DNA of 64,000 bases from Streptomyces umbrinus. GTDB taxonomy: Bacteria; Actinomycetota; Actinomycetes; Streptomycetales; Streptomycetaceae. The notes beneath the pieces are model-generated. The model was not told the DNA's origin and made no database searches. It was given only the letters and a program-made list of their open reading frames with translations. Made by a program: the position numbers and the translations under genes. Of this stretch, positions 1 through 64,000 are shown piece after piece (within the stretch, counting starts at the first letter, position 1; every line of letters starts with the position of its first letter). The DNA lies in contig NZ_JAUSZI010000002.1 of NCBI RefSeq assembly GCF_030817415.1, forward strand, positions 4,650,001 through 4,714,000, given 5' to 3'.

Positions 1-120
1 ACCTACTACGCGTCGTGAAGTCCGACGCCGGTCTCCAGCAACTGTTCGAGTGGGCGTTGCGCCACGCGAGCCTGTCGAGCTACGTACGTGGAGCGCACCC
101 CGAGCGTGATCGGCACCTGC

Positions 121-138
121 GACCCCGTCGCTCGGGGT
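121..138 (+). terminator. small hairpin near left edge of window
   Basis: ACCCCG and CGGGGT arms enclose a short loop. A reading frame entering from the left edge ends with TGA at 16-18, so this hairpin may end an upstream gene. Otherwise I see nothing coding in bases 1-246; the 64-aa frame there has no recognisable features. Confidence 0.3.
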
Positions 139-233
139 GGCACCGGTGCCGTGGAAGCGGCGCCTCGCCAGAGGTCACGCTTCGGTCAATTCGGCCTCGT
201 TCGAAATGAACAGCGTTCGCGTACTCCCCGTCC

Positions 234-246
234 TACGATCCCTCGC
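234..246 (+). promoter_or_regulatory. -10-like hexamer for a probable leaderless mRNA
   Basis: TACGAT at 234-239 ends 7 nt before the ATG at 247, leaving no room for a ribosome binding site. This spacing is typical of leaderless actinobacterial transcripts and supports the start chosen for the next gene. No convincing -35 box was seen. Confidence 0.45.
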
Positions 247-1194
247 ATGCTGATTCGCCGGACATTACGGATGATCATCGTGCTCGCTGTGACCCTCGCC
301 GGTGTGGTCGGGGGTGGTGTGGGGATCGCGCAGGCCGAGGGGAACGGCCCGTCGGCGCACGATCGGCAGTTGCTGTTCTACAACCACTCCTACGGTGTCC
401 TCGACCGGGAGACCGCCGACGCCATCGAGCACTCCGACTACCTGCGGGACTTCGCCAACTTCCAGGTCCGTACGACGACCGGTACCGGCGGACAGACGTG
501 GACCGGCCGCTATCTGATGGGCCGCCAGACCTACCTCGAACTGTTCGGAGTCGGTGACATCGCCGGCCAGGACGGCACCCTCGGCTCCGCCGGGCTCGGA
601 CTCTCGACCGAGCGGGCGGGAGACCTGGTGGCGGTCACCGAGCGCCTGAAGGACGAGGGCGTCGCCGACCCCGTCGAGTTCCTCCAGACGCGTGACTTCG
701 GTGACGGTGTCCCCGTGCCGTGGTTCGACGCCATCCTCACCACCACCGAGTACGACGCGTTCGGGGCCTGGGCGATGGAGTACCGGCCGGAGTACTTCGC
801 CGACCCGCGCGGCAAGACCGAGCCGGCGAGCTTCCCCGGTGACGTCGGCAGGGAGCGCTACCTGTCCGACGACTACCGCACCCATCTGATGCGTGACGTG
901 ACCTCTGTCCGCCTCGCGGTCACCGAAGGCGACCTCGCCGACAACGTGCCGCTGCTGCGGGCCGGCGGGTTCGCCGTCCGGACCCTGGGCGACGGTGGCG
1001 TCGTCGCAACGCGTGGCGGGACCACGATTCGGTTCGACGCCGTCCCGCGCGACCAGGCGAGGCTGCAGCGGGTCGAGTTCTCGCTCAACCGGCCCGTCAA
1101 GGACCGGCACGTGGAGCAGATCGGCCACTCCAACCTCATCGTCGGCCCGGGCAGCCGCGCCGTGTGGACGTTCGCCGACAACGGCACCGAGTAG
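247..1194 (+). CDS. secreted DUF5829-like protein
   Basis: Predicted 315-aa exported protein. An N-terminal signal peptide is visible: basic residues, then a hydrophobic stretch to about residue 29, then AQA-EG as a signal peptidase I site at 30/31. The mature part contains FYNHSYGVLDRETADAI followed by a mixed alpha/beta-looking sequence with no catalytic motif I recognise. From memory it resembles the DUF5829 family of Streptomyces secreted proteins; function unknown. An in-frame start exists at 88, but ATG 247 is preferred because it begins the signal peptide and follows a -10-like box. A strong hairpin follows the stop. Confidence 0.72.
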   Translation: MLIRRTLRMIIVLAVTLAGVVGGGVGIAQAEGNGPSAHDRQLLFYNHSYGVLDRETADAIEHSDYLRDFANFQVRTTTGTGGQTWTGRYLMGRQTYLELFGVGDIAGQDGTLGSAGLGLSTERAGDLVAVTERLKDEGVADPVEFLQTRDFGDGVPVPWFDAILTTTEYDAFGAWAMEYRPEYFADPRGKTEPASFPGDVGRERYLSDDYRTHLMRDVTSVRLAVTEGDLADNVPLLRAGGFAVRTLGDGGVVATRGGTTIRFDAVPRDQARLQRVEFSLNRPVKDRHVEQIGHSNLIVGPGSRAVWTFADNGTE

Positions 1195-1212
1195 ACAGCA
1201 GGCGGTGGGCAG

Positions 1213-1241
1213 GGGGCGCGCCCTGGTCAAGGGCGCGCCCC
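1213..1241 (+). terminator. strong intrinsic-terminator-like hairpin
   Basis: A perfect 12-bp G/C stem (1213-1224 with 1230-1241) and a 5-nt loop lie 18 nt after the stop of the DUF5829-like gene. No T-tract follows, as is usual in Streptomyces. Confidence 0.6.
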
Positions 1242-1350
1242 TCACGCATGAAACGTGGCGCGGGCCGTCTCGGACAGAAACTGAATCTCACGTTCCCCTC
1301 AGCGTTTTCGCCGGGACCTTGTCCGCCGAGGTGACACGCCGCAAGATCAG

Positions 1351-2001
1351 GTGACCGCGGGTGGGGGCATCACGACCGGTTGCCCCCCACCCGTCCGATC
1401 AGGGGGAACCGTCATACGAACTCCAAGAGCGGCCTCGCCGCTGATTGCGTCAGGCCTCGCGACGGCAGTGCTGGCGCTTGCAGTTGCCTGTACGTCCGAT
1501 CAGGAGACGGACGTCGCACGTGCTTCGGAGCCTGCTACTCCCAGCACGACGGCAACCGCCGCCTCTCCCCGCCCTGAACAGGACTCAGACCCGGACCCGG
1601 ACCCGGACTCCGCTAAGTCCCCACCCGAGTTGGACGGCTCCGAGACCGTCGTCGCACGTCAGGGTGAGACCCGTGGTGCCGGCACCTTCGAGTTCGGCGA
1701 GGGCGAGAAAGGTGATCCCCTGATCATCGCCGTCCGGTGCCAGGGCAAAGGGGAGATCGAGGTCTCCGTGAAGCCGGTGAACGTCGGCTTCCCGCTGGAA
1801 TGCGTCGATGGCGAAGCAAGCACCGCCACCAGCACCAGCACCAGCACCAGCACCACCTACAACCAGATCGGCGTCGCGGGAGCGGAGAAGAAGGGCACCG
1901 TCTCGGTTCTGGCGCCCTCGTCGGTGCGGTGGGCCATGACGATCGGCCGCGGTGAGCGCGAGCATGCGCGAGCGCCCGAGCCTTCAGGCGATACGGAGTA
2001 G
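1351..2001 (+). CDS. putative lipoprotein of unknown function
   Basis: Small exported lipoprotein. The sequence shows a signal peptide ending in the lipobox LAVAC, then an Asp-Pro repeat (SDPDPDPDS) and a Ser-Thr repeat (TSTSTSTT). Both are encoded by short hexanucleotide repeats: GACCCG x3 at 1588-1605 and ACCAGC x4 at 1828-1851. The C-terminal half is a compact beta-rich-looking region with two cysteines, unrecognised. The listed start is GTG 1351, but it has a poor ribosome binding site and an over-long N-region. A strong AGGGGG at 1401-1406 sits 7 nt before an in-frame ATA (1414), which would give an ideal MRTPR signal-peptide start and 195 aa. Confidence 0.6.
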   Translation: MTAGGGITTGCPPPVRSGGTVIRTPRAASPLIASGLATAVLALAVACTSDQETDVARASEPATPSTTATAASPRPEQDSDPDPDPDSAKSPPELDGSETVVARQGETRGAGTFEFGEGEKGDPLIIAVRCQGKGEIEVSVKPVNVGFPLECVDGEASTATSTSTSTSTTYNQIGVAGAEKKGTVSVLAPSSVRWAMTIGRGEREHARAPEPSGDTE

Positions 2002-2076
2002 GACCGCACTCGCCACTCCAACTCCGGTTAGCGGCGGCCGAGTCGGATCACGGTCACCGTCCATACCTGCCCGCGG

Positions 2077-2643
2077 CTACCCGCCCCCCGTCACCACCTT
2101 GAGTTCGTTGAGTGACTCGCGCAGGAAGTCCGCCAGGGGGCGGTCGCCGTTGTCGCCGACCCAGCGTTCGAAGCCGACCTTGAAGACGGTTATGCCGGCC
2201 TCCGCGGTGAGGGTCGCGGCCGGGTCCTCGACGCCGCGGCGGCGGAGCGTGGCGGCGAGTGCCGCGGACAGGGACGCGAGCTTGATCAGCTCGCGCTCGC
2301 GCAGCTCCGCGTTGGCCACGATGACGGCCTGGCGCTGCCGGGAGTGCTCGTGGCGCTCCAGGAAGAGTGCGGCGACGGCCTCCAGCGTCGTGGCCATCGC
2401 GTCGATCGGCGGGGCCGTGTCCGGGGTGCCGGCGAGAGCGTCCACGAAGAACTCCTCCAGCAGGCTCGAACCCCCGAAGAGCACCTCGCGTTTGTCGGCG
2501 TAGTGCCGGAAGAACGTCCGCTCGGTCAGCCCCGCGCGCTCGGCGATCTGTGCGGCGGTCGTCTGCTCGTACCCGCGCTCGCTGTAGAGGTCCAGCGCCG
2601 CCTTCTCAAGCCGCCCGCGCGCGTCCGGCTCCCATCGACTCAT
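2077..2643 (-). CDS. TetR family transcriptional regulator
   Basis: 188-aa repressor-type DNA-binding protein. The N-terminal TetR helix-turn-helix is clear: ALDLYSERGYEQTTAAQIAE followed by AGLTERTFFRHYADK. The ligand-binding C-terminal domain is not assignable to an effector. It is divergent from the NAD(P)-binding epimerase gene at 2864. The shared intergenic region holds two matched palindromes (2661-2677 and 2692-2710), so it probably represses both that gene and itself. On the minus strand TACGAT (2656-2651) lies 7 nt before the ATG, which suggests a leaderless transcript. Confidence 0.88.
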   Translation of the reverse strand: MSRWEPDARGRLEKAALDLYSERGYEQTTAAQIAERAGLTERTFFRHYADKREVLFGGSSLLEEFFVDALAGTPDTAPPIDAMATTLEAVAALFLERHEHSRQRQAVIVANAELRERELIKLASLSAALAATLRRRGVEDPAATLTAEAGITVFKVGFERWVGDNGDRPLADFLRESLNELKVVTGGG

Positions 2644-2660
2644 AGCCCTGATCGTACGCG

Positions 2661-2710
2661 ATGACAGTGGCTGACATCAGGTGCTACGGTTGATGTCAGT
2701 CACTGACATC
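2661..2710. promoter_or_regulatory. double TetR-type operator in divergent promoter region
   Basis: A perfect palindrome GATGTCAGTCACTGACATC (2692-2710) has a second near-copy, ATGACAGTGGCTGACAT (2661-2677). Both fit ATGTCAG-N3-CTGACAT. Their centres are 32 bp apart, about three helical turns. They overlap plausible promoters: for the rightward gene TGACAG (2662-2667) and TACGGT (2685-2690) with 17-bp spacing; for the TetR gene TGATGT and TACGAT, also 17 bp apart. Confidence 0.7.
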
Positions 2711-2732
2711 GGCTCGTTCGCCGCCGCGCAAG

Positions 2733-2818
2733 GCATGCATCCGTGCATTCCGTGCATCCGTGCATCCGATGCATTCCGTGCATCCGATGCATTCCGTGCG
2801 CCCGTAGCCCGGGCGCAC
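2733..2818 (+). repeat. 9/18-bp tandem repeats and hairpin in 5' leader
   Basis: A tract built from GTGCATCC and GATGCATTCC units includes a perfect 18-bp duplication at 2760-2777 and 2778-2795. It is followed by a 9-bp stem, 5-nt loop hairpin (2796-2804 with 2810-2818). All of it lies in the probable untranslated leader of the gene at 2864. Confidence 0.7.
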
Positions 2819-2863
2819 GGGCGCCCACGGCCAGGACGGTCGACCTACCCGGAGGTTCTCCTC

Positions 2864-3799
2864 ATGCGTGTGTTCGTCACCGGCGCGTCCGGCTGGATCG
2901 GTTCAGCCGTTGTTCCGGAGCTCATCGGCGCCGGCCACCATGTCGTCGGGCTCGCCCGCTCGGACGCCTCGGCCGCCGCTCTCGCCGAAGCCGGCGCCGA
3001 GGTGCGCCGCGGCACGCTCGACGATCTCGACACCCTGCGCGACGCGGCCGCCGAGTCCGACGGCGTGATCCACCTCGCCTTCAAGCACGACATCGCGTTC
3101 AGCGGCGGCTTCGAGGACGCGGCCGACGCGGACCGGCGCGCCATCGACACGTTCGGCGAGGCACTCACCGGATCCGACCGCCCGTTCGTCATCGCGTCCG
3201 GGACTCTCGGGCTGGCGCCGGGGCAGGTCGCCACCGAGCGGGACGGCCAGGCGGCCGGCCAGCTCGGCGGCCACTGGGCCGCCGGTCCCGTCAAGCGGCT
3301 GGCCAACGCGCACGCCACGGCCGCCCTCGCGGACCGCGGCGTCCGCTCGTCCGTCGTACGGCTTCCTCCGACCGTGCACGGCGACGGGGACCACGGCTTC
3401 CTCGCCACCGTGGTGGCCGTCGCCCGCGAGAAGGGCGTCTCGGGCTACATCGGCGACGGCGCCAACCGCTGGCCCGCCGTGCACCGGTCCGACGCCGCGC
3501 ACCTCTTCCGCCTCGCGCTGGAGAGCGCTCCGGCCGGCTCCACGCTGCACGCGATCGCGGACCAGGGCGTGCCGATACGTGCCGTCGCCGAGGTGATCGG
3601 GCGGCACCTCGGTCTGCCCGTGGCCTCGGTCTCCCCCGACGACGCGGCCGGGCACTTCACCTGGCTGGCCGCCTTCCTCGCCATGGACAGCCCCGTCTCC
3701 AGTGCGTACACCCGTGAACTGCTGGGGTGGCAGCCGACCGGGCCCGGGCTCCTCGACGACCTCGACAAGGGCCACTACTTCGCCGCCCCGTCCACCTGA
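2864..3799 (+). CDS. NAD(P)-dependent epimerase/dehydratase family (extended SDR) protein
   Basis: 311-aa Rossmann-fold enzyme of the atypical/extended short-chain dehydrogenase type. The nucleotide-binding motif VTGASGWIG starts at residue 4, and VVGLARSDASA supplies the second strand. It resembles proteins annotated as SDR family oxidoreductase or NAD-dependent epimerase; the substrate is unknown. Start chosen: ATG 2864 with GGAGG at 2851-2855. The longer frame from 2681 would translate the operator and leader repeats. It is divergent from a TetR regulator, the usual sign of effector-induced expression. Confidence 0.82.
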   Translation: MRVFVTGASGWIGSAVVPELIGAGHHVVGLARSDASAAALAEAGAEVRRGTLDDLDTLRDAAAESDGVIHLAFKHDIAFSGGFEDAADADRRAIDTFGEALTGSDRPFVIASGTLGLAPGQVATERDGQAAGQLGGHWAAGPVKRLANAHATAALADRGVRSSVVRLPPTVHGDGDHGFLATVVAVAREKGVSGYIGDGANRWPAVHRSDAAHLFRLALESAPAGSTLHAIADQGVPIRAVAEVIGRHLGLPVASVSPDDAAGHFTWLAAFLAMDSPVSSAYTRELLGWQPTGPGLLDDLDKGHYFAAPST

Positions 3800-3961
3800 C
3801 CAACGCGGTGTCCGACGCTCGCGCCGTCCGGCCACCGGCACCGACCGCGCCCCACGCTCCCACGCCCAGCCCCGCCCCCGCCCCCGCCCTCGCCCCCGGC
3901 GTCCGGCACAGCGGCCGATCCACCGTACGTACAGCGGAAGTTGGAAGGAGCAGACGATTTC

Positions 3962-3973
3962 TATACTGAGCGA
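3962..3973 (+). promoter_or_regulatory. -10 box (TATACT) for a leaderless mRNA
   Basis: TATACT at 3962-3967 ends 6 nt before the ATG at 3974. TTGGAA at 3941-3946 is a possible -35 with a short 15-bp spacer. Confidence 0.5.
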
Positions 3974-4963
3974 ATGATCACCGTTCCGCTCAGCGCGCTC
4001 GAAGTGGCCATGGTCCAGACGGGTACTCCGGCCGAGGACACGTTGCGAGACACCACCGAGTTCGCCCGACGCGTCGAAGAACTCGGTTACCAGCGGCTCT
4101 GGTACGCCGAGCACCACCATTCCCCGGCCATCGGAGCGTTCCCGCCCGTCGTACTGACCGCCCACGCGGCCGCGTTGACGGCGTCCATCCGGCTGGGCTC
4201 GGGGGGCGTTCTCGCTCCGAACCACGCCCCGATCATGCTGGCGGAGCAGTTCGGCACACTGGCCGCGCTGCACGGGGGCCGGATCGACCTGGGCATCGGC
4301 CGGGGCCCGGGGACCTTCGACGAATCCACGGCGCGGGCCCTGCGCCGCGGGGCCGGTCCGACGACGGACGACGAGTACCGCGACGACGTGTCATCGACGC
4401 TGCGGCTCCTGGTGGACGAGGTCGGCCTCGACCCGCTCCCGGAGCCATGGCTGCTGTCCTCCAGCACGGCCGGTGCCGCGCTCGCCGCGGAACTCGGACT
4501 GCCGATCGCCTTCGCCCATCACATCCGCCCCGACAACACCCTGGCCGCGCTCGCCCACTACCGCGAGCACTTCACCCCGTCCCGCTGGTGCGCGAGCCCG
4601 CGCGTGCTGCTCTGCGTGGAAACGGTCTGCGCCGAGACGGACGAGGAGGCGGCCCGACTCGTCGGCCCGATGGACATCATCAAGGCCGGACTCCTCAAGG
4701 GACAGGGCGGCATCCCCTTCCCCACGCCCGAAGAGGCGGCTGCCCACTCGTTCACCGCGCAAGAGGCGCAGCTCCTGTCAGGCTTCCGCGCCCACCAGGC
4801 CCAAGGCTCACCCGAGACCGTCTCGAAGCAGCTGACGGACCTGGTCGACCTGACCGGCGCGGACGAACTCATGCTCGTAACACCCGTCTACGCACTGGCC
4901 GACCGGCTGCGGTCGTACGAACTCGTCAAGCAGCACGTCATGAAGCCGACGACGACGGCCTAG
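3974..4963 (+). CDS. LLM class flavin-dependent oxidoreductase
   Basis: 329-aa bacterial luciferase-like (TIM-barrel) protein expected to use reduced flavin (FMNH2 or F420H2) from a partner reductase. Seen: LSALEVAMVQTG at the N-terminus, WYAEHHHSPAIG (the conserved AEHH motif), LGSGGVLAPNHAP and IDLGIGRGPGT, in the order typical of the MsnO8/LLM subfamily. The ATG at 3974 is chosen because it follows a -10 box at leaderless spacing; an upstream TTG at 3941 is unlikely. Its stop codon (4961-4963) overlaps that of the convergent monooxygenase gene. Confidence 0.85.
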   Translation: MITVPLSALEVAMVQTGTPAEDTLRDTTEFARRVEELGYQRLWYAEHHHSPAIGAFPPVVLTAHAAALTASIRLGSGGVLAPNHAPIMLAEQFGTLAALHGGRIDLGIGRGPGTFDESTARALRRGAGPTTDDEYRDDVSSTLRLLVDEVGLDPLPEPWLLSSSTAGAALAAELGLPIAFAHHIRPDNTLAALAHYREHFTPSRWCASPRVLLCVETVCAETDEEAARLVGPMDIIKAGLLKGQGGIPFPTPEEAAAHSFTAQEAQLLSGFRAHQAQGSPETVSKQLTDLVDLTGADELMLVTPVYALADRLRSYELVKQHVMKPTTTA

Positions 4964-6150
4964 CCCCGCGATGGTGGTCGGTCGTCAAGGACGTCCACCG
5001 CCCACCCCGTCGCCTGGGGCAGGAAGACGTGCCCGGCCGCGTACGCCGACATGCGGGCGTTCCGTGCCTGGGCCTCGGGACCGTCCGGGAGGTGGAAGTC
5101 GTCGCCCGCCCGCGCGGAGTTGGCCTGCATGCTGGTGGCGGTCGCGAGACGCCGGCGTACGTACCGGTCGAGCGCGTCGGGCACCTCGGCCGGGGTCGCA
5201 CCCGTGAGGGCGTCGCCGAGTACGGCCGCGTCCATGATCGCCTGTGCCGCGCCCTGGGCCTGGAACGGGACCATCGCGTGGGCGCTGTCGCCCAGCAGGG
5301 TCACCCGGCCGATGTTCCACCGCGCGAGCGGCACCCGCGTATGGATGCCGTAGCGGAACACCTGCCCCGCGCGTTCGAGGACGTCGAGCACCCGGGAGTC
5401 CCAGCCGTCGAACTCGCGCAGTTGCTCGCCCGGTTCCGCCCGGGCGGTCCACGACTCCGTGGCTGTCGCCGCCTCGGCCGTGAAGACGGCCACGACGTTG
5501 AGCAGTTCCCCACGACGCACCCAGTAGTGGACGAAGTGCCGGCCAGGACCGAGCCAGATGCCGAGGTCGGGCAGGTCCAGATCGGCCACCTCGCCGGCCG
5601 GGAGCAGCGCCCGGTAGGCGACGGTCCTGGAGAAGACCGCCTCGTCCGCGCCGAAGAGCCACTGGCGGGCGGCCGACCGTATCCCGTCGGCGGCCACGAC
5701 CAGGTCCGCGCGCAGGCGTTCGCCGCTCGCCGTGGTCACGGAGGCGGACCGGTCGTCCTGGTCGATGCCCACGACAACGGTATTGAGGCGCACCGACGAG
5801 GGCGGCACCGCGGCGGCCAGGGCCTGATGCAGATCGGCCCGGTGGAGCAGCAGGTAGGGCGCCCCGAACACGTCCTCGGCCGCACGCCCCAGCGCGTAAC
5901 GGCAGATCTCGGCCCCGTCGGACCAGGTGCGGAAGCTCACGTGGGAGGGGCGGGCGGCCTGTGCGGCGACCGCGTCGAGGAGGTCCAGCCGGCGCAGCAG
6001 ACGCGTGGCGTTGGGCGCGAGCTGGATCCCGGCACCGATCTCGGTGAACCGCACCGCCTGCTCGACCAGCGTGACCTCATGACCGGCCCGGCGCAGGCTC
6101 AACGTCGCCGCCAGTCCCCCGATACCCGCTCCCACGACGACCGCTCGCAT
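4960..6150 (-). CDS. FAD-dependent monooxygenase (aromatic hydroxylase type)
   Basis: 396-aa flavoprotein of the PHBH/salicylate hydroxylase-like group. It uses NAD(P)H and O2 to hydroxylate an aromatic or similar substrate, which is not predictable here. Seen: the GxGxxG dinucleotide motif in VVVGAGIGGLAATLSL at the N-terminus, VAADGIRSAARQ in the middle (the DG motif), and LGDSAHAMVPFQAQGAAQA (the GD motif that binds FAD ribose and phosphate). ATG 6150 places the FAD motif at residue 4; an 11-residue longer start exists. The stop overlaps that of the convergent LLM gene (shared CTAG at 4960-4963). It is divergent from a methyltransferase. Confidence 0.87.
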   Translation of the reverse strand: MRAVVVGAGIGGLAATLSLRRAGHEVTLVEQAVRFTEIGAGIQLAPNATRLLRRLDLLDAVAAQAARPSHVSFRTWSDGAEICRYALGRAAEDVFGAPYLLLHRADLHQALAAAVPPSSVRLNTVVVGIDQDDRSASVTTASGERLRADLVVAADGIRSAARQWLFGADEAVFSRTVAYRALLPAGEVADLDLPDLGIWLGPGRHFVHYWVRRGELLNVVAVFTAEAATATESWTARAEPGEQLREFDGWDSRVLDVLERAGQVFRYGIHTRVPLARWNIGRVTLLGDSAHAMVPFQAQGAAQAIMDAAVLGDALTGATPAEVPDALDRYVRRRLATATSMQANSARAGDDFHLPDGPEAQARNARMSAYAAGHVFLPQATGWAVDVLDDRPPSRG

Positions 6151-6300
6151 GCCAAGCCCCCATGACGACCGCTCAACTGCCACGACCTCACATCGGCACG
6201 ATCACGCGCCCAAGCACCCAAGTGCCCGGCCGTCGGCCCGGGCAGGCTATCGAACACAACTCCCCGCCCGTACGGGGCATTTCAGCCCAAGTTGTGGCCC

Positions 6301-6314
6301 TACACTCGTCGCCC
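6301..6314 (+). promoter_or_regulatory. -10-like TACACT for a probable leaderless mRNA
   Basis: TACACT at 6301-6306 is 8 nt upstream of the GTG at 6315. This supports the internal start over an ATG at 6162 whose N-terminal 51 residues look non-conserved. Confidence 0.4.
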
Positions 6315-6863
6315 GTGACAGGCTCAGCGGTACCGGAGCGGATCAGGCAGGCGGTCGCCGCGCTGGACGTGCGAGCCGACGACCGGCTGTTGGAGATCGG
6401 CTGTGGCGGCGGGGTCGCGGTCGGGCTGGTCTGTGCGCTGCTGACCACGGGCACGATCACGGCCGTCGACCGTTCCGCGACGGCCACGGCCCGGGCCGCA
6501 CGGCGCAACGCGGGCCCGGTCGGGGACGGGCGGGCCACGATCGTCACGGCCGCCTTCACCGAGCCCGGTCTGTCGGCCGCGGGTCTCGCCGGCCGACGCT
6601 TCGACAAGATCTTCGCGATCGACGTCAACCTGTTCTGGACCGGCCCCGCCCGCGCCGAACTGGCCCTCGCCGCCCACCTCTTGGCCCCGGGCGGCGCCCT
6701 GCACGCGTTCTACGAGCCGCCGGGCGGGCGACTGGACGGACGTCTGGAAGAACGCCTCGACGAGCTCACCGCGAAGGTCACCGGCACGTTCGAAGCGGGT
6801 GGCTTCACCGCGGAGGTGCTCCGCCTGCCGGCCCCGGTCGTGGGCATCGTGGGCCGCCCCTAG
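6315..6863 (+). CDS. class I SAM-dependent methyltransferase
   Basis: 182-aa small methyltransferase. Motif I is LLEIGCGGGVAVGLV, followed by the strand-2 acidic TAVDRSATA and the later FDKIFAIDVNLFW region, as in Rossmann-fold methyltransferases. The substrate cannot be read from sequence. GTG 6315 is preferred (short N-terminal helix before motif I, -10 hexamer just upstream); the frame is open back to ATG 6162 (233 aa). Bases 6864-7136 to the next gene show no clear feature. Confidence 0.8.
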   Translation: MTGSAVPERIRQAVAALDVRADDRLLEIGCGGGVAVGLVCALLTTGTITAVDRSATATARAARRNAGPVGDGRATIVTAAFTEPGLSAAGLAGRRFDKIFAIDVNLFWTGPARAELALAAHLLAPGGALHAFYEPPGGRLDGRLEERLDELTAKVTGTFEAGGFTAEVLRLPAPVVGIVGRP

Positions 6864-7136
6864 GCCCGTTGAGGCCGCCTCTGGCTCCCGCGAGGCGCCC
6901 TAGCCCTTCCAAGAGCCCCCAGTCCACGCCGACCGACGGCCCACCACTGGGCCGCTCACCTCCCCGCAGCGGCCCCGACACGCCACAAGCTCGACACAAC
7001 CGCGGCACAGGCCCGGCCCAACACGCTCACTCGGACCACCTGCACGCGCCCCGCCAACTACGCTGCTCCTCGATTCAACTACCAGGCCGCGACGCGCTGT
7101 TGAAGCGGCGAGGCCGATCCCTGGGGTGCAGCTTTC

Positions 7137-8738
7137 ATGAAGAACCTTCAGCCTTCGGATCCGTCGTCCATCGGCGGCTACCCGCTTCTGAACCGGCTCG
7201 GAGCGGGAGGCATGGGGCAGGTGTTCCTGTCCCGTACGCCGTCCGGGCGTCTGCTGGCGCTGAAGACGATCCGTGAGGATCTCAGCAGTGATCCGGGGTT
7301 CGAGGAGCGGTTCGCGCGCGAGATACGCAACAGCGACCGGGTGCGCTCGCCATGGACGGTGACCGTCGTGGACTACAGCCCGCCGGGCCAGCGTCCGCAG
7401 TGGCTGGCCACCGAGTACGTACCGGCGCCGTCGCTCGACGAATGGGTCGCGCGCCACGGCCCGCTGCCGCAGGCCGCAGTCCTCTCGCTCGCCGCCGAAC
7501 TGTGCGGCGCGCTGCAGTCGGTGCATCAGGCCGACCTCACGCACCGGGACGTGAAGCCGGGCAACGTCCTGCTGGCACGCGACCGCCCGCGGCTGATCGA
7601 CTTCGGCATCGCGCGGGCCGCCGACGACCCCCGGCACACCCAGGTCGGCGGAGTTCTCGGTTCGCCCGGCTTTCTCGCGCCGGACCAGGCCGTCGGTGGT
7701 GTGCCGGCCGAGCCCGCCGACGTGTTCTCGCTGGCCGCTGTCCTGGTGTACGCCGCCACCGGCCACGGCCCGTTCGCGCGCCCGCAGGAGAACGTGGCCA
7801 TGGCCGCCCTGGTCTACCGGGCCGTCCACGAGGCGCCCGACCTCCAAGGCGTTCCGCCGACCCTGGTCCCCGTACTCGCCTCATGTCTGGCCAAGGCCCC
7901 GGGCGACCGTCCGACCGCGGCCGAACTGGGCAGGCGCCTGGAGCAGATCGGCGCCCGTACCGGCAACTGGCCGGACGTCCGTCCTCCTGCCCTCGCCACG
8001 GAACTGACGGCGCACGAGCAGCCGACGCACACCCTCGTCGACCCGCGGCCCGACCTCCCGCCCGACCTGCTGCCCGGCGCACAGACCCACGTGCAGCCAC
8101 ACCCCGCGTACCATCCGCGGCCCCACCACTCCATGGCTCCCGGTCCCGGGCACCCGGCCGCCGGGCAGACGCAGGACAGCACCGTCCTGGCCGTCCCGGG
8201 CGGCCCGCCCGGGAGACGTCGGCGCCCCCTCTGGCTGGTCGTCGCCGTCGCCGCGGCGGCCGCCGTCGCCGTGACCGCCGTCTCGGTCGCCGCATACGTC
8301 GGTATGCGCGGCTCCGGTTCCGATTCGTCGGACGACTCCTCCGGCGGCGCGAAGACACGGCCCTCGGCGTCGGCCGAGGCCACGAAGCCGGTGAACCCGG
8401 CGAGCCCGGTACGCAGGATCCTCGAGGCCGTGTACGACCTGGGCGTCGGAGAGTCCGTGCAGACCAGCAAGACGAAGCTGGTCATGCAGCGGGACGGCAA
8501 CCTCGTGATCACCGACAAGAAGGACCGCCCCCTCTGGGCCGCCGCGACATCGGGCACCGGCAACACCGCCCGCTTCCAGGACGACGGCAATCTGGTGGTC
8601 CACAACAGCGCCGGGAAACCCGTGTGGGCCTCGCAGACGTTCGGCCACCCGGGAGCGGTCCTGGTTCTCCAGGCCGACGGCAACGTCGTGATCAAGTCCG
8701 GCGACGCGGTGCTGTGGGCGGCGAAGACCGTCCACTGA
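7137..8738 (+). CDS. Ser/Thr protein kinase with C-terminal bulb-type (D-mannose-binding) lectin domain
   Basis: 533-aa membrane kinase. Hanks-type kinase domain at about residues 14-270: glycine loop LGAGGMGQVF, ATP lysine in LLALKTIRED, catalytic loop HRDVKPGN, and DFG in LIDFGIAR. A Pro-rich juxtamembrane segment follows, then one membrane span (about 361-385, preceded by RRRRPLW). The external part is about 110 residues with three QxDGNxV-type repeats (MQRDGNLVI, FQDDGNLVV, LQADGNVVI), the hallmark of bulb-type lectins. No PASTA repeats are present. The protein probably senses an extracellular carbohydrate and signals through cytoplasmic phosphorylation. The start ATG follows no strong ribosome site. 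Confidence 0.9.
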   Translation: MKNLQPSDPSSIGGYPLLNRLGAGGMGQVFLSRTPSGRLLALKTIREDLSSDPGFEERFAREIRNSDRVRSPWTVTVVDYSPPGQRPQWLATEYVPAPSLDEWVARHGPLPQAAVLSLAAELCGALQSVHQADLTHRDVKPGNVLLARDRPRLIDFGIARAADDPRHTQVGGVLGSPGFLAPDQAVGGVPAEPADVFSLAAVLVYAATGHGPFARPQENVAMAALVYRAVHEAPDLQGVPPTLVPVLASCLAKAPGDRPTAAELGRRLEQIGARTGNWPDVRPPALATELTAHEQPTHTLVDPRPDLPPDLLPGAQTHVQPHPAYHPRPHHSMAPGPGHPAAGQTQDSTVLAVPGGPPGRRRRPLWLVVAVAAAAAVAVTAVSVAAYVGMRGSGSDSSDDSSGGAKTRPSASAEATKPVNPASPVRRILEAVYDLGVGESVQTSKTKLVMQRDGNLVITDKKDRPLWAAATSGTGNTARFQDDGNLVVHNSAGKPVWASQTFGHPGAVLVLQADGNVVIKSGDAVLWAAKTVH

Positions 8739-8744
8739 TGTCCC

Positions 8745-9134
8745 CTACCCCTGACTCCCGCTCCCATAAGGCCGCGTAAGAATCTCCAGGTTGTGGCCGC
8801 TCGGGTCGTCGAAGTACGTGCCGCGGCCGCCGTCGTTCGTGTTGATCTCGTCGACGTGGCGGTGGAAGGGGTCCGCCCAGTACGTCAGACCCGCGTCCCG
8901 GATGCGGGCGAAGATCGTGTCGAAGTCGTCCTCCGAAACCAGGAACGCGTAGTGCTGGGGCGGGATGGGCCCGGTCGCGTCCATGTAGTCGAGGGTCACA
9001 CCGTTCGGGATCCGGACCGGGATGAACGGGCCGTACTGCGGGCTCACCTCAAGGCCCAGGATGTCGGCGAGGAACCGGGCCGAGGTCTTCTTGTCGTGGG
9101 CGGCGACGATCGTGTGGTTCAGCTCGACGGTCAT
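8745..9134 (-). CDS. VOC family protein (glyoxalase/dioxygenase fold)
   Basis: 129-aa vicinal-oxygen-chelate protein. It opens with MTVELNHTIVAAHDK (an HT-type first metal-ligand region) and ends with TYFDDPSGHNLEIL, the usual second betaalphabetabetabeta module with its DP-G-HNLE motif. Such proteins are metal-dependent enzymes or resistance proteins; no substrate can be assigned. Start ATG 9134 has an excellent AAGGAGG about 6-13 nt upstream. The frame stays open upstream, giving a charged Arg/Glu/Lys stretch I regard as non-coding. It is divergent from the siderophore operon, so the iron box between them could affect it too. Confidence 0.85.
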   Translation of the reverse strand: MTVELNHTIVAAHDKKTSARFLADILGLEVSPQYGPFIPVRIPNGVTLDYMDATGPIPPQHYAFLVSEDDFDTIFARIRDAGLTYWADPFHRHVDEINTNDGGRGTYFDDPSGHNLEILTRPYGSGSQG

Positions 9135-9310
9135 CGTGCGTACCTCCTTGGCGCGTTGCTCGTCATGGTTCCTGGCGTGCCGCTCGGCGTCGGCGGCCTT
9201 TTCCTGCCTCCTGGCGGCCTTTTCCTCCCTTTCTTCGCGTATCCCTTTCCACGCTAGGCGCCCCCGCAACGCGTGCGCAGCCCCGGAAGTGGCCACTCCG
9301 GAAAGCGGGA

Positions 9311-9329
9311 TAAGGTAAGCCTTGCCTAA
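9311..9329. promoter_or_regulatory. iron box (DmdR1/IdeR-type operator)
   Basis: TAAGGTAAGCCTTGCCTAA is a 19-bp interrupted palindrome. Read on the other strand it closely fits the actinobacterial iron-box pattern TTAGGnnAGGCTnACCTAA. It sits 25 bp before the start of the siderophore-binding lipoprotein, over its promoter. Iron-dependent repression of the uptake operon is inferred. Confidence 0.8.
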
Positions 9330-9353
9330 TAGATCGAAAAACCGGAGCGAGTC

Positions 9354-10404
9354 GTGCGCACATCGGGATTCAAAGCCGTCCTGGCCGTGTCCGTGGTCGG
9401 CGGACTGATGGCCGGATGCGCGTCGTCGGAGAACGGCAAGAGCAGCGAGGGCGGCGGCAAGAGCGACCGCAACCTCGTCGCCGGCGCCTCCGAGGGGCCC
9501 CTCCGCCGCCCCCAGCGCCCTCGCCGCCGGCATGGGTACGAAGGCGGCCGACGGCGAGTTCCCCCGTACCGTCAGCCACTTCAAGGGCAGGACGGAGATC
9601 GCGGCCGCGCCGAAGCGGATAGCCGTGCTCAGCACCGGGCAGCTCGACGACGTACTGACCCTGGGAGTCGTACCGGCCGCCACCACCCGCGCCGACAACG
9701 CCGGACTCGTACCCGGCTACCTCGCCGACGCCTTCCCCCAGTACAAGAAGCAGCTCGCGAAGATGACCGACGCGGGCACGCGGGCCGCGCCCAACCTCGA
9801 AACGCTGGCCACCGCCGAGCCCGACCTCATCCTCGCCAACGACTCGCTCGGCGACCTCTACCCCAAGCTGTCGAAGATCGCCCCGACCGTGATCACCGCG
9901 GGCAACGGCATCAACTGGAAGCGGGACCTGCTGCTGGTCGGCGACGCCGTCGGCAAGGGCGAGCAGGCGCGGAAGCTCCTCGACGAGCACGCGGACGAGG
10001 CGGCCGCGGCGGGCACGAAGGTGGACGGGAAGAACACCACGGTGTCCATGCTGCGGTTCACGCCCGACCGGACCCGGATGTTCGGCGTCTCCTCCTTCAC
10101 CGGTTCGATCGCCGTCGACATGGGGATCGGACGGCCCAAGTCCCAGCAGTTCAACGCCATTTCGGAGGACATCGGCGCCGAGAGCATCGATGTGGCGGAC
10201 GGCGACTGGATCTTCTACTCCGTGCAGGGCGCGCAGGACAAGACCGACGCCGGGAGCGTCCTCGCCGGGCCGCTGTGGAAGTCGATGAAGGCCGTCGAGG
10301 CCGGGCACGCCGTCAAGGTCGACGACGACCCCTGGTACCTCAACGCGGGCCCCACAGCGGCCGACCTGGTCGTGAAGCAGCTCACCGAGTCACTCGCCAA
10401 GTAG
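9354..10404 (+). CDS. iron-siderophore ABC transporter substrate-binding lipoprotein (apparent frameshift near N-terminus)
   Basis: Periplasmic-type binding lipoprotein of the FhuD/FecB family delivering ferric siderophore to the two permeases downstream. The N-terminal part (GTG 9354) encodes a lipoprotein signal ending LMAGC and a Ser/Gly-rich linker. The main domain is read one frame over from about 9500: PKRIAVLSTGQLDDVLTLG, later DLILANDSLG and LAGPLWKSMKAVEAGHAVKV. One extra base (or two missing) between about 9483 and 9515, in a run of G and C blocks, separates signal and domain. Corrected, it would be a full-length protein of about 350 aa. As written, the domain (290 aa from ATG 9532) lacks its export signal. 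It is either a sequence error or a decayed gene. Confidence 0.75.
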
Positions 10405-10416
10405 GTCCGCGAGCAC

Positions 10417-11421
10417 GTGACCACGCGCACCACGACCGTACGCACCTCCTGGCTGGCGGTCGCCCTCCTCCTCACCCTCGTCGCGGTGGCCCTCAGCCTC
10501 GCCGTCGGCACCCGGCAGGTGCCGCTGTCCGCCGTACTCGACGCGCTGCTGCACGGCGGCGGCTCGCGGGACGCGCTGGTCGTACGGTCGCTGCGGCTGC
10601 CCCGGACCGCCGTCGGGCTCACCGCGGGGGCCGCGCTCGGCGTCGCGGGGGCGGCGCTGCAGGCCGTCACCCGCAATCCGCTGGCCGATCCGGGGATCCT
10701 CGGGCTGAGCCAGGGTGCCGCGGCCGGCGTGGTGTTCGCGATCACGGGCGGACTGGCGAACGGCTTCGGCGGCTACGTCTGGTTCGCCTTCGTGGGCGCG
10801 GTCGTCGCCGCCTGCCTGGTGTACGCCGTCGCCTCGCGCGGCCGGGGCGGTGCCTCGCCGGTCAAGCTCGCGCTCGCCGGAACCGCGCTGTCCGCGATGG
10901 TCGGCGGGGCCACCACCGTGGTCCTGACGTCGAGTTCGGCGACGCTCGACCAGTTCAGGTTCTGGCAGGTGGGCGCGCTCAGCGGGCGCGACGCGGGGAC
11001 GGTCGGGCAGATGCTGCCCTTCCTCGTCGCGGGCGCGCTGCTGGTGCTCTGCTGCGCCCGCGGCCTGGACGCGCTCGCCCTCGGTGACGACGCCGCGCGT
11101 GCGCTGGGGCACAAGGTCCAGCTCGTACGGGTCTGCGCGGCGCTCGGCGCGACCGTCCTGACCGCCGCCGCGGTGGCCGCCGCCGGGCCGATCGCCTTCA
11201 TCGGTCTCGCCGTACCGCACCTGGCCCGCCGCCTCGTCTCGGGCGGTCACCGCTGGACCCTGCCGCTCTCCGCCCTGCTCGGCGCGGCCCTGCTGCTCGC
11301 GGCGGACGTCGCGGGACGGGTGGTCCGCGCGCCCGCGGAGGTACCGGCCGGGGTGATGACGGCCCTCGTGGGCGTGCCGGTCCTGGTCGTTCTCGTACGC
11401 CGGAAGGGAGCGGCTTCGTGA
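10417..11421 (+). CDS. FecCD family siderophore ABC transporter permease 1
   Basis: 334-aa integral membrane permease with about nine predicted hydrophobic helices. Family signatures: LRLPRTAVGLTAGAALGVAGA near the N-terminus, then AVTRNPLADPGILGLSQGA, and GPIAFIGLAVPHLARRL, the ATPase-contact loop. It forms a heterodimer with the next gene product. GTG start 12 nt after the binding-protein stop; its stop overlaps the next start by 4 nt, indicating translational coupling. No ATPase gene lies in the operon, so an ATPase must come from elsewhere. Confidence 0.9.
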   Translation: MTTRTTTVRTSWLAVALLLTLVAVALSLAVGTRQVPLSAVLDALLHGGGSRDALVVRSLRLPRTAVGLTAGAALGVAGAALQAVTRNPLADPGILGLSQGAAAGVVFAITGGLANGFGGYVWFAFVGAVVAACLVYAVASRGRGGASPVKLALAGTALSAMVGGATTVVLTSSSATLDQFRFWQVGALSGRDAGTVGQMLPFLVAGALLVLCCARGLDALALGDDAARALGHKVQLVRVCAALGATVLTAAAVAAAGPIAFIGLAVPHLARRLVSGGHRWTLPLSALLGAALLLAADVAGRVVRAPAEVPAGVMTALVGVPVLVVLVRRKGAAS

Positions 11422-12538
11422 CGACGACATCCCGGCCCCCGTCCGAGCGGCTGACGCCCCCAAGACCGTCCGCGGACCCCACTTACCCCCACTCGGCGGG
11501 CCTCTCGGTCCTCCGCCGCCGCTCCTTCTCGCTGCTCCTGCACCGCCGCTCGGCGGTAGTGGTCGTCGTACTGCTGCTCCTCCTGGCCGGCGTGACGGTG
11601 CTCTCGGCGTGCGTCGGGCAGACGTACGTGTCGCCGGGCGAGGTCTGGCGGGTCCTGCGCGGCCACGGCGGTTCGTACGACCTGATCGTCGGGGAGCTGC
11701 GGGTCCCGCGGATCGTGCTCGGCGCGCTGGTCGGCGCCGCGTACGGGCTCTCCGGAGCCCTCGTGCAGACCGTGACGCGCAACCCGCTGGCCAGCCCGGA
11801 CGTCATCGGCGTCGGGCACGGGGCGGCGGCCGCGACGGTCCTGGCCCTCGCCACCGGCACGGTCGCCTCCCCCGGCGCGCTCCCGGCGGTCTCCGTCGCG
11901 GGCGGTCTGGGGGCCGCGGCGCTCGTGTACGTACTGGCCTGGCGGCACGGCATGCAGCCCAGCCGGTTCGTGCTGACCGGGGTCGGCATCGGGGTGGCCC
12001 TCTCCGCGGTCGTCCAGCTGTATCTCACGGAGAGCGAGCTCGGCGCGGCCGAGCAGGTCAAGCTGTGGCTGACCGGCAGCCTCAACGGTCGCGGCTGGGA
12101 ACAGGCCGAACCCCTCGCCTGGATCCTTCTCCTCTCCCTGCCCGCCCTGGTGTGGGCGAACCGGGCCCTGCGCCCGCTCGGCCTGGACCCCGACACGGCC
12201 GCCGCGCTGGGCGTCCGCGTACACCGGACCCAGCTCGCCCTGACCGTCCTGGGCGTGATCCTCGCGGCAACCGCCACGGGAGCGGCGGGCCCCATCGGCT
12301 TCATCGCCCTGACGGCCCCCCAACTGGCCCGCCGCCTGACCCGCACCCCCCAGCTCCCGCTGGCGACGTCGGCGTTGACGGGCGCGGTCGTACTGATCAC
12401 GGCCGACCTGGCGGCCCGCACGCTGATGCCCCCACTGGAAATCCCAGTGGGGGCACTGACGGCGCTGGTGGGGGCCCGTACTTGCTATGGCTCCTGGCCG
12501 GCGCCCCTAGAGGGCAGGGGCGAAGCCCCGTCCTCTAG
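11418..12538 (+). CDS. FecCD family siderophore ABC transporter permease 2 (frameshift at 3' end)
   Basis: Second permease, about 373 aa if corrected. It has a Pro/Ser-rich 40-residue N-terminal extension, then a hydrophobic helix bundle with LRVPRIVLGALVGAAYGLSG, TRNPLASPDVIGVGHGA and GPIGFIALTAPQLARRL. The expected C-terminus, PYLLWLLA, lies one frame away from VGALTALVGA. One C appears to be missing in GGGGGCCC near 12469-12476. Uncorrected, the frame runs on across the neighbouring dehydrogenase to 13817, which is not credible. In the corrected frame the stop (TAG 12536-12538) lies inside a terminator hairpin. Confidence 0.78.
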
Positions 12539-12541
12539 GGG
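12504..12541 (+). terminator. terminator hairpin overlapping the end of the siderophore operon
   Basis: CCCCTAGAGG (12504-12513) pairs with CCTCTAGGGG (12532-12541), and an inner GGGGC-GAA-GCCCC extends the stem. It overlaps the corrected stop codon and runs into a dispersed repeat copy at about 12538-12560. Confidence 0.65.
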
Positions 12542-12561
12542 CGCGGGGAACTGCGCGACAA
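12538..12561 (+). repeat. dispersed intergenic repeat, family A
   Basis: Contains the core GGGGCGCGGGGAACTGCGCG, found at several other intergenic sites in this window (32.4, 38.2 and 43.2-43.4 kb). The core is common between Streptomyces genes. Confidence 0.7.
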
Positions 12562-12614
12562 GCCACAACGAAGCCGCAGCCGAACCCCGCCCCCAGCGGA
12601 GCCAAGTCGTGGAA

Positions 12615-13655
12615 CTAAATCGTCGCGGCGTCGATCACGAACCGGTACCGCACATCACTGCTCAGCACCCGCTCGTACGCCTCGTTGATCTCACTCGCAC
12701 TGATCAGCTCGATCTCCGCCCCAAACCCGTGCTCCGCACAGAAGTCCAGCATCTCCTGGGTCTCCTGAATGCCACCGATCCCGGACCCGGCAAGGGTCTT
12801 ACGGCCACCGATCACGGAGAAGAGGTTCAGGGAGACCGGCTCCTCGGGCGCGCCCACGTTCACGAAGGCGCCGTCCGTCTTGAGGAGGGAGAGGAAGACG
12901 TCCAGGTCCAGCGGGGCGGACACGGTGGACAGGATCAGGTCGAAGGAACCACGCAGTTCCTGGAAGGTCTTCGGGTCGCTGGTCGCGTAGTAGTGGTCGG
13001 CGCCCAGCTTCAGCCCGTCGTCCTTCTTGCGCAGGGACTGCGAAAGTACGGTCACCTCGGCACCGAGGGCGTGCGCGATCTTGACGCCCATGTGGCCGAG
13101 ACCGCCCATGCCGAGGACGGCGACCTTCTTGCCGGGGCCGGCGTTCCAGTGCTTGAGCGGGGAGTACGTGGTGATGCCGGCGCACAGCAGCGGCGCGGCC
13201 TCGTCGAGGGCCAGGCCCTCGGGGATACGGACGGTGAAGGCCTCGTCGACGACGATGTGCGTCGAGTAGCCGCCGTAGGTGGGCTCGCCGTCCTTGCCGA
13301 CGGCGTTGTACGTGCCGACGTTGCCCTGGGTGCAGTACTGCTCCAGGCCCGCCTTGCAGTTCTCGCACTCGCGGCAGGAGTCGACCATGCAGCCCACGCC
13401 CACGCGGTCGCCGGCCGCGAACTTGGTGACACCGGCGCCGACCTCGGTGACGATGCCGGCGATCTCGTGGCCGGGGACCATCGGGAAGATGGCCTCGCCC
13501 CAGCCCTCGCGGGCCTGGTGGATGTCGGAGTGACAGATGCCGGCGAACTTGATCTCGATCAGAACGTCGTGCTCGCCGACCGGGCGACGCTCGATGGTCG
13601 TGCGCTCCAGCGGAGCCTTGGCGGCGGGAGCGGCGTATGCGGCGACAGTGGTCAT
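12615..13655 (-). CDS. zinc-dependent NAD(P)-dependent alcohol dehydrogenase
   Basis: 346-aa medium-chain dehydrogenase of the cinnamyl-alcohol/YahK-like group, reducing aldehydes or oxidising alcohols. Seen: catalytic-zinc residues in GICHSDIH and VPGHEIAG; the structural-zinc cysteine cluster in [17 protein letters not shown]; and the cofactor motif [15 protein letters not shown]. Start ATG 13655 follows an AGGAGAACCC-type ribosome site (13661-13670 on the minus strand). It is divergent from an MmyB-type regulator, a common arrangement for regulator plus oxidoreductase, so regulation by that protein is likely. Confidence 0.9.
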
Positions 13656-13801
13656 GCCGGGGGTTCTCCTAAGGAGGGGTTCTGCGCCCGGCCTGCCTTC
13701 CGGCCGGGCACGGCGTCCAGCCTGCTCCTCGTCCGGGAAGTCACCCAGACCACGGCTTTGCGTACGTTCGCTGGTCCTACTACTGATGGGGGCAGGTTCG
13801 T

Positions 13802-14777
13802 ATGCGTACGACCGTGAATACTGGACGTATGGATGAACAGCCCTCTCAGGAGCCCGCCGGGCAGCCGGAACAGGCACGGCAGGCGGGACACGAGCCGGGG
13901 CGGCCGCTGGACCGGCGTGCCGAGCTCAGCGAGTTCCTGCGCACGCGCCGGGCCCGGCTGAAGCCCGAGGACGTAGGGCTGCCGGACTTCGGGCGGCATC
14001 GCCGGGTGCCCGGGCTGCGCCGCGAGGAGCTGGCGCAGCTGGCCGGGGTGTCCGTGGCGTACTACACGCGCCTTGAGCAGGGCAATGGGCGGAACGTGTC
14101 CGCGGAGGTGCTCGACTCGATCGCGCGCGCCCTGCGGCTGACGGGGGCCGAGCACGCGCACCTCACGCATCTCGCGAAGCCGAAGCAGCACAAGAAGAAG
14201 CCGTCGGTCCGGCCGCAGCAGGTGCGGGTGGCTCTGCGGGAGCTGATCGACACGTTCGACGGGGTGCCCGCGTATGTCGTGGGGCGGCGGTCGGAGATTC
14301 TCGTCTGGAACCGGATGGCAGCGGCCGTCTTCGGGGACTGGTCGGAGGTGCCGCCGCAGGAGCGGAACTGGGCGCGGATGGTGTTTCTCAAGCCCGAGTA
14401 TCGCGAGCTGTTCGTGGAGTGGGATCAGAAGGCGTCCGACATGGTGAGCTTTCTGCGGATGGACGCGGGGTGCCACCCCGACGATCCGCGCCTGTCCCGC
14501 CCTGGTGGGCGAGCTGTCCGTGAAGAGCGAGGAGTTCCGTCGGCTCTGGGCGACGCACGACGTCAAGGAGAAGAGCCACGGCGTCAAGCGCCTGCACCAT
14601 CCCCTTGTCGGCGAGCTGACCCTCTCCTTCGAGTCCTTCCGCCTCGTCGACGACGACGAACAGTCAATGATCACCTACCACGCCGAACCGGGTTCCCCCT
14701 CGTCCGACGCCCTCCGGCTCCTGGCCAGCTGGGGCAGGGACGCGACCCGCGCGGGCACGTCGACGCCGCAGGCGTAG
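13802..14777 (+). CDS. helix-turn-helix regulator with MmyB-like ligand-binding domain (apparent frameshift)
   Basis: XRE-type DNA-binding domain at about residues 37-120 ([36 protein letters not shown]). A MmyB-like (PAS-related, possibly fatty-acid-binding) domain follows, with [21 protein letters not shown]. The frame breaks near 14496: [14 protein letters not shown] continues as [17 protein letters not shown] in the next frame, through to LRLLASWG and the stop at 14777. One extra C in TCCCGCCC accounts for it. Corrected length is about 325 aa, normal for the family. ATG 13802 follows GGGGGCAGG. Confidence 0.8.
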
Positions 14778-14779
14778 GT

Positions 14780-14992
14780 TTCTCGCCCCCGCCGCCCCTA
14801 CCCATTCCCGTCCCTTTTCGGGGGCCGGCCCCCGAACCTCCGCTCCTCAAACGCCGGAGGGGCTGGATTTTCGCGGCCGGGCCGACATCTTCAGCCCGTC
14901 CGGCGTTTGAGGACGAGGCCGTTCAGGCCGATACGGGTCTGGGGGCGGAGCCCCCAGGGATGGGACGGGTAGGGGCGGCGGGGGCGAGGAAA
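14780..14992. repeat. dispersed intergenic repeat, family B (long inverted repeat)
   Basis: About 210 bp between the regulator and the monooxygenase/haemoglobin gene. The outer arms (about 14782-14814 and 14958-14989, G/C-rich with CCGCCCCTACCC) are near-perfect inverted copies. Inner arms match around CTCCTCAAACGCCGGAGGGG and GTCCGGCGTTTGAGGA. Related copies lie at 48.3-48.5 and 55.2-55.3 kb. Confidence 0.7.
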
Positions 14993-15007
14993 AACCCGAC
15001 CGGAGCG

Positions 15008-15778
15008 TCAGCCCTGGTACGGCGGAGCCGAGCCCCACGTCCACCTGGGAACCGGCTGCTCCGCCGGAGGCACCGCGTCGGGGCCCGAGAAATACACGGC
15101 AAGTCGAGTCCCCCACTCCGCGTACGCCACGAACGCGGAGCGGAACTCGGCGTCGGAGGGAAGCCCCGCATCGTCCGCCGCGTCCTGAAGCAGATTCACC
15201 CACCGCCGCCGCTGCACCTCGGTGATCCCCTTCCCGAGATGCTTCGCGACCATGTGCCCGTGCCCGCCCTGCGTCTCGGAGTACCCGGCCGGCCCCCCGA
15301 ACACCTCCCCGAGCCACAGCGCGACATGCGACGCGTGCTCGGGAGCGAGTCCCTCGAAGACGGGCGCCAGGACGTCGTCCTTGAGGACCTTGTCGTAGAA
15401 GACCTCGGTGAGCCGGTCGAAGGCCTCGGCACCCCCCGCCCAGACGTACAACGTGGGCACGGACGCCCCCGTACCCCGTACCGTCGTCGGTTTGTAGTGC
15501 CGCATCTCCTCGATGGAGCTGATGTACGGCCGGATCTCGGCGAGGAACTCCTCGAAGAGCTCGGACTTGCGGAAGCCCTCGATGTGATCCTCGGTGGAGG
15601 TCCAGGTGATGCGGAGCACGAAGTGCTCGAAGTCCTCCTCGCAGCGCGCCAGTTCGTAGTCGACACACTGCGGGGCCGCGGCGAGCTGGGCGGCGGCCCG
15701 GGTGTAGGCGGCGAGGAACTCCGCCGACTGCTGCTCGGGAATGCGGTACCGGATGTACTCAACGGTGTGCGCTGTCAT
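15008..15778 (-). CDS. antibiotic biosynthesis monooxygenase (ABM) - group II truncated haemoglobin fusion
   Basis: 256-aa two-domain protein. Residues 1-100 form an ABM-like ferredoxin-fold domain (VEYIRYRIPEQQSAEFLAAY, then WTSTEDHIEGFRKS). Residues about 110-235 form a 2-on-2 globin: FYDKVLKDDVLAPVF, the family HVALWLGEVFGG segment, and HMVAKHLGKGITEVQRRRW, which carries the proximal-His region and conserved Trp. A role in O2/NO chemistry or quinone/haem-linked oxidation is inferred. ATG 15778 is chosen over an in-frame start 4 codons upstream. It converges with the regulator gene across a repeat. Confidence 0.87.
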   Translation of the reverse strand: MTAHTVEYIRYRIPEQQSAEFLAAYTRAAAQLAAAPQCVDYELARCEEDFEHFVLRITWTSTEDHIEGFRKSELFEEFLAEIRPYISSIEEMRHYKPTTVRGTGASVPTLYVWAGGAEAFDRLTEVFYDKVLKDDVLAPVFEGLAPEHASHVALWLGEVFGGPAGYSETQGGHGHMVAKHLGKGITEVQRRRWVNLLQDAADDAGLPSDAEFRSAFVAYAEWGTRLAVYFSGPDAVPPAEQPVPRWTWGSAPPYQG

Positions 15779-15793
15779 GCCCCCACACAAACA

Positions 15794-15833
15794 CGGACGG
15801 CCCGCGGAAGCTGCACTTCCGTCGGGCCGTTCG
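15794..15833 (-). terminator. cruciform-like terminator downstream of the subtilase
   Basis: ACGGCCCG (15797-15804) pairs with CGGGCCGT (15823-15830), and an inner CGGAAG/CTTCCG stem sits between. A second CGGCC/GGCCG hairpin follows at about 15868-15882. Both lie after the subtilase stop. Confidence 0.55.
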
Positions 15834-15889
15834 CGTATGTCAGCGTTCAGCGAACCACGGGATCGGCCTTGCGGGCCGACCCCGCCGGC

Positions 15890-18800
15890 TCACTTCCCGT
15901 AGTACGCGTTGTAGATCGAGATCGTCGACTTGTTGTTCTTCTTGTCGGTGATCTTCGCGTGGAACGAGATGCCCTTGCCCTTGGCCGGGTTCGTCACGCC
16001 GATCTTGCCGTTCTTGACGGTGACCTTCTTCCAGGTCTGGCCGTAGTCGTACGACACGTACACCGACAGCGACTTGAGGTTCTTGCCGGCGGCAGAACCC
16101 TGGACGGTCACCGGGATGGAGACCTTCTTGTCGGCCGGTGCCCTGCTGTCCAGTCCGACGGCCGCGTTGAAGCGGACCGAGGAGGTGGGCAGCGCGGCAC
16201 TGGTGACCTTCTTGGAGCGGAAGGTCCAGCTTGCGTCGATGCGGGTGGAGGCCGCCGCGACCTTGACGCTCCGCTTGACCGAGGTGGTCAGCTTGTACGA
16301 GGCGTCACCGGCCGGGACCTTGAAGACTCCCTCGCCGAACAGCGGGTCGGCGTTCGAGCCGACCTTGGTGCCGTTGCGGTAGAGCGTCGTGGTGACCGAC
16401 GAGAAGAGCGAGGAACCGGCGTGGGTCCTGCCGTCGGCGAACAGCGGCAGGTAGCCGTAGATCTCGTTGCCGTCGCGCTGGATTCCGAAGCCGGAGCCGA
16501 CGCGCGGACCGAAGACCGCCGTGTTGTAGATCTTCTCGTAGCTCTTGCCCGCCTTGAAGGTCTGGGCGCTGCCGAGCGTGTAGAAGGCCTCGGTGATCGG
16601 GAAGCCGTCCGGGTCGATCCCGCCGTGCTGCTCGAAGTCCTGCTCCCACTTCACGCCGCCCGCGGTGCTCACGTGCACCTTCCGCGTGCTGGGCAGCGTC
16701 TGCGCGACACCGATCGAGGAGGCGCTGAAGCTTCCGGGCAGCCAGCCGGTGGTGTTGACCGCGCCCTTCTTGCCGCTCGTCGAGGCGCCCAGGCCGACCT
16801 TCAGGGTGGCCAGTTCGCTCGCCTTGTAGTGCTTGGTGTAGCCGGTGGCGAGCTTCTTCACCTTGCCGCCCGCGACGGTGTTGTACTCCTCACCGTCCTT
16901 GGCCCAGTGACCGCCCCACTGCTGGAACAGCGAACCGTCGGTGATCTCCGGACCCGCGTGCGCGGTACGGAAGTTGGCGTACGTGTCCAGCCACCAGCCG
17001 AACCCGTAGGCGTTGTTGCCCACCTCCACCATGTAGTCCGGCGACGCGAACTCCGACTTGGCGGCCGTGTCGGGCACGGTGATGTCCACCGGCTTCGCGG
17101 TCCGCGCGTCCACCGTGATCGTGACGTTCTTGGTGATGCTCAGCTTCGGCTGGGCCACCCAGTCGGCACCCTTGGTGAAGTCCTCCGGATCGGCGAAGAA
17201 CGCCGAGTTGAGGATGAATCCGCCCTTGGGCACCCGGACCTTGACCGTGCCGGACTCGTCGTACGGCGAGAACCACTTCTCAGCGGCCGTACCGGAGACA
17301 CCGGTCAGGCTGGCGTCGTAGTACTTCGCCGGGTTGCCGTCACGGTCGATCATCTTGAGCGTGACGTCGTACGACTCCACCTCCCGCTGCACCGCCGCCG
17401 CCGTGCGCACGCTCTGGCCGCCGCCGGTCGCGGTCACGTACGCGGAGTAGCCACCGTCGAGCGTGCCGCCCAGCTTGGTGTTGACCGTGAGGTCGACGGA
17501 GGCCGTGCCGCCGCCCGCCGGGACGGTCACCGTCTTGGCGCCGAGGGTGAAGAAGCCGGCCGGAGCTGCCTGGCCCTTCGGGTTCGTGGCGGTCGCGGAG
17601 AGGCTCAGCGTGACGTCGGCCGTGCCGAGGTTCTTGTACGTGATCTTCTTCGTGACCGGGGTGTCGTCGGTGTGCGGCCACTGCTGGATGCCGAAGCTCA
17701 CGGACGACGGGTCGGCGATCACGGTCTGCTTGATGGCCTTGTCGACCTGGATACGGCCCGAACCCTGCTGGAACGGCGTGTACTTGCCGCCCTTGGTGGA
17801 GCCGGTCAGCGCGGCTTTGAGCTCGGGGTACTTCCAGTCCGGGTGCTGCTGCTTGAGGATGGCGGCGGCGCCCGCGACATGCGGGGTCGCCATCGACGTA
17901 CCCGAGATGGTGACGTATCCGGCGGGCTTCTCGCCGACCTCCTGGGCGATGATGCTGCCCTTGGCCGAGGCGGCGGTGGTGTCCACGCCGGGTGCGGTCA
18001 CGTCGGGCTTGATGGCGCCGTCGAGGCCGGGTCCGGTGCTGGAGAAGTCGGCCAGTTTGTCGCTGTCGTCGACGGCGCCGACGGTGAGCGCGGCGGCCGC
18101 GCTGCCCGGGGAGCCGACCGTCTGCTCGCCGAACTCGCCGGAGTTGCCGGCGGCTATCGCGAAGAGGATGCCCTTCTCGGCCGACAGCTTGTTCACCTGG
18201 GCCTCTAGCGGGTCGATCTCCGCGGTGTCGCCGCCGCCCAGGCTGAGGTTCACGACGTCGGCGCCCTGCTCGGCCGCCCAGTCCATGCCGGCGAGGATGC
18301 CGGAGTCGTCGCCGAAGCCGTTGTCGTCGAGGACCTTGCCGTTGAGCAGTTGGGCGCCCGGTGCGACGCCCTTGTACTTGCCCGCGGACTTGGCGCCCGT
18401 ACCGGCCGCGATGGACGCCACGTGCGTGCCGTGGCCGTACTTGTCGGTCGCGTCCGGAGCGGCGGAGAAGTTCTTCTCGGCGACGACCTGGTCCTTGAGG
18501 TCCGGGTGGGTCGTGTCGACACCCGTGTCGAGGACGGCGATCTTTACGCCCTTGCCGTCGAACCCGGCGGCCCAGGCCTTGTCGGCGCCGATCTGCTTGA
18601 CGGACTTGTCGAGGCTGGCCTTGCGGACGCCGTCGAGCCACACGTGGGCGATCCCGGACGCGGTCCGCGCGTTGCCGCCCTGTGCGTCGGTGACCGCGGC
18701 CCAGAGGTCGGTCGCGTCGGCCTTCGGTGTCAGGACCGCGTCCGCGTTCAGCGACGTGAGGGTCCGGCGGACCTTGGTGTCACCGGCGTCACGGACGTCC

Positions 18801-19228
18801 GCCTTCGCCGCCGCGGCCGCGCCGCGGTAGCCGACGATCAGCTTGAGCCCCTGCTTCTGGGCCTTGCGGTTGGCCGACTTGTTGAGCTCGGTGACGTCGA
18901 AGAGCCGCTGGTCGAGCTTGCCGGAGGCGATCAGGCGGGCGGCGTCGGCCGGCACGACGAGCGTGTGGCCGCCGGCCGTGCGGATCTGGACGGGTATCCC
19001 CTCGCGGCCCTTGGCCCGCTCCAGGCCGACGACGCGGCCCTTGGCGTCGACGACCACACGGTCGCCGGTGATCAGGGTGATGCGGTGCTTGGGCGTGGTC
19101 GGCACGGCCGAGTCGGCGGCCGTGGGCCTGGCCTCCGCCGACGCCGGGCTGGTCATGCCCGCCGCCAGGGCCACGGCTGCCGCCGCGGCGATCGTGGCCA
19201 CGCACGCTCTTTTCACTTGTCTGCGCAA
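15890..19228 (-). CDS. secreted S8 family subtilisin-like serine protease
   Basis: 1112-aa secreted protease. A signal peptide runs to about residue 31 (SPASA-EA). A propeptide with ITLITGDRVVVD follows, then the catalytic domain with Asp234 (AVLDTGVD), His266 (GHGTHVASIAAG) and Ser445 (GTSMATPHVAG); the oxyanion Asn lies in AIAAGNSGEFG. The roughly 600 residues after the domain look like beta-sandwich modules, probably for substrate or wall binding. The start is TTG 19228, chosen because GGGGGAG sits 5-6 nt upstream; a GTG 4 codons in is badly spaced. It stands alone between terminators and is probably involved in nutritional or developmental proteolysis. Confidence 0.92.
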   Translation of the reverse strand: MRRQVKRACVATIAAAAAVALAAGMTSPASAEARPTAADSAVPTTPKHRITLITGDRVVVDAKGRVVGLERAKGREGIPVQIRTAGGHTLVVPADAARLIASGKLDQRLFDVTELNKSANRKAQKQGLKLIVGYRGAAAAAKADVRDAGDTKVRRTLTSLNADAVLTPKADATDLWAAVTDAQGGNARTASGIAHVWLDGVRKASLDKSVKQIGADKAWAAGFDGKGVKIAVLDTGVDTTHPDLKDQVVAEKNFSAAPDATDKYGHGTHVASIAAGTGAKSAGKYKGVAPGAQLLNGKVLDDNGFGDDSGILAGMDWAAEQGADVVNLSLGGGDTAEIDPLEAQVNKLSAEKGILFAIAAGNSGEFGEQTVGSPGSAAAALTVGAVDDSDKLADFSSTGPGLDGAIKPDVTAPGVDTTAASAKGSIIAQEVGEKPAGYVTISGTSMATPHVAGAAAILKQQHPDWKYPELKAALTGSTKGGKYTPFQQGSGRIQVDKAIKQTVIADPSSVSFGIQQWPHTDDTPVTKKITYKNLGTADVTLSLSATATNPKGQAAPAGFFTLGAKTVTVPAGGGTASVDLTVNTKLGGTLDGGYSAYVTATGGGQSVRTAAAVQREVESYDVTLKMIDRDGNPAKYYDASLTGVSGTAAEKWFSPYDESGTVKVRVPKGGFILNSAFFADPEDFTKGADWVAQPKLSITKNVTITVDARTAKPVDITVPDTAAKSEFASPDYMVEVGNNAYGFGWWLDTYANFRTAHAGPEITDGSLFQQWGGHWAKDGEEYNTVAGGKVKKLATGYTKHYKASELATLKVGLGASTSGKKGAVNTTGWLPGSFSASSIGVAQTLPSTRKVHVSTAGGVKWEQDFEQHGGIDPDGFPITEAFYTLGSAQTFKAGKSYEKIYNTAVFGPRVGSGFGIQRDGNEIYGYLPLFADGRTHAGSSLFSSVTTTLYRNGTKVGSNADPLFGEGVFKVPAGDASYKLTTSVKRSVKVAAASTRIDASWTFRSKKVTSAALPTSSVRFNAAVGLDSRAPADKKVSIPVTVQGSAAGKNLKSLSVYVSYDYGQTWKKVTVKNGKIGVTNPAKGKGISFHAKITDKKNNKSTISIYNAYYGK

Positions 19229-19367
19229 GTCTCCCCCTGGAGATGCAGGTCCGGGATGAATCCCCGTTCATCCGGCCGGGGGACGTCCCGTACGCATGCT
19301 CGCGCGTAACCCCCCGGAATACTCAGTATGCCGGGAGGCGAACAGGCGCTCAATAGTGAGACAGCTG

Positions 19368-20051
19368 TTATGAGTTCGCGTTTTCCTTCACGGTGATCTT
19401 TCCCTTGCGGATCGTGGCGAGCCGGGGGGCCTTCTTCGCGATCGCCGAATCGTGCGTAACCATGATGAAAGTGAGCCCGTGCTCCTTCCACATGGTTTCG
19501 AGTACGTCCATGATCTCGTCGCGCATGGACTCGTCGAGGTTTCCGGTCGGTTCGTCGGCGAGGAGCACCTTCGGCTGCTTGACCAGGGCACGGGCGATCG
19601 CGACGCGCTGCTGCTGACCGCCGGACAGCTCGGCCGGCAGATGCCCGAGCCGCTCGGCGAGCCCCACCGAATCCAGTGCGGCCGCGGCCCGTTCGCGCCG
19701 TTCCTTGACCTTCAGCTTCAGGGGTACGAGGGCGGTTTCCACGTTCTCCTGGGCCGTGAGCGTGGGAATGAGGTTGAAGCTCTGGAAGACGAACCCGATG
19801 TTCTCGCTGCGGACCTTGGTGAGTTTGCTCTCGGACAGTCTGGCAAGATCCGTACCGTCGAGTTCGACGCTTCCGGCGGTGGGCCGGTCGAGTCCGCCGA
19901 GCATCTGCAGCAGCGTGGACTTGCCACCGCCGGTGGGGCCCTGGATGACCAGCCGGTCACCGTCCCCGATGGTCAGGTCGACCCCGTCGAGCGCGTCGAC
20001 GGACTCCTTGCCCCGCTTGTAGCGCTTGGTGACGCCTCTGAGTTCGTACAT
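19368..20051 (-). CDS. ABC transporter ATP-binding protein (MacB/LolD-type)
   Basis: 227-aa ATPase. Walker A GPTGGGKSTLLQML, Q-loop FVFQSFNLIPTLTAQENV, signature LSGGQQQRVAIARALV and Walker B VLLADEPTGNLDE are followed by the switch His in MVTHDSAIA, all in order. It pairs with the FtsX-like permease 149 bp upstream on the same strand. Such exporters move lipids, peptides or drugs, or gate wall hydrolases; no specific substrate is indicated. Start ATG 20051 follows AGGAG. Confidence 0.92.
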   Translation of the reverse strand: MYELRGVTKRYKRGKESVDALDGVDLTIGDGDRLVIQGPTGGGKSTLLQMLGGLDRPTAGSVELDGTDLARLSESKLTKVRSENIGFVFQSFNLIPTLTAQENVETALVPLKLKVKERRERAAAALDSVGLAERLGHLPAELSGGQQQRVAIARALVKQPKVLLADEPTGNLDESMRDEIMDVLETMWKEHGLTFIMVTHDSAIAKKAPRLATIRKGKITVKENANS

Positions 20052-20200
20052 GGTGCAACTCCTGGGATACGTAAGGGGGTTGGCTCCGCCGGGAGCGCCG
20101 TTCGCAAACTGCGGGTGGTCCGTGGCTGGGCGCGCCCACGCGGCGGAGCCGCAAATCGACGCGGCCCCGCGTCCCTTACGGGGCGCGGCACGGCACCGAG

Positions 20201-21676
20201 TCACTCCACGCGGCGCAGGGCGTCCGCCGGTCGCAGCCGGGAGGCGCGCCAGCCGCCGAAGGCGCCCGCGATCAGGCCGCCGGTGACGGCGAGGCCGACC
20301 GCGAGGGCGATCGTGCTGAGCGCGACGGGCGCGGTCAGTGCCACGTCGAGGGCCTTGGACGCCGTCTCACGGGCGGGTCCGCCCATGCCGCCGCCAGGGC
20401 CACCGCCGCCGGGACCGCCGGCTGCCCCGCCGCTGGAGCCGACTTCGGCCTGGAGGGTCGGGCTGATCGCGGTGACGACGTAGGCGCCGCCGAGGCCGAG
20501 CGCGATCCCGAGGGCGCCGCCGACCAGGCCGTTGACGACGGCCTCGCCGACGACCTGCCGGGTGACGCGGCCGGACTTCCAGCCGAGCGCCTTGAGGGTG
20601 CCGAACTCCCTCACGCGGCGGGAGACGGCCGAGGAGGTGAGCAGGCCCGCGACCAGGAACGCGGCCACGAGCACCGCGATCGACAGCCACTTGCCCACGT
20701 TGGAGGCGAGGTCGGAGGCCGTGGAGAGGGAGCCGGAGACCGTGTCGGCGAGGTCGGCGGAGGTCGTGACGGTCGTACCCGAGATGTTCTTCTGGATGGT
20801 CGACTTGACCGCGCTGATCTGCTGCGAGTCGGACGCCTTGACGTAGATCGTGGTGACCTTGTTCTTGGAGTCGCTGAGCGTCTGCGCCTGCTTGAGCGGG
20901 ATGTAGAGGTTGGCCGCCGCGTCACCGCTGTCCGGCGTCGCGATGCCGATGACCTTGTACTTGACGCTCTTGATGGTGACCGTGTCACCGAGGACGAGCT
21001 TCTTCTCCTTGGCGTACGACTTGTCGGCGACGACGACCTTGGCGTTGGTCTCGGAGGACTTGAAGGTCCGGCCGCTGGTGATCTTCGAGGAGGTCAGCGG
21101 GCCGAGCGCGGGCTTGGTGACGTCCGTGCCGTAGACGGAGTAGTTGTTGACGTCGAAGTCGGCGCCGCCGCCCTCGACCCGGCCCTCGGGGGACTGCTGG
21201 GCACCGGGCTGACCGCCGCCCTGCTGGTTGCCGCCGCCGCTCTGCTGGTCCTGCTGGAACTGGCCCTGGCGGAACTGGCCGCTGACCTTGACGACTTGGA
21301 GGCTGAGCCCCCCGACGACGTCCGAGACACCCTTCTGCGCGCCGACCTTGGAGACCGTGCTCGTGGCCAGGGTCTGGAAGCCCTGCACCATGACGCGGTC
21401 ACTGCTCTGTTCTTCGTCGGAGTCGCTGCCCCGGGCGTCGAACTGGAAGCGCGGGCGCTCGCCCGTGCTCGACTGTGCCTGGGCCGCCTTGGTGACCGTC
21501 ATGTCCGTACCCAGTCCGTAGAGCGACTGGAGGACCTTACCCTGCGCCTTCTCCATGCCGGACGACACGGAACTGACCACGATGACCAGGGCGATGCCCA
21601 GGGCGAGTCCGGAGGCGACGACGAGCGCCGCCTTTCTGCGGCGGCGCAGTTCGCGCCTCAGGTAGGCGAAGAACAT
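20201..21676 (-). CDS. FtsX/MacB-like ABC transporter permease
   Basis: 491-aa permease. One N-terminal membrane span (ALVVASGLALGIALVIVV) is followed by a large external MacB-PCD-like domain of about 300 residues containing a Gln/Gly-rich low-complexity loop (QQSGGGNQQGGGQPGAQQ). A C-terminal FtsX domain with three spans includes TLKALGWKSGRVTRQVVGEA, the conserved cytoplasmic coupling segment. A Gly/Pro-rich patch (GGPGGGGPGGGMGGP) lies before the last span. It is transcribed with the ATPase. A 45-bp inverted repeat separates its start from the neighbouring transpeptidase. Confidence 0.88.
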   Translation of the reverse strand: MFFAYLRRELRRRRKAALVVASGLALGIALVIVVSSVSSGMEKAQGKVLQSLYGLGTDMTVTKAAQAQSSTGERPRFQFDARGSDSDEEQSSDRVMVQGFQTLATSTVSKVGAQKGVSDVVGGLSLQVVKVSGQFRQGQFQQDQQSGGGNQQGGGQPGAQQSPEGRVEGGGADFDVNNYSVYGTDVTKPALGPLTSSKITSGRTFKSSETNAKVVVADKSYAKEKKLVLGDTVTIKSVKYKVIGIATPDSGDAAANLYIPLKQAQTLSDSKNKVTTIYVKASDSQQISAVKSTIQKNISGTTVTTSADLADTVSGSLSTASDLASNVGKWLSIAVLVAAFLVAGLLTSSAVSRRVREFGTLKALGWKSGRVTRQVVGEAVVNGLVGGALGIALGLGGAYVVTAISPTLQAEVGSSGGAAGGPGGGGPGGGMGGPARETASKALDVALTAPVALSTIALAVGLAVTGGLIAGAFGGWRASRLRPADALRRVE

Positions 21677-21771
21677 GGCCGAAAGCTAGGGACACCGCGT
21701 GATGGCGGGATAAGGCCCGCATAAGAGAAGGATGAGAACACTGTGCGCCGCCGCGGAACCCTGTGAGAACG

Positions 21772-21816
21772 CCGAGGGCGGTTGCCCGTACGAGTCGTAC
21801 GGACAACCGCCCTCGG
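21772..21816 (-). terminator. 45-bp near-perfect inverted repeat, terminator
   Basis: 22-bp arms with one mismatch flank a single central base; the arms begin CCGAGGGCGGTTG. It lies just after the stop of the L,D-transpeptidase gene (minus strand) and upstream of the permease. Confidence 0.7.
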
Positions 21817-21838
21817 GACGGAAAACGTTCGGGTCGGG

Positions 21839-23092
21839 TCAGACGGCCGAACCGGCCTTCCACGCCGCCCAGTCCAGGTTCCAGCCGTTGAGGCCGTTGT
21901 CCGGGGCGATGGTCTTGTCACCGGTGTTCCGCACGTCCACGACGTCACCGACGATCGAGTGGCTGAAGAACCAGCCGCCCGGCGTGTTCGGGTCGTTGGC
22001 GCCCTTCGTGTCCGACAGGCCGACGCAGCCGTGGCTGGTGTTGACGCTGCCGAAGATGGACTTGGCGCCCCAGTAGTTGCCGTGGATGAAGGTGCCGGAG
22101 TTCGACAGACGCATCGCGTTCGGGACGTCCTTGATGTCGTACTCGCCCTTGCCGTCGTCGTCCGTGAAGCCCACGGTCGCGCCGTTCATCCGGGTCTCCT
22201 TGAACTTCTCGGAGATCACCATCTGGCCCTGGTACGTCTTGTTCTCGGGCGAACCGGCGGAGATCGGGATCGTCCGGATGGTCTTGCCGTCCTGCGTGAC
22301 CTTCATGGTCTTGGTCTGCGCGTCGACGATCGAGACCTGGTTACGGCCGATCTTGAAGGAGACCGTCTTCTGCTGCACGCCGTAGACGCCGTCGGCGCCC
22401 TCGACACCGTCGAGGTTCAGCTTGAGCGTGACGGTCGAGTTGCCCTTCCAGTACTCCTCGGGGCGGAAGTCGAGCCGGTTGGCGTTGAACCAGTGGCCGA
22501 CGACCTCCTGGCCGCTGCTGGAGGAGACGGTGATCCCCTTCTGCACGTCGGCCTTGTTGGTGATGGCCTTGTCGAAGTTGATCGAGACCGGCATGCCGAC
22601 GCCGACGGTGGAACCGTCCTCGGGCGTGAAGTTGCCGATGAAGCTGTTGGCCGGCGAGACCGTCGTGAACGACGCGTTCTCGTGGGCGGCGCGGCCGTCG
22701 GAGTCCTTGGCCGTCGCGGCGATCTTGTAGGCAGTGGCGCGCTCCAGCTGGGCGCTGGGCTTCCAGCTCTTCTTGTCCGCGGATATCTCACCCGCGACAG
22801 CCGTGCCGGCCGCCGTCTTCATGGTCACGTCGGTCAGCGTGCCCTTGGTCACAGTGACGGCCGCGGCACTGTTGATGGAGGCGTTGTCGGAGCCGTCCTT
22901 GGGTGTGATCTTGATCTGGGCCTCGGAGGACTTCTTGGCCGCCGCCTCGTCGACCTTGGCCTGCGAGGTGCTGTCACCGCCTTCGCCCTTGGGGTCGTCG
23001 TCGCCGCCTCCGCTGCACGCAGAGAGCACCAGCACCCCGCCGAGCAGTGCGGACGCGACCGTGAGGCCCTTGCGCCGCTTACTGTCCGTCAT
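21839..23092 (-). CDS. L,D-transpeptidase lipoprotein (YkuD domain, Ig-like N-terminus)
   Basis: 417-aa cell-wall cross-linking enzyme forming 3-3 peptidoglycan links. The lipobox is LVLSAC (N-region KRRK). Two Ig-like segments follow (ITPKDGSDNASINSAAAVTV; NFTPEDGSTVGVGMPV), then a YkuD catalytic domain with HGNYWGAKSIFG and SHGCVGLSD, the His and Cys of the active site. This is the LdtMt2-like domain order. ATG 23092 is preferred (GGAGAAG just upstream); ATG 23107 is an alternative. The C-terminal tail WNLDWAAWKAGSAV is typical of Streptomyces members. Confidence 0.92.
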   Translation of the reverse strand: MTDSKRRKGLTVASALLGGVLVLSACSGGGDDDPKGEGGDSTSQAKVDEAAAKKSSEAQIKITPKDGSDNASINSAAAVTVTKGTLTDVTMKTAAGTAVAGEISADKKSWKPSAQLERATAYKIAATAKDSDGRAAHENASFTTVSPANSFIGNFTPEDGSTVGVGMPVSINFDKAITNKADVQKGITVSSSSGQEVVGHWFNANRLDFRPEEYWKGNSTVTLKLNLDGVEGADGVYGVQQKTVSFKIGRNQVSIVDAQTKTMKVTQDGKTIRTIPISAGSPENKTYQGQMVISEKFKETRMNGATVGFTDDDGKGEYDIKDVPNAMRLSNSGTFIHGNYWGAKSIFGSVNTSHGCVGLSDTKGANDPNTPGGWFFSHSIVGDVVDVRNTGDKTIAPDNGLNGWNLDWAAWKAGSAV

Positions 23093-23308
23093 CACACGCT
23101 TCTCCATCGTTGCCGAATCCCCAAAACCCCGAGAGTCCCCGTAACACCTGTAAACGCTACGACCGGTTCGTCCCGTTCCACACCCTTCCCAGGTGTGGGG
23201 CACACCACGTCGATCCATTTCGGCCCACGCCGGATCGTCCTCGATCCGACCGGTGCGGCTGTTACGACTGGTGCGGGTGTCGGTCACTGCGCCCCTTGAG
23301 ACGACAGA

Positions 23309-23336
23309 ACCCCGGGTGGCGGTTGCCGCCCGGGGT
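23309..23336 (-). terminator. hairpin terminator
   Basis: ACCCCGGGTGGC (23309-23320) pairs with GCCGCCCGGGGT (23325-23336) with one wobble. It lies downstream of the acidic-protein gene on the minus strand. Confidence 0.6.
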
Positions 23337-23356
23337 CACGATTCTCCCAAGCCGCC

Positions 23357-23698
23357 TCAGCCGACCAACTCTTCCTCGTCTCCGGCCTCATCATCCTCGT
23401 CGAGGTCCCAGTCCGGCGAATCGGGGTCGTAGTCGATCTGCTCGGTGCTCCAGGAGGCCTGCGCGAGTTCGACCCCGACGACCTCGCTGACCAGGTCGAA
23501 CGGGTCGACGAGGTACGCGAGGGCCTCGGCAGTGTCTTCCGTCACTGTGCTCTCGGCGTGCGCCCGCTCGTCGCCCGGGATCTCGGGGTCCTCGGCGATG
23601 CGCCCCAGCGCCGCCTTGGTGAGCGCGCCCTCGTCGTCGATCTCGACGACCAATTCGACGCGCAACCGTACAAAACGTGATGTCTCAGGTGTGCTCAT
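23357..23698 (-). CDS. conserved acidic hypothetical protein
   Basis: 113 aa, very acidic C-terminal half (DPDSPDWDLDEDDEAGDEEE). The N-terminal half looks like a short beta-rich domain (RFVRLRVELVVEIDDEGALT). No signal peptide, membrane span or catalytic motif; function not recognised. Start ATG 23698; the frame stays open upstream, but the longer N-terminus has no coding character. It is divergent from the small LAxTG protein, with 110 bp between. Confidence 0.7.
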   Translation of the reverse strand: MSTPETSRFVRLRVELVVEIDDEGALTKAALGRIAEDPEIPGDERAHAESTVTEDTAEALAYLVDPFDLVSEVVGVELAQASWSTEQIDYDPDSPDWDLDEDDEAGDEEELVG

Positions 23699-23808
23699 AC
23701 GTCGGAGCGTAAGGCTCTTCACCACCGTGACTTTCCCGTGACCCGCACCTTTCACTAACATCTCCCCACACGGCCAATTCGCCAGCGTCACAAGGGGATC
23801 GATATTCC

Positions 23809-24147
23809 GTGTCCGCACGTCGATCGTTGCTGACCGCCACCGCCGCGGGGACCCTGCTGGGCGCCCTGTGGTTCGTCCCGTCCGCCAATGCGACCGGGGA
23901 CGGGGCGGCAGAACACAGAACACAGACAGCGACGACCACGACCCTGCAGACCAAGGCCGGGGACGAGGCCGAGGCCGAGGCCGAGACGTCCGAGGAGAGC
24001 GCGGCCAAGGCCGCCGTCCGCACCCAACTGGCCGACACGGGAAGCTTCGACACGACTCCGTACGTGGTCGGCGGCACCCTGTTCCTCAGCCTGGGCGCCG
24101 GGTTCGTGGTGTATTCCGTACGCCGGGAACGTACGACCTTGTACTGA
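23809..24147 (+). CDS. small LAxTG-anchored surface protein (sortase substrate)
   Basis: 112-aa protein with an N-terminal signal peptide (ending PSANA) and an Ala/Glu/Thr-rich middle. Its C-terminal sorting signal consists of LADTG, a hydrophobic span (YVVGGTLFLSLGAGFVVY) and a basic tail SVRRERTTLY. LAxTG is the motif used by actinobacterial class E sortases. The start is GTG 23809 with AAGGGGA upstream. No sortase gene is adjacent, so it must be processed by one encoded elsewhere. The exposed part is only about 50 residues; function unknown. Confidence 0.8.
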   Translation: MSARRSLLTATAAGTLLGALWFVPSANATGDGAAEHRTQTATTTTLQTKAGDEAEAEAETSEESAAKAAVRTQLADTGSFDTTPYVVGGTLFLSLGAGFVVYSVRRERTTLY

Positions 24148-24330
24148 AGGTCTCCCTGCCGCCCGGGTGCCCGCCCGGCCCGGTGTGGAGATATCCGCCC
24201 CCTTTTCAGCCATTTCGCGTCATCCTCGAAGGAAGACCGGCGAGAGAGGGGCGGACCCGTTTACAGTCCGTGGGTTCACGCACGCACTCCCTGTCGCTTC
24301 TCCGTACCGCGTGAACAGGGAGTTGCTCAC

Positions 24331-26412
24331 GTGAAGATCGTCTTCCTGCTGCACAACGCCTATGCCATCGGCGGCACGGTGCGCTCGACGCTCAACCTCG
24401 CCGGTGCACTGGCCGCGCGGCACGAGGTGGAGATCGTCTCGGTCTTCCGCAGCGAGGACAGACCCCTGCTCGGAGTGAACCGCAAGGTCCGTCTCGTCCC
24501 GCTCGTCGACGAGCGCCCCGGCGCGCCGACGTACGACGGGAAGAACCCACTCATGACGCGCCCGTCCACGGTCGTACCTCCCGCCGAGGTCCTCGCCCAC
24601 CGCTACACCGAGCTCACCGACGAGCGGCTGCGCGGCTTCCTCGACGAGACGGACGCGGACGTCGTCGTCGCCACCCGCCCGGCACTGGTGGTCTTCCTGG
24701 CCCGGCACGGCTCACGCCGCTATCTGCGCGTCGGGCAGGAGCACCTGTCGTACGACAACCACGTCCCGGACGTACGCACCGCGCAGAACGAGGCCTTCCG
24801 GCACCTGGACGCCTTCGTCACCGTCTCCGCGCAGGACGCGGCCGACCACCGCGACCGTCTGCCCGGGCTGCGGACGCGGATCACCGACATCCCGAACGCC
24901 GCGCCCCGGCCGAAGGCCGAGCGCTCCGACGTACAGGCCCCGTTGGTCGTCGCCGCGGGCCGGCTGATGCCGGTCAAGCGCTACGACCTGCTGATCGAGG
25001 CCTTCGCCCGGGTCGTCGCCGTACGCCCGGAGTGGCGGCTGCGGATCTACGGCCAGGGCCCCGAGCGCGCGGCCCTGCGCGCCGCCGTGGACGCCCACCG
25101 CCTCAACGACCACGTCTTCCTCATGGGACCCCATCCGAAGATGGAGACGGAGTGGGCCAAGGCCTCCGTCGCCGCCGTGAGTTCGGACTGGGAGTCCTTC
25201 GGCATGACGATCCTGGAGGCCATGCACGCCGGCGTCCCGGTGGTGGCCACCGACTGTCCGCACGGTCCCGGCGAGATCATCACCGACGGCTCCGACGGAC
25301 TGCTCGTACCGCCGGGAGACGCCGACGCCTTCGCGGCGGGCCTGCTGAAGCTGATCGAGGACGCGGACCAGCGCCGGGTCATGGGCGAGGCCGCCAGGGA
25401 GACCGTCCAGCGGTTCGCTCCCCGCCTGATCGCGGATCAGTACGAGCGGCTGTTCGGCGAACTGCGCGAGGCCCGGACCTCGACGGCGACGAAGGTCACG
25501 CGCCGGGTGCGCCGCGCGCTCGGGGCGCTGCTGCCCCAGAGCTCACGCCCCCGCCCCGAGGAGGCGCCCCCGGCCGCCCCACCGGCCGCGGACGACCGGC
25601 CTCGCGCCCTGCGCCCGAAGGCCGGCTGCACGACCGACTCCACCGGCGGCGTACGGATCACTGTGAACGCGTCGGGCGTGTCCGGCGAGAGCCTCACCCT
25701 GGTCCTGCGTCACCGGCACGGAGACGACGAGGAACGCGTCCCGCTGGATCCCCCGACGGGCCCGAAGTCGCCCTGGACCACGGAGCTGGCCCACCCCCGA
25801 CTGGCCCTGGCGGAAGGCCGTTGGGACCTGCATGTCGAACGCGCGGAGGACGGCGCACGCCGTCGCCTCAAGGCAGGACTGGTCGAGCAGCGCGGCCTGC
25901 TGACGGCGAGACCCACGCCGTCCACCCCGGGCAGGGCCTTCGCCTGGTGGATCCCCTACGCGACCAAGGACGGCTACCTGGCCCTGCGGACCTTCCGCCG
26001 CCCGGCCCACGCGGAAGCCACCGCCCTGCGCACCGACGACGACTCACTGTCCGTGGAAGGCACGCTCCACGGGGCGGTCCTGGGCGAGGACGCGGTCCTG
26101 CTCGGCGTCTCCCGCGACGGCGAGGCCCACAACTTCACCACACCCGCGAGACCCACCGGGGAAAGGACGTTCCGGGCCCGCATCACGACGCTGCCCCGCC
26201 CCAGCGAGGCGGACAAGCCCCTGTGGGACCTCTTCCTGCGCCCCTCCGAAGCCGCCGCCCCCGTCCGAGTGGGCCGCGTCACCGACGACATCGTCGACCG
26301 CAAGCCCACAGAGAAACACCCGGGCACAACGCTGACCACCCCAACAGGCAAGTCAGTGCAGGCCCACTACTTCTTCACCGTCACCAACGACGTGGCAATC
26401 AGCGCCCTGTAA
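24331..26412 (+). CDS. glycosyltransferase family 4 protein with extra C-terminal region
   Basis: 693 aa. Residues 1-380 form a GT4 (GT-B fold) enzyme: VFLLHNAYAIGGTVRSTLNL, acceptor-domain DVVVATRPALVVF, donor site VVAAGRLMPVKRYDLLIEAFA, and SVAAVSSDWESFGMTILEAM carrying the E-x7-E motif (SFGMTILEAMHAGVPVVA). After a Pro-rich linker (SRPRPEEAPPAAPPAA) come about 270 residues resembling two beta-sandwich repeats, which I do not recognise. The start is GTG 24331 with AGGGAG. It probably adds a sugar to a cell-surface polymer. Confidence 0.85.
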   Translation: MKIVFLLHNAYAIGGTVRSTLNLAGALAARHEVEIVSVFRSEDRPLLGVNRKVRLVPLVDERPGAPTYDGKNPLMTRPSTVVPPAEVLAHRYTELTDERLRGFLDETDADVVVATRPALVVFLARHGSRRYLRVGQEHLSYDNHVPDVRTAQNEAFRHLDAFVTVSAQDAADHRDRLPGLRTRITDIPNAAPRPKAERSDVQAPLVVAAGRLMPVKRYDLLIEAFARVVAVRPEWRLRIYGQGPERAALRAAVDAHRLNDHVFLMGPHPKMETEWAKASVAAVSSDWESFGMTILEAMHAGVPVVATDCPHGPGEIITDGSDGLLVPPGDADAFAAGLLKLIEDADQRRVMGEAARETVQRFAPRLIADQYERLFGELREARTSTATKVTRRVRRALGALLPQSSRPRPEEAPPAAPPAADDRPRALRPKAGCTTDSTGGVRITVNASGVSGESLTLVLRHRHGDDEERVPLDPPTGPKSPWTTELAHPRLALAEGRWDLHVERAEDGARRRLKAGLVEQRGLLTARPTPSTPGRAFAWWIPYATKDGYLALRTFRRPAHAEATALRTDDDSLSVEGTLHGAVLGEDAVLLGVSRDGEAHNFTTPARPTGERTFRARITTLPRPSEADKPLWDLFLRPSEAAAPVRVGRVTDDIVDRKPTEKHPGTTLTTPTGKSVQAHYFFTVTNDVAISAL

Positions 26413-26507
26413 GGGGCGCGGGGCTGTGACATTGTGCGGCTCCGCCGCGCGGGCGCGACAAGCCACATCCGCCCCGCGGCCGCCAGCCGACATCCCCCGC
26501 CGAGCTG

Positions 26508-28085
26508 TCAGGCGGACCGACGCCCGCCTCCCTGACCTCCACGCGCACGCGAAGAACCCGCACCACCACGCCCCCGCGAACCCCCACCGGTACCGGCGCC
26601 GGACCGCGACCCGGCGGGCGCCCCACGCCCGCCCCCACCCCGCCGAGCCCGCGGCTGCGACTTCGGCTGAGCCTGCGCGGCAACCGGCTCCGGCACAGGA
26701 ATGACGACAGGAACCCCGGACGGCTCCCGAGCCCCCGTGATCCGTACGAGCTCCTCGTCGCTCGACTTGATCCGAGCCGTCCGCGGACTGATCCCGGCAT
26801 CGGCCATCAGCCGGGTCATCTCCCGCTTCTGCTCGGGAAGGACGAGCGTGACGACGCTCCCGGACTCCCCCGCGCGAGCGGTACGCCCGCCCCGGTGGAG
26901 ATAGTCCTTGTGGTCGACCGGCGGATCGACGTTCACGACGAGGTCGAGATCGTCGACGTGAATCCCGCGAGCGGCGACGTTCGTGGCGACGAGCGCGGTC
27001 ACGAGACCGGTCTTGAACTGGTCGAGCGTCCGGTTCCGCTGCGGCTGCGACCGCCCGCCGTGCAGCGCGGAGGCCCGCACACCACTCGCCAGCAACCGCT
27101 TGGCGAAGCGGTCGGCGGCGCGCTTGGTGTCGACGAACAGAATCACGCGCCCGTCACGCGCGGCGATCCGCATGGCGACGGCCTTCTTGTCGGTCTCGTC
27201 GGCCACGTGCAGCACATGGTGCTCCATCGTCGTCACCGCGCCCGCGGAGGGGTCGACGGAGTGCACGACGGGGTCCGTGAGGAACATCCGTACGAGCTTG
27301 TCGATGTTCTTGTCCAGGGTCGCCGAGAACAGCATGCGCTGCCCGTCCGGCTCGACCTGGTTGAGGAGCGCCGTGACCTGGGGCATGAAGCCCATGTCGG
27401 CCATCTGGTCGGCCTCGTCGAGGACGGTGATCCCCACCCGCTCGAGGGTGCAGTCACCGCGGTCTATCAGGTCCTTGAGCCGCCCGGGCGTGGCCACGAG
27501 CACCTCGGCGCCGCGCCTCAGCAGACCGGACTGCTTGCCGATGGAGAGCCCGCCGACGACGGTCGCGAGCCGCAGGTTCACGGCCGTGGCGTACGGCGTG
27601 AGCGCGTCGGTGACCTGCTGCGCGAGCTCTCGCGTGGGCACGAGGACGAGCGCGAGCGGCGCCTTGGGCTCGGCACGCCGGCCGGCCGTGCGGGCGAGCA
27701 GCGCGAGGCCGAAGGCGAGGGTCTTGCCCGAGCCGGTGCGGCCCCGGCCGAGTATGTCGCGCCCGGCGAGGGAGTTGGGGAGCGTCGCGCCCTGGATCGG
27801 GAACGGCTCGATGACCCCCTGGGCGGTGAGGGTCTTGGTCAGTGCGGCCGGCATGTCCAGCGCGTCGAAGGACTCGACGGCGGGCAGCGCGGGCGTCAGC
27901 GTCTGCGGCAGGGTGAACTCCCGCGGCGCCGTCGACTGCTGGGACGGCTTCTTGCGTACGTTCCTTGCGCCGCCGTTGGCGGAAGCCGCAGGGGCTCCGC
28001 CGCGTGTGCCACGAGAGCCACGGGAACCCCGGGAATTCGCCGGGCGTTTGCCGGCGGGTCGTTCAGGACGTTCGGATCGAGTCAT
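26508..28085 (-). CDS. DEAD/DEAH-box RNA helicase
   Basis: 525 aa. Helicase core motifs in order: Q motif region PFPIQGATLP, motif I GRGRTGSGKT, Ia PTRELAQQ, II VLDEADQMADMGF, III FSATLD, IV region VILFVDTKRAADRF, V TNVAARGIHVDDLDLV and VI HRGGRTARAGESG. The N-terminus and the last 80 residues are Arg/Gly-rich (RARRGGGGRGAPAG), the RNA-binding tail common in cold-shock helicases. It lies just downstream of a CspA-type gene on the same strand, separated by a strong terminator, consistent with a joint role in RNA unwinding at low temperature. Confidence 0.93.
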   Translation of the reverse strand: MTRSERPERPAGKRPANSRGSRGSRGTRGGAPAASANGGARNVRKKPSQQSTAPREFTLPQTLTPALPAVESFDALDMPAALTKTLTAQGVIEPFPIQGATLPNSLAGRDILGRGRTGSGKTLAFGLALLARTAGRRAEPKAPLALVLVPTRELAQQVTDALTPYATAVNLRLATVVGGLSIGKQSGLLRRGAEVLVATPGRLKDLIDRGDCTLERVGITVLDEADQMADMGFMPQVTALLNQVEPDGQRMLFSATLDKNIDKLVRMFLTDPVVHSVDPSAGAVTTMEHHVLHVADETDKKAVAMRIAARDGRVILFVDTKRAADRFAKRLLASGVRASALHGGRSQPQRNRTLDQFKTGLVTALVATNVAARGIHVDDLDLVVNVDPPVDHKDYLHRGGRTARAGESGSVVTLVLPEQKREMTRLMADAGISPRTARIKSSDEELVRITGAREPSGVPVVIPVPEPVAAQAQPKSQPRARRGGGGRGAPAGSRSGAGTGGGSRGRGGAGSSRARGGQGGGRRSA

Positions 28086-28151
28086 GCTGGATCTGGAATT
28101 CCTTCCTGGGCCTCACGGTTTTCCCGTGCTCAGGGACACACGGACAGCACA

Positions 28152-28187
28152 AGCCGGGGCCCGCACCCGAAGGTGCGGGCCCCGGCT
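28152..28187 (-). terminator. strong terminator between cspA-like gene and helicase
   Basis: A perfect 16-bp stem (28152-28167 with 28172-28187) has a CGAA tetraloop. It should end most cspA-like transcripts, with any read-through reaching the helicase. Confidence 0.8.
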
Positions 28188-28208
28188 CGCGTGATGCGCG
28201 TCCCGGAA

Positions 28209-28412
28209 TTAGGCGGGGACGATGTTCTCCGCCTGCGGGCCCTTCTGACCCTGCGTGACGTCGAAGGAGACCTTCTGGCCCTCCTGCAGCTCACGGAAGC
28301 CCGAGGTGGCGATGTTCGAGTAGTGGGCGAAGACGTCGGCGCCGCCGCCGTCCTGCTCGATGAAGCCGAAGCCCTTTTCCGCGTTGAACCACTTCACGGT
28401 GCCAGTAGCCAT
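28209..28412 (-). CDS. cold-shock protein, CspA family
   Basis: 67-aa single OB-fold domain. RNP1 is KGFGFIEQ and RNP2 is DVFAHYSNI; it begins [12 protein letters not shown] and ends PQAENIVPA, the standard Streptomyces Csp length. It acts as an RNA chaperone in the cytoplasm. ATG 28412 follows GGAGAAA. The 5' region to about 28530 is A/T-rich for this genome and contains a hairpin followed by a U-rich tract, so mRNA-level control is possible. Confidence 0.95.
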
Positions 28413-28540
28413 GTCATTTCTCCAAGATAGGTGGCTCCCATCCGGAAATGACCGGAAAAACAAAACGCGCCTGAGAGAGGATTCCTTTCAGGCGCACAAA
28501 GTTAATGGGTACCAAAAACGTTTCGTTAGGAACTCTAGCA
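28413..28540 (-). promoter_or_regulatory. cspA-like 5' UTR with terminator-like hairpin
   Basis: On the minus strand GCGCCTGA (28495-28488) pairs with TCAGGCGC (28474-28467), followed immediately by GTTTTGTTTTT. A smaller TCCGG/CCGGA stem comes next (28441-28456). TAGAGT near 28538-28543 is a plausible -10, giving a leader of about 120 nt. The hairpin and T-tract lie before the start codon, as in an attenuator or cold-responsive leader. Confidence 0.5.
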
Positions 28541-28548
28541 CAGTTTTC

Positions 28549-28582
28549 GGTGGGGGCGTCGCGACGCCCCGGCGCCCCCACC
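28549..28582 (-). terminator. palindromic terminator after hutH
   Basis: A perfect 18-bp palindrome at 28553-28570 (GGGGCGTC joined to its complement) lies within longer GGTGGGGGCG/CGCCCCCACC arms. It is located 30 bp after the hutH stop. Confidence 0.6.
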
Positions 28583-28611
28583 TCGCACATCTGAAGGAAC
28601 CCCGGAAATCC

Positions 28612-30156
28612 TTACGCCAGTGGGCCCGTTACGGGTTCCACGGCCTCGACCAGATGGCCGCCGCGCACGAACGCGTCCGCGGCCGCCAGGTCCGGCGAGA
28701 GGAAGCGGTCGGGCCCCGGGCCCGCGACACCGGCGGCGCGGGCGGCGGAGATCGCGGCCTGCGAGGCGGGGGCGGGGGTGAGCCCGGTGCGCAGTTCGAT
28801 GGCGCGCGTGGCGGCGTACAGCTCGATGGCGACGATCCGGGTCAGGTTGTCGACGGCCGTACGGAGCTTGCGGGCGGCCGACCAGCCCATCGAGACGTGG
28901 TCCTCCTGCATGGCGGAGGACGGGATGGAGTCGGCGGAGGCCGGGACGGCGAGCCGCTTCATCTCGCTGACCAGGGCGGCCTGCGTGTACTGGGCGATCA
29001 TCAGGCCGGAGTCGACGCCGGCGTCGTCCGCGAGGAACGGCGGCAGGCCGTGCGAGCGGTTCTTGTCGAGGAGCCGGTCCGTGCGGCGCTCGGTGATCGA
29101 GCCGAGGTCGGCGGCGGCGATGGCGAGGAAGTCCAGGACGTACGCCACCGGGGCACCGTGGAAGTTGCCGTTCGACTCGACGCGGCCGTCGGGCAGGACG
29201 ACGGGGTTGTCGACGGCGGCGGCGAGTTCACGGTCGGCGACCAGCCGGGCGTGGGTCATGGTGTCGCGGCCGGCGCCCGCGACCTGCGGGGCGCAGCGCA
29301 CGGAGTAGGCGTCCTGGACGCGGGGGGCGTCGTCCTGGTGGTGGCCGGTCAGCTCCGAACCCTTCAGCACGGCCAGCATGTTGGCGGCGCTGGCGCCCTG
29401 GCCCGGGTGGGGGCGGATGGCGTGCAGTTCGGGGGCGAGGACCCGGTCCGTGCCGAGGAGGGCTTCGAGGGAGAGGGCCGCGGTGATGTCGGCGGACTTG
29501 TAGAGGGTGTCGAGGTCGGCGAGGGCCATGACCAGCATGCCGAGCATGCCGTCGGTGCCGTTGAGGAGGGCCAGGCCCTCCTTCTCGCGCAGTTCGACGG
29601 GCTCGATGCCGTGGGCGGCGAGGAGTTCACCGGCGGGGCGAATCGTTCCGTCCGGGCCCTTTGCCTCTCCCTCGCCCATGAGCGTCAGGGCGCAGTGGGA
29701 GAGCGGCGCGAGGTCGCCGGAGCAGCCGAGGGAGCCGAACTCGTGGACGACCGGGGTGATACCGGCGTTCAGGATGTCGGCCATGGTCTGCGCGACGGAC
29801 GGGCGGACGCCGGTCCGGCCAGAGCAGACGGTCTTGAGCCGCAGGAACATCAGGGCGCGGACGACCTCGCGTTCGACGTGCGGGCCCATACCGGCGGCGT
29901 GCGACCGCACGATGTTGCGCTGCAGCTGGGCGCGCAGTTCCGGGCTGATGTGCCGGGTCGCGAGGGCTCCGAAGCCGGTGGAGACCCCGTACACGGGCTC
30001 CGGCTTGGCCGCCAGCGCGTCCACGATCTCGCGGGCCGCGGCCAGCGCGGACACCGCCTCGTCGGAGAGCTCGACCCGGGCGCCGCCGCGCGCCACGGCG
30101 AGAACGTCGGACGCGGTGACACCCGTCGTCCCCACCACCACAGTGTGCATATCCAT
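28612..30156 (-). CDS. hutH: histidine ammonia-lyase
   Basis: 514-aa first enzyme of histidine degradation: L-histidine to urocanate plus ammonia. The MIO-forming loop is GSLGCSGDLAPLSH, with Cys145-Ser146-Gly147 where many family members have Ala-Ser-Gly. Other signatures: YGVSTGFGALATR near residue 56, NGTDGMLG, and HHQDDAPRVQDAYSVRC. No other hut genes are adjacent, as is usual in Streptomyces. ATG 30156 and ATG 30150 (MDM) are both possible; neither has a strong ribosome site. The longer upstream frame is a shadow of the neighbouring gene. Confidence 0.96.
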   Translation of the reverse strand: MDMHTVVVGTTGVTASDVLAVARGGARVELSDEAVSALAAAREIVDALAAKPEPVYGVSTGFGALATRHISPELRAQLQRNIVRSHAAGMGPHVEREVVRALMFLRLKTVCSGRTGVRPSVAQTMADILNAGITPVVHEFGSLGCSGDLAPLSHCALTLMGEGEAKGPDGTIRPAGELLAAHGIEPVELREKEGLALLNGTDGMLGMLVMALADLDTLYKSADITAALSLEALLGTDRVLAPELHAIRPHPGQGASAANMLAVLKGSELTGHHQDDAPRVQDAYSVRCAPQVAGAGRDTMTHARLVADRELAAAVDNPVVLPDGRVESNGNFHGAPVAYVLDFLAIAAADLGSITERRTDRLLDKNRSHGLPPFLADDAGVDSGLMIAQYTQAALVSEMKRLAVPASADSIPSSAMQEDHVSMGWSAARKLRTAVDNLTRIVAIELYAATRAIELRTGLTPAPASQAAISAARAAGVAGPGPDRFLSPDLAAADAFVRGGHLVEAVEPVTGPLA

Positions 30157-30266
30157 ATTCAGGAGCGTACGCAGTGAATGCCTTGGTGTCACTAGTGGGT
30201 GGCGGGTTGGGTCCTTACACACAGGACCCCGCAGGACCCCACAGGGACGGACGGGCGGGGGCGACC

Positions 30267-31412
30267 CTACCGACGGCCGCGGAACCGCCGGCGTTCGGCC
30301 GCCGCGGGCGGAGGCGCGTCGGCGAGGCGGACAACCGGATCGTCCGGCCCCTCGCGGCCCGCGACGACGGGTTTCGCGGAGCGGATGGCCTTGGCGCGGT
30401 ACTGGGCCGCGTCGGCGAGGCGGAAGAGCCGCCGGGCGGAGCGGACGGGCCCGAGCGGGTCCTCGGTCGACGCGACCCCGCACGCCACACCCTCCCCGAG
30501 CTCCAACTCGGCGGCGCGGCGGCACAGTTCGTCGGCGACGCGTACGACCTCGTCGGCGGCCGGACCCACGGCCAGCAGGCAGAACTCGTCGCCGCCGAGG
30601 CGGGCGGCGAGGGTGCCGGGCAGCATCGCGCCGCACAGCGAGAGGACGGACCCGAAGCGCTCCAGGAGCCGGTCGCCGACGGCGTGGCCCCGGGTGTCGT
30701 TGACGCGTTTGAGGCCGTTGAGGTCGCACACGACGAGGCTCACGACCACGCCTTCCGCTCGGTGGCGTTCGATGGCCTCGTCCAGGCGCATGTCCACGGC
30801 ACGGCGGTTCGCGAGGCCGGTGAGGGCGTCCGTGAAGGCGAGGCGGCGGGCCTCCTCCAGGCGTTCGGTCTGCGCGATCCCGGCGGCGACCACGGAGGCG
30901 AGGACGGTCGCGAAGTCGGCGTCGGCGCGGTCGAAGACGGGGGCTCCGGCCGGGCGGGCGACGTACAACTCGCCCCAGGCGCGCCCGTGCATGACGATCG
31001 GTGCCACGACACAGCACCCGCGGCCGCGTCTGCGCAGGGCGGCGACGCGCTGATGGCAGTACCCGGCGTGCCCCGTGGCGGGTCCGTCGGCCGTCTCCAC
31101 CCAGGCGTTGGGTCCGCCGCCGCCGACCCAGCGTTCGTGCAGGAACTCCGTGATCTCCGGGAACTGGTGCACGGGGTAGGCCTCGTCCTCCGGGAACTCC
31201 TCCTCGTCCCGGGCCCGCTCCCCCACGTTCGCCAGGACCCGCAGCCTCCCGAGCTCCCGCTCCCACACGGACAGCGCGGCGAAGCTCCCGCCCAGCGCCC
31301 GGCAGGCTCCGGCCGCCGCCGCGCGCCACGACTCCCGCGGGGCGTGCGCGGCGGCCATGCCCTGCGCCAGCGCCACCACGGCCCTCAACCGCACATCGTC
31401 ACCGCCCATCAC
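30267..31412 (-). CDS. GAF-GGDEF domain protein (putative diguanylate cyclase)
   Basis: 381-aa cytoplasmic signalling protein. Residues about 20-190 form a GAF-like sensor (VVAPIVMHGRAWGELYVARP). Residues about 195-350 form a GGDEF domain: AFTDALTGLANRRAVDMRL, VVCDLNGLKRVNDTRGHAVGD and an intact active-site motif RLGGDEFCLL. This predicts c-di-GMP synthesis, which governs the switch from vegetative growth to sporulation in Streptomyces. The I-site RxxD is not evident. The start is GTG 31412 or ATG 31409. It is divergent from the enoyl-CoA hydratase gene. Confidence 0.88.
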   Translation of the reverse strand: MMGGDDVRLRAVVALAQGMAAAHAPRESWRAAAAGACRALGGSFAALSVWERELGRLRVLANVGERARDEEEFPEDEAYPVHQFPEITEFLHERWVGGGGPNAWVETADGPATGHAGYCHQRVAALRRRGRGCCVVAPIVMHGRAWGELYVARPAGAPVFDRADADFATVLASVVAAGIAQTERLEEARRLAFTDALTGLANRRAVDMRLDEAIERHRAEGVVVSLVVCDLNGLKRVNDTRGHAVGDRLLERFGSVLSLCGAMLPGTLAARLGGDEFCLLAVGPAADEVVRVADELCRRAAELELGEGVACGVASTEDPLGPVRSARRLFRLADAAQYRAKAIRSAKPVVAGREGPDDPVVRLADAPPPAAAERRRFRGRR

Positions 31413-31521
31413 TCCAGGTTAGGTACGTTTGTAATGATTTGGGACATTGATGCGGCGAACAGGGGTCCGGAGCGGGACTTTCCCTCGAGGCGGGTGGCTG
31501 GAATGATCGGGGCGCAGGGAA

Positions 31522-31537
31522 GTTAACCGCCGTTAAC
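31522..31537. promoter_or_regulatory. paired GTTAAC sites in divergent promoter region
   Basis: GTTAAC-CGCC-GTTAAC, two self-complementary hexamers 4 bp apart, lies 26 bp before the enoyl-CoA hydratase start. It is A/T-rich against a G/C background, so a regulator-binding site is plausible; the protein is unknown. Confidence 0.35.
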
Positions 31538-31562
31538 GTAAACCGTGAACCGGGAGAGTCTC

Positions 31563-32375
31563 ATGTCCGAGCAAGGCGCGGAGCAGCGGTTCGGGGAGTA
31601 CGTCGTGGTGCGACGCCATACGTCGTCGCACGTCGCCGAGCTCGTCCTGGACCGGCCCAAGGCCATGAACGCCGTGTCGACGGACATGGCCCGCTCGATC
31701 GCCGCGGCGTGCGAGGCGCTGGCCACGGACCGGGACGTCCGGGCGGTCGTCCTCACCTCCACCCACGAGCGGGCCTTCTGCGTCGGCGCCGACCTCAAGG
31801 AGCGCAACTCCCTCACGGACGCCGAGCTGGTCCGTCAGCGTCCGCTGGCGCGGGCCGCGTACACCGGCGTACTCGATCTGCCGATGCCCACCGTCGCCGC
31901 CGTGCACGGGTTCGCGCTGGGCGGCGGCTTCGAGCTGGCCCTGGCCTGCGATCTGATCGTGGCGGACGGTACGGCCGTGGTGGGGCTGCCCGAGGTGTCC
32001 GTCGGGGTCATTCCCGGGGGCGGGGGTACGCAGTTGCTGCCGCGGCGGGTGGGTGCCGCGCGGGCGGCCGAGCTGATCTTCTCGGCGCGGCGGGTGGAGG
32101 CCGGGGAGGCGGCGGACCTTGGGCTGATCGACGTCCTGGTCCCCGCGGGCGAGGCGCATGCGGAGGGGCTGGCCCTTGCGGGCCGTATCGCCGTCAACTC
32201 ACCCGTCGGGCTGCGGGCCGCCAAGCGGGCGCTTCGGCTCGGGCACGGGCTCGATCTCCGCGCGGGTCTGGAGATCGAGGACGCCGCGTGGCGCTCGGTC
32301 GCCTTCTCGGGCGACCGGGCGGAGGGGGTCGCAGCCTTCAACGAGAAGCGCCGGCCGGAGTGGCCCGGGGAGTAG
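31563..32375 (+). CDS. enoyl-CoA hydratase/isomerase family protein
   Basis: 270-aa crotonase-fold enzyme, probably hydrating trans-2-enoyl-CoA in fatty acid or amino acid breakdown. Seen: LDRPKAMNAVSTDM, the oxyanion-hole segment AFCVGADLKE, HGFALGGGFELALACDLIVA, and LPEVSVGVIPGGGGTQLLPR with the catalytic-Glu region; the C-terminal FNEKRRPEW is typical. ATG 31563 follows GGGAGAG; an ATG 6 codons upstream is less well placed. Confidence 0.9.
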   Translation: MSEQGAEQRFGEYVVVRRHTSSHVAELVLDRPKAMNAVSTDMARSIAAACEALATDRDVRAVVLTSTHERAFCVGADLKERNSLTDAELVRQRPLARAAYTGVLDLPMPTVAAVHGFALGGGFELALACDLIVADGTAVVGLPEVSVGVIPGGGGTQLLPRRVGAARAAELIFSARRVEAGEAADLGLIDVLVPAGEAHAEGLALAGRIAVNSPVGLRAAKRALRLGHGLDLRAGLEIEDAAWRSVAFSGDRAEGVAAFNEKRRPEWPGE

Positions 32376-32378
32376 TTC

Positions 32379-32540
32379 TGGGGCTTCGCCCCAGGCCCCG
32401 TGGGGTGTGTTGTCGGGTGCGGGTGCGTTGTGGCTGATCGCGCAGTTCCCCGCGCCCCTTTTTAGGGGCGCGGGGAACTGCGCAGTCTTTTGGGGGTTCG
32501 GGGGCGAAGCCCCTGAGTAAGTGACGGGATTGGGTAGGGG
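32379..32540. repeat. intergenic repeats: family A inverted pair and flanking hairpins
   Basis: After a CTGGGGC-TTC-GCCCCAG hairpin (about 32379-32396), two family-A cores lie head to head with perfect 20-bp arms (32440-32459 with 32464-32483) around a TTTT loop. A GGGG-cgaa-CCCC element follows. This should form a very stable terminator. Nothing coding is seen in 32376-32670. Confidence 0.75.
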
Positions 32541-32670
32541 CGGCGGGGCGGAAGAAACCCCGTTCGGGTGATGGCGCACCCGGCTCACCCCCAACCACCC
32601 CAGCACGCGCATAACCTGCGCACCGCGACAGCGCGCCGGGGGGCGCCCTCGCGTCGGGGAGGGGAACTGC

Positions 32671-33351
32671 ATGCCGGACACGGCAACGAAGCCAGGAACG
32701 GTCACACCGGAGACGACACCACCGGAACCGGCCCTCACCCGCCCCCGAGGACGCCACCGCAAACCCCGCCCCCGCCGCATCCTCTTCGCGGTAGGAAGCC
32801 TCGCCCTCGCCGCAGGAGCCCTGAGCCTCCTCCGCATGGCACCCCAGCCCACCGGCGGAGACACCGGCATGGAGGCAACGGACATCGACCCCAGCGCGGC
32901 CGGCTCGACGGACAACCCGGCTCGGGACGACGCGGGGGCGGTACCCGTCGCCGCACCGCCCACCACCGGCGCATCCCCCTCACCCACGGCCACCACGGGA
33001 CCCTCGGGATCCACGTCAACTTCCGAACCGAACAGGCTGAACGGGCGGGACGAGCCGAGCAAGCCCAACGGGTCCTACGGGCCGCCCGGAGCCTCCGCCC
33101 CGGGAGCCCAGCGCGGAGCCACAGGACCGGCAGGCCCCCGCGACCCGGCCCCCAACCCCTCGGGCGACCTCCAGGACACAGTCCCCATCACCACCACCCC
33201 ACCCGCCCGACCTCCCGCCGCCACACCCACAGCCCCGGCACCGACCCCGACATCCCTCGGTGCACCACAGAACCCCGCCCGCCCGGGCACAGGCCTGTGC
33301 GTCCCGGTCGTCGGCCTGTGCTTCGACGGAAACGACAGCAACAACAGGTAG
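32671..33351 (+). CDS. Pro/Thr/Ala-rich single-span membrane or exported hypothetical protein
   Basis: 226 aa. A basic N-terminal segment (RPRGRHRKPRPRR) precedes one hydrophobic helix (ILFAVGSLALAAGALSLL). The remaining roughly 170 residues are low-complexity Pro, Thr, Gly and Ser, ending in LCVPVVGLCFDG with two cysteines. This suggests an extracellular flexible stalk with a small C-terminal disulfide loop. Function unknown. ATG 32671 follows GGGAGGGG. It converges with the adenylate cyclase gene, 29 bp apart. Confidence 0.65.
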   Translation: MPDTATKPGTVTPETTPPEPALTRPRGRHRKPRPRRILFAVGSLALAAGALSLLRMAPQPTGGDTGMEATDIDPSAAGSTDNPARDDAGAVPVAAPPTTGASPSPTATTGPSGSTSTSEPNRLNGRDEPSKPNGSYGPPGASAPGAQRGATGPAGPRDPAPNPSGDLQDTVPITTTPPARPPAATPTAPAPTPTSLGAPQNPARPGTGLCVPVVGLCFDGNDSNNR

Positions 33352-33380
33352 GAAAAGGAAAAACCACCCACCGCTAGTCG

Positions 33381-34889
33381 CTAGTTACTGCGACGCCTGA
33401 GCTGCCACGGCTCGACCACGCCCAGCCCCCGCACCGCCCGCTGCCACATCGGCTGAAGCGCGAAGCGGTACGACGGCGGCTCCTCTCCCTCCTTCTCCGC
33501 GGCGGCGGCCTCGTCGGCGGCAGCGGCCTCGGAGGCGGGTGCGTCGCCGGTCCGGGTGAGTTCCTCGGCGAACGCCCCGTCGACCAGGACGGCGTCCTTC
33601 GGAGCTATCGAGGTCAGCCGGGACGCGAGGTTGACGGTCGTACCGAAGACATCGCCCATCCGCGTGGTGACCGTGCCGAAGGCGATACCGACGCGCAGCT
33701 CGGGCATCGTCTCGTCGCCGGCCATGGTCTCGATCAGGCGCAGTGCGATCTCGGCGGCGAGGCCCGCGTCGTCGGCCGCGTACAGCACCTCGTCGCCCAA
33801 CGTCTTGATCAGGCGTCCACCGTGCGCGGCCACCAGGTCCGCCGCGGTGGTCTCGAAGGCCTCGACGAGTTCGCCGAGTTCCTCCTCCTCCATGCGCCGG
33901 GTCAGTCGCGTGAAGCCGACGAGGTCGGCGAAGCCGACGGCGAGCCGACGGTCGACCATCTCCTCGTCGTCCGCGGCCTGCACGACACGGCCGGTCGCGG
34001 CGGCGAGCTGGCGCCGCCAGACGTAGACGAGGAACTCCTCCAGCTCGGGCAGCAGCAGCTCGACGAGGGGGTACGTGACCTCGGTGCGCGTCATGCCCGG
34101 TTCCGGGGGCTCGGTCAGACCCTCCAGGAAGGAGTCGATCTGCCACTCGGCAAGCCGCGCGGTGGTCTGCCCGGTCGAACGGGCGACCTGGACCGCCATC
34201 GCCTCGCTGAGCAGCCCCGCCTCGACCAGACCGGAGAGCCGGCGCAGAGCCAGCACGTCGGCCTCCGTGAGCGCCTTGGCCTGGCCGATGTCCGCGAAGC
34301 CCATGGCCCGCCAGAAGCGGGTGGCCAGCTCCACGGAGACGCCCGCGCTGCGGGCGGCCTGGAAGGGGGTGTAGCGGCGCTCGGCACCGAGGATGAGCTG
34401 TTCGAGCCGCAGGGCCAGCGGATCCTCCTCGGAGGCGGCGGCCTGCGCCTCCGCACGGTCCGACCCCTCGCCCCGGCCCGCAACCTCGCCCCGGCCGCCA
34501 CCGTCCGTCCGACCCAAGGTCTCCATCCGGCCCGAGCCCTCCGCCCGGCCGGAGGTTTCCATCCGGCCCGAGCCCTCCGCCCGGCCCGCGGCCGACGTCC
34601 CACCCGGCGCCTCTGCCTGATCTGCCTGCTGATCTGTCTGCTGATCTGTCTGATCCGACGCCTCGGGCGCACTCGGCGGCCCATCCGGCGTCTCCGTCCG
34701 GCCCGGCGTTTCCGCCCGGTCCGTTCGGCCGTCCTGCGCGTCCACTCGGTCCTGTTCCTCCACCCGCGCGTGCGCCTCGGCCCGATCGATGCGTGCGGCC
34801 GCCGTGTCGGCGACAGACCCGGTGGTACGCCCCGGCTCACCGTCGGAGGCGGTGTCACCCGTGCCGGAACCCGTGTCGTCGACGGTCAC
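33381..34889 (-). CDS. cya: class III adenylate cyclase
   Basis: 502-aa cAMP-forming enzyme. The catalytic domain lies at about residues 315-460: VGFADLVGFTRLTRRM with metal-binding Asp, GGRLIKTLGDEVLYAAD with the second metal Asp, and VGIAFGTVTTRMGDVFGTTVNLASR near the transition-state residues. Before it, residues about 160-310 are an adenylate cyclase regulatory-type helical region (ERRYTPFQAARSAGVSVELA). The first 150 residues are degenerate Gly-Arg-Met-Glu repeats. The neighbourhood (birA, pccB) matches S. coelicolor cya. cAMP there promotes germination and development with Crp. The start is GTG 34889. Confidence 0.88.
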   Translation of the reverse strand: MTVDDTGSGTGDTASDGEPGRTTGSVADTAAARIDRAEAHARVEEQDRVDAQDGRTDRAETPGRTETPDGPPSAPEASDQTDQQTDQQADQAEAPGGTSAAGRAEGSGRMETSGRAEGSGRMETLGRTDGGGRGEVAGRGEGSDRAEAQAAASEEDPLALRLEQLILGAERRYTPFQAARSAGVSVELATRFWRAMGFADIGQAKALTEADVLALRRLSGLVEAGLLSEAMAVQVARSTGQTTARLAEWQIDSFLEGLTEPPEPGMTRTEVTYPLVELLLPELEEFLVYVWRRQLAAATGRVVQAADDEEMVDRRLAVGFADLVGFTRLTRRMEEEELGELVEAFETTAADLVAAHGGRLIKTLGDEVLYAADDAGLAAEIALRLIETMAGDETMPELRVGIAFGTVTTRMGDVFGTTVNLASRLTSIAPKDAVLVDGAFAEELTRTGDAPASEAAAADEAAAAEKEGEEPPSYRFALQPMWQRAVRGLGVVEPWQLRRRSN

Positions 34890-35113
34890 GCCTGCTGCCC
34901 TTCCGATCTGCCGCGGTCAGGTATCGACCGGCCTCAACTCTACGGCAGGTGTGCTCTGGCTCACTCCCGACCGCCGAGGCCGGACGGCCCAGGCCCACTC
35001 CTCCCGCGTAGGTCCGACGGCCCACTGCCACTCGTACGGCTCGTACGCGCTCCTTGCTCACCACCAGGCACGACAGGCACGAAGTGTCCCGCGCGCCCCT
35101 GTGGGCACGTTCG

Positions 35114-36043
35114 TCACCGGTCGCCCGTGTCTCCCGTATCCCCCTGATCCCCCGCCGGCCGCAGATGCACGATGTCCCCCGCGCCCACGGGCTGCTGCAC
35201 TCCCTCCGCCGTGGCCAGGACCAGCCGTCCGTCACCGTCCACGGCCACCGCCTCCCCGGTGATCGACTTGTCGCCGGGCAGTTCGGCCCGTACGACCCGC
35301 CCGAGCGTGGCGCAGCCGGCGGCGTACGTGTCCTGGAGGCCGGACCTGGCCGGGTCGCCGCCCACGCTGCGCCACTTCTCGTACCACTGGCCGAGGGACC
35401 GGAGCACGGCCCGCAGGATCGTGTCACGGTCCGTGGTCGTCGCTCCCGCGAGGACCAGCGAACCCGCGCCCGGCACGGGCAGCTCGTCCTCGCGGAGCGT
35501 GACGTTGATGCCGATGCCGACGACGACCGCGTCGGGCCCGGCACGCTCGGCGAGGATGCCGCCGGTCTTGCGCTCCTGGCCGTCCACCGTGACCAGCAGG
35601 TCGTTGGGCCACTTGAGTGCCGTGTCGACCCCGGCGGCGCGGGACAGCGCGGTGGCCGTCGCGACCCCGGCGAGCAGCGGCAGCCAGCCCCAGCGCTCGA
35701 CCGGCACCCCGGTCGGTTTCAGCAGGACGGAGAAGAAGAGGCCCGAGCGGGGAGGTGCCGTCCACCGGCGGTCGAGGCGCCCGCGCCCGGCGTCCTGTTC
35801 CTCGGCGACGAGGATCGCCCCCTCTTCCGCCTTTCCCCCGGTGGCCAAGGCGACGAGGTCGGAGTTGGTGGAGCCGGTGCGGCCAACCAACTGAAAGTCG
35901 GACCAGAGCCCGCCGTCCCGCACGAGTGCGCGGCGCAGGGAGGCGGCGTTGAGAGGAGGCCGGCCGAGGTCGGACCAGCGGCCCGACCTCGGCTCACCCG
36001 GCTCGTTGGACGGGTCTCCTTGTGCACCTGGTGGCGTCGTCAT
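35114..36043 (-). CDS. birA: biotin--[acetyl-CoA-carboxylase] ligase
   Basis: 309-aa biotin protein ligase, which attaches biotin to the lysine of the carboxylase biotin carrier (AccA2 at 41.4 kb). Seen: GSTNSDLVALA, the biotinyl-AMP loop EEQDAGRGRLDRRW, ALKWPNDLLV and VVVGIGINV, all standard for BPL_LplA/LipB. The N-terminal DNA-binding domain of E. coli BirA is absent. ATG 36043 is preferred; the longer frame would run into a transposon relic. It is divergent from pccB. Confidence 0.93.
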   Translation of the reverse strand: MTTPPGAQGDPSNEPGEPRSGRWSDLGRPPLNAASLRRALVRDGGLWSDFQLVGRTGSTNSDLVALATGGKAEEGAILVAEEQDAGRGRLDRRWTAPPRSGLFFSVLLKPTGVPVERWGWLPLLAGVATATALSRAAGVDTALKWPNDLLVTVDGQERKTGGILAERAGPDAVVVGIGINVTLREDELPVPGAGSLVLAGATTTDRDTILRAVLRSLGQWYEKWRSVGGDPARSGLQDTYAAGCATLGRVVRAELPGDKSITGEAVAVDGDGRLVLATAEGVQQPVGAGDIVHLRPAGDQGDTGDTGDR

Positions 36044-36058
36044 GCAACCCACCCTAGG

Positions 36059-36172
36059 TTTGACATCCTCCGTCCCGCAGTAGGGGACGGATTCCAGCCC
36101 TGACGGGCTGAGGTTCACGGGCGCTCGATCACTCTCGTGATGTCACCCCTCCGGCGTGTCCCGCCGCGACGC
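36059..36172 (-). mobile_element. solo right-end relic of a TnpB-type IS200/IS605 element
   Basis: Bases 36059-36130 align with the right end of the intact element at 50418-50488. Shared: TTTGACATCCTCC, a GTCCC/GGGAC-type hairpin, GGATTCCA, a second CAGCCC/GGGCTG hairpin, and TGAGGTTCACGG. Further on, CCCTCCGGC and GCCGCGACG are also shared, with the tnpB sequence between them deleted. It lies 16 bp upstream of birA. An unrelated CGCGTTG-ATCGTA-CAACGCG hairpin follows at about 36170-36190. Confidence 0.75.
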
Positions 36173-36364
36173 GTTGATCGTACAACGCGAAGGGGAGGGG
36201 AGTGTGGTAAACGCCGCACTGCCGAACGGTAGGCGCGCCACTACGCTACGGATGAGTAGCCAACCCCCCTTCTGAGCACCACCCAGCAGCGTTCAGCACG
36301 TCCGAAGCACCTCGTGTCACCTCACCCTCACGTCCCCACTGAGCAGGCAGGGAGCCGCATCCCG

Positions 36365-37963
36365 ATGTCCGAGCCGGAACAGCAGCATGAGATCGACATC
36401 CACACCACCGCGGGCAAGCTCGCGGATCTGCGGCGCCGCATCGACGAGGCGACGCACGCCGGCTCGGCACGTGCCGTCGAAAAGCAGCACGCCAAGGGCA
36501 AGTTGACGGCTCGTGAGCGGATCGAGCTGCTGCTGGACGAGGGCTCCTTCGTGGAGTTCGACGAGTTCGCGCAGCACCGCTCGACGGACTTCGGCCTGGA
36601 GAACAACCGCCCGTACGGCGACGGGGTCGTGACCGGCTACGGCACGGTGGACGGGCGCCCGGTCGCCGTGTTCTCCCAGGACTTCACGGTCTTCGGCGGC
36701 GCGCTCGGCGAGGTCTACGGCCAGAAGATCATGAAGGTGATGGACTTCGCGCTGAAGACCGGCTGTCCGGTCATCGGCATCAACGACTCGGGCGGCGCCC
36801 GTATCCAGGAGGGCGTCTCGGCGCTCGGCATGTACGGCGAGATCTTCCGCCGCAACACCCACGCCTCGGGTGTCATCCCGCAGATCAGCCTGGTCGTCGG
36901 CCCGTGCGCGGGCGGTGCGGTCTACTCCCCCGCGATCACCGACTTCACGGTGATGGTCGACCAGACCTCGCACATGTTCATCACAGGACCCGACGTCATC
37001 AAGACGGTCACCGGCGAGGACGTCGGCTTCGAGGAGCTGGGCGGCGCGCGCACGCACAACGCGGTGTCGGGCGTGGCCCATCACATGGCGGGCGACGAGA
37101 AGGACGCGATCGAGTACGTCAAGTCGCTGCTGTCCTACCTCCCGTCGAACAACCTCAGCGAGCCGCCCGCCTTCCCGGAGGAGGCGGACCTGGCCCTGAC
37201 CGACGAGGACCGCGAGCTCGACACGCTGATCCCGGACAGCGCGAACCAGCCGTACGACATGCACACGGTGATCGAACACGTCCTGGACGACGCCGAGTTC
37301 TTCGAGACCCAGCCGCTGTTCGCGCCGAACATCCTCACCGGCTTCGGCCGGGTCGAGGGCCACCCGGTGGGCATCGTCGCCAACCAGCCGATGCAGTTCG
37401 CGGGCTGCCTCGACATCGACGCGAGCGAGAAGGCGGCCCGCTTCGTCCGCACCTGCGACGCCTTCAACGTCCCCGTCATCACGTTCGTGGACGTCCCCGG
37501 CTTCCTCCCGGGCGTGGACCAGGAGCACTACGGCATCATCCGCCGCGGCGCGAAGCTGATCTACGCCTACGCGGAGGCCACCGTCCCGCTGATCACGGTC
37601 ATCACCCGCAAGGCCTTCGGCGGCGCGTACGACGTCATGGGCTCCAAGCACCTGGGTGCCGACCTCAACCTCGCCTGGCCGACCGCCCAGATCGCCGTGA
37701 TGGGCGCGCAGGGCGCGGTGAACATCCTGCACCGCCGCACCATCGCCGCGGCCCCCGCCGACGAGCAGGAGGCCACCCGGGCCCGCCTGATCCAGGAGTA
37801 CGAGGACACGCTCCTCAACCCCTACACGGCTGCCGAGCGCGGGTACATCGACGGTGTGATCCTGCCGTCCGACACCCGCTCCCACGTCGTACGCGGCCTG
37901 CGGTCGCTGCGGTCCAAGCGGGAGTCCCTGCCGCCGAAGAAGCACGGCAACATCCCCCTGTAG
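36365..37963 (+). CDS. pccB: propionyl-CoA carboxylase beta subunit (carboxyltransferase)
   Basis: 532-aa carboxyltransferase moving CO2 from biotin on AccA2 to propionyl-CoA, giving methylmalonyl-CoA, a polyketide and odd-chain precursor. Seen: [33 protein letters not shown] and [13 protein letters not shown] (first oxyanion loop), [14 protein letters not shown] and [16 protein letters not shown] (second). ATG 36365 begins [13 protein letters not shown], the known PccB start; the 17-residue longer frame is not supported. It forms an operon with pccE 41 bp downstream. Confidence 0.96.
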
Positions 37964-38004
37964 GACGCCGGTCGAGAGCAGACGAGTCGAGAGCGGGAAC
38001 GTTC

Positions 38005-38211
38005 ATGATCAAGGTCGTAAGGGGCAACCCGACCCCCGAGGAGCTGGCCGCCGCACTGGCGGTGGTCCAGGCCCGCGCCGCGGCGGCGGCAACATCCCCG
38101 CCCGGTGCGACACAGGAACGCCCGGCATGGTCCGACCCGTCCCGGGTGGCCCAGAGGCGCCTGCCAACACCGGGGCCACGAACATGGGCCCGCACCTTCT
38201 GGCCCGGTTAG
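38005..38211 (+). CDS. pccE: acyl-CoA carboxylase epsilon subunit
   Basis: 68-aa accessory subunit that strengthens the alpha-beta carboxylase complex in actinomycetes. It begins MIKVVRGNPTPEELAAALAV, the conserved start of the family, continues with an Ala-rich helix and W(S)DPSR, and ends TWARTFWPG. Its position directly after pccB supports the call. Too short for many gene finders. Confidence 0.9.
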   Translation: MIKVVRGNPTPEELAAALAVVQARAAAAATSPPGATQERPAWSDPSRVAQRRLPTPGPRTWARTFWPG

Positions 38212-38252
38212 ACGGCCGCGCCCCTTCAGGGGCGCGGGGAACTGCGCGATCA
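38212..38252. repeat. family A intergenic repeat between convergent genes
   Basis: GGGGCGCGGGGAACTGCGCG core at about 38228-38248, with a CGCCCCTT/AGGGGCG inverted element in front. It lies between convergent pccE and the SGNH hydrolase and probably acts as a terminator. Confidence 0.6.
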
Positions 38253-38270
38253 ACCCCCACCGGGCCGCGG

Positions 38271-39401
38271 TCAAAGAACCACAGCAACGGCTTCGGCCAT
38301 CACCGCGTACCCGGCATCATTCGGGTGCAGGTGATCGCCGAAGTCGTACGCACCGCACAGCACATCCGGCGAGTCAGGATCCCCCAGCGCCCGGTGGAGA
38401 TCGACAACCGCGTCGTACTCCCCCGAGCACCGAATCCACTCGTTCACCTCATGACTCACCTTCGCCGCCCGCTCCCCCCAGTGATCGGACCCGCCGAAGG
38501 GAAGCAGGGTCGCCCCCACGGCCCGAACCCCCCGCTCCCGAGCAAGCCGTATCAACTCCCGGTGCCCCGCGACGAGTTCACCCACCTCCACAAGCGGCGC
38601 GGGCCGATACGTCGGCTGCTCGTCCGTCTCGCTGAAGCCGATGTCGTTGAGCCCCAGCAGAACGACGAGCGTGTCGACGCCCGCGAGCGCGAACACGTCC
38701 CGCTCCACGCGCCGGACGCCCTTCTCCCCGTACCAGGCCGAGTCGTTGAGCAGCAGGTTCCCGCCGATGCCCGCGTTGAGGACGGGCCGCCCCGTGCGCT
38801 CGGCGAGGGCGTCGGACCAGCGCCGGTTCGCACCGGGCGTGGACCCGAACCCGTCGGTGATCGAGTCGCCGAACAGGGCCACGGCGTCCGTACGTCCCGC
38901 TGAGACGTCGACGCCGGACAGGAAGTACCAGGACTCGCTGACCTCTTCGAAGGCCTCGCCCCCGGTGTCCTCCAGGAGGTCGCCCGCACCCCGGTAGCTG
39001 GTGGCGAAGGCCTGCGCATGGAAGGTGGCGGGCCCGGTGACGGCGTCCAGATGGAGGGTGACCGTCACGGATTCGCCTGACTCCAGGGCGAGTTCGGCCG
39101 CGTCGCCGATGATCTCCCCGCGCGCCGGCACTGCGACGGAGTCGGACCCCGCGAAGGTGAGCCGTCGGACCGAGTCCGTTCGCACGGCGGCTCCGCGGGC
39201 CGTACGGGCGACCGTCGCGCCCGCGATCCGGAGCGGCGAGGTCCCGTACGCGTTCGAGAGGCGGATACGGATCCGGTCGCCGCCCGCGCCGAGGCGGACG
39301 ACCTGACGCAGGGACTGACGCCAGAAGCCCTCCTGCGACCAGTTGGGCGTGAAGCCCGTGCTGGGCAGCTGGGGCGAGGCGGTCCAGGCGGTGGTGAACA
39401 C
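38271..39401 (-). CDS. SGNH/GDSL hydrolase family protein
   Basis: 376-aa serine esterase-like enzyme. The N-terminal beta-rich domain is followed by an SGNH domain with all four blocks: VALFGDSITDGFG (Ser), LNAGIGGNLLLND (Gly), LLGLNDIGF (Asn) and DHLHPNDAGYAVMAEAV (Asp/His). There is no signal peptide, so it may be intracellular or use another route. Family members deacylate carbohydrates or lipids; the substrate is unknown. The start is GTG 39401 with GGGAGGG. It is divergent from a 42-aa membrane protein gene. Confidence 0.88.
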   Translation of the reverse strand: MFTTAWTASPQLPSTGFTPNWSQEGFWRQSLRQVVRLGAGGDRIRIRLSNAYGTSPLRIAGATVARTARGAAVRTDSVRRLTFAGSDSVAVPARGEIIGDAAELALESGESVTVTLHLDAVTGPATFHAQAFATSYRGAGDLLEDTGGEAFEEVSESWYFLSGVDVSAGRTDAVALFGDSITDGFGSTPGANRRWSDALAERTGRPVLNAGIGGNLLLNDSAWYGEKGVRRVERDVFALAGVDTLVVLLGLNDIGFSETDEQPTYRPAPLVEVGELVAGHRELIRLARERGVRAVGATLLPFGGSDHWGERAAKVSHEVNEWIRCSGEYDAVVDLHRALGDPDSPDVLCGAYDFGDHLHPNDAGYAVMAEAVAVVL

Positions 39402-39435
39402 GGCACATCCCTCCCTGAGAGGATCAGGACCCGCT

Positions 39436-39540
39436 CCCTAATGGAATCAGAGTCCCTTTAGTGATGCCCGGAACAGTAGCAGGGAGGCGGGCCCTAATGG
39501 AACCCCAGAACCTTTTACTCAAAATGAGTACGCGTACTCA
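39436..39540. promoter_or_regulatory. direct repeats and a 16-bp palindrome in a divergent promoter region
   Basis: CCCTAATGGAA occurs at 39436-39446 and 39492-39502, with partly conserved sequence after each copy. A perfect palindrome TGAGTACGCGTACTCA (39525-39540) lies 36 bp before the small membrane protein. These look like binding sites for at least two regulators. Confidence 0.5.
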
Positions 39541-39576
39541 GGCGCCCGCGCCCGCGGCGGAGTCACGATCGTTTAC

Positions 39577-39705
39577 ATGCTGTGGTCCGACCCGGAGAAC
39601 GAGCCGCCCAAGGAACTGCGCGACATGCAGGACATGTTGCGGCGACTGGGCGTTCTCCTCGCGCTGGCCGCGGTGCTCGCGATGATCGTGCTCGGCGTGA
39701 TGTGA
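39577..39705 (+). CDS. 42-aa single-span membrane protein (MmpA/MmpB-like)
   Basis: The small protein begins [19 protein letters not shown], then one membrane helix [19 protein letters not shown] to its end. The N-terminus is probably cytoplasmic, amphipathic and acidic. From memory, short Streptomyces proteins with the MLWSDPxNEPP start are annotated as morphogenic membrane proteins (Mmp); I am not certain of the family letter. It sits 31 bp before maf. No strong ribosome site is visible. Confidence 0.65.
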
Positions 39706-39724
39706 GCCGCCCCGGCCCCGCCGA

Positions 39725-39736
39725 TACCCTGGCCGC
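39725..39736 (+). promoter_or_regulatory. -10 box (TACCCT) for leaderless maf
   Basis: TACCCT at 39725-39730 ends 6 nt before the ATG at 39737. The same hexamer and spacing occur before the genes at 46909 and 47493. Confidence 0.5.
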
Positions 39737-40357
39737 ATGACTGATCAGCCACGCCGCCGACTCGTCCTCGCCTCCCAGTCCCCCGCCCGGCTCGGACTGC
39801 TGCGGCAGGCCGGACTCGCCCCCGAGGTCATCGTCAGCGGGGTCGACGAGGACGCCGTGACCGCCCCGACCCCCGCCGAACTGGCACTCGCGCTGGCCGA
39901 GGCGAAGGCGTCCGTGGTGGCGGCGAGGCCGGAGGTCAAGGGTGCCCTGGTGATCGGCTGCGACTCGGTGCTCGACCTGGACGGCGAGGCGCTCGGCAAG
40001 CCCGCCGACGCCGAGGAGGCGACCGCGCGCTGGAAGGCGATGCGCGGCCGCGCGGGCACACTCCAGACCGGGCACTGCGTATGGGACACGACGGCCGGGC
40101 GCCACACCTCGGGGGTCGCCTCCACCGTGGTCCGCTTCGGCGAGCCGAGCGACGCCGAGATCGCCGCGTACGTCGCCTCGGGCGAGCCCCTCCATGTCGC
40201 GGGGGCGTTCACGCTCGACGGCCGCTCCGCCCCGTTCATCGACGGCATCGACGGCGACCACGGCAACGTCATCGGGATCTCGCTGCCGTTGGTACGCCGT
40301 CTGCTGGCCGAACTGGGCGTCGGCATCACGGAGTTGTGGACCCCGCGCGAGAAGTGA
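39737..40357 (+). CDS. maf: Maf family nucleotide pyrophosphatase
   Basis: 206-aa house-cleaning nucleotide diphosphatase that hydrolyses non-canonical NTPs; historically linked to septum inhibition. Seen: [19 protein letters not shown] (the SxxR start motif), [18 protein letters not shown] (the catalytic-Asp block) and the C-terminal [18 protein letters not shown]. Its place next to the carboxylase genes is conserved in Streptomyces. Confidence 0.92.
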
Positions 40358-40404
40358 CGCGCGGGGCGGGACGAGCGGTCGGGCAGTAAGAGGGAGTAAG
40401 GCCG

Positions 40405-40932
40405 TCAGGAAGCCGAGGGCGCCGGAGGCGGGATGACAGGCGTCCCGCCTCCGCCCCCGTTACCGCCACTCTCGGCGCCGCCGCCCGTCGTACCGCCGTC
40501 CGGCTTGGCGTCGTCCGGCCCGGCATCGGAGACGGTGCCCTCGCGACGGTCGTACGTCATGAAGATGAGCACGATCAGCCCGAGCACCACCATCATGAAG
40601 GCGAACGCGCCCCAGCCCACCAGGCCCACCGTGAACGCGCCGAGCAGGGCGTGCACCACCGCGGCGCTGAACAGCAGGATGCGGCCGACGCCGGCGGGGG
40701 CGCGGTCGCGCAGGGCCACGCGCAGCGCGACGACCCCGCAGAGCGCGAAGTAGAGGCCGAAGAGCAGGCCGGCGACTTTCGAGGACGTGGACATCACGTC
40801 CGAGTCGAGCCCCGCCAGGGACATGTCCTGCCGGTCTACGACGATCCCCATGAACCAGTTGACCAACGCGATGCCTATCGCTTCCGCGAAGAGGACGATC
40901 GCGGTCACCCATGCCACCGGTCTGCGCACCAC
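40405..40932 (-). CDS. conserved four-span membrane protein
   Basis: 175 aa with four predicted helices (AWVTAIVLFAEAIGIALVN; VAGLLFGLYFALCGVVAL; ILLFSAAVVHALLGAFTVG; FAFMMVVLGLIVLIFM). A Gly/Asp/Pro-rich cytoplasmic tail follows. No catalytic motif; function unknown. The start is GTG 40932, with a second GTG one codon later. It converges with maf and is divergent from accA2. Confidence 0.75.
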   Translation of the reverse strand: MVRRPVAWVTAIVLFAEAIGIALVNWFMGIVVDRQDMSLAGLDSDVMSTSSKVAGLLFGLYFALCGVVALRVALRDRAPAGVGRILLFSAAVVHALLGAFTVGLVGWGAFAFMMVVLGLIVLIFMTYDRREGTVSDAGPDDAKPDGGTTGGGAESGGNGGGGGTPVIPPPAPSAS

Positions 40933-41359
40933 CGGTCCCCACCCACTTCCGACTGCCGCTCGACCAAAACTGCTGTTACCTCAAGTACTCCCACCAGCCG
41001 CCCGACCACCGCCCCTCAACGGGGCCCTTCGGGCCACAGGCTTTCTTCAGCAGCCTGCACGCTACTAACGGGTAAACCGCGGGACAAGGGATCTACGGAG
41101 GGCAAAGATTCGTTGGGCCATTCGTAGGGACTCCACAAAGAAACGGAGTGGGGCGCAGCACGCTCTCACAGAGACCTTGGCCACATCGGAGGGCTAGGGT
41201 TCTTGGGAAGCCCCCTGCGTACCGCGGTGCGACAAGGGATTTCGCGGACGAGCGGGCCTCGTATCACGCTCCGTGTGGGCAAGCTCACCACCGGGGACGG
41301 GTCGATACGTCGTGTCGGCAGTCCCTAAACTCGGCTTGTTTCAAGGAGAGGGAGCCAAC
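40933..41359 (+). promoter_or_regulatory. long upstream region of accA2
   Basis: 427 bp without a credible gene. TAAACT at 41326-41331 is a likely -10 for accA2, with 28 nt to the start codon and AAGGAGAGGGAG as ribosome site. ACAAGGGAT followed by (C/T)T is repeated at about 41082 and 41231, possibly a regulatory direct repeat. No terminator hairpin was seen. Confidence 0.4.
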
Positions 41360-43132
41360 GTGCGCAAGGTGTTGATCGCCAACCGTGGCGAAATCGCTGT
41401 TCGTGTCGCCCGGGCGTGCCGAGACGCCGGTATCGCGAGCGTGGCGGTGTACGCCGAGCCGGACCGGGACGCACTGCATGTGCGGGCCGCGGACGAGGCG
41501 TTCGCGCTGGGCGGTGACACCCCCGCGACCAGCTACCTCGACATGGCCAAGGTGCTGCAGGCCGCCAAGGACTCCGGCGCGGACGCCATCCACCCCGGCT
41601 ACGGCTTCCTTTCCGAGAACGCCGACTTCGCCCAGGCCGTCCTGGACGCCGGGCTGATCTGGATCGGCCCGCCGCCGCAGGCGATTCGCGACCTGGGTGA
41701 CAAGGTCGCCGCCCGGCACATCGCGCAGCGCGCCGGTGCCCCGCTGGTGGCCGGCACCCCGGACCCGGTGTCGGGCGCCGAGGAGGTCGTGGCCTTCGCC
41801 GAGCAGCACGGCCTGCCGATCGCCATCAAGGCGGCCTTCGGCGGCGGGGGTCGCGGCCTGAAGGTCGCCCGCACCCTGGAAGAAGTCCCCGAGCTGTACG
41901 ACTCGGCCGTCCGCGAGGCGGTGGCCGCCTTCGGGCGCGGCGAGTGCTTCGTGGAGCGCTACCTCGACAAGCCGCGGCACGTGGAGACCCAGTGCCTGGC
42001 CGACAGCCACGGCAACGTGGTCGTCGTGTCGACGCGTGACTGCTCGCTGCAGCGCCGGCACCAGAAGCTGGTCGAGGAGGCGCCCGCACCGTTCCTCTCC
42101 GACGAGCAGGTCGCCGAGCTGTACTCCTCCTCGAAGGCCATCCTCAAGGAGGCCGGTTACGTCGGCGCCGGCACCGTCGAGTTCCTGGTCGGCACGGACG
42201 GCACGATCTCCTTCCTGGAGGTCAACACCCGTCTGCAGGTGGAGCACCCGGTGACCGAGGAGGTCGCCGGAATCGACCTGGTCCGCGAGATGTTCCGCAT
42301 CGCCGACGGCGAGGAGCTCGGCTACGGCGACCCGGAACTGCGCGGCCACTCCTTCGAGTTCCGCATCAACGGCGAGGACCCGGGCCGCAACTTCCTGCCC
42401 GCCCCCGGCACGGTGACGGTGTTCGCCCCGCCGTCGGGTCCGGGTGTGCGGCTGGACGCGGGCGTGGAGAGCGGTTCGGTCATCGGCCCGGCCTGGGACT
42501 CCCTGCTCGCCAAGCTGATCGTCACCGGCGCCACCCGCGAGCAGGCCCTGCAGCGGGCCGCCCGCGCGCTGGCCGAGTTCAACGTCGAGGGCATGGCGAC
42601 CGCGATCCCCTTCCACCGCGCGGTGGTGAAGGACCCGGCGTTCGCCCCCGAACTGACCGGCTCCGCCGACCCGTTCACGGTCCACACCCGCTGGATCGAG
42701 ACCGAGTTCGTCAACGAGATCAAGCCGTTCGCGGCTCCCGCGGACACCGAGGTGGAGGACGAGCCGGGCCGCGAGACGGTCGTCGTCGAGGTCGGCGGCA
42801 AGCGCCTGGAAGTCTCCCTGCCGGTCTCCCTGGGCATGTCCCTGGCCCGTACGGGCCTCGCGGCCGGTGCCAAGCCCAAGCGCCGCGCGGCCAAGAAGTC
42901 CGGCCCGGCCGCCTCCGGCGACACCCTCGCCTCCCCCATGCAGGGCACCATCGTCAAGGTCGCCGTCGAGGAGGGCCAGGAGGTCAAGGAAGGCGACCTC
43001 GTCGTCGTCCTGGAAGCCATGAAGATGGAACAGCCCCTCAACGCCCACCGCTCCGGCACCGTCAAGGCCCTGTCCGCCGAAGTCGGCGCCTCCGTCACCT
43101 CCGGCGCCCTCATCTGCGAGATCAAGGACTGA
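41360..43132 (+). CDS. accA2: acetyl/propionyl-CoA carboxylase alpha chain (biotin carboxylase + biotin carrier)
   Basis: 590-aa subunit shared by acyl-CoA carboxylases. The biotin carboxylase domain runs over residues 1-450: [23 protein letters not shown]-grasp [32 protein letters not shown]. An Ala/Lys linker ([11 protein letters not shown]) and a C-terminal biotinyl domain with EAMKMEQP, the lysine biotinylated by BirA, follow. It partners with PccB/PccE (36.4-38.2 kb). GTG 41360 gives the 590 aa I recall for S. coelicolor AccA2; the longer in-frame start is unsupported. Confidence 0.95.
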
Positions 43133-43204
43133 CCACCTCCTCGGCTCCTGAGTCGCGTCAGGGGGCGGGTGGTTCGCCCATGTCCGGTCTGCGAGCCCGG
43201 TGGG

Positions 43205-43365
43205 GGCTGGTCGCGCAGTTCCCCGCGCCCCTTGGGGGGTGGCGGCCGGTTCGCATAGTGCGGGTCGACGTGAGTTCCGCAGGCCGAGGCGCCCGGCAGA
43301 CAGGCTTAGCCTGTCTGCCGGGCGCCTCGGCCTTTCAAGGGGCGCGGGGAACTGCGCGACCAGCC
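43205..43365. repeat. nested inverted repeat with perfect 53-bp palindrome, flanked by family A copies
   Basis: Outer arms of 30 bp (43205-43234 with 43336-43365) are inverted family-A copies around the core GCGCAGTTCCCCGCGCCCC. Inside, 43281-43306 and 43308-43333 are perfect 26-bp inverted arms with a single T between (arm starts AGGCCGAGGCGCCC). Nothing coding is seen in 43133-43460. The structure could end accA2 transcription and could also be a small mobile unit. Confidence 0.8.
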
Positions 43366-43460
43366 ACACACGACCCGCAGCCCCGGAACAACAGCAATCG
43401 GGCAGACGAGCAGGGCTTCGGACAGCCACATCCCGGCCTGCGCTCACAAGAGAGGCGAGG

Positions 43461-44042
43461 GTGAATCACATGGCCAAGCCGCCGCCAGGCACCCGCATGC
43501 GAGCCGACGCACGCCGCAACCACGACCGGCTGGTCTCCGAAGCGCGGACCACGTTCGCGGAGTTCGGCGCGGACGCCTCCCTGGAAGACGTGGCCAGAAG
43601 GGCCGGAGTGGGCATCGGCACGCTCTACCGGCACTTCCCGAACCGCCACGCACTGCTGAGTTCGGTCTTCTCGGACGCGGTGAGCGATCTCCTGGACCTC
43701 TCGCGCGAACTACTGGACGACCCGCAGCCGTGCACGGCGCTCGTGGCATGGCTGCGCGCCATCATCACTCATGCGGGTGAGTACCGCGGTCTGTCGCGGG
43801 CGCTCATGGCGGCCTCGCACGACGACGCCTCGGAACTCGCCCGGTGCAGCGGTCCGATGCGTGAGGCGGGCAGCGCCCTGCTCGTCCGGGCGCAGCGGGC
43901 GGGCGCCGTGCGCTCCGACGTCTCCATCGGCGACCTGCTCCAGCTGACCAATGCCATCGCGCTGGCGGCCGAGGAGACCCCGGACGATCCGGAGTTGGCC
44001 GACCGCCTGCTGACACTGACTCTGCAGGGCCTCAAGTCCTGA
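43461..44042 (+). CDS. TetR family transcriptional regulator
   Basis: 193-aa regulator. The helix-turn-helix segment is FAEFGADASLEDVARRAGVGIGTLYRHFPNR near residues 35-65. The C-terminal ligand-binding domain (LRAIITHAGEYRGLSRAL...) resembles SbtR-type TetR C-terminal domains. The effector is unknown and no divergent target is evident. GTG 43461 with AGAGG is preferred; ATG 43470 is an alternative. It converges with the DeoR gene. Confidence 0.87.
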   Translation: MNHMAKPPPGTRMRADARRNHDRLVSEARTTFAEFGADASLEDVARRAGVGIGTLYRHFPNRHALLSSVFSDAVSDLLDLSRELLDDPQPCTALVAWLRAIITHAGEYRGLSRALMAASHDDASELARCSGPMREAGSALLVRAQRAGAVRSDVSIGDLLQLTNAIALAAEETPDDPELADRLLTLTLQGLKS

Positions 44043-44138
44043 CGCCCCGCACACCGAACACACGCACTACCGTGGCCGCGCTTCCTGACGTACGAACTGG
44101 ACCGTCGTCCGTCAGGATCCGGGCCGGCCGGCTGCCCG

Positions 44139-45107
44139 TCAGCGTCGGCGCAGGTCCGCGACCCGCGCCCGCTCGCTCTGGGGCTGTTCCCGTTCCCCCA
44201 GCACCGCGGCCGCACTGCGCAACTGCGGGCCTCCGCCGGGGACCTGGCCACGCCTGGGGCCGGGGAGCGGCACGTCCCGGCGTGGCGGCTGACGCCCCGC
44301 CGGGACCGTATCCCCGCCCGCACCACCGGCTCCGGCCACCGCGATCTGTACGCCCTGATCCGCCAGGGCCTGCAGTTCGGTGCCCGCGCGGTCGTCGTGG
44401 GCGGGTGGCTCGTCGGTGACGAGCCGGGTGATCACGTCGGTCGGCACGGTCTGGAACATCGTGTCGGTGCCGAGCTTGGTGTGGTCGGCGAGGACGACGA
44501 CCTCGGCGGCCGCCTGCACCAGCGCGCGGTCGACGGACGCCGACAGCATGTTGGAGGTGGACAGGCCGCGCTCGGCGGTCAGTCCGCTCCCCGACAGGAA
44601 GGCCCGGGAGACCCGCAGCCCCTGGAGGGACTGCTCGGCCCCGCTGCCGACCAGGGCGTAGTTGGAACCGCGCAGGGTGCCGCCGGTCATCACGACCTCC
44701 ACGCGGTTGGCGTGGGCCAGCGCCTGGGCCACCAGCAGGGAGTTGGTGACGACGGTCAGACCGGGGACCCGCGCGAGCCGGCGGGCCAGCTCCTGTGTCG
44801 TGGTTCCCGCCCCCACCACAATGGCCTCGCCCTCTTCGACGAGACTTGCGGCGAGATCGGCGATGGCCGTCTTCTCGGCGGTCGCGAGATGAGATTTCTG
44901 CGGAAAGCCGGACTCCCGCGTGAACCCGCCCGGCAATACCGCACCGCCATGCCGGCGGTCGAGGAGTCCTTCTGCCTCCAGTGCGCGCACGTCCCGCCGT
45001 ACGGTCACTTCGGAGGTCTGGACGACGCGGGCGAGCTCACGGAGCGACACGGCCCCATTCGCTCGCACCATTTCGAGGATCAATTGGCGACGTTCTGCAG
45101 CGAACAC
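44139..45107 (-). CDS. DeoR/GlpR family transcriptional regulator
   Basis: 322-aa repressor of sugar or nucleoside metabolism. The N-terminal DeoR helix-turn-helix is RQLILEMVRANGAVSLRELA with QTSEVTVRRDVRALEAEGLL. The sensor domain carries VVGAGTTTQELARRL, VTNSLLVAQALA and ALVGSGAEQSLQGLRVSRAF, the phosphosugar-binding DeoR fold. The last 75 residues are a Pro/Arg-rich tail ending RARVADLRRR. The neighbouring PNP, phosphomutase and deoC genes suggest deoxyribose-phosphate or a related sugar phosphate as effector. A CTGCT-TTC-AGCAG palindrome lies upstream (45135-45147). The start is GTG 45107. Confidence 0.88.
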   Translation of the reverse strand: MFAAERRQLILEMVRANGAVSLRELARVVQTSEVTVRRDVRALEAEGLLDRRHGGAVLPGGFTRESGFPQKSHLATAEKTAIADLAASLVEEGEAIVVGAGTTTQELARRLARVPGLTVVTNSLLVAQALAHANRVEVVMTGGTLRGSNYALVGSGAEQSLQGLRVSRAFLSGSGLTAERGLSTSNMLSASVDRALVQAAAEVVVLADHTKLGTDTMFQTVPTDVITRLVTDEPPAHDDRAGTELQALADQGVQIAVAGAGGAGGDTVPAGRQPPRRDVPLPGPRRGQVPGGGPQLRSAAAVLGEREQPQSERARVADLRRR

Positions 45108-45297
45108 GAAACTGACAGTAACCCCAACGACCGTCTGCTTTCAGCAGTTTGCGCCGAATAACAGAAGTTGTTCGCACCGCAGGGCACGAAGTGGTATACG
45201 CGCCTAATCGCGGCGCCTATGCCGTACGAATGGGCCGCGACTCACCGTCACCAAGGGCCGACGGTCCCCGTGACCAGCGGGGAACCGTCTTTCGCCG

Positions 45298-46746
45298 TCA
45301 GGATTCGCCCTCGGTCTTCCGGGTGTGCAGCTGCCGGGCCACCTCGGCGATCGAGCCCGACAGGGACGGGTACACGGTGAAGGCGTTCGCGATCTGTTCG
45401 ACGGTCAGGTTGTTGTCGACCGCGAGCGAGATCGGGTGGATGAGTTCCGAGGCGCGCGGCGAGACGACGACACCGCCGACGACGATCCCGGTGCCCGGGC
45501 GGCAGAAGATCTTGACGAAGCCGTCACGGATGCCCTGCATCTTGGCGCGCGGGTTGCGCAGCAGGGGCAGCTTGACGACCCGGGCGTCGATCACGCCGCC
45601 GTCGACATCCGCCTGGGAGTAACCGACGGTGGCGATCTCGGGGTCGGTGAAGACGTTCGACGAGACCGTCTTGAGGTTCAGCGGGGCGACCGCGTCGCCG
45701 AGGAAGTGGTACATGGCGATTCGGCCCTGCATGGCGGCCACGGAGGCGAGCGCGAAGACGCCGGTCACGTCACCGGCGGCGTACACGCCCGGGGCGGAGG
45801 TCCTGGAGACCCTGTCGGTCCAGATGTGGCCGGACTCCCGGACCTTGACCCCGGCTTCTTCGAGACCCATGCCGTGGCTGTTGGGGATGGCGCCTACGGC
45901 CATCAGACAGTGCGAGCCGGTGATGACCCGGCCGTCGGCGAGCGTCACCTCGACGCGGTCGCCGACACGCTTGGCGGACGCGGCGCGCGAGCGGGCCATG
46001 ACGTTCATCCCGCGCCGGCGGAACACGTCCTCCAGGACGGCGGCCGCGTCCGGGTCCTCGCCCGGCAGCACGCGGTCGCGGCTGGAGACGAGCGTGACCC
46101 GCGAGCCGAGGGCCTGGTAGGCGCCGGCGAACTCGGCACCGGTGACACCGGACCCGACGACGATGAGCTCCTCGGGCAGCTCGTCGAGGTCGTAGACCTG
46201 CGTCCAGTTGAGGATCCGCTCCCCGTCCGGCTGCGCGTCGGGCAGCTCACGGGGGTGCCCGCCGGTGGCGATGAGCACGGCGTCGGCGACGAGCGTCTCC
46301 TCGCTGCCGTCGGCGGCCCGTACGACGACCTTGCGCGAGCCGTCCAGTGCCTGCATGCCCTCGAGCCGCCCGCGGCCGCGCAGGACGCGGGCGCCGGCGC
46401 GCGTCACGGAGGCGGTGATGTCGTGCGACTGGGCGAGCGCGAGCCGCTTCACACGGCGGTTGACCTTCCCGAGGTCGACACCGACGACCCGCGCGGGCGT
46501 GTCGATGTGAGGAGTGTCATCGGCGACGATGATCCCCAGCTCCTCGTACGACGAGTCGAAGGTGGTCATCACCTCCGCCGTCGCGATCAGGGTCTTCGAC
46601 GGGACGCAGTCGGTGAGCACCGACGCCCCGCCCAGACCGTCGCAGTCGACGACGGTCACCTCCGCGCCGAGCTGGGCGGCCACCAGGGCCGCCTCGTATC
46701 CGCCGGGTCCGCCACCAATGATCACGATCCGAGTCACGTACTCCAT
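45298..46746 (-). CDS. NAD(P)H-quinone dehydrogenase (dihydrolipoamide dehydrogenase-like, LpdA type)
   Basis: 482-aa FAD flavoprotein of the pyridine nucleotide-disulfide family. The N-terminal FAD site is IVIIGGGPGGYEAALVAAQLG. The redox segment is GLGGASVLTDCVPSKTL, which has only one cysteine where true lipoamide dehydrogenases have CxxxxC. Other seen features: NAD site VVGSGVTGAEFAGA, GVYAAGDVTGVF and the C-terminal dimer domain. It therefore probably reduces quinones, like M. tuberculosis LpdA (Rv3303c), rather than lipoamide. ATG 46746 is chosen; GTG three codons later is possible. Confidence 0.88.
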   Translation of the reverse strand: MEYVTRIVIIGGGPGGYEAALVAAQLGAEVTVVDCDGLGGASVLTDCVPSKTLIATAEVMTTFDSSYEELGIIVADDTPHIDTPARVVGVDLGKVNRRVKRLALAQSHDITASVTRAGARVLRGRGRLEGMQALDGSRKVVVRAADGSEETLVADAVLIATGGHPRELPDAQPDGERILNWTQVYDLDELPEELIVVGSGVTGAEFAGAYQALGSRVTLVSSRDRVLPGEDPDAAAVLEDVFRRRGMNVMARSRAASAKRVGDRVEVTLADGRVITGSHCLMAVGAIPNSHGMGLEEAGVKVRESGHIWTDRVSRTSAPGVYAAGDVTGVFALASVAAMQGRIAMYHFLGDAVAPLNLKTVSSNVFTDPEIATVGYSQADVDGGVIDARVVKLPLLRNPRAKMQGIRDGFVKIFCRPGTGIVVGGVVVSPRASELIHPISLAVDNNLTVEQIANAFTVYPSLSGSIAEVARQLHTRKTEGES

Positions 46747-46896
46747 TGTCCCGCACGCTTCAAGGTGCTTCCGCCCGGGGGGCCGCCGACGGGACGAGGA
46801 TCACGGGATCCGGGCGGTGCGGGTACGGGCTCCCGACGGCCCGGATACGAAATCCGGGTGCTCCGGTTACGGGAGAGGCGTAAGCGTTCGCTGCCG

Positions 46897-46908
46897 TACC
46901 CTCGATCC
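46897..46908 (+). promoter_or_regulatory. -10 box (TACCCT), leaderless start
   Basis: TACCCT at 46897-46902 ends 6 nt before ATG 46909. Confidence 0.5.
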
Positions 46909-47346
46909 ATGTCGCTCTACGCCGCGTACGCCGGCAATCTCGACCCGCGGCTCATGACGCGCCGCGCCCCGCACTCGCCGCTGCGCGCCACGGGGTGGCT
47001 GAACGGCTGGCGGCTGACGTTCGGCGGCGAGCACATGGGCTGGGAGGGCGCGCTGGCCACCATCGTCGAGGCCCCGCGCTCGCAGGTCTTCGTCGCCCTG
47101 TACGACATCGCACCCCCGGACGAGGAGTCCATGGACCGCTGGGAGGGCGTCGGCCTGGACGTCTACCGGCGGATGCGGGTACGGATCCACACGCTGGAGG
47201 GCGAGGAGGCCGCGTGGGTCTACGTCCTCAACGGCTACGAGGGAGGGCTCCCCTCGGCCCGCTACCTCGGCGAGATCGCTGACGCGGCGGAATCGGCGGG
47301 CGCCCCCCACGACTACGTGATGGAGCTGCGCAAGCGTCCCTGCTGA
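46909..47346 (+). CDS. gamma-glutamylcyclotransferase family protein
   Basis: 145-aa AIG2/GGCT-like fold. It begins [16 protein letters not shown], the YGSNL-type substrate loop, and has [20 protein letters not shown] with the acidic residue region of the catalytic Glu. YDVMEL(R) at the end closes the barrel ([11 protein letters not shown]). The predicted reaction releases 5-oxoproline from gamma-glutamyl substrates; the true substrate is uncertain. ATG 46909 is fixed by the adjacent -10 box; the much longer upstream frame is an antisense shadow of the preceding gene. Confidence 0.82.
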
Positions 47347-47479
47347 CGCACGGGCCCCGCGTTCGGCTCCCGCACGGGCGCCCGTCCCCGGGCGGCCCTC
47401 GCGGTCTTCGGCGGAAACAACAAGACAACGATCGCAATCCCGTGACCATCACCATCTACGCGCGTAGGCCCGGACCGGC

Positions 47480-47492
47480 TACCCTCGTGCGC
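47480..47492 (+). promoter_or_regulatory. -10 box (TACCCT), leaderless start
   Basis: TACCCT at 47480-47485 ends 7 nt before GTG 47493. Confidence 0.5.
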
Positions 47493-48317
47493 GTGAACGC
47501 ATCTCTTCTTCCGGACGACATCCAGGGCGACCCGTACGCCGCCGCCGACGCCGCCGCCGTGCGCGTACGGGAACTGACGGGCGCCGAGACCCACGACGTC
47601 GCTCTCGTGATGGGCTCCGGCTGGGCACCGGCCGTGGATGCCCTCGGCGACCCCGCGGCCGAGTTCCAGGTCACCGAGCTGCCCGGCTTCCCGCCGCCGG
47701 CGGTCGAGGGACACGGCGGCAAGGTCCGCTCGTACGAGATCGGCGACAAGCGCGCGCTCGTGTTCCTGGGCCGCACCCACTTCTACGAGGGCCGCGGTGT
47801 CGCCGCCGTCGCGCACGGCGTCCGTACCGCCGTGGCCGCCGGCTGCAAGACAATCGTGCTGACCAACGGCTGCGGGGGGCTGCGCGAGGGCATGCGGCCC
47901 GGGCAGCCGGTCCTCATCAGCGACCACATCAACCTGACGGCGGCGTCGCCGATCGTCGGCGCGAACTTCGTCGATCTGACGGATCTGTACTCGCCGCGGC
48001 TGCGCGCGCTGTGCAAGGAGATCGACGGGACCCTTGAGGAGGGGGTGTACGCGCAGTTCCCCGGGCCGCACTATGAGACGCCCGCGGAGATTCGGATGGC
48101 GCGGGTCATCGGGGCGGACCTGGTGGGGATGTCGACGACTCTTGAGGCCATCGCGGCGCGTGAGGCCGGTGCGGAGGTGCTCGGCATCTCCCTCGTCACC
48201 AACCTCGCCGCCGGGATGACCGGGGAGCCCCTCAACCACGAGGAGGTCCTCCAGGCGGGCCGCGACTCCGCCACCCACATGGGTGCCCTGCTGACCCAGG
48301 TCCTGGACCGGCTGTAG
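47493..48317 (+). CDS. purine-nucleoside phosphorylase
   Basis: 274-aa trimeric-type PNP: purine nucleoside plus phosphate gives base and (deoxy)ribose-1-phosphate. Seen: [18 protein letters not shown] (phosphate loop), [36 protein letters not shown] and the base-site [15 protein letters not shown]. Its product feeds the phosphomutase and DeoC downstream. GTG 47493 is supported by a leaderless -10 box; an ATG-like longer start at 47442 is not. Confidence 0.93.
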
Positions 48318-48324
48318 TTCCCGT

Positions 48325-48485
48325 CACTTACTCGGGGGCCGGCCCCCGAACCCCCGCTCCTCAACCGCCGGAGGGGCTGAAGACTTCGCGGCCCGGGCCG
48401 ACCCATTCAGCCCGTCCGGCGTTTGAGGACGAGGCCGTTCAGGCCGATAAAGGGGGTCTGGGGACGCAGCCCCCGGGAACGGGAC
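48325..48485. repeat. dispersed intergenic repeat, family B
   Basis: GGGGGCCGGCCCCC palindrome, CTCCTCAACCGCCGGAGGGG, and the inverted match GTCCGGCGTTTGAGGACG, followed by GGGGGTCTGGGGACGCAGCC. Same layout as the copy at 14.8 kb. Confidence 0.65.
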
Positions 48486-48535
48486 GGCTACGCGGCGCCA
48501 CAGGCCACCAGGACAAAGAGAGAGGTTGACCCGAC

Positions 48536-50167
48536 GTGCAGGACGGACTCACCGCACGGGCCAAGGCATGGCTGGCCGAGGACCCCGACGCGGAAACCCG
48601 TGAGGAACTCGCCAAGCTGATCGACGCCGAGGACACGGCGGAGCTCACCGCACGCTTCAGCGGCACCCTCCAGTTCGGCACGGCCGGCCTGCGCGGCGAA
48701 CTCGGCGCCGGCCCGATGCGGATGAACCGCTCGGTCGTCATCCGCGCCGCCGCGGGGCTCGCCGCGTACCTCAAGGCGAAGGGCCGGACCGGCGGCCTGG
48801 TCGTCGTGGGCTACGACGCCCGCCACAAGTCCGCCGACTTCGCCCGCGACACGGCGGCGGTCATGACGGGCGCGGGCCTGCGCGCAGCCGTACTCCCCCG
48901 CCCCCTCCCGACCCCCGTACTGGCTTACGCCATAAGGCACTTGGGCGCGGTGGCGGGCGTCGAGGTGACGGCCAGCCACAACCCGCCGCGCGACAACGGC
49001 TACAAGGTCTACCTCGGCGACGGCTCCCAGATCGTGCCCCCGGCGGACGCCGAGATCGCCGCGGAGATCGCCGCGATCACGAGCCTGGCCGACGTCCCCC
49101 GCCCGGACAGCGGCTGGGAGACCCTCGACGAGGGTGTCCTGGACGCCTATCTGGCCCGTACGGACGAGGTGCTGGCCGCCGGCTCCCCGCGTACGGCCCG
49201 CACGGTCTACACGGCGATGCACGGTGTCGGCAAGGAGACCCTCCTGGCGGCGTTCGCCCGGGCCGGCTTCCCGGAACCGGTCCTCGTCGCCGAACAGGCC
49301 GAGCCCGACCCGGACTTCCCGACCGTCGCCTTCCCCAACCCGGAAGAGCCCGGCGCGATGGACCTGGCCTTCGCGAAGGCCCGCGAGACGGACCCGGACC
49401 TGATCATCGCGAACGACCCGGACGCGGACCGCTGCGCGGCGGCCGTCAAGGACGGCGGGGACTGGCGCATGCTGCGCGGCGACGAGGTGGGCGCGCTCCT
49501 CGCCGAGCACCTCGTCCGCAGGGGCGCACGCGGCACGTTCGCGGAGTCGATCGTCTCGTCCTCCCTCCTCGGCCGGATCGCCCAGAAGGCGGGCCTGCCG
49601 TACGAGGAGACGCTGACGGGCTTCAAGTGGATCGCCCGCGTGGAGGACCTGCGGTACGGCTACGAGGAGGCGCTGGGCTACTGCGTCGACCCCGAGGGCG
49701 TACGGGACAAGGACGGCATCACGGCGGCCCTCCTGATCACGGAACTGGCCTCGGAGCTCAAGTCCGGGGGCCGCACCCTCCTCGACCTCCTCGACGACCT
49801 CGCGGTCGAGCACGGCCTGCACGCCACGGACCAGCTCTCGGTCCGCGTGGACGACCTGTCCCTCATCTCGGACGCGATGCGCCGTCTGCGCGAGCAGCCG
49901 CCCACGCGGCTCGCGGGCCTGTCCGTCACCAAGGCCGAGGACCTGACGAAGGGCACGGACACGCTCCCGCCCACCGACGGCCTGCGCTACACGCTGGACG
50001 GCGCCCGCGTCATCGTCCGCCCGAGCGGTACGGAGCCGAAGCTGAAGTGCTACCTGGAGGTCGTGGTCCCGGTGGGCACCCACGACAACCTCCCGGCGGC
50101 CCGCGCGAAGGCGACGGAACTCCTGACGACGATCAAGCGGGACCTGTCGGCGGCCGCGGGCATCTGA
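48536..50167 (+). CDS. phospho-sugar mutase (phosphopentomutase/phosphoglucomutase-phosphomannomutase superfamily)
   Basis: 543-aa alpha-D-phosphohexomutase-type enzyme. Seen: GTLQFGTAGLRGELGAGPMRMN, catalytic phosphoserine loop TASHNPPRDNGYKVY, metal loop NDPDADRCAAAV, and the C-terminal RPSGTEPKLKCYLEV phosphate site. Next to PNP and deoC, conversion of (deoxy)ribose-1-phosphate to the 5-phosphate is a reasonable inference; glucose or mannose phosphates are the alternative. The start is GTG 48536 (MQDGL) after AGAGAGG. Confidence 0.9.
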   Translation: MQDGLTARAKAWLAEDPDAETREELAKLIDAEDTAELTARFSGTLQFGTAGLRGELGAGPMRMNRSVVIRAAAGLAAYLKAKGRTGGLVVVGYDARHKSADFARDTAAVMTGAGLRAAVLPRPLPTPVLAYAIRHLGAVAGVEVTASHNPPRDNGYKVYLGDGSQIVPPADAEIAAEIAAITSLADVPRPDSGWETLDEGVLDAYLARTDEVLAAGSPRTARTVYTAMHGVGKETLLAAFARAGFPEPVLVAEQAEPDPDFPTVAFPNPEEPGAMDLAFAKARETDPDLIIANDPDADRCAAAVKDGGDWRMLRGDEVGALLAEHLVRRGARGTFAESIVSSSLLGRIAQKAGLPYEETLTGFKWIARVEDLRYGYEEALGYCVDPEGVRDKDGITAALLITELASELKSGGRTLLDLLDDLAVEHGLHATDQLSVRVDDLSLISDAMRRLREQPPTRLAGLSVTKAEDLTKGTDTLPPTDGLRYTLDGARVIVRPSGTEPKLKCYLEVVVPVGTHDNLPAARAKATELLTTIKRDLSAAAGI

Positions 50168-50417
50168 GGACCGGACGGATACCCGACGGGGGCCGGGTCC
50201 TACCACCGCGGCCCCCGCCGGACACGCCTGTCAGCAGCCAGGCGTCACAAGCCGTACCTGCTCTTCAAGTGGCGCCAGAAGTCCCGGTACATCCACTTGT
50301 CGAACTCCGTGATCTGAGCGGCGCTGCCCGCCTTCATGAGGAAGCAGCACTGGCCGGTCGGGGTCCAGTCGTAGAAGTCGTCGAGGCCGAAGGTGTGGCC
50401 GACCTCGTGCAGGTAGA

Positions 50418-50488
50418 TTTGACATCCTCCCCCTCTTAAAAGAGGGGGATTCCAACCCGGGTGGGTTGAGGTTCACGGACGTTCGACC
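50418..50488 (-). ncRNA. putative omega RNA (reRNA) 3' scaffold at the element right end
   Basis: TnpB systems make a guide RNA from the 3' end of tnpB through the right end. Here two stable hairpins overlap the tnpB stop (50436). Transcription leftward would append host sequence as guide, beginning about TCTACCTGCACGAGGTCGGC, i.e. the interrupted protease gene. The 5' boundary cannot be set by eye. Confidence 0.5.
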
Positions 50489-51722
50489 GCTGTGTGGGCG
50501 GTGTCGTCCCTCCGGCACCGGCTGAGCTCCGGGGGCGGGGAATGCCGCCCTGTCCTGCCGCGACGTTGGTTGCTGCGTTGGTGTCCGCGTTGCAGGTGAA
50601 ACCGCAGGAGGAGCAACAGAATTCGGCTTGGCTCTTGCGCGAGTTCTTGTCGATCCATCCGCAGGCGCTGCATCGCAGGCTGGTGTAAGGGGCGGGGACG
50701 TCTTCGACCCGGCCCAGGGCCTTGTGCTCGGTGCGCTGGCGGAGCAGGCCCCAGCCCTGGGCGAGGATGACCCGGTTCAGGCCGCTCTTCTGCCGCACGT
50801 TCCTGCCAGGCTCCTGGACGGTGCCTTTCGCCGAGCGGGTCATGTTCCTGATGTTGAGCTTCTCGAACCGGATCACGTCGTAGGTGCGGGAGAGCATCGT
50901 GCTGTTCTTCTCGCACCAGTCCTTGCGGCGGTCCGCTTCGCGGGCCTTGAGCCGTGCGACGGCGGCGTATCCGGCGGCCTTCCGCTCGCTGCCCCTGGGT
51001 GCACGAGCGGCGCGGCGCTGGTGCTTGCGGACCTGGGCAGCTTCCCTGACGGTGAGCTGCGGGCAGTTCAGTTTCCTGCCGTCCGACAGTGCGGCGGTGA
51101 TCGTCACGCCCCTGTCGATGCCGATGACTTCGCCGGTGCCGGGGGCGGGGACGGGGGCGGGGATGACCGCGAAGGCGATGTGCCACTGGCCGTTGCGCCA
51201 GGTGACGCGGAAAGTCTTCGCGGTGGGCAGGTCGCCTCGGGTGAGGCGGAAGCGGACCCAGCCGCAGCCGGGTACCTTCACCTGCGCCCAGTGCCGGTTC
51301 AGCTTCTGCACCACGACGGAGCGGCCCATGACCTGCTTGCTCTTGGCGTTGAGCTTCGGTGACCCGTCCGCCTGGAGCTCCGGGACGCGGTCGGTGCCGA
51401 TGACCCGGAAGCCGTTGTGCACGAACTTCTTGCGCCATGTCGGCTCGCCGAACCCGGATGCGAAGCGGGCGGCCTTGGCCTTGTTGAAGTCCTTGAGTGC
51501 CTGCTGCTGGACGTCAGCGTTCCCGGCGCGCAGCCATTCGTTGTCGTGCCGGGCCTCGGTGAGCTGGCGGCACTGTTCCGCGAAGCCGGGGGCGGCCTTG
51601 CGGCCCCTGTACCAGTGCGAGTGCTGCTCGACGGCCAGGTTCCACACGTACCGGGCGTGCGCGCAGTGTTCGAGCATCTGCTCTTCCTGCGCACGCGTCG
51701 GGTACATACGAAATCTGGACAT
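50436..51722 (-). CDS. tnpB: RNA-guided endonuclease TnpB family protein
   Basis: 428 aa, full length for the family. The N-terminal OrfB helix-turn-helix segment is RFRMYPTRAQEEQMLEHCAH. The RuvC-like site is complete: Asp203 in VIGIDRGV, Glu287 in RFEKLNIRNM, Asp380 in NADTNAATN. A zinc ribbon lies before the last (CSACGW at 351 and CCSSCGF at 370-373). The nuclease therefore looks catalytically intact. The last residues (VREPQPTRVGIPLF) are translated from the right-end hairpins. The start is ATG 51722. Confidence 0.93.
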   Translation of the reverse strand: MSRFRMYPTRAQEEQMLEHCAHARYVWNLAVEQHSHWYRGRKAAPGFAEQCRQLTEARHDNEWLRAGNADVQQQALKDFNKAKAARFASGFGEPTWRKKFVHNGFRVIGTDRVPELQADGSPKLNAKSKQVMGRSVVVQKLNRHWAQVKVPGCGWVRFRLTRGDLPTAKTFRVTWRNGQWHIAFAVIPAPVPAPGTGEVIGIDRGVTITAALSDGRKLNCPQLTVREAAQVRKHQRRAARAPRGSERKAAGYAAVARLKAREADRRKDWCEKNSTMLSRTYDVIRFEKLNIRNMTRSAKGTVQEPGRNVRQKSGLNRVILAQGWGLLRQRTEHKALGRVEDVPAPYTSLRCSACGWIDKNSRKSQAEFCCSSCGFTCNADTNAATNVAAGQGGIPRPRSSAGAGGTTPPTQRSNVREPQPTRVGIPLF

Positions 51723-51750
51723 GGCCCCATCCTAGGGCCAGAATTGATGC
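51723..51750. promoter_or_regulatory. 28-bp divergent spacer between tnpB and RHH gene
   Basis: Contains CCTAGG and, extending into the start, TTGAT-GCATG-ATCAA (51744-51758). Such a short shared spacer with a palindrome suggests autoregulation by the RHH protein and shared or leaderless transcription. Confidence 0.4.
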
Positions 51751-51903
51751 ATGATCAAGCTGAATCTTCGACTTCCCGATGACCTGTACGCCAGGACCAA
51801 GGCACTTGCCGCCGCAGACGACCGCTCCCTCAACTCATGGCTGGTGTCGCTCGTGCGGCGTGCGGTGGAGGAAGGTGAACGCCGTTCCGCCCAGAAGGCG
51901 TAA
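51751..51903 (+). CDS. ribbon-helix-helix (Arc/HicB-like) DNA-binding protein
   Basis: 50-aa protein. MIKLNLRLPDDLYARTKALA gives the beta-strand and helix A of an RHH fold, then DDRSLNSWLVSLVRRAVEEG gives the second helix. It resembles HicB-type antitoxin C-terminal domains or Arc family proteins. It lies inside the IS element, divergent from tnpB, and is probably its regulator; no toxin partner is seen. Too short for most gene finders. Confidence 0.8.
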   Translation: MIKLNLRLPDDLYARTKALAAADDRSLNSWLVSLVRRAVEEGERRSAQKA

Positions 51904-52415
51904 CGACTTCTCCTGCCCCGCTACGCGGGAACCGGGAGTCACCCCCGGCCTGAAGGCCGGGGCACCCTCCGGTTCCCAGGTGGATGTTCTCCTGCGACAG
52001 AGCGCCCGTGAAGTACTCCTGGCCGACGCGCTGGCCCCAGTCGCCGCCGGCGCCGCCCTGGAAGTCCTTGGTGAGCCAGAGGGACTGGTCGTAGTGGCGG
52101 GCCGCGCCGCCCGGACAGCGGGAGTAGTTGCGGGTTCCACACGTCGGCGGCCTTCGCCGGGGACGCCGACGTGAGGGGCGAGGCGACCAACGCGACCAGC
52201 GCGGCGAGAACGGTGACCAGACGCGCCAAGTGTCTGTGCGCGGTGAACTCCCTTGGTGGGGGACGGGATTTCACCCTCAGGTCGCCGCCGACTCCCGCGA
52301 AGGTTGCCGGTCGGGCATGACCGACTTCGGCCGCGCGCAGGCGACTTCGGCCGTACACGAGCGGCATGAGCCGCGCGGACCCGTCAGTTGCACGGGCCGC
52401 GCGCGCTCGCTCACC

Positions 52416-54071
52416 TCAGCCCCACACCACCAGAACCGCAGCCCACACCAGCCCCAGCACCACGGCCAACGGCCAGAGCGGGCGCCCCCGTTCGGGTGCG
52501 GTGCTCTCTCCGGTGGGCCGCAGCGCGGGATCCGTACGCATGGCCGTGAGCTCGGCCGCCAGGGCGTCGTAGGGATGGACCAGGCCCTGGCGCCGCTCGA
52601 ACCACGCCCAGCGCGGTGCGGCGACCGACCAGTTGTCGCCCCGCCAGCGGAGCTTCAGTTCGAAGGACTGACGGCGTACGGAGCGGATGTCGTCCCAGGG
52701 GACGTGCCGGGGGCCGCGCAGTCCGGTGACCCACAGGCCCGAGCGGTCGGCGGTGATGCGCCAGGCGAGCTTCACGGGGACGCGTACGACTCCGTAGAGA
52801 CCGAGTACGCCGAGGAGTGCCAGTTTCCACAGGGGCGCTCCGGACTCGGAGAACCACATCGTGACGAACCAGGCACCCCAGAGCACGAGCAGCGCCGCGG
52901 CCACCCAGTCGAGCCAGCCCGCACGCCAGCGGCGGACCGGGACGGGCGGCCGGTCGACGACCAACTCCCTCGCCTGTTCCTCCAGTTGGCGGTTCTGCTC
53001 CTCGCGGGCCTTCTCCTTGGCGACCCGTCTCATGCCCGCGCTCGGCGACAACGGCCGGACCGGTCCCGTCGACCACTCCGTGAGCGGCGGCTGGTCCGGG
53101 TCCTCGTCAGCGCTGACGACCACGAGTTCGGCGCCGTCGAAGGGAGCGCCGTAGAGGACGGCCTCGCGGACCGGCCCGGGGGTGTCGTCGTCCACCGCGT
53201 CGAGGAGCCGCTCCAGTTCCTCGTCGTCCGCGTCCTCCTCGTCCTCCTCGTCCTCGTCGTCGTCCGCTTCCTCACCGTCGTACGACGTCAGGTCCACCGT
53301 GAAGAGCGGGCGCATCGCGGCGAGGTCATCCGCCGCGTACACCTCCGTGGTGCCCTGCGCGTCGTCGCGCACGAGGACGCGCAGTACGGGCGCGGGGGCC
53401 CGGCGCAGGGCGAGGGCCCGGTGGCGGCCCAGCCACGCCGAGGCCAGGGCGGTCACGGCGAGCCCGGCCAGGTAGATGGCCACGACCCAGGAGCCCCGCT
53501 CGTCGTCGGGCGTGCCCCAGAGGCCCGCGGTGGCGCCGATGAGCACGCCGATTCCGAGCACCGTGAGGCCGAGCGGGAGCAGGAAACGGCCGCGCTGGAG
53601 CACGGCGTCCGCGTCCGGGGTACGTGCCGTGATGTCCCCGGCGGCCTCCAGCGCCCGTTCGAGCTGGCCGCTCCGGGCCCGCAGGCGTACCGCGACGGCG
53701 GCCCAGGTGACCACCACGACGAACGCCACGACGGCGGTCACGACCCACGGCAGCGACCGCGCCTCCATGGCGAGCGCCAGCAGCAGGACGGGCGCACCGA
53801 CCCAGACCAGCTCGGGGCGTGCGAGCACCCACAGGACGTACACCGCGAATCCCGCGGCGACGAACGGCCACAGTCCGCCGAGCATCGCCGCCCAGGCGCC
53901 CGCGCACAGCGCGAAGGTGGACACGGCTGCCGCGACCGACCTGCGCACCCCCAGGAACGACCAGCGCGGAGGCAGCGCGGCCGACCAGACGCCGGCCCGC
54001 CCGGCCGTCCAGTCCCTGCAGCCGTCGGGTATCGCGGCCACGGGCAGTCGCAGCGGCTCGTCGTACGACAC
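52416..54071 (-). CDS. large multi-span membrane protein with bacterial PH-like segment
   Basis: 551 aa. About four hydrophobic spans lie in the first half (AAMLGGLWPFVAAGFAVYVLW; WVVTAVVAFVVVVTWAAVAV; FLLPLGLTVLGIGVLIGA), with more around 430-480. A strongly acidic loop (EEADDDEDEEDEEDADDEE) is followed by a charged coiled-coil-like stretch (VAKEKAREEQNRQLEEQARE). GLWVTGLRGPRHVPWDDIRS resembles a bPH domain strand-turn. Function unknown. GTG 54071 is chosen because AGGAG precedes it. Confidence 0.65.
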   Translation of the reverse strand: MSYDEPLRLPVAAIPDGCRDWTAGRAGVWSAALPPRWSFLGVRRSVAAAVSTFALCAGAWAAMLGGLWPFVAAGFAVYVLWVLARPELVWVGAPVLLLALAMEARSLPWVVTAVVAFVVVVTWAAVAVRLRARSGQLERALEAAGDITARTPDADAVLQRGRFLLPLGLTVLGIGVLIGATAGLWGTPDDERGSWVVAIYLAGLAVTALASAWLGRHRALALRRAPAPVLRVLVRDDAQGTTEVYAADDLAAMRPLFTVDLTSYDGEEADDDEDEEDEEDADDEELERLLDAVDDDTPGPVREAVLYGAPFDGAELVVVSADEDPDQPPLTEWSTGPVRPLSPSAGMRRVAKEKAREEQNRQLEEQARELVVDRPPVPVRRWRAGWLDWVAAALLVLWGAWFVTMWFSESGAPLWKLALLGVLGLYGVVRVPVKLAWRITADRSGLWVTGLRGPRHVPWDDIRSVRRQSFELKLRWRGDNWSVAAPRWAWFERRQGLVHPYDALAAELTAMRTDPALRPTGESTAPERGRPLWPLAVVLGLVWAAVLVVWG

Positions 54072-54466
54072 ATGCACTCCTGGATCGCGTGGGAACGCCG
54101 GTGATGACACCGGCGCCGGCACAGGTGGTGACAGTAGCGACCGGACGCCCCTGCCCGGGCCACCGGACCGGCTCCGCTCCCACCGAGGTGCCGCCCTCTC
54201 GTACGGCCGGACGCGCCCATCGCCTCAAACGGGCGGGGACGTCGGGCCACGAAAACCGAGAGCCCCTTCAAGAAACCGCCAGGACCGAGCGCGCACGCCC
54301 GACGGCCCCGGCCGGCCGGGATGCTGCCGGCGAATCGCCGAGCGAGAGCCAAGTGGGCGCGCGGTCCCAGCGACAAGCCGTCCGCACACCGCGTCGCCGG
54401 GACTCTCACACCACTCGACAGCCGGTGACGGAATTCACCGACACCATCCAGCAGGTCCCGGCGGCC
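54072..54466. other. 395-bp gap without a recognisable gene
   Basis: Open frames here are G/C-driven shadows. ACCGACA/TGTCGGT-type short inverted bases near 54440 are the only structure noted. Confidence 0.4.
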
Positions 54467-55132
54467 TCAGCCCACAGCCAGCAGAATCGCCAGCAGCACA
54501 GCACCGGCCGCCGCAGGCGCCACGATCTCGTACGCCCACCGCACCGACGCCTCGCCCTGTGCCCGCGGATCCTTGCCCCGGGCCTCCAGCAGCTCGCGCA
54601 GCTCCTCCATGATCTGGTCGCCCGCGGCGCGCACGGGTCCGGTGGCCACCGCCGCGGCATGGTGCTGCTGACCGCCACGGGCTGCCTCCGCGGCCCCGCG
54701 GGCCTCCCCGCGCGCCTCCCGCCGCGCCGCCCGCTTGCGGCCCCGCAGCGAGACGGGCACGGCCCACACCTGGTACTTGGCGCCGGCCTTGTCGAGCACC
54801 TCGTTCGAGTAGCCCGACCTGAACCCCTCGACCGTCCCCCAGGGCAGCACGATCACCCGGAAGGGGTTGCGGACACGCAGCCGCTGCTCGTTGGCGTACA
54901 CGGCCGGACGCACGGTGAACGCGAGCACCAGCGGAACGAGAAAGAGCAACGCGGCCAGCGCCACCCACGGCGCCCGCCCCTCCCCGGTGACCAGCGCATC
55001 GATCCCGAGCCACCCCGCGATCGCGAGCAACAGCACCCCACCCGCAATACCGGAGGGCGACCGATAGACCCGATCCTTGAACTGAGGATCCGGTGTCTCC
55101 GGCGCGGTCGGCTGCTGGTCGGGCGTCGTCAT
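54467..55132 (-). CDS. PH domain-containing membrane protein
   Basis: 221 aa. Two adjacent spans (GIAGGVLLLAIAGWLGIDAL; PWVALAALLFLVPLVLAFTV) are followed by a bPH-like beta segment (YANEQRLRVRNPFRVIVLPWGTVEGF). An Ala/Arg-rich helical region (RAARREARGEARGAAEAARG) and a final span come next. This two-span plus bPH layout is typical of the bacterial PH_2-like families; function unknown. Bases 54072-54466, between it and the previous gene, hold no credible gene. Confidence 0.72.
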   Translation of the reverse strand: MTTPDQQPTAPETPDPQFKDRVYRSPSGIAGGVLLLAIAGWLGIDALVTGEGRAPWVALAALLFLVPLVLAFTVRPAVYANEQRLRVRNPFRVIVLPWGTVEGFRSGYSNEVLDKAGAKYQVWAVPVSLRGRKRAARREARGEARGAAEAARGGQQHHAAAVATGPVRAAGDQIMEELRELLEARGKDPRAQGEASVRWAYEIVAPAAAGAVLLAILLAVG

Positions 55133-55159
55133 ACCCCCGATTCTGCCCGACGCGACCTG

Positions 55160-55320
55160 GGACCGATTTCCAGCCCCTCCGGCACGTGGCTTCCAGCCGC
55201 TGGGGCGCGCGTCCAATTCAGCCCCGCCGGCACTTGTCTTTTCAGCCCCTCCGGCGTTTGAGGAGCGGGGGTTCGGGGGCGGAGCCCCTGAGTAAGGGAA
55301 GGGAAGGGAATGGGTAAGGG
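55160..55320. repeat. array of degenerate family B units
   Basis: At least four related units spaced about 30 bp (55167, 55190, 55217, 55245), each like TTCAGCCCCTCCGGCGTTTG. They are followed by GGAGCGGGGGTTCGGGGGCG and a purine-rich GGGAAGGGAAGGGAA tract. It resembles one arm of the family B element, multiplied. Confidence 0.6.
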
Positions 55321-55406
55321 CGGCGGGGGCGAAATCCCACGCACCCACCCACCCGCACCCTCGCCCTCACCCAAACCCAGGGCTGTACAGCCGCTACGCG
55401 CGTAGA

Positions 55407-55418
55407 TATGCTCGTCTG
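55407..55418 (+). promoter_or_regulatory. -10 box (TATGCT), leaderless deoC start
   Basis: TATGCT at 55407-55412 ends 6 nt before GTG 55419. Confidence 0.45.
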
Positions 55419-56381
55419 GTGACCATGCCCACCACTGCACCCGCAGCACACGCACTCACAGACGTGACCACGTCCGACAGCACACTGCGCCGCTTCCTCC
55501 ACGGGCTCCCCGGCGTGGACGCGGTCGGCCTGGAGGCACGCGCCGCCTCCCTCGGCACCCGTTCCATCAAGACCACCGCGAAGGCGTACGCCATCGACCT
55601 CGCCATCTCGATGGTCGACCTGACGACGCTGGAAGGCGCGGACACCCCGGGCAAGGTCCGGGCACTCGGCGCCAAGGCGGTCCGCCCGGACCCCACGGAC
55701 CGCACGGCCCCGTCGACCGCCGCCGTCTGCGTCTACCCCGACATGGTGGCCACCGCCAAGGAGGCCGTCGCCGGCTCCGGCGTGAAGGTCGCCTCCGTCG
55801 CCACCGCCTTCCCGGCCGGCCGCGCCGCGCTCGACGTGAAGCTGGCCGACGTGCGGGACGCAGTCGCGGCGGGCGCCGACGAGATCGACATGGTCATCGA
55901 CCGCGGAGCGTTCCTCGCGGGCAACTACGCGAAGGTGTACGAGGAGATCGTCGCCGTGAAGGAGGCCTCCGGGGCGGCCCGCCTCAAGGTCATCTTCGAG
56001 ACGGGCGAGCTGTCGACGTACGACAACATCCGCCGCGCGAGCTGGCTCGGCATGCTGGCGGGGGCGGACTTCATCAAGACCTCGACGGGCAAGGTCGCCG
56101 TCAACGCGACGCCCTCGAACACTCTCCTCATGCTGGAGGCGGTCCGCGACTTCCGCGCCCAGACCGGTGTGCAGGTCGGCGTGAAGCCCGCCGGCGGCAT
56201 CCGCACCAGCAAGGACGCCATCAAGTTCCTGGTCGTGGTCAACGAGACCGCGGGCGAGGACTGGCTGGACAACCACTGGTTCCGCTTCGGCGCGTCCTCG
56301 CTCCTGAACGATCTGCTGATGCAGCGGCAGAAGCTGGCCACCGGCCGTTACTCCGGCCCCGACTACGTGACGGTGGACTGA
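55419..56381 (+). CDS. deoC: deoxyribose-phosphate aldolase
   Basis: 320-aa class I aldolase: 2-deoxyribose-5-phosphate to glyceraldehyde-3-phosphate plus acetaldehyde. Schiff-base lysine in ADFIKTSTGK, proton relay VKPAGGIRTSKDA, and VIFETGELSTYDNI are all present. The N-terminal 70 residues form the extra segment of long DeoC proteins. It starts the operon deoC - aldehyde dehydrogenase - truncated aldehyde dehydrogenase (5-bp gap, then 8-bp overlap), which would oxidise the acetaldehyde formed. Confidence 0.94.
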   Translation: MTMPTTAPAAHALTDVTTSDSTLRRFLHGLPGVDAVGLEARAASLGTRSIKTTAKAYAIDLAISMVDLTTLEGADTPGKVRALGAKAVRPDPTDRTAPSTAAVCVYPDMVATAKEAVAGSGVKVASVATAFPAGRAALDVKLADVRDAVAAGADEIDMVIDRGAFLAGNYAKVYEEIVAVKEASGAARLKVIFETGELSTYDNIRRASWLGMLAGADFIKTSTGKVAVNATPSNTLLMLEAVRDFRAQTGVQVGVKPAGGIRTSKDAIKFLVVVNETAGEDWLDNHWFRFGASSLLNDLLMQRQKLATGRYSGPDYVTVD

Positions 56382-56386
56382 TCACC

Positions 56387-57865
56387 ATGACCACTGAGAA
56401 CACGAAGACCACGGCAAACATCGAAAAGCGGTCGTCCGCTTTCGCGTACGCACCCGCGCCCGAGTCACGCTCCGTCGTCGACATCGCGCCCTCGTACGGC
56501 CTGTTCATCGACGGCGAGTTCGTGGAGGCGGCGGACGGCAAGGTCTTCAAGACGGTCTCCCCCTCCACCGAAGAGGTCCTCTCCGAGATCGCCCAGGCGG
56601 GCGAGGCGGACGTCGACCGCGCGGTGAAGGCGGCCCGCAGGGCCTTCGGGAAGTGGTCCGCGCTCCCCGGTTCCGAGCGCGCCAAGTACCTCTTCCGCAT
56701 CGCCCGCGTCATCCAGGAGCGCAGCCGCGAACTGGCCGTCCTGGAGACGCTGGACAACGGCAAGCCGATCAAGGAGACCCGCGACGCGGACCTCCCCCTG
56801 GTCGCCGCGCACTTCTTCTACTACGCGGGCTGGGCCGACAAGCTCGACCACGCCGGCTTCGGCGCCAACCCGCAGCCCCTCGGCGTCGCGGGCCAGGTCA
56901 TCCCCTGGAACTTCCCGCTCCTGATGCTGGCGTGGAAGATCGCCCCGGCGCTTGCGACCGGCAACACGGTCGTCCTGAAGCCCGCCGAGACGACCCCCCT
57001 GTCCGCTCTGTTCTTCGCGGACATCTGCCGCCAGGCGGGCCTCCCCAAGGGCGTCGTCAACATCCTTCCGGGGTACGGCGACACGGGCGCTGCGCTCGTC
57101 GAGCACCCGGACGTGAACAAGGTGGCCTTCACCGGCTCCACCGCCGTCGGCAAGGCCATCGCGCGCCAAGTGGCGGGCACCAGCAAGAAGGTCACGCTCG
57201 AACTGGGCGGCAAGGGCGCGAACATCGTCTTCGACGACGCCCCCATCGACCAGGCCGTCGAGGGCATCGTCTCGGGCATCTTCTTCAACCAGGGCCAGGT
57301 CTGCTGCGCGGGCTCCCGCCTCCTCGTCCAGGAGTCGATCCAGGACGAACTGCTGGACTCCCTGAAGCGGCGCCTGTCGACCCTGCGCCTCGGCGACCCG
57401 CTCGACAAGAACACGGACATCGGCGCGATCAACTCCGCCGAGCAGCTCTCGCGCATCACCACGCTCGTCGAGCAGGGCGAGGCCGAGGGCGCCGAGCGCT
57501 GGTCCCCGGCCTGCGAACTCCCCTCCTCCGGCTACTGGTTCGCCCCGACGCTCTTCACGAACGTCACCCAGGCGCACACGATCGCCCGCGACGAGATCTT
57601 CGGCCCGGTCCTGTCCGTCCTCTCCTTCCGCACGCCGGACGAGGCGGTCGCCAAGGCCAACAACAGCCAGTACGGCCTCTCCGCGGGCATCTGGACGGAG
57701 AAGGGCTCCCGGATCCTGGCCGTCGCGAACAAGCTGCGCGCGGGCGTGATCTGGTCCAACACGTTCAACAAGTTCGACCCCACGTCGCCGTTCGGCGGTT
57801 ACAAGGAGTCGGGCTTCGGCCGCGAGGGCGGCCGCCACGGCCTGGAGGCGTACCTCGATGTCTGA
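56387..57865 (+). CDS. aldehyde dehydrogenase family protein
   Basis: 492-aa NAD(P)+-dependent enzyme. Seen: NAD-fold GNTVVLKPAE, TGSTAVGKAIARQ, catalytic Glu in TLELGGKGANIVF, catalytic Cys in NQGQVCCAGSRLLVQ, and EIFGPVLSVLSF. It is probably the acetaldehyde-oxidising step after DeoC. Its stop overlaps the next start by 8 nt, so the two are translationally coupled. Confidence 0.93.
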   Translation: MTTENTKTTANIEKRSSAFAYAPAPESRSVVDIAPSYGLFIDGEFVEAADGKVFKTVSPSTEEVLSEIAQAGEADVDRAVKAARRAFGKWSALPGSERAKYLFRIARVIQERSRELAVLETLDNGKPIKETRDADLPLVAAHFFYYAGWADKLDHAGFGANPQPLGVAGQVIPWNFPLLMLAWKIAPALATGNTVVLKPAETTPLSALFFADICRQAGLPKGVVNILPGYGDTGAALVEHPDVNKVAFTGSTAVGKAIARQVAGTSKKVTLELGGKGANIVFDDAPIDQAVEGIVSGIFFNQGQVCCAGSRLLVQESIQDELLDSLKRRLSTLRLGDPLDKNTDIGAINSAEQLSRITTLVEQGEAEGAERWSPACELPSSGYWFAPTLFTNVTQAHTIARDEIFGPVLSVLSFRTPDEAVAKANNSQYGLSAGIWTEKGSRILAVANKLRAGVIWSNTFNKFDPTSPFGGYKESGFGREGGRHGLEAYLDV

Positions 57866-58793
57866 GAAGCCCAAGAACACCGAGAAGCCCAAGAGCGCCG
57901 AAAAGGCGGAGCAGCAGCGCCTGAGCGTCTTCAAGACCTACAAGCTGTACGTCGGGGGCAAGTTCCCCCGCAGCGAGAGCGGCCGGGTGTACGAGGTGAC
58001 GGACTCGAAGGGCGAGTGGCTGGCCAACGCGCCGCTGTCCTCCCGCAAGGACGCCCGTGACGCGGTCGTCGCCGCCCGCAAGGCCTTCGGCGGCTGGTCC
58101 GGCGCGACCGCGTACAACCGCGGCCAGGTCCTCTACCGCGTCGCGGAGATGCTGGAGGGCCGCAGGGACCAGTTCGTACGGGAGGTCGCGGACTCGGAAG
58201 GACTCTCGAAGTCCAAGGCCGCGGGGGTCGTCGACGCGGCGATCGACCGCTGGGTCTGGTACGCGGGCTGGACCGACAAGATCGCCCAGGTCGTGGGCGG
58301 CGGCAACCCGGTCGCGGGCCCGTACTTCAACCTCTCCACCCCCGAGCCGACGGGTGTGGTGACGGTCCTGGCCCCCCAGGAGTCGTCGTTCCTCGGTCTG
58401 GTCTCGGTGATCGCCCCGGTGATCGCGACCGGCAACACGGTGATCGTGGTCGCGAGCGAGAGGTCCCCGCTCCCGGCGCTGTCGCTGGGCGAGGTGCTGG
58501 CCACCTCCGACGTTCCGGGCGGGGTCGTCAACATCCTCTCCGGAAAGACGGCGGAGATCGCGACCCCGCTGGCCGCGCACCAGGACGTCAACGCGATCGA
58601 CCTCGCGGGCGCGGACGACGTACTCGCGAAGGAACTGGAGGTCGCGGCCGCGGACAACCTCAAGCGGGTCGTCCGTCCACAGGCTGTGGATTACTTTGCG
58701 GCACCGGGCATCGAGCGCCTCACCGCCTTCCTCGAAACGAAGACGGTCTGGCACCCCACGGGCGCACTGGGCGCCTCCGGCTCGTCGTACTGA
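57858..58793 (+). CDS. truncated aldehyde dehydrogenase-like protein lacking the catalytic Cys domain
   Basis: 311 aa. The N-terminal Lys/Glu-rich segment (KPKNTEKPKSAEKAEQQ) precedes an ALDH NAD-binding half (FKTYKLYVGGKFPRSESGR, VVTVLAPQESSFLGLVSVIAP, GNTVIVVASERSPLPA, DVNAIDLAGADD). The expected catalytic Glu and Cys blocks are missing, and the chain ends in a 60-residue helical tail. A genuine short protein seems more likely than a broken one: the reading frame is clean and coupled to the full ALDH. It may be a non-catalytic partner subunit. Confidence 0.85.
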   Translation: MSEKPKNTEKPKSAEKAEQQRLSVFKTYKLYVGGKFPRSESGRVYEVTDSKGEWLANAPLSSRKDARDAVVAARKAFGGWSGATAYNRGQVLYRVAEMLEGRRDQFVREVADSEGLSKSKAAGVVDAAIDRWVWYAGWTDKIAQVVGGGNPVAGPYFNLSTPEPTGVVTVLAPQESSFLGLVSVIAPVIATGNTVIVVASERSPLPALSLGEVLATSDVPGGVVNILSGKTAEIATPLAAHQDVNAIDLAGADDVLAKELEVAAADNLKRVVRPQAVDYFAAPGIERLTAFLETKTVWHPTGALGASGSSY

Positions 58794-58833
58794 CGGCCAC
58801 CGCGTCCGTCGTACCGACGGCCGCCGAAGACGG

Positions 58834-58875
58834 GAGAGCCGCGCTTCCCCACCGTCCGGGGGAGGCGCGGCTCTC
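58834..58875. terminator. bidirectional terminator
   Basis: GAGAGCCGCGC (58834-58844) pairs with GCGCGGCTCTC (58865-58875), with outer CCGAAGA/TCTTCGG arms. It lies between convergent genes. Confidence 0.75.
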
Positions 58876-58923
58876 TCTTCGGCCTCGCGCGACTCGCCGC
58901 CGCGCCGCGGGCTGTTGTACGGC

Positions 58924-59325
58924 TCAGTGCAGCAGGCCCGTCACCTGTCCCAGCACCGGAACGGCGCCCAGCGACTGGGCCTGGGCGACCGGGGCCGTCA
59001 GCATGGTCGTGGCCAGCGGGGGGAAGTCGGCGACCTGGGTGGCGAGTCCGTTGTCGAGAGGGTCGACACCCGTGCCGGCCAGCGGGTTGGGCTTCAGGCC
59101 CGCGACCGGCCCGGTCACGTGACCGACGGTCCCGGTCAGTGCCTGGACGCCCGCCTGCGGGTTGACGTTGCCCAGTGAGGTGGGCCTGGTGCGGACCACG
59201 TCGACGACGGGTTCGGTGTCCGCGGCCGCCGAGGCCGCTCCCACGCCCACCGCGATGCCCGCGGTCGTGAGGGCCAGCAACGCGCGCCGGGCGGTCAGGT
59301 TCTGGTGGGCCGGGAATCGTGCCAT
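58924..59325 (-). CDS. small secreted hypothetical protein
   Basis: 133 aa. A signal peptide with twin basic ARR then LALTTAGIAVGVGAASAAA-DT. The mature part is Gly/Pro/Val-rich, without cysteines or charged clusters (GNVNPQAGVQALTGTVGHVT), and looks like a low-complexity surface protein. Function unknown. ATG 59325 follows AAGGTGG. It is divergent from the uridine kinase-like gene. Confidence 0.7.
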   Translation of the reverse strand: MARFPAHQNLTARRALLALTTAGIAVGVGAASAAADTEPVVDVVRTRPTSLGNVNPQAGVQALTGTVGHVTGPVAGLKPNPLAGTGVDPLDNGLATQVADFPPLATTMLTAPVAQAQSLGAVPVLGQVTGLLH

Positions 59326-59452
59326 GGCTGCTGCCACCTTATGCTGCGCAAAGCAATCAGGTCGACACGAAGGGTAGTTGAGGTGTGATGCCCGCTCCAA
59401 AGGCGACCCGCGGGGTCGGCCGGGGGCGCTCGATGCGTCAGACTGGTGTCTC

Positions 59453-60112
59453 GTGAGTTCACATCTCCCGAATTCCGCGACAACCGCCCGCGTCGTGCTG
59501 CTGTGCGGCCCCTCGGGCTCCGGCAAGTCCCTGGTCGCGGCCCGCTCCGGCCTTCCGGTACTGCGGCTCGACGACTTCTACAAAGAGGGCGACGACCCGA
59601 CGCTGCCGCAGGTGGCGGGGAGTTCGGACATCGACTGGGACCACCCGCTGTCCTGGGACGCGGACGCCGCGGTCGCGGCGATATCCGAGCTGTGCCGGAA
59701 CGGGCGTACCGGCGTTCCCATGTACGACATCTCCCTCAGCGCGCGTACGGGCGAGGAGACCGTGGACATCGAGGGGTCGTCCGCCTTCATCGCGGAGGGC
59801 ATCTTCGCCGCGGAGATCGTGGAGCGGTGCCGCGAGGCCGGACTGCTCGCCGACGCGCTGTGCCTGAACCGGGGGGCGGTGGCCACGTTCCGGCGGCGGT
59901 TCCTGCGGGATCTGCGGGAGGGGCGCAAGTCCGTGCCGTTCCTGCTGCGTCGCGGCTGGCGGCTGATGCGGGCCGAGCGGTCGATCGTGAGCCGGCAGAC
60001 CGCGCTCGGCGCGTTCCCCTGCGACAAGGACGAGGCCCTGGACCGGCTGGCCGCCGCGGCCACCGGGCGCCGCGCGGCACCACGCCCGACGACTCCGCAA
60101 CAAGCGCCGTAG
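59453..60112 (+). CDS. uridine kinase-like P-loop NTPase
   Basis: 219-aa kinase-fold protein. Walker A in LLCGPSGSGKSLVAA, substrate-lid LRLDDFYKEGDDPTLP and SDIDWDHPLSWD follow the uridine kinase/phosphoribulokinase pattern. It ends with a Pro/Ala-rich tail. Salvage of uridine or a related nucleoside fits the neighbours. GTG 59453 is chosen because the core starts at residue 15 and CAGACT lies 8 nt upstream. Short tandem AGCAAGCGC repeats straddle the stop codon. Confidence 0.83.
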   Translation: MSSHLPNSATTARVVLLCGPSGSGKSLVAARSGLPVLRLDDFYKEGDDPTLPQVAGSSDIDWDHPLSWDADAAVAAISELCRNGRTGVPMYDISLSARTGEETVDIEGSSAFIAEGIFAAEIVERCREAGLLADALCLNRGAVATFRRRFLRDLREGRKSVPFLLRRGWRLMRAERSIVSRQTALGAFPCDKDEALDRLAAAATGRRAAPRPTTPQQAP

Positions 60113-60150
60113 CAAGCGCTGTAGCAAGCGCGGCAACAAGCGCGCACACG
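60100..60150. repeat. short tandem repeats at the 3' end of the uridine kinase-like gene
   Basis: Four copies of about 12 bp with core (G/C)AACAAGCGC or GTAGCAAGCGC run from the last codons into the intergenic region. Confidence 0.6.
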
Positions 60151-60198
60151 ATACGCACGGGACGGCACGCGCGTCGGCGCACACGAAAGAAGGTCCAA

Positions 60199-60360
60199 AC
60201 AGACCCCCCGGTCTGCCTGGACCCACTCTCGTTTCCCCCCGTGGTCCCCCGTGACCCCGTTGGTTCCCCCCGGTACTGCTCCCCCGTGCTGTCCGCCGCC
60301 TCCCCCCGGAGTGACGAACACCCTGCCCGCTACCTCCCCCCGGAGTGACGGGCATCCCCC
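60199..60360. repeat. C-tract array and an 18-bp direct repeat between convergent genes
   Basis: At least eight runs of 4-6 C occur in about 160 bp. CCTCCCCCCGGAGTGACG is duplicated at 60299-60316 and 60333-60350. On the minus strand, the 3' side of sigQ, these are G-tracts able to form G-quadruplexes. Confidence 0.65.
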
Positions 60361-60368
60361 CACACCCT

Positions 60369-61127
60369 TCAGGCGACAAGCTCCCCGAAGGACTCTTCCT
60401 CGTCACGGCCGAAGCTGAGGACCTGGTCCTCGCGCAGCCGGCGGAGTGACCGCCAGATGCTGGACTTCACCGTGCCGACACTGATGTCGAGGATCTCCGC
60501 GATCTCCGGGTCCGTGCGGCCCTCGTAGTAACGGAGGACCAGCATGGTGCGCTGGAGTTCGGGCAGCCGGGCGAGCGCCTGCCACAGGACGGCGCGCAGC
60601 TCGGTGCCGCGCATCGCGTCCGTGTCGCCGGCCGTCTCCGGCAGCTCCTCGGTCGGGTACTCGTTCAGCTTGCGGCGGCGCCACGCGCTGATGTGCAGAT
60701 TGGTCATCGTGCGGCGGAGGTAGCCCCCGACCGCCGCCTTGTCGCTGATCCGGTCCCACGCCCGGTAGGTCGAGAACAGCGCGCTCTGCAGCAGGTCCTC
60801 GGCCTCGAAGCGGTCACCGGTCAGGTGGTAGGCGGTTGCGTACAGGGAGGCGCGGCGCTCCTGGACGTAGGCGGTGAACTCCGCCTCCGACACCGAACGA
60901 CGCTCCCCCGTGACCTCCCCGTACGCTGCCCCCGTTCCCCCGTGGGCAACCCCCGTGCTGCTTCCCCCCGCATGTGCGTCAACCACCGTCATGTATCCGG
61001 TGTGCTGACGCCCGGTGCCGCGAGCGCACCCCCGCCCGCTCACGGCACCGGACTTCTCCGTGCTCCTCGTGACGTCGTGGAGCCGCGTGACAACTGCGCC
61101 AGTACTGGTGCTGTGCAGCGTGTTCAT
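60369..61127 (-). CDS. sigQ: RNA polymerase sigma factor SigQ (SigE family ECF)
   Basis: 252-aa ECF sigma factor. The sigma-2 region is SLYATAYHLTGDRFEAEDLLQ. The sigma-4 region is LPELQRTMLVLRYYEGRTDP with DISVGTVKSSIWRSLRRLRE, the helix-turn-helix recognising -35. There is an unusually long N-terminal leader of about 80 residues without a domain. ATG 61127 (MNTLHS) has GGGGGGCG just upstream; ATG 60992 (MTVVDA) is the main alternative. It is divergent from afsQ1, as in S. coelicolor, where SigQ opposes AfsQ1 effects on antibiotic production. Confidence 0.88.
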   Translation of the reverse strand: MNTLHSTSTGAVVTRLHDVTRSTEKSGAVSGRGCARGTGRQHTGYMTVVDAHAGGSSTGVAHGGTGAAYGEVTGERRSVSEAEFTAYVQERRASLYATAYHLTGDRFEAEDLLQSALFSTYRAWDRISDKAAVGGYLRRTMTNLHISAWRRRKLNEYPTEELPETAGDTDAMRGTELRAVLWQALARLPELQRTMLVLRYYEGRTDPEIAEILDISVGTVKSSIWRSLRRLREDQVLSFGRDEEESFGELVA

Positions 61128-61235
61128 CTCGCGCCCCCCGTCGTGGAGTTCCGGTTCTTCGGTACTTCGCTGTGGTGCTTCCTTGCCTGTGACCAAAAGC
61201 TTGCCGGGGCCACTTCATGACGGTGTCCGCCGACT

Positions 61236-61251
61236 GTCACAGACCTGTCAC
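61236..61251. promoter_or_regulatory. AfsQ1 box
   Basis: GTCACAGACCTGTCAC is an exact match to GTnAC-n6-GTnAC, the reported AfsQ1 target. It lies 109 bp from the sigQ start and 151 bp from the afsQ1 start, so AfsQ1 probably controls both. Confidence 0.8.
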
Positions 61252-61375
61252 AGGGGCTTGCCCCAGCCGGCCCACAGACCGATCACAGAGAAGCGTCGTA
61301 CGGCTACTCATCCGGCACACGGACCCCCACTCGTACGCGGGACATGTGTGGGAGCGCTCCAACAGTCGATACACG

Positions 61376-61388
61376 CCCATGTCATGGG
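61376..61388. promoter_or_regulatory. short palindrome before afsQ1
   Basis: CCCATG-T-CATGGG, perfect 6-bp arms, 14 bp before GTG 61403. It could occlude the start region in the mRNA or bind a regulator. Confidence 0.3.
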
Positions 61389-61402
61389 ACAGAATGACGT
61401 CC

Positions 61403-62080
61403 GTGCCTTCCCTGTTGCTGATCGAGGACGACGACGCCATCCGGACGGCCCTGGAGCTCTCTCTGACGCGCCAGGGACACCGGGTGGCCACCGCTGCCAC
61501 CGGCGAGGACGGTCTGAAGCTGTTGCGCGAGCAACGGCCCGATCTGATCGTCCTCGATGTGATGCTGCCGGGCATCGACGGATTCGAGGTGTGCCGCCGC
61601 ATCCGGCGTACGGACCAGCTGCCGATCATTCTGCTGACCGCGCGCAGTGACGACATCGACGTGGTGGTCGGGCTGGAGTCCGGCGCCGACGACTATGTGG
61701 TGAAACCCGTACAGGGGCGTGTGCTCGACGCCCGTATCCGGGCCGTGCTGCGCCGCGGCGAGCGCGAGGCGAACGACGCGGCGACCTTCGGTTCGCTGGT
61801 CATCGACCGTGCGGCGATGACCGTGACGAAGAACGGCGAGGATCTGCAGCTGACGCCGACCGAGCTGCGGCTGCTCCTGGAACTGAGCCGGCGGCCGGGG
61901 CAGGCGCTGTCCCGCCAGCAGTTGCTGCGGCTGGTGTGGGAGCACGACTACCTCGGCGACTCACGGCTCGTCGACGCGTGTGTGCAGCGGCTGCGCGCGA
62001 AGGTGGAGGACGTGCCGTCCTCCCCCACCCTGATCCGTACGGTTCGGGGAGTCGGCTACCGGCTGGACAGTCCTCAGTGA
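61403..62080 (+). CDS. afsQ1: response regulator AfsQ1 (OmpR family)
   Basis: 225-aa two-component regulator. The receiver domain has acidic pocket EDDD (8-11), phosphoacceptor Asp52 in IVLDVML, and Lys in VVKPVQGR. The C-terminal winged helix carries LTPTELRLLLELSRRPGQAL and LIRTVRGVGYRLD. GTG 61403 gives 225 aa, the length I recall from S. coelicolor; ATG 61394 is possible. It overlaps afsQ2 by 4 nt. AfsQ1/Q2 links nitrogen (glutamate) status to antibiotic production. Confidence 0.95.
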   Translation: MPSLLLIEDDDAIRTALELSLTRQGHRVATAATGEDGLKLLREQRPDLIVLDVMLPGIDGFEVCRRIRRTDQLPIILLTARSDDIDVVVGLESGADDYVVKPVQGRVLDARIRAVLRRGEREANDAATFGSLVIDRAAMTVTKNGEDLQLTPTELRLLLELSRRPGQALSRQQLLRLVWEHDYLGDSRLVDACVQRLRAKVEDVPSSPTLIRTVRGVGYRLDSPQ

Positions 62081-63660
62081 CAAAACCGCAGGACAGGCTC
62101 CGCGGCTGGGCCGCGGCGCGCAAGACGATACTGGCGGGTCTGCGCTTCACCAGCCTGCGGCTGCGTCTGGTCGTGGTGTTCGGGCTCGTCGCGCTCACCG
62201 CCGCCGTGTCGGCGTCCGGGATCGCGTACTGGCTCAACCGCGAGGCGGTGCTCACCCGTACGCAGGACGCGGTGCTCGGCGACTTCCAGCAGGCGATGCA
62301 GACCCGCGCCAGCGCGCTGCGGCCGCATCCCACGCAGGAGGAACTGCAGCGCGCCGCCGGGCAGATGGCGAACAGCAGCCAGCGCTTCAGCGTGCTGCTG
62401 ATCGCCGAGGACGAGGCCGGCAAGACGGTCCGCGGGAACTCCGACCTGGACACCTTCACGCTGGAGGACGTACCGAAGTCCCTCCAGAAGGCGGTGAACA
62501 AGGAGCAGGAGATCTCCTCGAACAACAAGTACACGTACCACCTGTACTGGCAGCGGACAGTCCAGGGCGACAAGCCGTATCTCGTGGGCGGCGCGAAGGT
62601 GATCGGCGGCGGGCCCACCGGATACATGCTCAAGTCGCTGGAGCCCGAGGCGAAGGACCTCAACTCCCTCGCCTGGTCGCTGGGGATCGCGACCGGGCTC
62701 GCGCTGATCGGCTCGGCGCTGCTCGCGCAGGCCGCCGCGACGACCGTACTGAAGCCGGTGCACCGTCTTGGCACCGCGGCCCGGCGGCTCGGCGAGGGCA
62801 AGCTGGATACCCGGCTGCGGGTGTCGGGCACGGACGAACTCGCGGATCTGTCACGGACGTTCAACCGCACGGCGGAGTCGCTGGAGAGACGGGTCGAGGA
62901 CATGAGCGCCCGTGAGCAGGCGTCCCGGCGGTTCGTGGCGGACATGTCGCACGAGCTGCGGACGCCGCTGACCGCGATCACCGCCGTGACCGAGGTGCTG
63001 GAGGAGGAGCTCGACGCGGAGACCGGCAGCGTCGACCCGATGATCGAGCCCGCCGTCCGGCTCGTCGTCAGCGAGACCCGGCGGCTGAACAACCTCGTGG
63101 AGAACCTCATGGAGGTCACCCGCTTCGACGCGGGCACGGCCCGGCTCGTCGTCGACAACGTCGACATCGTCGACCAGATCACCGCGTGCATCGACGCGCG
63201 GGCCTGGCTGGATGCGGTGGACCTGGACGCCGAGCGCGGCCTCATGGCGCGGGTCGACCCGCGCCGGCTGGACGTGATCATGGCGAACCTCATCGGCAAC
63301 GCCCTCAAGCACGGCGGCTCCCCGGTGCGCGTGAGTGTGCGGGACGAGGGCAACGACCTGGTCATCGAGGTCCAGGACCACGGTCCCGGCATCCCCGAGG
63401 ACGTCCTGCCGCACGTCTTCGACCGCTTCTACAAGGCGAGCGCCTCCCGGCCGCGTTCGGAGGGCAGCGGCCTCGGTCTGTCGATCGCCGTGGAGAACGC
63501 CCATATCCACGGCGGCGAGATCACCGCGGCGAACTCGCCCAAGGGCGGCGCGGTCTTCACCCTGCGTCTGCCGCGCGACGCCTCGGAGTTGGAAGACCCC
63601 GACAACCCCGGGGGCCCGGGTGCGGCCGTCGCCGACGACCGCACCGAGGGGGGCGCGTGA
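62077..63660 (+). CDS. afsQ2: sensor histidine kinase AfsQ2
   Basis: 527 aa. First membrane span LVVVFGLVALTAAVSASGIAY, an extracellular sensor of about 150 residues, a second span with GIATGLALIGSALLAQAAATT, and a HAMP linker. The kinase core has H-box ADMSHELRTPLTAI, N-box NLIGNALKHGG, G1 VQDHGPGIPED and G2 GSGLGLSIAV. It phosphorylates AfsQ1. GTG 62077 overlaps the afsQ1 stop. Confidence 0.95.
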   Translation: MTKPQDRLRGWAAARKTILAGLRFTSLRLRLVVVFGLVALTAAVSASGIAYWLNREAVLTRTQDAVLGDFQQAMQTRASALRPHPTQEELQRAAGQMANSSQRFSVLLIAEDEAGKTVRGNSDLDTFTLEDVPKSLQKAVNKEQEISSNNKYTYHLYWQRTVQGDKPYLVGGAKVIGGGPTGYMLKSLEPEAKDLNSLAWSLGIATGLALIGSALLAQAAATTVLKPVHRLGTAARRLGEGKLDTRLRVSGTDELADLSRTFNRTAESLERRVEDMSAREQASRRFVADMSHELRTPLTAITAVTEVLEEELDAETGSVDPMIEPAVRLVVSETRRLNNLVENLMEVTRFDAGTARLVVDNVDIVDQITACIDARAWLDAVDLDAERGLMARVDPRRLDVIMANLIGNALKHGGSPVRVSVRDEGNDLVIEVQDHGPGIPEDVLPHVFDRFYKASASRPRSEGSGLGLSIAVENAHIHGGEITAANSPKGGAVFTLRLPRDASELEDPDNPGGPGAAVADDRTEGGA

Positions 63661-64000
63661 TGTCCGAACGCCACACATGGGGCGTACGCCGGACGCGTGC
63701 GATCTACGAAGGGGGCGTACGCCGGATGCGTGCGGCTCGTCTCGTGCTCGCCGTGCCGTTGCTCGCCGTGACGCTCGCCGGGTGCGGGATCAGGGCGACG
63801 GAGGTGCCGACCGACTTCGGTCCCGCGCCCTCCCGGGTGCCGTGCACGCTCAACGAGCCCGACGTCGGTACGCAGTCCTCGCGCGGGATCCTCGTCCAGG
63901 TCTTCCTGCTCTGCTCCTCGCAGCTGGCGCCGGTGGACCGGACCGTGCGCATCGAGGCCGGACCCGCGGCGACGGACCGTGTACGGGCCTCTCAGGCGCT
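63660..64000 (+). CDS. AfsQ-associated lipoprotein (partial, runs off window)
   Basis: At least 113 aa are visible, with the reading frame open at the window end. Lipobox LTLAGC is preceded by LVLAVPLLAV; the mature part starts GIRATEVPTDFGP. It resembles the lipoprotein encoded after afsQ2 in S. coelicolor and probably modulates or supports the sensor kinase. Start ATG 63660 overlaps the afsQ2 stop (GAGGGGGG upstream); ATG 63726 also fits a lipoprotein start. A 21-bp repeat at 63681-63701 and 63714-63734 creates this ambiguity. Confidence 0.85.
   Translation, partial: MSERHTWGVRRTRAIYEGGVRRMRAARLVLAVPLLAVTLAGCGIRATEVPTDFGPAPSRVPCTLNEPDVGTQSSRGILVQVFLLCSSQLAPVDRTVRIEAGPAATDRVRASQA

Follow-up and report, generated by a model that had tools for sequence, protein, structure and literature searches.

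How can an IS200/IS605 element that encodes its own DNA-cutting enzyme, and no transposase to move it, prevent that enzyme from harming its host, and why are so many tnpB copies found without tnpA? Both questions are raised by a locus in Streptomyces umbrinus, within a stretch of 64,000 nucleotides (contig NZ_JAUSZI010000002.1, positions 4,650,001 to 4,714,000; here ‘the window’), in which a tnpB gene interrupts a metalloprotease gene and a small gene for a ribbon-helix-helix (RHH) protein is divergently oriented beside it. A conserved repressor would offer a testable answer for one group of such elements.

Ends of the element and its interrupted host gene

The features that define the insertion are as follows.
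50419..51979, minus strand: whole element, 1561 bp, IS200/IS605-type without tnpA; ends from uninterrupted orthologues
51980..51983, minus strand: CCAC target or TAM-like motif, directly 5' of the left end; from orthologue comparison
51943..51962, minus strand: left-end hairpin, arms 8 bp, loop 4 nt; a similar hairpin occurs in related left ends
50245..50418, minus strand: 3' fragment of the metalloprotease pseudogene; from the sequence and the genus search
51980..52241, minus strand: 5' fragment of the metalloprotease pseudogene; outer limit from the preliminary description, deletion scar near 52130/52131

TnpB lies within the protease gene. The 3' part of that gene reads YLHEVGHTFGLDDFYDW... 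and, used as a query against 150 genomes of the genus, matched 24, namely the genome itself and 23 others. The insertion site reads [C/G]CA[C/T]-ATC-TAY in 17 of these 23, with variants in L064, L065 and L066; the remaining three (L062, L063 and L068) fail to align at this point. Of the 20 uninterrupted relatives that align, 13 encode the peptide NIHIYLHEV, and the pre-insertion text is ...AACATCCAC joined directly to ATCTACCTG..., the text of the uninterrupted relatives thus placing the element at 50419-51979. In the preliminary description the ends had been set at 50416-51983, which is off by 3 and 4 bp and would remove that much of the protease gene; its restored junction, ENI-YLHEVGH, differs from that of all 20 alignable relatives, and its reconstruction to within 2 bp fails. 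Literal excision of 50416-51983 joins ...GAACAT to TACCTG..., out of frame.

The tetranucleotide 5' of the insertion point is CCAC in 14 of the 20 alignable orthologues, CCAT in five and GCAC in one. The empty-site comparison shows the element directly after CCAC with no target-site duplication, and the two clean empty sites in the window (the second is described below) indicate CCAC as the target motif. Among the matches listed in the TnpB survey, related copies have CCAC a short way ahead of the left-end motif in 19 of the 26 cases where that motif could be recognised, a count that leaves aside 12 further related copies without a recognisable motif and includes seven misses, in three of which (L077, L104 and L194) the motif called by the script looks misplaced. 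With its subterminal hairpins and its insertion 3' of a short fixed motif without duplication, the element is, as judged from its sequence, a transposase-less IS1341-type IS200/IS605 element in a metalloprotease pseudogene.

A second lesion is present in the protease, an out-of-frame deletion of about 416 bp relative to relatives, with its scar at 52130-52131. Eleven of the 23 relatives were compared for its size, nine of them in the alignment. Against seven of the 11 (L047, L048, L053, L054, L057, L058 and L059), 416 bp are missing in the window, the first match stopping at 931 and the second beginning at what corresponds to 1346; the match to L046 ends at 928, giving about 419 bp, and the upstream matches of L049, L051 and L055 are shorter, so that the size is not readable from them. 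The start methionine of L049 and L057, the two relatives with printed frames, corresponds to alanine in the window. The gene thus appears to have been broken twice or more. The preliminary description had proposed that the element entered the protease gene recently, and that the gene was otherwise whole and could be rebuilt at the coordinates given there. The insertion is real and clean, and to that extent the proposal was right; but the gene has a separate frameshifting deletion and the 20 alignable relatives read differently at the junction, so that one recent event in a gene otherwise whole does not account for the locus, and the proposal as a whole can be practically set aside.

TnpB, its guide RNA and copies without a nuclease gene

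The nuclease, its RNA and a short relative elsewhere in the window are located as follows.
50436..51722, minus strand: tnpB, 428 aa; D203/E287/D380 and zinc ribbon intact
50419..50543, minus strand: omegaRNA/reRNA scaffold that extends to the right end; 148.1 bits with covariance model R1
50399..50418, minus strand: predicted guide, first 20 nt past the right end; position by analogy with ISDra2 (PMC8612924, in excerpt)
36060..36203, minus strand: TnpB-less element of the same omegaRNA family, 144 bp; R1 79.5 bits; upstream of birA
36204..36207, minus strand: CCAC motif before the 144-bp element, read directly 5' of it

The TnpB reading frame passes the Pfam cut-offs for the TNB, OrfB_IS605 and HTH domains and matches the NCBIfam guided_TnpB model at 195 bits; 13 of its 18 named relatives are from Streptomyces. 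Its best solved chain is 9j09 (E 4e-26), with the ISDra2 TnpB (8bf8) at E 7e-16. As the preliminary description had held, the three RuvC acids and the zinc ribbon that are typical of IS1341-type TnpB proteins are intact: D203, E287 and D380 lie in the expected motifs and fall on acidic residues of 9j09 and of the AI-designed nuclease 9yyg in both printed alignments. From these residues we infer that the enzyme may be active, which is the sense in which it was earlier called apparently active. Assignment as a TldR, that is, a nuclease-dead TnpB, was rejected because all three acids are present. The genome contains three TnpB copies of this close family (the window copy, L002 and L003). Since L002 carries stop codons and the L003 TnpB lacks the stretch holding the third RuvC aspartate, the window copy is the only intact-looking one. 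L003 (C2:6788132 of the same genome) has an RHH gene, and its TnpB is possibly nuclease-dead.

The open reading frames of the element comprise tnpB and the RHH gene, and tnpA is absent, again as first described. The genome contains at least four Y1 transposase genes and one more in two pieces; none with matching ends was found in it, a scan for the right-end motif at L005 and L010-L014 giving one poor match, at L010, so that the search for a matching TnpA proposed in the preliminary description came back empty. Among L159-L209 (hits to R1, to TnpB and related hits), a TnpA match was found only in the distant archaeal L209. Without its own TnpA, the element would presumably be mobilised by a Y1 transposase supplied in trans, in agreement with the earlier suggestion that it depends on a transposase elsewhere.

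The window scaffold was a training sequence of R1, and its match to the model is therefore by construction. Support for the RNA comes from the common fold of 17 right-end regions, in which 97.3% of cells are paired and two-sided changes occur at 10 of 37 pairs; four of five covariation measures beat all 500 shuffles, and the fifth (further pair types) was reached by 224. This structure and covariation point to a guide RNA that overlaps both the 3' end of tnpB and the right end, as in IS1341-type elements. The predicted guide spans codons of the protease zinc site, and its first 12 nt are kept within one mismatch in 16 of the 23 fetched relatives, exactly in eight. At L102 the right-end sequence GATGTCAA, together with its hairpin arm, occurs twice in tandem. 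A search of the window at Rfam gathering thresholds and a tRNA scan returned nothing.

R1 matches in the genome (E 0.01) are the window element, L002, L003, 36060-36203, L004 and L164, the last being weak (33 bits) and beside a distant TnpB; strict filters were used in the R1 search of the genus. A match at 58528-58617 was taken as chance on account of its weakness (E 0.086). No TnpB match was found in the loci of 36060-36203 and L004. Scaffold copies at L004 (1501-1631) and L169 (1501-1633) have no TnpB match in the fetched locus and have indistinct left ends.

The 144-bp copy lies just ahead of birA, which encodes a biotin ligase (birA_ligase, 135.9 bits), and the uninterrupted site of the copy in relatives reads ...ACCAC followed directly by ACCTAGGGTGG...; the empty site is recognisable in 18 of 29 fetched relatives, three of which are identical over the first 12 nt. 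It is too short for a transposase, bears palindromes, lacks a target duplication and has a clean empty site, which are features of PATE-like elements. Its predicted guide covers conserved birA upstream text and the start codon. For either predicted guide, no CCAC-flanked copy exists in the genome within two mismatches; at this threshold, the only occurrence is the right junction of the guide's own element, with TCAA replacing CCAC. Upstream of birA in L212 (genome G026), a different insertion of about 100 bp, ending TTCAA, occupies the same CCAC site; it is either a degraded relative or a separate event at this target.

A ribbon-helix-helix gene in the place of tnpA

Between the tnpB start and the left end lie two further features.
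51751..51903, plus strand: RHH (Mnt/Arc-like) gene, 50 aa, divergent from tnpB; Pfam Arc and HicB
51723..51750, no strand: candidate divergent promoter/operator, 28 bp, containing GGCCC-N7-GGGCC

The RHH gene, which was absent from the preliminary description, occupies the position where tnpA sits in other elements. The protein matches profiles of the Arc/Mnt/CopG kind (PF03869, 21.8 bits for a cut-off of 20.4; PF05534, 22.2 for a cut-off of 21), a margin of about one bit, and scores below the NCBIfam cut-offs; one designed helical protein aside, its best solved match is the phage P22 repressor Mnt (1mnt), which is weak (E 0.14). With merely 50 codons and so narrow a margin, a spurious reading frame has to be considered. 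Against this, pN is well below pS in most pairs, as for the window gene and L195 (0.042 and 0.384) and for L016 and L192 (0.031 and 0.63), the gene recurs in a class-wide profile search, and a homologue is annotated by NCBI; a spurious frame was rejected on these grounds and is hardly credible. Higher pN/pS ratios are seen in the class with the KFTLR residues (L200 and L070, pN 0.226, pS 0.193), and the comparisons show purifying selection on the RHH gene in most cases, not uniformly.

In an RHH search of 150 genomes of the genus, 84 matched at E 0.001, and 30 loci were fetched. Seven of these adjoin TnpB (L015-L020 and L023), the six best hits included; the other 23, two of which score better than L023, have no match to the TnpB queries. 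A profile search across the class (246 genomes) found RHH matches at 25 places, spread over 20 genomes. At each of the 12 with the best scores (E 6e-12 or lower), two of them from the S. umbrinus genome itself, RHH is divergent to TnpB, the TnpB match being partial in L247, L249 and L251, and the RHH genes of L263 and L269 are likewise divergent to TnpB; the remaining 11 (E 1e-8 or weaker) fall within open reading frames of 103-217 aa, and TnpB is not matched there. These 25 loci and the fetched genus RHH loci yielded no TnpA. The TnpB-linked hits span two further family codes, f17 and f18. Eight plasmid records contain an RHH match, and of the five that were opened L240, L242 and L244 are TnpB-RHH pairs, that of L240 being annotated by NCBI as a YlcI/YnfO protein adjoining TnpB, and L241 and L243 have the RHH match and no such pair. 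Phage records gave no RHH match.

The converse survey, starting from TnpB, covered 101 distinct places among the matches listed, after seven duplicate loci (L015, L045, L069, L072, L074, L005 and L083) were dropped; L016, L020 and L023 entered it from the RHH search, and their RHH genes are therefore not independent counts, and L007 and L008 entered it from a DNA search. A place was scored as having TnpA if one TnpA query matched within the fetched stretch. Among the matches listed, 27 of the 101 places have a TnpB at least 66% identical to that of the window; a divergent RHH gene accompanies 14 of these, nine with an intact reading frame (L073, L081, L099, L100 and L106 being decayed or partial), and TnpA none. 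Of the 74 distant places listed, 30 have a TnpA match and three an RHH gene, the three being those fetched through the RHH search. RHH and TnpA were found together at none of the 101 places listed. As 13 of the 27 close places listed have no detectable RHH gene, the gene is dispensable. In L075, L076, L078-L080, L102 and L105, which lack it, other, shared upstream stretches (such as GGTCACTC...GTGA or GGTCGCTCGTTCGGGTGAGC) occupy its place.

The RHH gene and tnpB have not always travelled together. L016 and L192 share RHH proteins that are 95% identical and TnpBs that are 28% identical, and L003 and L192 show the reverse (RHH 30%, TnpB 77%). On a quick tree of 115 TnpBs (those of the 130 loci with at least 300 aa), the presence of RHH needs 13 changes, at least seven of them forced by well-supported branches; since the set includes loci found through RHH, its clustering on the tree is descriptive. 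The genus searches and the tree place RHH in three deep lineages of TnpB, in no case together with TnpA, and in the lineage of L016, L020, L023 and L240 RHH-bearing and TnpA-bearing elements are closely related. In these comparisons the RHH gene behaves as a mobile module exchanged among TnpB lineages.

Two other roles for the RHH gene must be weighed. It might be a passenger, the relic of an antitoxin or phage repressor that controls its own expression alone and is irrelevant to TnpB. RHH domains occur widely in phage repressors. They are also frequent in antitoxins (PMC8987985, in excerpt), and the 13 close TnpBs listed without RHH and the uneven constraint on the gene fit such a relic. No toxin gene lies beside it here, however, and its association with TnpB in three deep lineages and two further family codes, together with a promoter layout fixed relative to the start codon of tnpB (below), makes a passenger unlikely. 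A type II toxin-antitoxin pair as such was rejected, because no toxin of a known family is adjacent and the element holds only tnpB beside RHH. Alternatively, RHH might have replaced tnpA as a transposition helper that binds the ends or recruits a host or foreign transposase, comparable to the RHH accessory proteins of relaxosomes (PMC6514445, in excerpt). Its occupation of the tnpA position, the failure of RHH and TnpA to co-occur at the 101 places listed, and the close relationship of RHH- and TnpA-bearing elements within one TnpB lineage are what such a helper would lead one to expect. But the symmetric sites are located in the divergent spacer, and at least five RHH-less members (L075, L076, L079, L080 and L102) have the same type of left-end hairpin and the CCAC flank, and we regard a helper as quite improbable.

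The divergent spacer and comparison with known systems

The spacers between RHH and tnpB were compared in a set of 20 (17-45 bp, mostly 28) that includes the nearly identical L192 and L193. In almost all of them a -10-like box precedes each start codon at a fixed distance: TANNNT is found at exactly 6 nt from the tnpB start in 18 of the 20, as compared with 12 of 1090 at other offsets, and NANNNT at the same distance from the RHH start in 19 of the 20, as compared with 75 of 1090. The exceptions are L023, with the tnpB box shifted by one base, L203 (TGGAAT) and, on the RHH side, L070 (CATAAC). Within a locus, the hexamers preceding the two start codons share 3.79 of 6 positions, where shuffled pairs share 2.90 (p 0.00015, 19 loci). 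In the window spacer the inverted repeat GGCCC-N7-GGGCC is not significant alone (p 0.20), and most spacer palindromes taken one by one are not (5 of 18 below 0.05); that of L018 has 11-bp arms (p 0.0002), and Fisher's method over 12 distinct spacers gives 3.6e-5, these p values being optimistic and the tests not independent, because the spacers are related sequences. The spacers of L077, L001 and L003/L070 measure 17, 28 and 39 bp, steps of exactly 11 bp, about one helical turn. From the constant -10 spacing and the agreement of half-sites within loci, rather than from single palindromes, we infer a shared leaderless divergent promoter that would be repressed by RHH.

We consider it fairly probable that the locus is a two-gene unit in an IS1341-type element, which pairs TnpB and its guide RNA with a divergent RHH protein repressing both genes. 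The 28-bp spacer would offer symmetric half-sites to RHH dimers; bound there, on or beside the two leaderless -10 boxes, the dimers would repress both genes, keeping TnpB low in an established host and releasing it when the element enters a naive cell, where TnpB would cut CCAC-flanked empty sites and repair would copy the element back. The window TnpB may also use the guide RNAs of TnpB-less copies, among them the 144-bp element, which lies at a distance of 14 kb. The broader proposition seems to us evenly balanced, namely that the locus represents an undescribed TnpB class of actinomycetes, in which an Mnt-like repressor replaces the transposase and gates the nuclease through a shared leaderless divergent promoter of 17-45 bp, the module is exchanged between lineages, and one intact TnpB serves the two TnpB-less guide-RNA copies of its genome. 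If true, RHH would be a natural off-switch for compact RNA-guided nucleases.

Several known systems resemble parts of this unit. Mnt and Arc of phage P22 control a compact divergent promoter and share the RHH fold of about 40 residues; the partner of the window protein is instead an RNA-guided nuclease, and the sequence match is weak (E 0.14, as above). TldRs, which are TnpB-derived RNA-guided repressors, likewise couple a TnpB derivative to transcriptional control; by contrast, the window TnpB keeps its three catalytic acids, and regulation would come from a separate protein. Standalone omegaRNAs in IscB genomes are guide-RNA loci without a nuclease gene, served in trans, and are in this respect like the TnpB-less copies, which differ in belonging to the TnpB family and in forming a minimal mobile element with an empty site in relatives.

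An RHH-TnpB pair was not found in the literature consulted, mostly non-subscription and available in excerpt (PMC8303175, PMC8987985, PMC3119063, PMC8612924, PMC13092281, PMC6006769, PMC9956272 and PMC11647585), which is not proof of novelty. In ISDra2 of Deinococcus radiodurans, as in the window element, TnpB has the RuvC acids, insertion is 3' of a fixed motif without duplication, and the guide RNA consists of the right end and about 16 nt of flank (PMC8612924, in excerpt); the window element differs in having CCAC in place of TTGAT, no tnpA, and RHH in the tnpA position. The IS1341-type tnpB-only elements and PATEs of haloarchaea also include tnpB without tnpA; the excerpted text of PMC3119063 describes no RHH gene beside tnpB, its mention of CopG concerning small plasmids. 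The PATEs of Haloquadratum (same excerpt) are, like the 144-bp element, very short and palindrome-bearing and cause no duplication, whereas the 144-bp element keeps a guide-RNA scaffold.
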